A DNA stretch of 22,454 nucleotides from a virus. Made by a program: the position numbers and the translations under genes. Below, piece after piece: positions 1 through 22,454 of this stretch. The stretch's first letter is position 1. Every line of letters begins with the position of its first letter. The notes beneath the pieces were generated by a model. That model saw only the letters and a list, made by a program, of their open reading frames with translations. It searched no databases and had not been told where the DNA came from. The stretch is from positions 1-22,454 of the IMG/VR virus record IMGVR_UViG_3300042291_001905; one strand, 5' to 3'.

Positions 1-2
1 AA

Positions 3-509
3 CAAGAAGTTGATAAAGATCGATTATACTTCGTATCCGAAGTAGAGGAATTTAACCAATTATTTGGTAAATTGAATAATAAAATACCTACAATTCCTGA
101 AAAAATGGAACGTGATTTTATTTATAACTTTATTCAGGAAGAATTAGATGAATATAAACATGCGGCTGATGAAGGAGATATTGTTGAAGTATTAGATGCT
201 TTCTGTGATATTATGTACGTATTATCAGCAGGTATTATGGCATTTGGTTTAAAAGATAAATTTTTAGCTGCATACAACGAAGTACAACAATCTAATTTAT
301 CTAAATCATGTGCTACCGAGGAAGAAGCTGATGCAACTGCTAAGTTTAGAACTGCTGCATCGCAACGCCCCTGTCATTTTGAAAAACGTGGTAATAAATT
401 TGTAGTTTACCGCTCAGAAGACCGTAAAGTACAAAAATCATTATCATATTTTGCCCCTAATTTAAGACAATTTTTTACCGAAGAAGAATTAAAAAATGCA
501 AAACATTAG
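3..509 (+). CDS. MazG-like nucleotide pyrophosphohydrolase, 5'-partial
   Basis: The frame is open to the left edge of the window, so the true start lies upstream. The first in-window start-like codon (TTG at 72) is probably internal, because the residues before it read as normal protein. Numbering from the codon at 3, the metal-binding pattern of all-alpha NTP pyrophosphatases is visible: E46, E47 and E50 in EELDE, then E62 and D65 in EVLD, followed by D69. A segment reading SNLSK downstream is typical of phage MazG / phosphoribosyl-ATP pyrophosphohydrolase-like proteins. The family hydrolyses nucleoside triphosphates to monophosphate and pyrophosphate, and in phages is thought to tune nucleotide pools or alarmones; the substrate cannot be read here. 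The last ~50 residues are a basic/aromatic tail of unknown role. The gene overlaps the next one by 14 nt, suggesting cotranscription. Confidence 0.8.
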   Translation, partial: QEVDKDRLYFVSEVEEFNQLFGKLNNKIPTIPEKMERDFIYNFIQEELDEYKHAADEGDIVEVLDAFCDIMYVLSAGIMAFGLKDKFLAAYNEVQQSNLSKSCATEEEADATAKFRTAASQRPCHFEKRGNKFVVYRSEDRKVQKSLSYFAPNLRQFFTEEELKNAKH

Positions 510-1737
510 AAATTACATCGAAAATAATCAGGGACTAGAAATATTTACTATTCCTAATTTTTTAAATGATGATGAATGTGATTATTTATGTAATCATATT
601 GAAATTAATAATACTCGTTCTACTGTAGCTGGATCTGGATTAAAAAAATCAACATATGATAATGGACGCACAAGTAACACATCAGTAATTCCTGATAATG
701 ATCCTAAATTCCAATCTATTAATAATAAAATGTATGAGGAATTAGGAATTGCAAGTGAGTATTCAGAACCTACTCAAGGTCAAATTTATCAGGAAGGTCA
801 ATATTTTAATTACCATAATGATTATTTTGATGGGGATGGTTATACTAATCATTGTTTAGCTAGTGGGCAACGAACATGGACTTTTATGATTTATTTAAAT
901 GATGTAGAAGAAGGAGGTGAAACTGACTTTCCACGTATAAATCAAAGAATAGCACCTCAAAAAGGAACCGCTGTTGTTTGGAAAAATTCAAATGGAACCG
1001 GAAGTGAAAACCCAGCCGGTCATCATTCGGGTTTAGCTGTCGTGAAAGGAAAGAAAATGATTATTACTAAATGGTTTAGAGAAAATATGTATAATTCCAT
1101 CGAAGACGAAAGATTAGCAACAGAATATCATAATAAAAATAAAAAACGTAATTTTAATTCTCCAAGTGAATTACCAAAATTAAGTCCTTTAGGGTTTAAA
1201 GTAGTAAAAGTCCCAGAAAATACATGGAGATTAGTAAAAGAAGCATACAATTTATTACAATCAGTTAAAACAGTAGAAAGTTGGAATGGAATTACTGATT
1301 TTATTCATGATAATGATGGAAAAGCACCTGTTGAAATTTTTAACATGGATCATTGTTTTAGAATTAAAGAAATTATTTTAGAAGAATTAAAACCACTTCA
1401 TCAAGAATTCGCCCAAGGACGTTCAATAGAACCTTTTTGTATTTATGGTATTAGATCTTATATGAGAGGAGCTATACTAGAAAATCATACAGATAGACCC
1501 CAAACACATCATGTTTCTTCTATTATTGTAGTTGATAAACAAGTAGATAAAGATTGGGCATTAGATTTTCAAGATCATGATGGTGAATGGCATAAAATAT
1601 ATGCTGAACCTGGGGATTTGATTTTATATGAATCAGCAATTTGTAAACATGGTAGAATAGAACCATTTGATGGTGAGTTCTATAGAAATATGTTTATACA
1701 TTATAAATTATCAGATTATACTTATACAGGGCAATAA
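496..1737 (+). CDS. Tandem 2-oxoglutarate/Fe(II) oxygenase (prolyl 4-hydroxylase type)
   Basis: This 413-residue protein carries two oxygenase domains. The first (about residues 15-198) has the prolyl-4-hydroxylase arrangement: iron ligands H107 and D109 in YHND, distal H177, and K187 exactly ten residues later as the expected 2-oxoglutarate lysine, with the strand YLNDVEEGGET between them. The second (about 235-405) is more divergent: H331-T-D333 and distal H385 in CKHGR are present, and R397 is a plausible 2-oxoglutarate ligand. Members of this superfamily hydroxylate proline or other side chains using O2 and 2-oxoglutarate. The start lies inside the preceding gene; the stop is immediately followed by the next ATG. 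Its position directly ahead of glycosyltransferases related to hydroxyproline- and collagen-modifying enzymes suggests it makes the hydroxyl acceptor. The substrate is unknown, and a free amino acid or small molecule is not excluded. Confidence 0.87.
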   Translation: MQNIRNYIENNQGLEIFTIPNFLNDDECDYLCNHIEINNTRSTVAGSGLKKSTYDNGRTSNTSVIPDNDPKFQSINNKMYEELGIASEYSEPTQGQIYQEGQYFNYHNDYFDGDGYTNHCLASGQRTWTFMIYLNDVEEGGETDFPRINQRIAPQKGTAVVWKNSNGTGSENPAGHHSGLAVVKGKKMIITKWFRENMYNSIEDERLATEYHNKNKKRNFNSPSELPKLSPLGFKVVKVPENTWRLVKEAYNLLQSVKTVESWNGITDFIHDNDGKAPVEIFNMDHCFRIKEIILEELKPLHQEFAQGRSIEPFCIYGIRSYMRGAILENHTDRPQTHHVSSIIVVDKQVDKDWALDFQDHDGEWHKIYAEPGDLILYESAICKHGRIEPFDGEFYRNMFIHYKLSDYTYTGQ

Positions 1738-4485
1738 ATGGATTATATAGTTGTAAGTACTAGCAAATGCGACTATCAAGCTTGGCAGTTAAAATTGTTA
1801 TATTGGTCAATCAAAAAATCAAAACAAAAAGGTAAATTAGTATTATTAGTATCATCTGATGAATTACATGCTGGAGAAAATCCAGATTTTGATTTTCCAT
1901 CAGATGTAACTATTATTAATCAACCTGATTGGGCTTGGAAATGGAAAACTGAAAACGATGATTGGTGGGGAGGTATTCCTAACAAGTATAAAGCAGTTGA
2001 ATGGTTATGTGATAATAATTACTTCAAAGATAAAGATAAATTATTATTTTTAGACCCAGACATGGTGTTTAAGACACCAATAGATGTTGATATTGCAGAT
2101 AATCAAGTAATAGGTCAAAAATTTATTCATTTTCAAGATTTACCTGATTGGAAAAAATATAGTAGTTCTGAAGGTATAATGTATCCTTTTGCTTTAAAAT
2201 TTTCTACATTAAAGAAAATAAGCAAAGATTATACTAAATTCTGCGAACAAATAAGAAAGCAAACTGGAAAATGGGAATCTGAAATGTGGGGGCTGGATTA
2301 TGCTTTGAAGGAAAATAACATTAATATCAAATTAATTGAAGATTGGGGTACTTGCACTGAGTGGAATAGATTTAATGATAGAGATACTATTGGTAATTTA
2401 ATTCATTATCCTAATGAAATATTAAATGAAAATAATGATAGAATATTCTTTAAACAAGATTATACATTCACCCCAGACCAAAAAATATTATTAAATACAA
2501 CTAAAAATAAACTAGATAATCTACTACTTACAGATGTAGATCAACAACGTACAGACTATTTATATTATTTAAAATATAATTTTGATTCTATATTTAAATT
2601 TTATGATGGTTCTAAAGGGTATTTAATATTTAAACCTTGGCCTGGTGGTTTTAATAATATTAGAATGTCTATGGAGTTAGCAGTATGTTTAGCATATCTA
2701 ACAAATAGAACTTTAGTATTAACTCCTAAATATAGTATGTATTTACTTAAAGGTGAATCTAGTATGGATACCTTCTTTGATACATCTAATCTAGGAATTA
2801 AATCAATTTCATTTGATGAATTTTGTTCTTTAAAAAACATACCTAATAATTGGGATGAAATTAAAACTATTAGTAAAGTATTAAACTATGATGCTGTAGC
2901 TAATGTAATAAATTTTGAACGTATACCTCCACCCTCAAAGTTTTTAAAAGGTAGAAATTATATTAATGATGAAGATTATTTTACTAATGAAGAATGTATA
3001 TTTTTAGATAGTAATTTATTAGGTAGTAGTTATCAAGCAATTTATACTTGCTTAGATGATGAAATTAAAAAACTAATTGCTAAATATGTAAAATACAAAC
3101 CAGAAATATTTGATATAGCATGGCAGTTTATTAACTATTTAGAAGATAAATCATATTATTCAATTCATATCAGACGAAATGATTTTCAATATAAAGACTT
3201 ATTCATTACGTGTGAACAAATTTTAGATAATATTAAAGATATTATTCCTTTTGGTTCTAAACTATACATTGCAACTGACCAAAATGACCCATCGTTTTTT
3301 GATCCTTTATCTAAACATTATAGTTTATTCTTTTATGATGATATTCGTTCTAAAATTAAAATATATGATAAATTTGATGTAAATTATATTCCAATAATTG
3401 AACAATTAATCTGTACTCGGTCAATTAAATTTATAGGTAATAAACTATCTACTTTATCATCATACATTTATCGTTTAAGAGGATATATGGGTGATATTGA
3501 AGATAAAAATTATTATATAAACACCGAAAAATACAACCCAGGATTACAAGAAGTATTTACAATGGACAACAGTTATATTGCTAATTGGGCTCGTGAATAT
3601 AAAGATTCTTGGAATTGGTATAAAGGTAGAGTATTTGTATCTGTTGCTAGCTATTGTGATAGCAGAATTACAGATACTTTAAAAAGTATATATTCTGAAG
3701 CATGTGATGAAACCCGAATAGTTGTTGGGTTACATCTACAAGATACTCAAGAAGTATATGATGAATTATTAAAATTAAATTATCCAAATTTAAAAATTAA
3801 ATTTACATTAAAAGAAAATGCTAAGGGGGTAGTATGGGCAAGGAATAAAATTCGAGAAGAATTATATCAAGGTGAAGAATATTTCCTTCAAATTGATTCT
3901 CATTCAAGGGTAAAAAAGAATTGGGATGCTATTTTAATTAATCAATATAATAGTATTGAACAACCAAAAGTTGTAATTACTACATATCCTAATCACTTTG
4001 ATATGCCCGATCCAGAAAAAAAGTATTTAGATTTACCATATAATACTCCACTTCGCATCAGACAATTTTTAGATGATTATAATCTTAAAGATAATAGAGT
4101 AAGAGCTGAAAATTTACCTTCCCTTCAAGACTATGAAGTAAAAGAAACAAGATGGGCAGGTGCTGGGTTTTTATTTACTCAAAAACAATGGGTAGATGAA
4201 GTAACAATGCCTGATGAAATTATATTTAATGGAGAAGAAGATTTTTTAACTTTTTTAAGTTATTTAAAAGGGTGGAATTTATTTGTTCCTTCTGAAGCTA
4301 CAGTATGGCATAATTATGAGTTCCGTTTAGCTGAAGATGAAAAACCATACCGAGAACATAATAATTCATATTTGATAAATGATAATTCTATAGAATCTGT
4401 AAATAATATGTTATTTAATTCAGAATTTGAACGAAATCTTGAGCAGTTAGAAGAATATTTTAATTGGAAATTTAGACGTATATAA
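1738..4485 (+). CDS. Three-domain glycosyltransferase (GT-A, O-fucosyltransferase-like, Skp1 GlcNAc-transferase-like)
   Basis: A 915-residue protein reads as three enzymes in one chain. Residues ~1-245 look like a GT-A transferase with the DPD motif (D106, D108) and resemble eukaryotic hydroxyproline/serine galactosyltransferases; this is the least certain part. Residues ~295-590 resemble the protein O-fucosyltransferase fold: PGGFNNIR near 302-309, HIRR at 477-480, ATDQ at 512-515, and a C-terminal segment with STLSS at 571-575. Residues ~630-870 match the GlcNAc-transferase family that includes the Skp1 hydroxyproline enzyme: VSVASYCD at 634-641, DSH at 720-722, AGAGF at 807-811, GEEDF at 832-836, WH at 857-858. 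The third domain is a paralogue of the separate gene at 5178. The gene follows the oxygenase without a gap. Such a chain could add successive sugars to one acceptor. Donors and acceptor are inferred only. Confidence 0.82.
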   Translation: MDYIVVSTSKCDYQAWQLKLLYWSIKKSKQKGKLVLLVSSDELHAGENPDFDFPSDVTIINQPDWAWKWKTENDDWWGGIPNKYKAVEWLCDNNYFKDKDKLLFLDPDMVFKTPIDVDIADNQVIGQKFIHFQDLPDWKKYSSSEGIMYPFALKFSTLKKISKDYTKFCEQIRKQTGKWESEMWGLDYALKENNINIKLIEDWGTCTEWNRFNDRDTIGNLIHYPNEILNENNDRIFFKQDYTFTPDQKILLNTTKNKLDNLLLTDVDQQRTDYLYYLKYNFDSIFKFYDGSKGYLIFKPWPGGFNNIRMSMELAVCLAYLTNRTLVLTPKYSMYLLKGESSMDTFFDTSNLGIKSISFDEFCSLKNIPNNWDEIKTISKVLNYDAVANVINFERIPPPSKFLKGRNYINDEDYFTNEECIFLDSNLLGSSYQAIYTCLDDEIKKLIAKYVKYKPEIFDIAWQFINYLEDKSYYSIHIRRNDFQYKDLFITCEQILDNIKDIIPFGSKLYIATDQNDPSFFDPLSKHYSLFFYDDIRSKIKIYDKFDVNYIPIIEQLICTRSIKFIGNKLSTLSSYIYRLRGYMGDIEDKNYYINTEKYNPGLQEVFTMDNSYIANWAREYKDSWNWYKGRVFVSVASYCDSRITDTLKSIYSEACDETRIVVGLHLQDTQEVYDELLKLNYPNLKIKFTLKENAKGVVWARNKIREELYQGEEYFLQIDSHSRVKKNWDAILINQYNSIEQPKVVITTYPNHFDMPDPEKKYLDLPYNTPLRIRQFLDDYNLKDNRVRAENLPSLQDYEVKETRWAGAGFLFTQKQWVDEVTMPDEIIFNGEEDFLTFLSYLKGWNLFVPSEATVWHNYEFRLAEDEKPYREHNNSYLINDNSIESVNNMLFNSEFERNLEQLEEYFNWKFRRI

Positions 4486-5181
4486 ATGATAAAACTTGAT
4501 AATGTTACTTTATGCACAGTAAGTAGTGTTCATATAGATGACCACGTAAGAGCTTTAAATTATTCATCTCAATATTTTAAATTTGCTGAAACTAAATTCA
4601 TTACACATAAAGAAATAAACGAGCCTGGAATCGAATGGATAGAATGTGAAGAAATAAAAAGCCAAAATGAATATAGTTTTTTCATGGTAAATAAATTTCC
4701 TCAGTATATTAATACCGATTTTGTTTTATTAGTACAAGCTGATGGTTTTATTATTAATCCTCACAAATGGACTGATATATTCTTAGAATATGATTATATA
4801 GGTGCTCCTTGGCCTGATGAGCCACAGTGGGGATTTACAGGAAATACTAGAGTAGGAAATGGTGGGTTTTGTTTAAGATCTAAAAAACTTATTAATTTAC
4901 CTATACAATTAGATTTTAGAAATCGAACTATGGATTTTGATACGTGGCATGAAGATGCTTTTTATTGTATCCATAATAGAAGCTTATTAGAAAGTAATGG
5001 GTGTAAGTTTGCTCCTTTAGAAGTAGCAAAACATTTTTCTCATGAACTACATGAAATAGATTTAGAAGGTATAGAACCTTTTGGATTTCATGGAAGACCT
5101 AGAAAAGAATTCTATGATTTTAAAAATGAACATTTAAAACGTGCTAATTTGCGCCCTCAATATTATAACTACAGTCTATGA
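4486..5181 (+). CDS. DUF5672-like putative glycosyltransferase
   Basis: A 231-residue protein matching the pattern I associate with the DUF5672 family: QADG at 84-87, a YIGAPW strand at 104-109, VGNGGF at 123-128, an acidic EDAF at 156-159, FSHE at 184-187 and FGFHG at 199-203. This family recurs in glycan and surface-polysaccharide loci and looks like a GT-A-type transferase, but its reaction is not established. There is no signal peptide or membrane segment, so it should act in the cytoplasm. The gene starts right after the stop of the three-domain transferase, and its own TGA overlaps the next ATG (ATGA, 4 nt), so translation of the two is probably coupled. Confidence 0.75.
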   Translation: MIKLDNVTLCTVSSVHIDDHVRALNYSSQYFKFAETKFITHKEINEPGIEWIECEEIKSQNEYSFFMVNKFPQYINTDFVLLVQADGFIINPHKWTDIFLEYDYIGAPWPDEPQWGFTGNTRVGNGGFCLRSKKLINLPIQLDFRNRTMDFDTWHEDAFYCIHNRSLLESNGCKFAPLEVAKHFSHELHEIDLEGIEPFGFHGRPRKEFYDFKNEHLKRANLRPQYYNYSL

Positions 5182-6182
5182 TTTTTGTAAGTATAGCCTC
5201 ATATAGAGATAAAGAACTGATAAAAACTGTTAATAGTTGTTTATCTAAAGCTAAACATCCTGAAAATGTTAGAATTGGAATTTGTTGGCAATATGATGAT
5301 GAAGAAGATATAACTGCATTAGATGATATACCTCAAGTACAATCTTACAAAGTATGTTGGGAAGATGTAGAAGGAAGTGTGTGTTGGGCTAGAAGTATTA
5401 TTCAACAAAAATTCTTTAATGATGAAGAATACTACTTTCAGATAGATTCTCACACATTATTTGCCCAAGATTGGGATGAAATATTAATTAATATGTACAA
5501 TGAGTTACCAACAGACAAAGCAGTAATATCAGTTGGTCCCCCATATTATTATGATTTATCAGCAGAAGGTGCTTTACCTCATTTAGAATGGGAACCTGTA
5601 GATTTTATAGATGGTATTTACCGTGATAGTGTTATTCAAAAACAAAAATTAGATAGTGCTGGTGGTATTCATTTTATGTATGGATTTTTACCAGCTGAGG
5701 ATATTTCAAAACCAATTCCTGCTAGGCATATAAGTGCTGCTTTGTTATTTACTGTTGGAAAATGGGTTAAAGATGTACCCTATGATTCTGATTTATACTT
5801 TGCTGGTGAAGAACCTACATTAACTTTAAGAAGCTATACTAACGGATATGATATATTTAATCCGAATAAATTTGTAATTTGGCATTTAAAATATAATTTT
5901 TCACATAGAAAACGTCATTGGAATACATTTGATCAAAAAGTTATTGATCAAAAATCCCATATTAGTTCTCAAAAATATAATAAAATAGTAGCAGGTAATG
6001 AATTAGGAGTATATGGTTGTGGAAAAGAACGTAGTTTATTAGATTGGGAAATATATTCTGGGGTATCATTTAAAGATACCGCAGCTCATCCTGATGTATT
6101 TAAAGGTGTTATTCCAAATCCTATAACAATTACAGATTTAAATGAATGGGAATTAATAAAATTAAAGAAAAATGAAATTTAA
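5178..6182 (+). CDS. Skp1-type hydroxyproline GlcNAc-transferase-like protein
   Basis: This 334-residue protein shows the conserved points of the GlcNAc-transferase family (PF11397-type, named for the Dictyostelium enzyme that puts GlcNAc on hydroxyproline of Skp1). These are VSIASYRD at 4-11, CWARS around 69-73, the metal-site-like DSH at 90-92, a core strand near 182-192, GEEP at 210-213 and WH at 235-236. Family members are cytoplasmic and use UDP-GlcNAc; that donor is inferred here. The first ~110 residues and the GEE region parallel the C-terminal domain of the 915-residue protein upstream, so the two look like duplicated relatives. Residues ~255-334 lie beyond the usual core. It overlaps the preceding gene by 4 nt and the following one by 11 nt. 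Bacterial homologues of this family exist with unknown acceptors, so the hydroxyproline acceptor rests on context. Confidence 0.85.
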   Translation: MIFVSIASYRDKELIKTVNSCLSKAKHPENVRIGICWQYDDEEDITALDDIPQVQSYKVCWEDVEGSVCWARSIIQQKFFNDEEYYFQIDSHTLFAQDWDEILINMYNELPTDKAVISVGPPYYYDLSAEGALPHLEWEPVDFIDGIYRDSVIQKQKLDSAGGIHFMYGFLPAEDISKPIPARHISAALLFTVGKWVKDVPYDSDLYFAGEEPTLTLRSYTNGYDIFNPNKFVIWHLKYNFSHRKRHWNTFDQKVIDQKSHISSQKYNKIVAGNELGVYGCGKERSLLDWEIYSGVSFKDTAAHPDVFKGVIPNPITITDLNEWELIKLKKNEI

Positions 6183-6765
6183 AGATTTTTACACAGACGG
6201 ACAATCTAATAATATTTGGGATTGTGATAAGGGAACTAATCATTCATATATAGAACATTACTATGATTTAGAATTCTCAGATAAAAGATCTAAAGATTTA
6301 AATTTTTTAGAGATTGGAATTTGGGAAGGAAGTTCTTTAAAGTTATGGAAGAGTTGGTTTGTAAATGCTAACATAATCGGAATAGATGACGATAGTGGTA
6401 TATTTGGTAATCTAAGAAGATCAAAATTTAAACATATTCCAGGAGCTGAAATGATTTGGGGAGATGCTTATTGTAATGATGTTACAAATAAATTTGAAAA
6501 TAATTATTTTGATTATATTATAGATGATGGGCCTCATACTTTTGAATCTCATGAATTATGTATTAAAAAATGGTTACCTAAATTAAAATTTGGAGGGAAA
6601 TTAATAATAGAAGATATATTTTATCTTAGTCAGGATCCATCTCCCCTAGTTGGAGAACAATTAGTTTCATTGTTAGATAGTAATTTACATGATTTTCGCT
6701 TTTTTGACTTCAGAGAAATTAAAGGAAGAGGAGATGATATTATTTTAGAAATAACTAAAAAATAA
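6172..6765 (+). CDS. Class I SAM-dependent methyltransferase
   Basis: A 197-residue Rossmann-fold methyltransferase. Motif I reads LEIGIWEGSS (46-55), the acidic end of strand 2 is IGID (69-72), and the metal/substrate region DDGPHT (118-123) precedes GGKLIIED (141-148). The DDGxHT element is typical of the Methyltransf_24 group, whose relatives O-methylate sugars and small molecules in glycan and natural-product clusters. Placed between glycosyltransferases, it most likely O-methylates a sugar of the phage glycan; the position methylated cannot be deduced. The start overlaps the 3' end of the previous gene by 11 nt. The alternative, a small-molecule methyltransferase unrelated to the glycan, is less likely given the neighbours. 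Confidence 0.82.
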   Translation: MKFKDFYTDGQSNNIWDCDKGTNHSYIEHYYDLEFSDKRSKDLNFLEIGIWEGSSLKLWKSWFVNANIIGIDDDSGIFGNLRRSKFKHIPGAEMIWGDAYCNDVTNKFENNYFDYIIDDGPHTFESHELCIKKWLPKLKFGGKLIIEDIFYLSQDPSPLVGEQLVSLLDSNLHDFRFFDFREIKGRGDDIILEITKK

Positions 6766-6769
6766 AATA

Positions 6770-7540
6770 ATGAAATTAATAGTATTAAGTCAATACACAT
6801 TAGATAAAAGATATGAAGAAATTTCAAACTTACATAATGATTATTGTTTAAGTAAATTTATAGATTTAAAAATTCCAACTATAAAATATTGTGGGAGTCG
6901 AGCATATCAAACTATTAAAAGTGATTTAGACTTAAATATAGATTTTAATAATGAACCTTATAAATATATTCAAGATGAAAATCAACTTTATATAAATTGT
7001 GCTGATCTATTAGATTATACAGATGATATAGATCCTAGAGGTATAAAAACATATTATGCTTTTAAGTATTTATTAGAACATTTTGATTTTGATGTATTGT
7101 TTAGAACTAACTGTACTTCTTATTTAGATGTTAATAAAATAATAGAAGAAAGTAAAATGCTTCCTTGTAAAAAATTATATACTGGAGCTATTGCGGGGAT
7201 GAAAGATATATGGTTTGTTATTAGTGCATATAATTATATTTCAAGAGATTTAGTTGAGCAAGTAGTATCACATGGGGATAGATATCTTGAACTCACCTGT
7301 GATAATATAAGTAAAGGTTCTACTGAAGTTTTTGAAGATATTTGTATAGGTAAATTATTTAAAGAATTAGGATTAGATTTAGATATGGAAAATCAACCTT
7401 TTCTTATACATCCATTTTATTACAAAACTCCAGAATCAATAAAAAATGGAATTCAAAAACAAAATGAACGTTCTTCATATAGATTTAATGCAGAATATGT
7501 AGAAGGATTTAAAATGATCCATAAACTTTTTAAAAATTAA
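6770..7540 (+). CDS. GT31/fringe-like putative glycosyltransferase
   Basis: A 256-residue protein with the layout of small GT-A galactosyl/GlcNAc transferases. A helix TYYAFKYLLEH (95-105) leads to the strand FDVLFRTNCTSYLD (107-120), which sits where GT31 enzymes carry their DxD. A strand plus helix (about 149-165) resembles the YxxSRDL segment, and EDICIG (189-194) parallels the conserved EDVxxG. The canonical DDD is replaced by RTNCTS, so metal binding or activity could differ. There is no signal peptide. It starts 4 nt after the methyltransferase stop and ends 1 nt before the next gene. Assignment to a GT-A transferase is fairly safe; the GT31 relationship is a motif-level inference. Confidence 0.6.
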   Translation: MKLIVLSQYTLDKRYEEISNLHNDYCLSKFIDLKIPTIKYCGSRAYQTIKSDLDLNIDFNNEPYKYIQDENQLYINCADLLDYTDDIDPRGIKTYYAFKYLLEHFDFDVLFRTNCTSYLDVNKIIEESKMLPCKKLYTGAIAGMKDIWFVISAYNYISRDLVEQVVSHGDRYLELTCDNISKGSTEVFEDICIGKLFKELGLDLDMENQPFLIHPFYYKTPESIKNGIQKQNERSSYRFNAEYVEGFKMIHKLFKN

Positions 7541-7541
7541 A

Positions 7542-8255
7542 ATGAAAATATTAGTTTGGGGAATAGAATCAGATTTAAAAACTGCTGAAACTAAAGCAGA
7601 ATATTTATTAAATACAGCTAAATATTTTGGTGTAGATGTTGAATTAATTGGAATAGGACATACTTTTACAAATTTTACCAACAGATTATATATACTACAA
7701 GATTATCTTAAAGATATTAACCCTGAAGAAGTTATATTAGTAATGGATGGATACGATACTTTATTTAACAATACTGTAGAATATACTTTATCTCAATTTC
7801 ATCAAAAAAATACAAAAATATTAATATCATCAGAGAAATTATTTACATACCAGTGGGGAAAATTTCAACATAAATTTGATACTATAAATTCAGACTACAA
7901 ATATGTTAATGCTGGAACTTTTATGGGATATGCTGGTGATTTAAAAATAATGGTTGATGAATTGTTTGAAATTTATAAACTTTACCCAACTGATATAGAT
8001 CAAGGATTACTTGGGGTATGGGTTTATAATAATTTTGAAGATAATAAAAAAGTACAATTAGATACTAATTGTGATGTATTTTGGGTAACTAGTAAAGATT
8101 GGGATGTTTTAAAAAATATTGATATCGAAGAAAATATATCTAATCCTTCAACTAACTCAAAACCATTTGTAATTCACAACACAGGAAACGGAGATCCTAA
8201 TTTATACGAATCTTATAAAAACGCATATAATAAAATAATATCAAATTATGAATAA
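7542..8255 (+). CDS. PLOD/LH3-like collagen-type glycosyltransferase
   Basis: The 237 residues follow the glycosyltransferase domain of procollagen-lysine hydroxylases (PLOD, LH3). VILVMDGYDTLF (64-75) corresponds to the metal-binding TDSYD strand; ILISSEK (93-99) to the FSAEE segment; YVNAGTFMGYA (121-131) to the GSGGFIGYA segment; DIDQGLL (151-157) to the DSDQ segment. LDTNCDVFW (173-181) and VIHNTGNG (210-217) match the family's LD-x-x-C-x-x-F and HGNG segments. LH3 transfers glucose to galactosyl-hydroxylysine and has galactosyl activity; the phage donor and acceptor are unknown. The oxygenase domain fused to it in animals is absent, but a two-domain oxygenase lies at the head of the same gene run. 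It overlaps the next gene by 8 nt. Confidence 0.8.
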   Translation: MKILVWGIESDLKTAETKAEYLLNTAKYFGVDVELIGIGHTFTNFTNRLYILQDYLKDINPEEVILVMDGYDTLFNNTVEYTLSQFHQKNTKILISSEKLFTYQWGKFQHKFDTINSDYKYVNAGTFMGYAGDLKIMVDELFEIYKLYPTDIDQGLLGVWVYNNFEDNKKVQLDTNCDVFWVTSKDWDVLKNIDIEENISNPSTNSKPFVIHNTGNGDPNLYESYKNAYNKIISNYE

Positions 8256-9243
8256 AAAAGCACTAGTATTAGGAGCAGGAGGTTTTATAGGGAGCCATTT
8301 AGTTAAAAGATTAAAATCTGAAGGATATTGGGTAAGGGGAGTTGATTTGAAATTACCTGAATTTTCCTCATCAGAAGCTGATGAATTTATTATTGGAGAT
8401 TTAAGAAATCCATCATTAGTATCTAAAGTATTATACGCCCCACATCAATTATCAGAACAGGATAACGAGAACTCATTTGATGAAGTGTATCAGCTAGCTG
8501 CAGATATGGGAGGTGCTGGTTATATTAATACTGGTGATAATGATGCGGAGGTAGTGCATAATTCTATGTTAATTAATTTAAATGTAGTACGTGAAGCTCA
8601 TAAAAAATCAATTAAAAAAATATTTTATGCTTCATCTGCTTGTGTTTATAATGAGCACAATCAATTAGATCCTGAAAACCCAATTTGCACAGAAAATTCA
8701 GTATATCCTGCTTATCCCGATTCAGAATATGGGTGGGAAAAATTATTTTCAGAGCGATTATATGCAACATACAATCGTAATTATGGATTAGATATTCGTG
8801 TTGCTCGTTTTCATAATGTATTTGGACCTGAAGGTACATTTTATGGGGGAAAAGAAAAAGCACCAGCAGCAATATGCCGCAAAGTAGCTGATTCATTAAT
8901 GGATGAAGAAATTGAAGTGTGGGGTGATGGTCTACAAACACGTTCATTTTTATATATTGATGAAGCAATTGAAGGTGTTCGCCGCTTAATGAAATCAAAT
9001 TATATTGAACCTATTAATATTGGTTCCGATTATATAATTTCAATGAATAGTTTAACTAGAATGGTAATTAAACTAGCAGGTAAACGAGCAGGAATTAAAA
9101 ATATTCCTGGCCCACAAGGTGTTAGAGGTAGAACATCAGATAATACACTAATTAAAGAAAAATTAGGCTGGGAACCTACACAACCGCTTTATATTGGTTT
9201 GGAAAAAACGTATAAATGGATTCAATCTCAAATGTTTTCTTAA
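8248..9243 (+). CDS. gme: GDP-mannose 3,5-epimerase
   Basis: A 331-residue extended short-chain dehydrogenase very close in pattern to plant GDP-mannose 3,5-epimerase. The NAD-binding GAGGFIGSH is at 9-17, AADMGGAGYI at 84-93, and ASSACVY at 128-134 with the acid/base cysteine C132. The Y161-K165 pair lies in YGWEK, RFHNVFGPEGT is at 187-197, and the second acid/base lysine K204 lies in EKAPAA. GDGLQTRSF (226-234), NIGSD (257-261) and GPQGVRGRTSDN (288-299) complete the family signature. The enzyme converts GDP-mannose to GDP-L-galactose (and GDP-L-gulose). Length is normal for the catalytic core. L-galactose is 6-hydroxy-L-fucose, so its product is a plausible donor for the O-fucosyltransferase-like domain encoded at 1738. 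It overlaps the PLOD-like gene by 8 nt. Confidence 0.9.
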   Translation: MNKKALVLGAGGFIGSHLVKRLKSEGYWVRGVDLKLPEFSSSEADEFIIGDLRNPSLVSKVLYAPHQLSEQDNENSFDEVYQLAADMGGAGYINTGDNDAEVVHNSMLINLNVVREAHKKSIKKIFYASSACVYNEHNQLDPENPICTENSVYPAYPDSEYGWEKLFSERLYATYNRNYGLDIRVARFHNVFGPEGTFYGGKEKAPAAICRKVADSLMDEEIEVWGDGLQTRSFLYIDEAIEGVRRLMKSNYIEPINIGSDYIISMNSLTRMVIKLAGKRAGIKNIPGPQGVRGRTSDNTLIKEKLGWEPTQPLYIGLEKTYKWIQSQMFS

Positions 9244-9260
9244 TTTATTTTAAATAGATT

Positions 9261-10340
9261 ATGTACGATTATTTAATTATTGGAGCTGGATTATTCGGTT
9301 CTATATGTGCTAGAGAATTAACTAATGCAGGTAAAAAAGTATTAGTGATTGATAAACGAGACCACATAGGTGGAAATTGTTATACTGCTGATGTAGGTGG
9401 AATTAACATTCATGTTTATGGTCCTCATATATTTCATACTAGTAATAAACAAGTATGGGATTATATAAACCAATTTGCTGAATTTAATCATTTTACTTTA
9501 CGGCCTAAAGTTAAATATAAAAGTAATATATACTCGTTTCCTATTAATTTAATGACTTTGCATCAAGTGTATGGAGTAACTACCCCTCAACAAGCTGAGT
9601 TAATATTAGATTTAGAAAGGATACCAAATGATAAACCTAAAAATTTAGAAGAATGGATTTTATCTCAAGTAGGAGAAAAAATATACGAACGTTTTATTAA
9701 AGGATATACTACTAAACAATGGGGAAGAAGTCCTAAAGAACTACCATCTTCAATCATTAAACGATTACCTATTAGATTAACTTATGATGATAACTATTTT
9801 AATGATAAGTATCAAGGTATTCCTATTGGTGGTTACACTCAAATATTTGAAAAATTATTAAAAGGTATTGAAGTAAAACTAAATATAGATTATTTAGAAG
9901 ATAAAGAAAATTTAGATAATTTAGCACATAAAATAATATACACAGGACCTATAGATAAGTTTTATGGATATGCTTATGGAAATTTAGATTATCGTTCATT
10001 ACGATTTGAAAGCGAATATCTTGACATTCCTGATTATCAGGGGAATGCTCTTATAAATTATAATGAAGAAGAAATTCCATATACTCGAATTGTTGAGCAT
10101 AAACACTTTGAATTTGGAAAACAAGATCATACTATTATTACTCGTGAATATCCATCAACTACAGGTGAGCCTTATTATCCTATAAATGATGAAAAAAATA
10201 ATAAAAAATATGATCTATATAAAAAATTAATGCTACAAGAGGAAAAACATATATTTGGAGGACGATTAGCTGATTACAAATATTATGATATGCACCAGGT
10301 AATTGCATCTGCATTACATCAAGTTAAATTATTATTGTAA
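9261..10340 (+). CDS. glf: UDP-galactopyranose mutase
   Basis: A full-length 359-residue flavoenzyme (E. coli Glf is about 367) converting UDP-galactopyranose to UDP-galactofuranose. The FAD dinucleotide motif GAGLFGS is at 8-14 and an acidic residue closes strand 2 (VIDKRDHIGGNC, 29-40). HVYGPHIFHT (51-60), the TKQWG block with W154 and IPIGGYT (187-193) line the substrate cleft. The FAD-binding end GGRLADYKYYDM (333-344) is intact. It starts 17 nt after the epimerase stop and closes the glycan block before the DNA polymerase. It implies galactofuranose in the glycan made by the neighbouring transferases, though none of them is a recognisable galactofuranosyltransferase. Confidence 0.96.
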   Translation: MYDYLIIGAGLFGSICARELTNAGKKVLVIDKRDHIGGNCYTADVGGINIHVYGPHIFHTSNKQVWDYINQFAEFNHFTLRPKVKYKSNIYSFPINLMTLHQVYGVTTPQQAELILDLERIPNDKPKNLEEWILSQVGEKIYERFIKGYTTKQWGRSPKELPSSIIKRLPIRLTYDDNYFNDKYQGIPIGGYTQIFEKLLKGIEVKLNIDYLEDKENLDNLAHKIIYTGPIDKFYGYAYGNLDYRSLRFESEYLDIPDYQGNALINYNEEEIPYTRIVEHKHFEFGKQDHTIITREYPSTTGEPYYPINDEKNNKKYDLYKKLMLQEEKHIFGGRLADYKYYDMHQVIASALHQVKLLL

Positions 10341-10361
10341 CTGTATAAAGTTTCTTAATTA

Positions 10362-10372
10362 TATTTACAATA
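10362..10372 (+). promoter_or_regulatory. Weak TATATTTAC promoter-like motif ahead of DNA polymerase
   Basis: The 42-nt gap before the polymerase gene contains TATATTTAC, resembling both the Bacteroidota -7 element (TAnnTTTG) and the TATATTTATAT motif found three more times in intergenic gaps of this window. It lies about 11 nt before the ATG and has no convincing upstream element. It is listed because it marks the junction between the glycan and replication genes. Confidence 0.2.
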
Positions 10373-10382
10373 AAAAAGTTAT

Positions 10383-13040
10383 ATGTATCAAGCAATTTAT
10401 TACGATAGAAAAACTAAACTATATTATCTACGTGATGATATATTTGGTTGGAAAAAAGAATTTAAATACCAACCAACATTTTACAAACCAGATCCACAAG
10501 GTCAATATTTAACATTGTTTGGTGATAAAGTATCACCAACTAAAACATATTCAGATGATTGTTTAGAAAAAGATGTTGATAAAGATACTCGAGTATTAGT
10601 TGATTTATACTCAGAATCAGACGATACACCATCATACCACAATACAGTATTTTTTGATATTGAGTGCGAGATTGCAGGTGCATTAACACCTCAAACAGTA
10701 GCTAATGCTCCTACTAAAATAACATCAATTGCTTTATATGATGTAAACACAAAACAATATTATTGCTATATATTAGATGAAAATCAATTACTTGAAAGTT
10801 CTCAAAAAGATAATACATTTATTATCTCTTGTGTTTCAGAAAAAATCTTGCTGCTCGCGTTCCTAGATAAATGGAATGAAATAGATCCAACAATAATCTC
10901 GGGGTGGAACAGCGAATTCTTTGATGTACCTTATACATACAACAGGATCGTTAACGTATTTGATGATGGTGGAGTAACAGCTTCCCGTTTATCTCCAATT
11001 GGAAAAATATACATAGATGATGAAAGTGATGAATGTCCAATCCAAATAGGAGGAATTAATCATTTAGATTATATGTTACTATTTAAAAAATATGTAACTA
11101 AACAAGAACCATCATACGCATTAGGTAATATTGGAACTAAGTATGTTAAGTTAGGTAAAATTGAGTATTATGGTTCATTAGATAAATTATTTAAGGAAGA
11201 CGTACAGAAATTTATCGAATATAATATTCGTGACGTTGAAATTTTAGTTAAATTAGAGGAAAAATTAAAATTTATTGATCTAACAGTTACAGTATGTCAT
11301 TTATGCCATACAACTTATAAAACTATATATTTTTCAACCACTTTAAATGATGGTGCTATTTTAACTTATTTAAAACGTAAAAATATTGCATCACCTAATA
11401 AACCTACAACATCAAATAAACAACTAGCTGGTTTATCACGTAAAAAAGCTGAATTTAACTATCAGAATAGTGATAAAAAAGAAGAGGCTAAAAAAGAATA
11501 TGATAGAATTATTGAATTATCTGAATATGCAGGTGGTTATTTAAAAGAACCTGAACCAGGATTATACGAGTGGGTAATTGACTTAGACTTTACATCGCTA
11601 TATCCATCAATTATTCGTTCTTTAAATATTGGTATTGAAACATTAGTAGGTCGTATCCAAAATAAACATAAAACTGATAATCAGTGGTCCTTAGATGAAT
11701 TAAAGGGTATGGATCCTAACACCCCAGTTATTGTTGAAAAATTACTACCAGATAAAACAATAAAAGAAACACAAACAACAGCAGGTATAATGTATAATTT
11801 TGTTAAAAATAATAACTTAATTATATCGGCTCCCGGTGTTATATTCGATAAAAATAAACAATCAGTCGTGTGTGAAATCTTAACTGACTGGTTTAATAAA
11901 CGTGTTGAGTATAAGAACCTAATGAAAAAAGCATACAAAGCAGGTGATACTGCTATGGGCGAGTTCTATAACCGACGCCAACATGCATATAAAATTAAGT
12001 TAAATGACGTGTATGGTGTATTTGCTCTGAACTCGTGGCGCTATACTGATGGACATAAGATGATATCTAAAGCCATTACATTAACAGGACAACGATTAAC
12101 TCAAGAATCGATTATATTCTGTAATAAAATAATGAATGAGCGATTAGGTACAAATAATAAAGATTATATTATTACTTCAGATACCGACTCATTATTTATT
12201 CATGTTAAGGATTTATTACGAGCTGAAGGTGTTGATTTAACTGATAAAGCTGCTTGTATTGCTGCTACGTTAGAGCTTGCAACCGAAATACAATCATTAG
12301 CAAATAAACATTTAGATACACTAATTGTTGATTTATTTAATCTACATGATCGACCTCACTATTTTGAATTAAAACAAGAGGTAGTAATCGAACGGGGCTA
12401 TTTCTCAGGTAAACGTCGTTACGCAATGTATATTGTAAATAAGGAAGGTGTTACAGTTGAAGAGCTAGACATGAAAGGATTGGATTTGATGAAGTCTAAC
12501 TTTCCACCATTATTCCGTGAATTTGGCGAGTCGATTCTAAACCAAATCATGTTTGGTAAACAAAAACAAGATATCGATAAACAAATACTTGAATTTAAAA
12601 CTAAAGTAAATACAATTGATTGGCGTCAATTACTAAAACCAACTGGATTAAAGCAATTAGGATCATATATTGATTCACGTCCTAGAAACGGTGAAATATT
12701 TAGTAAACTACGATTAAAATGTCCAATCAATACTAAAGCCGCTATCCGCTACAATGACTTACTACAATTTAAAGGATTAGATAAACAATACTCTAAATTC
12801 CAAATTGGTGATAAAATGCTAATTGCATATTTAAAAGATAATCCATTTAAAATTGATTGTATCGGATTTAATGGCTATAATGATCCTCCACAAATTATTG
12901 AATTTATTGAAAAGTACATTAATAGAGGACTACTATTTGATTCAGTAATGAAAAATAAAATTGAAGGACTATATTCTGATATTGGGTGGGGGATGCCTAT
13001 CTTTAATGCTAATTTTAACAAATTCTTCACTTTTGATTAA
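10383..13040 (+). CDS. 43: Family B DNA polymerase, T4 gp43-like
   Basis: An 885-residue replicative polymerase with proofreading domain (T4 gp43 is 898). Exonuclease motifs: FDIE with D92 and E94; the GWN-S-x-FFD segment (N176, D181); Y280-x3-D284. Polymerase motif A is DFTSLYPS (D402), motif B is K539...N541...YG (544-545), and motif C is SDTDS with D600 and D602. The C-terminus NFNKFFTFD resembles the clamp-binding tail of T4-type polymerases, consistent with the clamp gene nearby. It is intact, with no intein or split, unlike some T4-like relatives. The start at 10383 has no Shine-Dalgarno, only an A-rich leader. It copies the phage genome together with the clamp and loader encoded downstream. 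Confidence 0.96.
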   Translation: MYQAIYYDRKTKLYYLRDDIFGWKKEFKYQPTFYKPDPQGQYLTLFGDKVSPTKTYSDDCLEKDVDKDTRVLVDLYSESDDTPSYHNTVFFDIECEIAGALTPQTVANAPTKITSIALYDVNTKQYYCYILDENQLLESSQKDNTFIISCVSEKILLLAFLDKWNEIDPTIISGWNSEFFDVPYTYNRIVNVFDDGGVTASRLSPIGKIYIDDESDECPIQIGGINHLDYMLLFKKYVTKQEPSYALGNIGTKYVKLGKIEYYGSLDKLFKEDVQKFIEYNIRDVEILVKLEEKLKFIDLTVTVCHLCHTTYKTIYFSTTLNDGAILTYLKRKNIASPNKPTTSNKQLAGLSRKKAEFNYQNSDKKEEAKKEYDRIIELSEYAGGYLKEPEPGLYEWVIDLDFTSLYPSIIRSLNIGIETLVGRIQNKHKTDNQWSLDELKGMDPNTPVIVEKLLPDKTIKETQTTAGIMYNFVKNNNLIISAPGVIFDKNKQSVVCEILTDWFNKRVEYKNLMKKAYKAGDTAMGEFYNRRQHAYKIKLNDVYGVFALNSWRYTDGHKMISKAITLTGQRLTQESIIFCNKIMNERLGTNNKDYIITSDTDSLFIHVKDLLRAEGVDLTDKAACIAATLELATEIQSLANKHLDTLIVDLFNLHDRPHYFELKQEVVIERGYFSGKRRYAMYIVNKEGVTVEELDMKGLDLMKSNFPPLFREFGESILNQIMFGKQKQDIDKQILEFKTKVNTIDWRQLLKPTGLKQLGSYIDSRPRNGEIFSKLRLKCPINTKAAIRYNDLLQFKGLDKQYSKFQIGDKMLIAYLKDNPFKIDCIGFNGYNDPPQIIEFIEKYINRGLLFDSVMKNKIEGLYSDIGWGMPIFNANFNKFFTFD

Positions 13041-13046
13041 AAAATA

Positions 13047-13057
13047 TATATTTATAT
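13047..13057 (+). promoter_or_regulatory. TATATTTATAT motif, copy 1
   Basis: Exact TATATTTATAT directly abutting the ATG of the exported-protein gene; the same 11-mer is at 14440 and 20654. It resembles a Bacteroidota -7 box variant, and its complement contains TATAAATA, the T4 late promoter element, on the strand without genes. If it is a plus-strand promoter here, the transcript would be leaderless or the used start would lie downstream. Function is unproven. Confidence 0.3.
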
Positions 13058-13699
13058 ATGATGAAAAAGTTATACATATTATTACTAATGTTGATGGGAG
13101 TGTCAGCATTCGGTCAAAAACAGAAATTTATTATTGTTAAAACATATAAAAATGGCGTTGCTACTGTATCTAAAGTAATTCCTTTACCTGTACCTCAAAA
13201 AATTGAAGTTACTCAAATTAAATATGTTCCACAAATAAAAATTAAAAAGTCAAAACCTCAGATTGTAAAGCAAATTGAATATAAGTTAGTAAATGTTCCA
13301 ACTGCTCCTACAGCATTAGATACAGTTGCTATTTTGCAACAATATTATCCAAAAAACGCACATAAGGAAGTACTAACATTAGAAGATGGTATTGGTAGTG
13401 TTATAATTACAGATACAATCTCTCATAATCGTTTAGTAAGTAGGAGATGGATTGCTGATGTAAAACCAAAAGTTAAGGAACGAATTGTAGAAGTATATCG
13501 TCCAAAAACAGTACAATGGTATATGGGCCCACATATGACTACAAACTTTATACAACCCTTCCAGTCATTTGGATTATCAATTGTTCGTAAAAACTTAAAT
13601 GATAATTTACTTCAATTACAAGTAGGTGGAAACGTACATGAAGGTTCTATGCGTCCAAATGCTTATATGGGAATTGGCATGCTTTTAAAGCTAAATTAA
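13058..13699 (+). CDS. Exported protein of unknown function
   Basis: The 213-residue protein begins with two methionines, lysines and a hydrophobic run (residues ~4-17) ending in SAFGQ, a typical Bacteroidota signal-peptidase I signal; translation could start at 13058 or 13061. There is no lipobox cysteine. The mature part is rich in K, V, I, P and Q up to ~residue 90. The last ~60 residues contain alternating short hydrophobic stretches with glycines (VGGNVH, YMGIGMLL), suggesting beta structure or an outer-membrane association. I recognise no family. It sits between polymerase and clamp genes, so a replication role might be expected from position, but export argues against it; a host-envelope role such as superinfection exclusion is speculation. 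Confidence 0.72.
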   Translation: MMKKLYILLLMLMGVSAFGQKQKFIIVKTYKNGVATVSKVIPLPVPQKIEVTQIKYVPQIKIKKSKPQIVKQIEYKLVNVPTAPTALDTVAILQQYYPKNAHKEVLTLEDGIGSVIITDTISHNRLVSRRWIADVKPKVKERIVEVYRPKTVQWYMGPHMTTNFIQPFQSFGLSIVRKNLNDNLLQLQVGGNVHEGSMRPNAYMGIGMLLKLN

Positions 13700-13721
13700 A
13701 TTTCTTTATTAAATTAAGGTT

Positions 13722-14438
13722 ATGATCGATAAACGTAAATTAGTGGATAGTATTGAAAAATATTATCTAAATGGACTGACTGAAGCAGTCAAGTTCAACA
13801 TTAAAAATAATGTATTAGTAATTCCATTCTCTACTACTAATCGTGATGTAGTGGGTAAAATTACATTACCAATTGAATTACCTAATGCTGAATTTGGTAT
13901 ATTCGAAACTGCCCCATTATTAAAATTATTAAACATTTTAGATACAAATGTGGATATTCAATACCAGGAAAAATTCGGTATTGTAGAAAAATTACTGATT
14001 GAGGATAACCAATATAAAATGATGTTTTCAGCATCAGATATATCATTAATCCCTAAAACACCAAATGTAGTCGATGTAACTTATCAGTTAACATATGCTA
14101 TAGAACCCGATTTCGTTACTCGATTTATTGATTGCAAGAAAGCATTAGGACCAGACATCAAAACATTTACATTAGAACCACAACCAGATACTGCTCGAAT
14201 CATATTAGGTGGCTCATCAGGATATGCTAATAAACTAGAATTTAATATTCCAGCTAAAACTGAAGGATTTCCATTTACATCATTATTATTTCCATCAGAT
14301 GTATTAAAAGAAATATTATCAGCTAATAAAAACTTTGATAGTGCTGAAATGAAGGTAGATGGGGAAGGATTAATGTCATTATATTTTACTGAAGATGATA
14401 TAACTTCTCAATACTTTATTATGGCTTCTTTAACTTAG
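13722..14438 (+). CDS. 45: DNA sliding clamp, T4 gp45-like
   Basis: A 238-residue protein of the size of T4 gp45 (228). It has two repeated halves of amphipathic beta-strands and helices: a first half with VIPFSTTNRD around 33-42 and a helix FETAPLLKLLNIL near 61-73, and a second half starting around residue 115 with LEPQPDTARIILGG. It ends in a strand-rich segment containing YFTEDDITSQYFIM. Sequence conservation in this family is low, so the call rests on length, the pattern and linkage to polymerase and loader genes. The protein should trimerise around DNA and tether the polymerase; in T4 it also activates late transcription. An AAGG tract 6 nt before the ATG is one of the few SD-like sites in the window. 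Confidence 0.85.
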   Translation: MIDKRKLVDSIEKYYLNGLTEAVKFNIKNNVLVIPFSTTNRDVVGKITLPIELPNAEFGIFETAPLLKLLNILDTNVDIQYQEKFGIVEKLLIEDNQYKMMFSASDISLIPKTPNVVDVTYQLTYAIEPDFVTRFIDCKKALGPDIKTFTLEPQPDTARIILGGSSGYANKLEFNIPAKTEGFPFTSLLFPSDVLKEILSANKNFDSAEMKVDGEGLMSLYFTEDDITSQYFIMASLT

Positions 14439-14439
14439 A

Positions 14440-14450
14440 TATATTTATAT
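14440..14450 (+). promoter_or_regulatory. TATATTTATAT motif, copy 2
   Basis: Second exact copy of the 11-mer, starting 2 nt after the clamp stop codon and 77 nt before the Hsp20 start. This spacing leaves room for a promoter and a structured leader, making it the best promoter candidate of the three. Confidence 0.4.
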
Positions 14451-14459
14451 TATGGAACC

Positions 14460-14486
14460 CGTCATAGGTCCAAATGGAGTATGACG
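14460..14486 (+). other. Leader hairpin upstream of Hsp20 gene
   Basis: CGTCATA (14460-14466) pairs with TATGACG (14480-14486), and an inner TCC/GGA can pair across an AAAT loop. It is not followed by a T-run, so it is not a standard terminator. Lying 9 nt after the TATATTTATAT motif, it could form the 5' end of the Hsp20 transcript. It does not cover the start codon, so a thermometer role is not indicated. Confidence 0.35.
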
Positions 14487-14526
14487 TTAAAAGTTGATTA
14501 TTTAATAACTTTAAAATTTAAAAACC

Positions 14527-15003
14527 ATGTATTTAACACTCTTAAACGAGAGAAACAACTCTGTTTCTACATTCGACAAAGTCTTTGACGACTTATTAAA
14601 AAAACAATTCCCAGAATTACAAAAAGAAACCGGACTATCATTTACTCAAGGATCATATCCTAAAGTTAATGTTATCGAGTTCGATGATAAAGTTAGAATC
14701 GTAGCAGAAATTGCTGGATTAACTAAAGATGATATCAAAATCGATATTGATGAATATGTTATGACTATTTCAGGTGATTCACATGTTAAAAATGATGAAA
14801 ATGGTACTTACTTAATTAAGGAACTAAAACATTCATCATTTAAACGTTCATTCACTTTTGGAAATAAATTCGATATGGAAAATGTTACAGCTGAATTTAA
14901 TGAAGGTATCTTAAATGTTGAAATTGCTAAAAAGACACCTGAACCTAAAATATCTAAGCGGGTAGAAATCGTATCTAAATCCAATAAAAAATTACTTAAA
15001 TAA
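14527..15003 (+). CDS. Hsp20 / alpha-crystallin small heat-shock protein
   Basis: A 158-residue small heat-shock protein. The alpha-crystallin domain spans about 45-136: it opens with YPKVNVIEFDD and contains VAEIAGLTKDDIKIDI (59-74). It closes with the family's A-x-x-x-N-G-I-L equivalent, EFNEGILNVEI (123-133). A hydrophobic V-x-I motif (VEI at 146-148) in the C-terminal tail suits oligomer docking. Members hold unfolding proteins for refolding by other chaperones; small Hsps are widespread in T4-like phages, especially cyanophages. It heads a block with GroES and GroEL but is separated from them by a strong terminator, so its transcript may be controlled separately. Confidence 0.93.
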   Translation: MYLTLLNERNNSVSTFDKVFDDLLKKQFPELQKETGLSFTQGSYPKVNVIEFDDKVRIVAEIAGLTKDDIKIDIDEYVMTISGDSHVKNDENGTYLIKELKHSSFKRSFTFGNKFDMENVTAEFNEGILNVEIAKKTPEPKISKRVEIVSKSNKKLLK

Positions 15004-15006
15004 ATT

Positions 15007-15031
15007 AAAAGGACGTGGTTCCCGTCCTTTT
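15007..15031 (+). terminator. Rho-independent terminator after Hsp20 gene
   Basis: A perfect 9-bp stem, AAAAGGACG (15007-15015) with CGTCCTTTT (15023-15031), encloses a 7-nt loop 3 nt after the Hsp20 stop. The T-run is partly within the stem. It is the clearest intrinsic terminator in the window and isolates Hsp20 from the GroES-GroEL genes. Confidence 0.8.
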
Positions 15032-15067
15032 CTTAATTAAATTTACGTATAAACGAAAATAGAAGTT

Positions 15068-15364
15068 ATGTCAGAAGAAAAAAGATCATTTGGTCGGGTT
15101 AAAGGCCAGACAAAATCCCAATCCATCATTGCGGATCCTTTATTGTTTCCCTATGAAATTAATGTAGATGAATACAGTTATGTAGTAATAGATTCATCAA
15201 AAAGTGGAAATAATTTTTGTGGAAGCTTTACAGATTTAGCTAATGCAGTAAACAAAATTATCCAATACCAAATGGCAAGTAAACGTAATACCACTTCACT
15301 AAGTGAATACGTTAGCGAATTTAAATTAATTAAATCAAAAATAAAAGACTTATTAGAATTATGA
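15068..15364 (+). CDS. Unknown 98-residue protein upstream of GroES
   Basis: I do not recognise this protein. It begins with a polar, basic stretch (residues 1-18), continues with a probable beta segment YSYVVIDSSKSGNN (37-50), and ends in two amphipathic helices (about 54-70 and 78-97) rich in lysine and leucine. There is no signal peptide, cysteine pair or nucleotide-binding motif. The stop overlaps the GroES start (ATGA), so it is probably translated with the chaperonin genes. The nearest terminator is upstream, making this the first gene of the GroES-GroEL transcript. Any link to folding is positional only. Confidence 0.7.
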   Translation: MSEEKRSFGRVKGQTKSQSIIADPLLFPYEINVDEYSYVVIDSSKSGNNFCGSFTDLANAVNKIIQYQMASKRNTTSLSEYVSEFKLIKSKIKDLLEL

Positions 15365-15660
15365 TCAAAGCAGTATTTGACAACATCGTAGTAAAAAAAG
15401 ATGATACCGGAGATAAAATGTACGGTTCAATTGTAATCCCAGATATGGGAAAAGAAATGCCACATATTGGAACCATTGTTGATATTGGTCCTGGAAAGGT
15501 TAATCATATGGGGCAGTTTATTAGTACTACATTTAAAATTGGAGATAAAATAATTTTACCTAAAATAGGCCCAGTTAGGGTAGATTATGACGGAGAAGAA
15601 TATCTCGTAACATCAGAAACTAATATTTTAGCATTAATCGAAACAGAAGAAAATGAATAA
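15361..15660 (+). CDS. groES: GroES-like co-chaperonin
   Basis: A 99-residue Cpn10 (E. coli GroES is 97). The N-terminal strand AVFDNIVVKK matches the family start. The mobile loop carries the hydrophobic tripeptide IVI (24-26) that contacts GroEL. HIGTIVDIGPGKV (35-47), FKIGDKIILP (58-67) and the final VTSETNILALIE strand complete the barrel. It shares 4 nt with the upstream gene and 8 nt with groEL, an operonic arrangement like that of bacteria. In T4, gp31 replaces host GroES for capsid folding; here a genuine GroES-type sequence is paired with a phage GroEL. Confidence 0.93.
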   Translation: MIKAVFDNIVVKKDDTGDKMYGSIVIPDMGKEMPHIGTIVDIGPGKVNHMGQFISTTFKIGDKIILPKIGPVRVDYDGEEYLVTSETNILALIETEENE

Positions 15661-17287
15661 ACAAATTGTATTTAATCAAGAAGCAAAATCCAGCTTATTA
15701 AAAGGTGTAATCAAATTATCAGATGCGGTTACAGCTACATTAGGACCCAATGGTCGTAACGTAATTATTGAAAATCAAGGTGGTAATCCAACATCAACAA
15801 AAGACGGTGTTACGGTTGCAAAATCTATCTCATTAAAAGATCCAATCGAAAATGTTGGAGCCCAAATCTTAAAACAAGCAGCAATTAAAACAGCTGATTT
15901 AGCTGGTGATGGTACTACAACTACTACATTACTTGCTTCAACTATGGTTGAATATGGTTTTGATGCTATTAAAGCAGGATCGAATGCAGTAGAAGTTAAA
16001 CGTGGTATTGAAAAAGCATCTAAAGAATTAATTTCTAATTTAAAAGAAATTTCTCAAGATATTACCTCAGATGATCAGATTCATCAAGTAGCTGTAATTT
16101 CAGCAAACGGTGATGAAGAAATTGGTGCTTTGATTTCCGAAGCAATGAAAGCAGTAGGTGCTGATGGTGTAGTAACTGTTGAAGAAAGTAAAATTGGAGA
16201 AACCAATTTAGATATTGTAGAAGGTATTCAGTTTGATAAAGGATATAAATCATTGTATTTTGTTACTAATAACGATACAATGACTGCTACATTAAATGAT
16301 CCTCAAATTTTAATTTATAATGGAGTTTTAACTACAATTAAAGATCTATTACCATTACTTGAAGGATGTTCTCAAGCGCAAAGCCCATTATTAGTTATTG
16401 CTGAAGAAATCGATGGAGAAGCATTATCAACATTGGTTGTAAACAAAATGAGAGGTATTATTAAAGTTGCAGCAGTTAAAGCTCCTGACTTTGGTGATCG
16501 TCGTTTACATATCTTAGAAGATATTGCTGTAATAACTGGAGGTACAGTAGTATCGCCTGAAAAAGGAATGCGTTTAGATAAATTTAAATCTGAATGGTTA
16601 GGTAAAGCTCGTTTAGTTACTGTAGCTAAAGAATCAACTACAATTGTAGATGGTAAAGGCGAGAAAGAACAAATTGAAGCTCGTATTGAAGAATTAAAAA
16701 CTCAAATCGATAAAGCTAATTCATATTTTGAAATTGAAAAGTTACAAGAGCGTTTAGGTAAATTAACTGGTGGTGTAGCTATTATCAATATTGGAGCTGC
16801 AACTGATGTAGAAGTTAAAGAAAAGAAAGACCGTGTTGATGATGCTTTACATGCAACTAAAGCTGCCTTGCAAGAAGGTATTGTTGCTGGTGGTGGTGCT
16901 GCTTTATTACATGCTCGTAAAAAATTAGATACTGAATACGAAACAACAGATTTAGAACTAGGTCGTCAGATTGTTCGTAAAGCATGTTTAGCTCCATTTA
17001 CTAAGATTTTAATTAATGCTGGTTATGAAGAAATTGATACTTGGGATTTAGTTAATAATGTTAGCAAATCTGAATCAACAGACGGTTATGATTTAAAATT
17101 AAAAGAAATAGTTAATTTTGTTGAAAAAGGTATTATTGATCCTACTAAAGTAACTCGATTAGCATTAGAAAATGCAGTATCAGTAGCAGGTACAATACTT
17201 ATTACAGAGGCTATTGTTTACGAAGAGCCTGAAAAAGAAAAAAATAATGACCCTATGGCGGGTTTTGGAAATGGAATGTATGAATAA
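15653..17287 (+). CDS. groEL: GroEL-like chaperonin
   Basis: A complete 544-residue group I chaperonin (E. coli 548). LGPNGRNV (30-37), TKDGVTVAKSI (49-59) and AGDGTTT (84-90, with D86) form the ATP site. The ATPase aspartate D397 lies in DDALHATKAAL, and the AGGGAAL loop follows. The C-terminus ends DPMAGFGNGMYE, a shortened version of the flexible glycine/methionine tail. It should form a folding cage with the adjacent GroES. Full-length GroEL is uncommon in phages, but has been described in some large ones. Residues in the apical domain are more divergent from bacterial GroEL than the equatorial motifs, suggesting adaptation to particular substrates; this is an impression, not a measurement. 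Confidence 0.95.
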   Translation: MNKQIVFNQEAKSSLLKGVIKLSDAVTATLGPNGRNVIIENQGGNPTSTKDGVTVAKSISLKDPIENVGAQILKQAAIKTADLAGDGTTTTTLLASTMVEYGFDAIKAGSNAVEVKRGIEKASKELISNLKEISQDITSDDQIHQVAVISANGDEEIGALISEAMKAVGADGVVTVEESKIGETNLDIVEGIQFDKGYKSLYFVTNNDTMTATLNDPQILIYNGVLTTIKDLLPLLEGCSQAQSPLLVIAEEIDGEALSTLVVNKMRGIIKVAAVKAPDFGDRRLHILEDIAVITGGTVVSPEKGMRLDKFKSEWLGKARLVTVAKESTTIVDGKGEKEQIEARIEELKTQIDKANSYFEIEKLQERLGKLTGGVAIINIGAATDVEVKEKKDRVDDALHATKAALQEGIVAGGGAALLHARKKLDTEYETTDLELGRQIVRKACLAPFTKILINAGYEEIDTWDLVNNVSKSESTDGYDLKLKEIVNFVEKGIIDPTKVTRLALENAVSVAGTILITEAIVYEEPEKEKNNDPMAGFGNGMYE

Positions 17288-17618
17288 AGAACAATTCATT
17301 TATTGGCTTAAAGGATTTGCTAAAGCAGTTAATGAAGAGGGACCAACACGGGGGCAATGGGGAATCATTGCCTCCGAGTTGAGTAAAATTAAAGACTGTC
17401 CTGATTATGGATCGCCTATTGATGGTGGTGTAGTATTGACAACATCATCAGGTAGTAGTGGGACTATTATAGTTACACCTAAATATGGTTCTATTACCTA
17501 TAATCCATCAACATCAACTGCTTATGTAAATTCACAAAGTGGTAGTTGGCATTATACATCTACATTACCACAACAACCAACAACTGGGAGTAACCAGTTA
17601 GAGTTAGATTTAAAGTAA
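17280..17618 (+). CDS. Small phage protein with N-terminal WLKGF helix
   Basis: The frame is open from 17214, but the ATG at 17280, overlapping the groEL stop by 8 nt, gives the sensible start: MNKEQFIYWLKGF. The 112 residues split into an amphipathic helical part (1-38) with FIYWLKGF and ASELSKI, and a low-complexity part rich in S, T, G and Y (50-112) ending in LELDLK. Short proteins opening with a YWLKGF helix recur in T4-like phages without known function. The repetitive serine/threonine tail could be a linker or modification target. No enzymatic motif is visible. Confidence 0.7.
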   Translation: MNKEQFIYWLKGFAKAVNEEGPTRGQWGIIASELSKIKDCPDYGSPIDGGVVLTTSSGSSGTIIVTPKYGSITYNPSTSTAYVNSQSGSWHYTSTLPQQPTTGSNQLELDLK

Positions 17619-17624
17619 ATAAAC

Positions 17625-17775
17625 TGTAGTGTGGCGGAACTGGCAGACGTGCACCTCCTGTCTCGAGGGCGGGGATAACGAAATAAAGTAAGGATATCGG
17701 GGTAGACCACCAGCTTGCAAGCGCTATTGTCCTTTACCTAATTGCCCTATGGTGGTTCGAATCCACCCACTACAG
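17625..17775 (+). tRNA. Aberrantly long tRNA-like gene, isotype unclear
   Basis: Both ends fit a tRNA. TGTAGTG (17625-17631) pairs perfectly with CACTACA (17768-17774). The T arm is GGTGG-TTCGAAT-CCACC (17751-17767), positions 8-9 are TG, and a D arm GCGGAACTGGCAGACGT resembles bacterial leucine tRNAs. The discriminator is G and no CCA is encoded. The middle is about 65-75 nt longer than a class II tRNA. A four-pair stem CCTC/GAGG would present GTC (Asp) but with U at 37; a shifted loop would present CGA (Ser); neither matches the leucine-like D arm. The extra region folds: AGGGC (17666-17670) with GCCCT (17744-17748), and GTAAGGATA (17688-17696) with TGTCCTTTAC (17728-17737). It could be an intron-bearing tRNA, a tRNA with a giant variable arm, or a tRNA-like RNA with another role. 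Confidence 0.55.
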
Positions 17776-17778
17776 CAG

Positions 17779-17909
17779 ACTCTCATCTATGCTATGCACA
17801 GAGAACTGATGAGAACCATTAGATGATGCATACATCCTGAATGGTGGTTAGGAGCGCCCATGAGAAACTCCTTCACAAAGAGTACCGACGATAAAAAGTA
17901 AAGCTCTTT
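17779..17909 (+). ncRNA. Candidate structured non-coding RNA between tRNAs
   Basis: This spacer has no plausible ORF, is less AT-rich than its surroundings and is full of local inverted repeats. TCTCATC (17781-17787) pairs with GATGAGA (17808-17814). CCATT (17816-17820) pairs with AATGG (17840-17844), with GATG/CATC inside. AGGAG (17850-17854) pairs with CTCCT (17868-17872). AAAGAG (17877-17882) pairs with CTCTTT (17904-17909), followed by AATTTT, which could be a weak terminator. T4 also carries small stable RNAs of unknown role in its tRNA cluster. No known RNA family is recognised; it may simply be the processed spacer of a tRNA precursor. Confidence 0.4.
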
Positions 17910-17915
17910 AATTTT

Positions 17916-17989
17916 GGACTTGTAGCTCACTCGGTTAGAGCAGTTGACTCATAATCAAAAGGTAGTAGGTTCGATTCCTACCTGGTCCA
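17916..17989 (+). tRNA. tRNA-Met (anticodon CAT)
   Basis: A 74-nt cloverleaf. The acceptor GGACTTG pairs with CTGGTCC, with one T-T mismatch and one G-T pair. The D arm is GCTC...GAGC, and the anticodon arm has loop CTCATAA with a weak G-A first pair. The T arm is GTAGG-TTCGATT-CCTAC and the discriminator is A. CCA is not encoded. The TAGCTCA D-arm entry and GACTCATAATC anticodon region match elongator tRNA-Met; an Ile tRNA with lysidine-modified CAT is the alternative. The G-C first pair argues against initiator tRNA. Confidence 0.9.
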
Positions 17990-18004
17990 CTTAAAATAAA
18001 TGTT

Positions 18005-18154
18005 ATGACAGTAAAATCAGTAAAATTACAATTAGAACGCGCCCAAGAGGAAATCGCTTTATTAAATGAAAAAATCGCTATACTCGAAGATACGATTGAC
18101 AAATTAAAAGCTCTTAATTACATTCAAGAAAAATATAATATCCCAGGTAATTAA
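18005..18154 (+). CDS. 49-residue coiled-coil protein
   Basis: A short frame from ATG at 18005 to TAA at 18152 encodes 49 residues, nearly all in one predicted helix with heptad-like I/L spacing (LQLERAQEEIALL, then EKIAILEDTIDKLKAL), ending in YNIPGN. It lies 15 nt after the tRNA-Met and 2 nt before the clamp loader gene, in the same strand and with the same GTTATG start context as other genes here. Its regular coiled-coil pattern and packing make it a likely real gene. The function is unknown; small helical proteins can act as oligomerisation or inhibitor factors. Confidence 0.62.
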   Translation: MTVKSVKLQLERAQEEIALLNEKIAILEDTIDKLKALNYIQEKYNIPGN

Positions 18155-18156
18155 TT

Positions 18157-19044
18157 ATGCAACATACTCTTTGGACTGAAAAGTACCGCTCGCAAACATT
18201 AGATCAATACATCGGCAATACCGAATTAAAAACTACAATCGGTAGTTGGATTACCAAAAACGACATTCCACACTTATTATTATACGGTAAAGCAGGTACA
18301 GGTAAAACTACATTAGCTAAATTAATCACTCAAAATATTAATTGCGATATGATGTATATTAATGCATCAGATGAAAATGGAATTGATACAATTCGTGATA
18401 AAGTAAAATCATTTGCTTCTACATCTACATTTCAACCATTAAAGGTAGTAATATTAGATGAGTCTGATTACTTAACTATCAATGCACAAGCATCATTACG
18501 TAACATAATCGAAACATTCTCGGCTAAAACACGTTTTATTCTAACATGTAATTACGTTGAGCGTATTATTGAGCCATTACAGTCTAGATGCCAAGCATTT
18601 AAAATTGAAACGCTATCCAAACCATTAATTGCTAGTCACATCGCTGATATTTTAACTGCAGAAAACATTACATATCATTTAAAAGATGTAGCTAGAATTA
18701 TTAATGAATACCATCCTGACATTCGTAAAATTATTAATGTAACTCAACAAAATACTATTAATGGTGAATTAGAATTAACTAAAATTAATACTAAATTCGA
18801 TATAACAGATGTAGTTAAATTAATTCAAGGTAAAGATGCATTTAAAACAGTTAGACAATACTTAGTAGATAATAACATATCTGACTTTGAACCAATGTAT
18901 AGAGCGTTATATGATGAATTAGGTAAAGATAATGGATTAATTACAATGACATTAGCTGAATACCAATTTAAACATGCAACAGTAGTAGATAAAGAAATCA
19001 ATTTTATGGCGTGTATCGCCTCAATCATAAACATAATTAAATAA
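18157..19044 (+). CDS. 44: Clamp loader large subunit, T4 gp44-like AAA+ ATPase
   Basis: A 295-residue RFC/DnaX-type AAA+ ATPase (T4 gp44 is 319). It starts with WTEKYRSQTLDQYIG, the classical clamp-loader entry. Walker A is GKAGTGKT (44-51), Walker B is ILDESD (99-104), the sensor 1 region follows at RFILTCN, and the trans-acting SRC arginine finger is at 143-145. The C-terminal collar is helical. With the small subunit it opens the gp45-type clamp and loads it at primer junctions. Its TAA overlaps the next ATG by one base, so the loader genes are translationally linked. Confidence 0.95.
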   Translation: MQHTLWTEKYRSQTLDQYIGNTELKTTIGSWITKNDIPHLLLYGKAGTGKTTLAKLITQNINCDMMYINASDENGIDTIRDKVKSFASTSTFQPLKVVILDESDYLTINAQASLRNIIETFSAKTRFILTCNYVERIIEPLQSRCQAFKIETLSKPLIASHIADILTAENITYHLKDVARIINEYHPDIRKIINVTQQNTINGELELTKINTKFDITDVVKLIQGKDAFKTVRQYLVDNNISDFEPMYRALYDELGKDNGLITMTLAEYQFKHATVVDKEINFMACIASIINIIK

Positions 19045-19319
19045 TGGATCCAGTAAAAATGAACATCAATCTCGAAGATACTACCGAGATAACATGCGAC
19101 GAGTGTGGTAACGCTACATTCCATGAAGCAGTAGTATTACGCAGTATTTCACGCTTTATCACCGGAACAGCTCAAGATGGTATGATGCCAATCCCAGTAT
19201 TTGCTTGTGATAAGTGTGGTCATGTAAATGATAGGTTTATGCCTAAAACCCAACCATCAGCGGGTGCACCATCAATTGAAGATGTTTCACCTAGAATTCC
19301 AAGACCAACAATTCAGTAA
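19044..19319 (+). CDS. Zinc-ribbon protein between clamp loader subunits
   Basis: A 91-residue protein with two CxxC knuckles, C18-x2-C21 and C55-x2-C58, separated by 33 residues, consistent with a single zinc-ribbon site. Residues 66-91 are a proline-rich tail. It is coupled on both sides by one-base stop/start overlaps (TAATG), placing it inside the gp44-gp62 unit. Zinc ribbons bind DNA, RNA or protein; here it might be an accessory of the clamp loader or a transcription factor, but only position supports that. Confidence 0.78.
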   Translation: MDPVKMNINLEDTTEITCDECGNATFHEAVVLRSISRFITGTAQDGMMPIPVFACDKCGHVNDRFMPKTQPSAGAPSIEDVSPRIPRPTIQ

Positions 19320-19768
19320 TGAATGAATTCTTTAAAATATTAAATTATTTATCATACGATAAGGTACCTTATAGCAAATTAACTGATGCTGAAATTAAAA
19401 GCATCAACGTTTATATGCTACATAGGTACCTATCTATGAGTTCTGAATACTGTGTATTTGCTAATGAAGTACAAGCTATACCTAACTTAAACGCAGAACA
19501 AGTATATAATATTTATTTATCATTATTACCTAAATCTAAAAAGTATTTTAAATATACTAAAGCTGCTTCCGAAAAGATAGATAAGGATAAAGTTTCTAAA
19601 TTATCTTTATTATTGCAAGTATCTCAAAGAGAAGCAAACGATTATCTTGCTTTATTAAGCAACGATCAATTTCAAGACATATTAAACAGTTATGGCCAAA
19701 ACACAGATACCCGCCCTACTAAAGGAAATAAAAAACAAAGCGGTAAGAGAAATAAATTATCAAAGTGA
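19319..19768 (+). CDS. 62: Clamp loader small subunit, T4 gp62-like
   Basis: The 149 residues follow the gp62 pattern: an N-terminal helix, INVYMLHRYLSM (29-40), then LLPKSKKYFKYTKAA (69-83), which parallels the T4 segment around PRGKRYGKW, and a C-terminal helical part LSLLLQVSQREANDYLALL (95-113). T4 gp62 is 187 residues, so this is short. It lacks ATPase motifs, as expected. One gp62 joins four gp44 in the loader. The last ~25 residues are a low-complexity basic tail, and the nuclease gene begins inside it with a 77-nt overlap in another frame. Confidence 0.75.
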   Translation: MNEFFKILNYLSYDKVPYSKLTDAEIKSINVYMLHRYLSMSSEYCVFANEVQAIPNLNAEQVYNIYLSLLPKSKKYFKYTKAASEKIDKDKVSKLSLLLQVSQREANDYLALLSNDQFQDILNSYGQNTDTRPTKGNKKQSGKRNKLSK

Positions 19769-20645
19769 TAAAACAATCTCATATTCTCAGTTCTCTATCT
19801 ATGCTAAATGTCCATTTCGTTGGGGTTTAGAATATAGAGAAGGGTATCGTAGTTATCAACCTTCAATGGCTGCAGTTTTCGGAACATCAGTTCACGTTGC
19901 AATGCAACATTATATTCAAATGATGTTTGATGAATCCGGAGCAGCAGCTGATCGTGTTGATATTGAAGATTTCTTCCAAACTACATTTATGGAAGAATAT
20001 AAAAAAACACTTAAAGAAAATAATGGTATTCATTTCTCCTCAGCATCTGAAATGCGTGAATATTATGATGATGGATTAGCTATTATTGATTATTTTAAGA
20101 AAAACAAATCAGAATACTTTTCAACTCGAAAATGGTATTTAGTTGGAATAGAAATGCCTTTAGTACAACCTATCGATCCTGACTATCCTAATGTTTATTT
20201 AAAAGGATATATCGACTTTGTATTATATAATGAAAACGCAAATAAAGTCAAAATATTCGATATTAAAACATCTAAAAATGGGTGGAAAGATAAGGAAAAG
20301 AAAGACGAATTAAAAATGCAACAAATTATTCTATATAAAGAATATTTTGCTAAACAATATAATATCAACCCAGAACAAATTGATGTTGAATTTTTTGTTG
20401 TTAAACGTAAATTGTACGAAAATCTTGATTTTCCTCAAAAACGTATTCAAATTGTTGAACCTGCTTCTGGTAAGGGTAAACGCAATAAAGCTGTAACTCA
20501 TATTACAGAATTTATTCGTAATGTGTTTAATGCTGATGGTAGTTTTAAAAAAGGTGAATTAGTAAAAAATGTATCTAAGGAATCTTGTCAGTGGTGTCCG
20601 TTTAAAGACAATAAAGAACTTTGCGATAAAGGTTTGCTTTTCTAG
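19692..20645 (+). CDS. PD-(D/E)XK nuclease with Cas4/AddB-like iron-sulfur cysteines
   Basis: A 317-residue RecB-family nuclease. SxxSxYxxCPFRW gives C40; the motif-1 histidine H68 lies in GTSVH. E154, then GYID (D175) and FDIKTS (D190, K192) form the metal core, followed by the QxxxY helix (Q211, Y215). C299, C302 and C311 together with C40 make a C...CxxC...C set as in Cas4 and AddB, suggesting a 4Fe-4S cluster. There are no CRISPR arrays or other cas genes here, so it is more likely a recombination or end-processing exonuclease. The start at 19692 lies 77 nt inside the gp62-like gene; the next ATG falls after motif residues, so the long overlap appears real. Confidence 0.88.
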   Translation: MAKTQIPALLKEIKNKAVREINYQSDKTISYSQFSIYAKCPFRWGLEYREGYRSYQPSMAAVFGTSVHVAMQHYIQMMFDESGAAADRVDIEDFFQTTFMEEYKKTLKENNGIHFSSASEMREYYDDGLAIIDYFKKNKSEYFSTRKWYLVGIEMPLVQPIDPDYPNVYLKGYIDFVLYNENANKVKIFDIKTSKNGWKDKEKKDELKMQQIILYKEYFAKQYNINPEQIDVEFFVVKRKLYENLDFPQKRIQIVEPASGKGKRNKAVTHITEFIRNVFNADGSFKKGELVKNVSKESCQWCPFKDNKELCDKGLLF

Positions 20646-20653
20646 TATGTACA

Positions 20654-20664
20654 TATATTTATAT
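20654..20664 (+). promoter_or_regulatory. TATATTTATAT motif, copy 3
   Basis: Third exact copy of the 11-mer, in a 39-nt gap after the nuclease stop and 20 nt before the ribbon-helix-helix start. It is followed by further TATA-rich sequence, so base composition alone makes chance matches more likely here. Confidence 0.3.
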
Positions 20665-20684
20665 ATATAAAATATATTTCAAAT

Positions 20685-20885
20685 ATGGGAAAAAACAATC
20701 AATTAGTCTTGACAAGTGTAAAAGTACACGGAGACGTATTCGAAGAATTTAAAGTAGCTTCGATAAAAAATAAATTCAATTTACAAAAATTACTTAATAG
20801 AGCAATGCATTTATATCTAAATGATGATGATTTTAAAAATCAATTACATGGGTATAATGTTCTAGTAATGTCCGGTAGTTTATAA
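20685..20885 (+). CDS. Small ribbon-helix-helix-like protein
   Basis: The 66 residues fit the ribbon-helix-helix plan: a strand LTSVKVHGDV (9-18), helix A FEEFKVASIKN (19-29), a turn, and helix B LQKLLNRAMHLYLND (33-47). A short C-terminal extension ends in VLVMSGSL. RHH proteins dimerise and bind DNA operators through the N-terminal strand. It stands alone between the nuclease and a glycosyltransferase, each side with a short AT-rich gap and with a TATATTTATAT motif upstream that could be an autoregulatory site. The regulatory role is inferred from fold only. Confidence 0.65.
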   Translation: MGKNNQLVLTSVKVHGDVFEEFKVASIKNKFNLQKLLNRAMHLYLNDDDFKNQLHGYNVLVMSGSL

Positions 20886-20904
20886 ATCAATTTAAAAATA
20901 AGTT

Positions 20905-22347
20905 ATGCAAAATTACATTCCTAAAGATCAAAGGAAAAAAATCCTGTTAATGTGTGATGACATTAGATTTACATCGGGTATAGCAACTATGGCTCGAGAA
21001 ATTGTTATCCAAACAGCACATCACTTTAACTGGGTGAACATTGGAGGTGCATTAAATCACCCCGAAAAAGGTCAACGATTAGATCTATCAGCTGATACTA
21101 ACAAAAATGCAGGTATTGAAGATGCGTCTATTTTTGTTTATCCAACAGATGGTTATGGAACAATTGATTTTGTTCGTCAAATTACCGAAATTGAAAAACC
21201 AGATGCTATTTTTATATTTACAGATCCTAGATATTGGGTATGGTTATTTCAGCATGAACGTGAGTTAAGACAACAAATGCCGATTGTTTATTTAAACATT
21301 TGGGATGACTTGCCTTATCCACTTTATAATAAATCATTCTATGATTCATGTGATTCTTTATTTGCTATTTCTAAACAAACCGAAAATATTAATCGTGTTG
21401 TTTTAGGTGAAGATGCTAAAAATAAAGTCATCAAATATATTCCTCACGGAATTAATGAAAAAGTTATTTGTCCATTAGACAAAAGCAGTGATGATTTTAA
21501 ACAATTTAAAGAAAGTATATTCGGAAAAAATGAAAAAGATTTTGTAGCATTCTATAATGCTCGCAATATTAGAAGAAAATCTACATCAGATTTAGTTTTA
21601 TCATTTAAAACATTTGTAGATCAATTACCAAAACAACAAGCCGATAGATGTGCTTTAATATTACATACTGACCCTGTTGATGAAAATGGAACAGATTTAC
21701 CAGCAGTAATTGAAATGATATTTGGTGCTAGCCAAAACAATATCTATATTTCAAACCAAAAAATTCCAGTTGAAATATTAAATAAATATTACAATTTAGC
21801 TGATATTACTTGTTTAATATCCTCGAATGAAGGTTGGGGATTATCAATTACCGAATCAATGATGGCGGGTACTCCGATTTTAGCAAATGTAACTGGAGGT
21901 ATGCAAGATCAAATGCGTTTTGAAGATGAAAATGGTGAATGGATTAAATTTACTGAAGAGTTTGGTTCTAATCATTTAGGCAAATATAAAAAACATGGCA
22001 AATGGGTATTCCCAGTATTTCCAAGTAATATTTCATTAGTTGGTTCAGTTCCTACTCCATATATTTTTGATGATAGATGTGATTTTAGAGATGTAGCTAA
22101 TCAATTATCAGCAGCATACGCCTTAAAAATGGAAGATACTAATGAATATAATAAATTAGGAGATGCAGCTCGTGAATGGGTAACATCAGATGAATCAATG
22201 ATGTCATCTCGTAAAATGGGAGAAAATATTATTAATGGAATTGAAGAAACATTTAAAAAATGGACACCACGTTCTACATTTGATTTTATTAAAATTGAAG
22301 ATTATAAACCAAAACATTTAAAATACCCTGTTACACAATATGAATAA
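20905..22347 (+). CDS. GT-B glycosyltransferase (GT4-like)
   Basis: A 480-residue GT-B protein. The N-terminal half opens with ILLMCDDIRFTSGIATMAREI (residues ~12-32), a strand plus glycine loop typical of GT4 acceptors, and contains PDAIFIFTDPRYW and SLFAISKQT-type segments. The C-terminal half has the retaining GT signature around 309-325, EGWGLSITESMMAGTPI, with glutamates E309 and E317, followed by TGGM. It should transfer a sugar from an NDP-sugar in the cytoplasm. The stop overlaps the next glycosyltransferase start by 8 nt, so the two form a pair. This locus is separated by about 10.5 kb from the larger glycan block and could serve the same product or a separate one. Confidence 0.88.
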   Translation: MQNYIPKDQRKKILLMCDDIRFTSGIATMAREIVIQTAHHFNWVNIGGALNHPEKGQRLDLSADTNKNAGIEDASIFVYPTDGYGTIDFVRQITEIEKPDAIFIFTDPRYWVWLFQHERELRQQMPIVYLNIWDDLPYPLYNKSFYDSCDSLFAISKQTENINRVVLGEDAKNKVIKYIPHGINEKVICPLDKSSDDFKQFKESIFGKNEKDFVAFYNARNIRRKSTSDLVLSFKTFVDQLPKQQADRCALILHTDPVDENGTDLPAVIEMIFGASQNNIYISNQKIPVEILNKYYNLADITCLISSNEGWGLSITESMMAGTPILANVTGGMQDQMRFEDENGEWIKFTEEFGSNHLGKYKKHGKWVFPVFPSNISLVGSVPTPYIFDDRCDFRDVANQLSAAYALKMEDTNEYNKLGDAAREWVTSDESMMSSRKMGENIINGIEETFKKWTPRSTFDFIKIEDYKPKHLKYPVTQYE

Positions 22348-22454
22348 ACCGTTATGTATAGTTAGCTCACCTGTAGATACATTTTCAGGATATGGAGCAC
22401 GCTCAAGAGATTTTATTAAAGCTTTAATTAAAGTAAAAGGGGATGAATGGGATA
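22340..22454 (+). CDS. GT-B glycosyltransferase, 3'-partial
   Basis: The frame starts at ATG 22340, overlapping the previous stop by 8 nt, and runs off the right edge after 38 codons. The visible N-terminus, a hydrophobic strand CIVSSP followed by SGYGARSRDFIKAL, is the usual first strand and glycine loop of GT4-type transferases (compare SGIATMAREI in the preceding gene). Only the acceptor-side start is seen, so donor and activity cannot be judged. Confidence 0.7.
   Translation, partial: MNKPLCIVSSPVDTFSGYGARSRDFIKALIKVKGDEWD

Follow-up and report, generated by a model that had tools for sequence, protein, structure and literature searches.

The window analysed here is a 22,454-bp virus record from IMG/VR. 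Its DNA polymerase is T4-like (PHROG 262, E = 3e-150), and the closest isolate by this protein is Microcystis phage Mel-JY01, at 34% identity. Between positions 496 and 10,340 the window carries an oxygenase, a fused glycosyltransferase (GT) and further genes of sugar transfer and sugar-nucleotide supply, as follows.

496..1737, plus strand: two-domain 2OG-Fe(II) oxygenase, 413 aa (PF13640, E = 1.4e-17)
1738..4485, plus strand: fused three-domain glycosyltransferase, 915 aa, single frame (AlphaFold2 pLDDT 90.5, pTM 0.88)
1738..2580, plus strand: domain 1 of the fusion, residues 1-281, HPAT/GT95-related, predicted GT-A, with DPDM at residues 106-109 (homologue profile matches, AlphaFold2, Foldseek)
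2620..3489, plus strand: domain 2, residues 295-584, O-FucT/POFUT-like, predicted GT-B (PF10250, E = 2.5e-25; Foldseek POFUT2/POFUT1)
3634..4482, plus strand: domain 3, residues 633-915, GT60-like (Skp1 GlcNAc-transferase family), predicted GT-A, with DSH at residues 720-722 (PF11397, E = 4.2e-36)
4486..5181, plus strand: DUF5672 protein (PF18922, E = 1.9e-23)
5178..6182, plus strand: separate second GT60-like GT, 334 aa (PF11397, E = 2.8e-47)
6172..6765, plus strand: methyltransferase (PF13578, E = 4e-8; the copy in locus L073 is 71% identical)
6770..7540, plus strand: 256-aa cluster protein (no match in Pfam; weak relatives in the clusters of L071, L075 and L051)
7542..8255, plus strand: GT_PLOD domain protein, collagen hydroxylysine GT family (PF25342, E = 3.8e-21)
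8248..9243, plus strand: GDP-mannose 3,5-epimerase (GME), GDP-L-galactose/GDP-L-gulose supply (Arabidopsis GME 2c59, E = 9.8e-92)
9261..10340, plus strand: UDP-galactopyranose mutase (UGM), UDP-Galf and possibly UDP-Araf supply (TIGR00031, 399 bits against a 304-bit cut-off)

An earlier note on this DNA had read positions 1738-4485 as three glycosyltransferase domains in one phage polypeptide lying directly after the oxygenase. The open reading frame runs uninterrupted from ATG to stop and starts at the base following the oxygenase stop at 1737. The fusion was found at full length and 100% identity on three further contigs from other IMG/VR records, and on the divergent contig L019 domains 1 and 2 are likewise fused, at 38% identity to the window copy. 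Since divergent fusions therefore exist alongside the three identical copies, a frameshift or an assembly artefact joining separate genes could be ruled out. The AlphaFold2 model of the whole chain is confident and matched POFUT2/POFUT1 as well as GalNAc-transferases in Foldseek, and with the profile searches none of the three domains lacks a predicted GT fold. The catalytic motifs of all three domains are kept among homologues. Altogether, these results confirm that ORF 1738-4485 is one phage protein with three GT domains.

Domain 1 had been described as a GT-A domain with a DPD motif. DPDM at residues 106-109 provides the DxD metal motif, and D106/D108, W179 and H223 are invariant among homologues; the AlphaFold2 model of the domain alone (pLDDT 91.6) matched GT6-type GT-A enzymes in Foldseek with E of about 2e-8. 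The GT-A description thus held, and the domain can now be given a family. The window copy matched the HPAT profile PF23452 weakly (E = 0.0025, 17.7 bits, under the 23.9-bit cut-off), and its counterparts scored 36.1 bits in L070 and 50.5 bits in L019, the latter above the cut-off (E = 2.5e-13) and covering profile positions 3-253 of 307. HPAT was matched at E ≤ 0.01 by 21 of 26 domain-1 homologues, and no other GT family appeared among them, which displaces the readings of domain 1 as an unclassified GT or as a Gal-type or PgtA-like module. Judged by these profile matches at family level, with the window copy alone below the cut-off, domain 1 can be assigned to the family of plant hydroxyproline O-arabinosyltransferases. 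A search of the PDB found no sequence relative of domain 1, and annotated phages likewise gave no match when searched with this domain by itself. HPATs have been described from plants; our search of the open-access literature turned up no phage example of an HPAT, of hydroxyproline glycosylation or of a hydroxyproline-rich glycoprotein. HPAT1-3 are the founding members of CAZy family GT95, a relative of GT96, the extensin (peptidyl-)serine galactosyltransferases (PMC8012813); given this kinship, domain 1 might act on serine, and the acceptor can be predicted only coarsely.

The previous assignments of the other two domains, as an O-fucosyltransferase-like GT-B and a Skp1 GlcNAc-transferase-like GT-A, were borne out. 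PF10250 (O-FucT) covers residues 295-584 over the full profile, and the best Foldseek matches for domain 2 are POFUT2/POFUT1. The motifs GGFNNIR and HIRRND are kept, with N306/N307/R309 and H477/R479/R480/D482 invariant, so that profile, GGxNNxR and HxRRxD motifs and a predicted POFUT-like GT-B fold together place domain 2 in the POFUT superfamily. In domain 3, the PF11397 GlcNAc match spans residues 683-892 and the Foldseek counterparts are GalNAc-T2-type GTs. Here D720/H722, E833/E834/D835 and H858 are invariant and the DSH and GEED motifs are kept; the profile and the DxH/GEED motifs on a predicted GT-A fold are those of GT60.

The oxygenase that precedes the fusion consists of two halves. 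The N-terminal half is prolyl 4-hydroxylase (P4H)-like and has the HxD...H iron triad and the 2OG lysine (H107xD109...H177, K187), and the C-terminal half, with H331xD333...H385, is oxygenase-like as well. Metal and 2OG ligands are kept in all 49 of 49 two-domain homologues, with iron ligands in both halves. The nearest PDB chains are the prolyl 4-hydroxylases 5iax, 3itq, 2jig and 7zsc, the solved relatives being Bacillus, Chlamydomonas and human collagen-type enzymes, and the Skp1/HIF-type PHD is absent from the list of PDB matches. By sequence, the first half resembles collagen/algal prolyl 4-hydroxylases and not the PHD/PhyA type.

Downstream of the fusion, the DUF5672 protein, with copies 66-82% identical in the same cluster of L070, L073 and L075, probably adds another GT-like protein to the cluster. 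The identity of the two sugar-nucleotide enzymes is clear: the window GME aligns with Arabidopsis GME 2c59 at both SAC(V/I)Y and (K/R)EKAPAA, and UGM matches PDB 1i8t with E = 6e-146. GME yields GDP-L-galactose and UGM yields a furanose donor, and the donors implied by these neighbours would be GDP-L-galactose together with UDP-Galf or UDP-Araf. A GME gene is found near or next to the fusion in many relatives. GDP-fucose pathway genes were not recognised in a 36-kb contig of the same phage; as GME is present in the window and no GMD/GFS was recognised there, the donor of the O-FucT-like domain 2 may differ from GDP-fucose, and the domain may transfer L-galactose. A furanose from UGM would suit an HPAT-like enzyme, and domain 1 could transfer Araf from UDP-Araf to hydroxyproline with UGM as the possible source of the furanose donor, yet UGM lacks conservation alongside the cluster. 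It was seen with the cluster in the window lineage only, and the idea of UGM as a constant partner is not supported.

To see whether the architecture occurs elsewhere, as the earlier note had proposed to do, we searched with domain 1 and obtained 54 viral loci and three bacterial MAG loci. The oxygenase and the fused GT recur together in about 40 contigs, with domains 1-2-3 joined in a single frame, and when the loci were grouped at 90% domain-1 identity, at least 18 of the resulting 25 groups had the full fusion. The oxygenase directly adjoins the fusion in most loci. The number of modules varies: L059 fuses domains 1 and 2 without domain 3, L047 and L063-L067 have four-module chains, and L056 has a five-module chain of 1519 aa in the order HPAT-like, O-FucT, GT60, GT60, PLOD. 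The extra modules of L056 are the counterparts of GT genes that are separate in the window, its fourth module being 58% identical to the second GT60 (5178-6182) and its C-terminal fifth module 54% identical to GT_PLOD (7542-8255). In the Bacteroidetes MAGs L077 and L078 the chains end in other GT families, and in the viral contig G013/L069 and the Myxococcota MAG L079 the oxygenase, O-FucT and HPAT genes stand side by side, unfused. Domain 1 is rare in bacteria, with a match in one of 284 Myxococcota genomes and one solid plus one marginal match in 395 genomes of the phylum of L078, a rarity that speaks against a widespread bacterial origin.

Relatives of the window cluster also point to a candidate class of substrates. 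Long proline-rich repeats, rich in both Pro and Thr/Ser, lie beside the cluster in L062 ((APTPAP)n), L053 ((TPSPV)n and (TPSIT)n), L067 ((APTPSPVTP)n) and L070 and L071 ((APTTAPTTAP)n), and the neighbour in L079 is a proline-rich protein with a Tat-like signal and (SSPTTSPT)n repeats. An ORF was counted as rich when it had at least 12 [TSAP]P dipeptides in 60 residues. By this measure, rich ORFs lie close to the cluster in 13 of the 25 dereplicated groups, compared with 1 of 80 viral loci taken at random and 1 of 79 loci surrounding related DNA polymerases, this last one itself bearing the cluster. The nearest rich ORF lies 38-434 bp from the cluster in nine of ten long cluster-positive contigs (six of seven lineages), and strong repeats (score of at least 20) occur in nine of ten such contigs against none of seven cluster-negative relatives. 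The p-values for closeness (combined permutation p = 7e-9 over seven lineages) and for the strong-repeat contrast (Fisher p = 4e-4 by contig and 5e-3 by lineage) are descriptive and not pre-registered, because the score over 60 residues, its thresholds and the choice of contigs were settled once the first repeats had come to light. The proline-rich gene of contig G012 has appendage-like genes in its vicinity, and one of these matches a virion structural family.

The association between repeats and cluster is strong but not exclusive, as G023, a T4-like phage without the cluster, also has TITPSITP-type repeats, and in the isolate S-SCSM1, which has an O-FucT and 2OG oxygenases, long proline repeats were not found. 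Neither the window nor the phage's 36-kb contig shows a proline-rich repeat protein, and the link to a substrate therefore rests on the relatives. Two other candidates were rejected: collagen-like proteins as a general substrate, since Pfam collagen exceeded its cut-off in just 1 of 18 contigs and in a GTSG-type protein of about 1% Pro, and the neighbour of the Mel-JY01 P4H, which is not Pro-rich.

We consider it probable that three active GTs in one chain, together with the adjacent two-domain oxygenase, constitute a phage-borne hydroxyproline O-glycosylation line. In such a line the oxygenase would hydroxylate prolines of Thr/Ser/Ala-Pro repeats, and the HPAT-family domain would set the first sugar on hydroxyproline, probably a furanose (Araf or Galf). 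The O-FucT-like domain would then add an L-sugar, probably L-galactose supplied via the neighbouring GME, and the GT60 domain would extend the chain with GlcNAc or a sugar like it, or place that sugar straight on a different hydroxyproline, after which further GTs of the cluster may lengthen the glycan. The likely substrates would be extensin/mucin-like proline-rich repeat proteins of virion appendages, provided that the window phage behaves, as we infer, like its repeat-bearing relatives. The earlier idea of an assembly line thus stands insofar as a hydroxyproline line behind a P4H-like oxygenase is plausible, and its analogy with Skp1 and PgtA is not supported, given the P4H-type oxygenase and the HPAT-family domain 1. 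A further feature counts against this best explanation. Plant arabinosylation favours contiguous hydroxyproline, and the repeats in the relatives are mostly non-contiguous in Pro.

The leading alternative, which we regard as unlikely, is that the fusion is a polydomain GT for a virion glycan or a host surface polysaccharide, and that the oxygenase and proline-rich genes are mere neighbours in a mixed appendage/glycan region. There is a viral precedent in chlorovirus PBCV-1, whose A111/114R (and A064R), by published description, likewise places GT domains of about 300 residues in one chain, three in A111/114R, which acts on N-glycans (PMC7826918). A111/114R differs in building the Gal/Xyl/Fuc-containing N-glycans of the capsid protein, and an HPAT or GT60 module is not described for it (PMC7826918). 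PBCV-1 also encodes a prolyl 4-hydroxylase (PMC7826918, PMC7019647), which is not reported to work with A111/114R, and hydroxyproline was not found in virions (PMC7019647). A second parallel is ORF112-113-114 of cyanophage S-SCSM1, a 2OG oxygenase, an O-FucT and another 2OG oxygenase with a GME gene nearby. The S-SCSM1 O-FucT shares 27% identity with domain 2, and ORF114 shares 37% with the C-terminal half of the window oxygenase. An O-FucT set between two 2OG oxygenases speaks for the hydroxyproline line, whereas in print the O-FucT and GTs of this phage have been interpreted as cell-wall modification genes (PMC9602691). In S-SCSM1, however, the genes are separate, there is no HPAT match and no long proline repeat, and the GDP-L-fucose pathway is present. 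The sugar-nucleotide and methyltransferase genes around the window fusion would also agree with a surface-glycan role. Against it stand the position of the oxygenase directly beside the fusion in most loci, the company that HPAT, O-FucT and oxygenase keep even when unfused (L069, L079), the hydroxyproline acceptors known for two of the three families (HPAT and GT60), and proline-rich genes much closer to the cluster than expected by chance.

Somewhat less probable still is parallel initiation, in which domains 1 and 3 would each glycosylate repeat sites of their own (Hyp, Ser or Thr) and domain 2 would O-fucosylate or O-L-galactosylate Ser/Thr; the product would be single sugars arrayed as a mucin-like brush. 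The HPAT, GT60 and POFUT families each have known protein-initiating members, the repeats combine much Pro with Thr/Ser, and L059 manages with domains 1 and 2; the tightly kept domain order and the chains of four to five modules, in contrast, resemble chain extension. Skp1-like regulatory glycosylation of one specific Pro in a host or phage regulatory protein, to which the family of domain 3 and the upstream 2OG oxygenase might lead, is very improbable given an oxygenase of collagen/algal P4H type and not PHD/PhyA type, an HPAT-like domain 1 and the repeat proteins that adjoin the cluster in relatives.

The Dictyostelium/Toxoplasma Skp1 system (PhyA, Gnt1, PgtA) does resemble the proposed phage line in that a 2OG prolyl hydroxylase acts first, a GT60 GlcNAc-transferase comes next and more GTs then work on the hydroxyproline, with a multi-GT protein taking part. 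It differs in that the phage oxygenase is P4H-like, domain 1 is of the HPAT family, and the proposed substrate is a repeat protein rather than a single Skp1 site. Its donors are GDP-Fuc and UDP-Gal, whereas the phage neighbours would imply GDP-L-galactose and UDP-Galf/UDP-Araf, and in place of a PHD/PhyA-type hydroxylase and a PgtA-type beta3GalT/alpha2FucT, the phage oxygenase matched P4H-type structures and domain 1 matched HPAT alone. The comparison is limited to domain 3 and to the basic scheme in which sugars are added to a hydroxylated residue.

By analogy, the closer counterpart of the proposed hydroxyproline line appears to be the plant/algal hydroxyproline-rich glycoprotein pathway, in which P4H and HPAT/GT95 serve extensins, AGPs and the Chlamydomonas mastigoneme protein MST1, and with which it shares a P4H-like oxygenase, an HPAT-family GT and, in the phage relatives, T/S/A-P repeats. 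The Hyp-linked glycans of GP1, a cell-wall protein of Chlamydomonas, include both L-Araf and D-Galf, a composition that would fit the window UGM, and the poly-proline regions of Chlamydomonas mastigonemes carry O-glycosylated hydroxyprolines throughout (PMC11015965). Nevertheless, the phage/bacterial line is one chain that starts at its catalytic domain, whereas plant HPATs have a type II membrane anchor, and it bears O-FucT and GT60 modules. It is accompanied on the phage side by GME and a bacterial UGM, where plants use a UDP-Arap mutase, and the plant/algal pathway is paired with proline-rich proteins, none of which is seen in the known sequence of the window phage.

As the relatives usually carry the same genes beside long proline-rich repeat proteins, these phages probably build plant-cell-wall-like glycoproteins of their own. 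The fuller reading, which we judge evenly balanced, is that phages and a few bacteria independently make extensin/mastigoneme-like hydroxyproline-rich glycoproteins with a prolyl hydroxylase and a modular one-chain line, and that virion appendage or secreted proline-rich proteins would bear furanose/L-galactose/GlcNAc glycans. If this is true, phages would own a self-contained route to stiff, sugar-coated proline-rich fibres, and a function would be offered for the 2OG oxygenases that aquatic T4-like phages commonly carry and that are usually taken as host-metabolism genes. It would also supply single-chain HPAT/POFUT/GT60 enzymes for glycoprotein engineering, and the natural chains of two, three, four and five modules form a test bed for asking whether fused GTs act as ordered assembly lines.

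The C half of the oxygenase (window 1141-1737) is matched by PHROG families 2954 and 3531, which are labelled 'ferrochelatase', and its homologue in the cyanophage isolate S-SCSM1 is named ferrochelatase in one record. Since the C half has retained the HxD...H motif of 2OG oxygenases in 49/49 homologues, this label looks wrong.

The fused glycosyltransferase (GT) frame is broken in the following loci carrying domain-1 homologues:

L037:9001-11665, fused GT, frame broken
L043:8401-11154, fused GT, frame broken
L046:7125-9861, fused GT, frame broken

In L037 and L046 the break lies near the domain 2/3 junction. The breaks in these loci may reflect either natural fission or sequencing error.

Within the window, Hsp20, GroES and GroEL genes (14527-17287) come after the sliding-clamp gene, and GroEL is retained near the polymerase in most related contigs. 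QueC/QueE/FolE2-like genes, their translations judged by eye, lie upstream of the oxygenase in the relative L019 (3351-8970), which suggests 7-deazaguanine DNA modification in this relative.

Repeat proteins were found in one further contig and in bacterial metagenome-assembled genomes (MAGs):

L081:17925-19964 (contig of L047), upstream of the cluster, collagen-like GTSGTSG-repeat protein, 679 aa
L077:917-1396 and 1399-3252, Bacteroidetes MAG, genes close to the five-module GT
L079:4571-5569, (-), Myxococcota MAG, Tat-signal-like (SSPTTSPT)n protein

The repeats of the collagen-like protein are almost without proline. Close to the 1533-aa five-module GT of L077 are a (TVSPTVSPT)n protein with a signal, an IPTL-CTERM protein and a GT_PLOD-DUF1796 fusion. 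In L079, the signal-like repeat protein adjoins an unfused two-domain oxygenase, an O-FucT and an HPAT gene, suggesting a cellular version of the system in this Myxococcota MAG.
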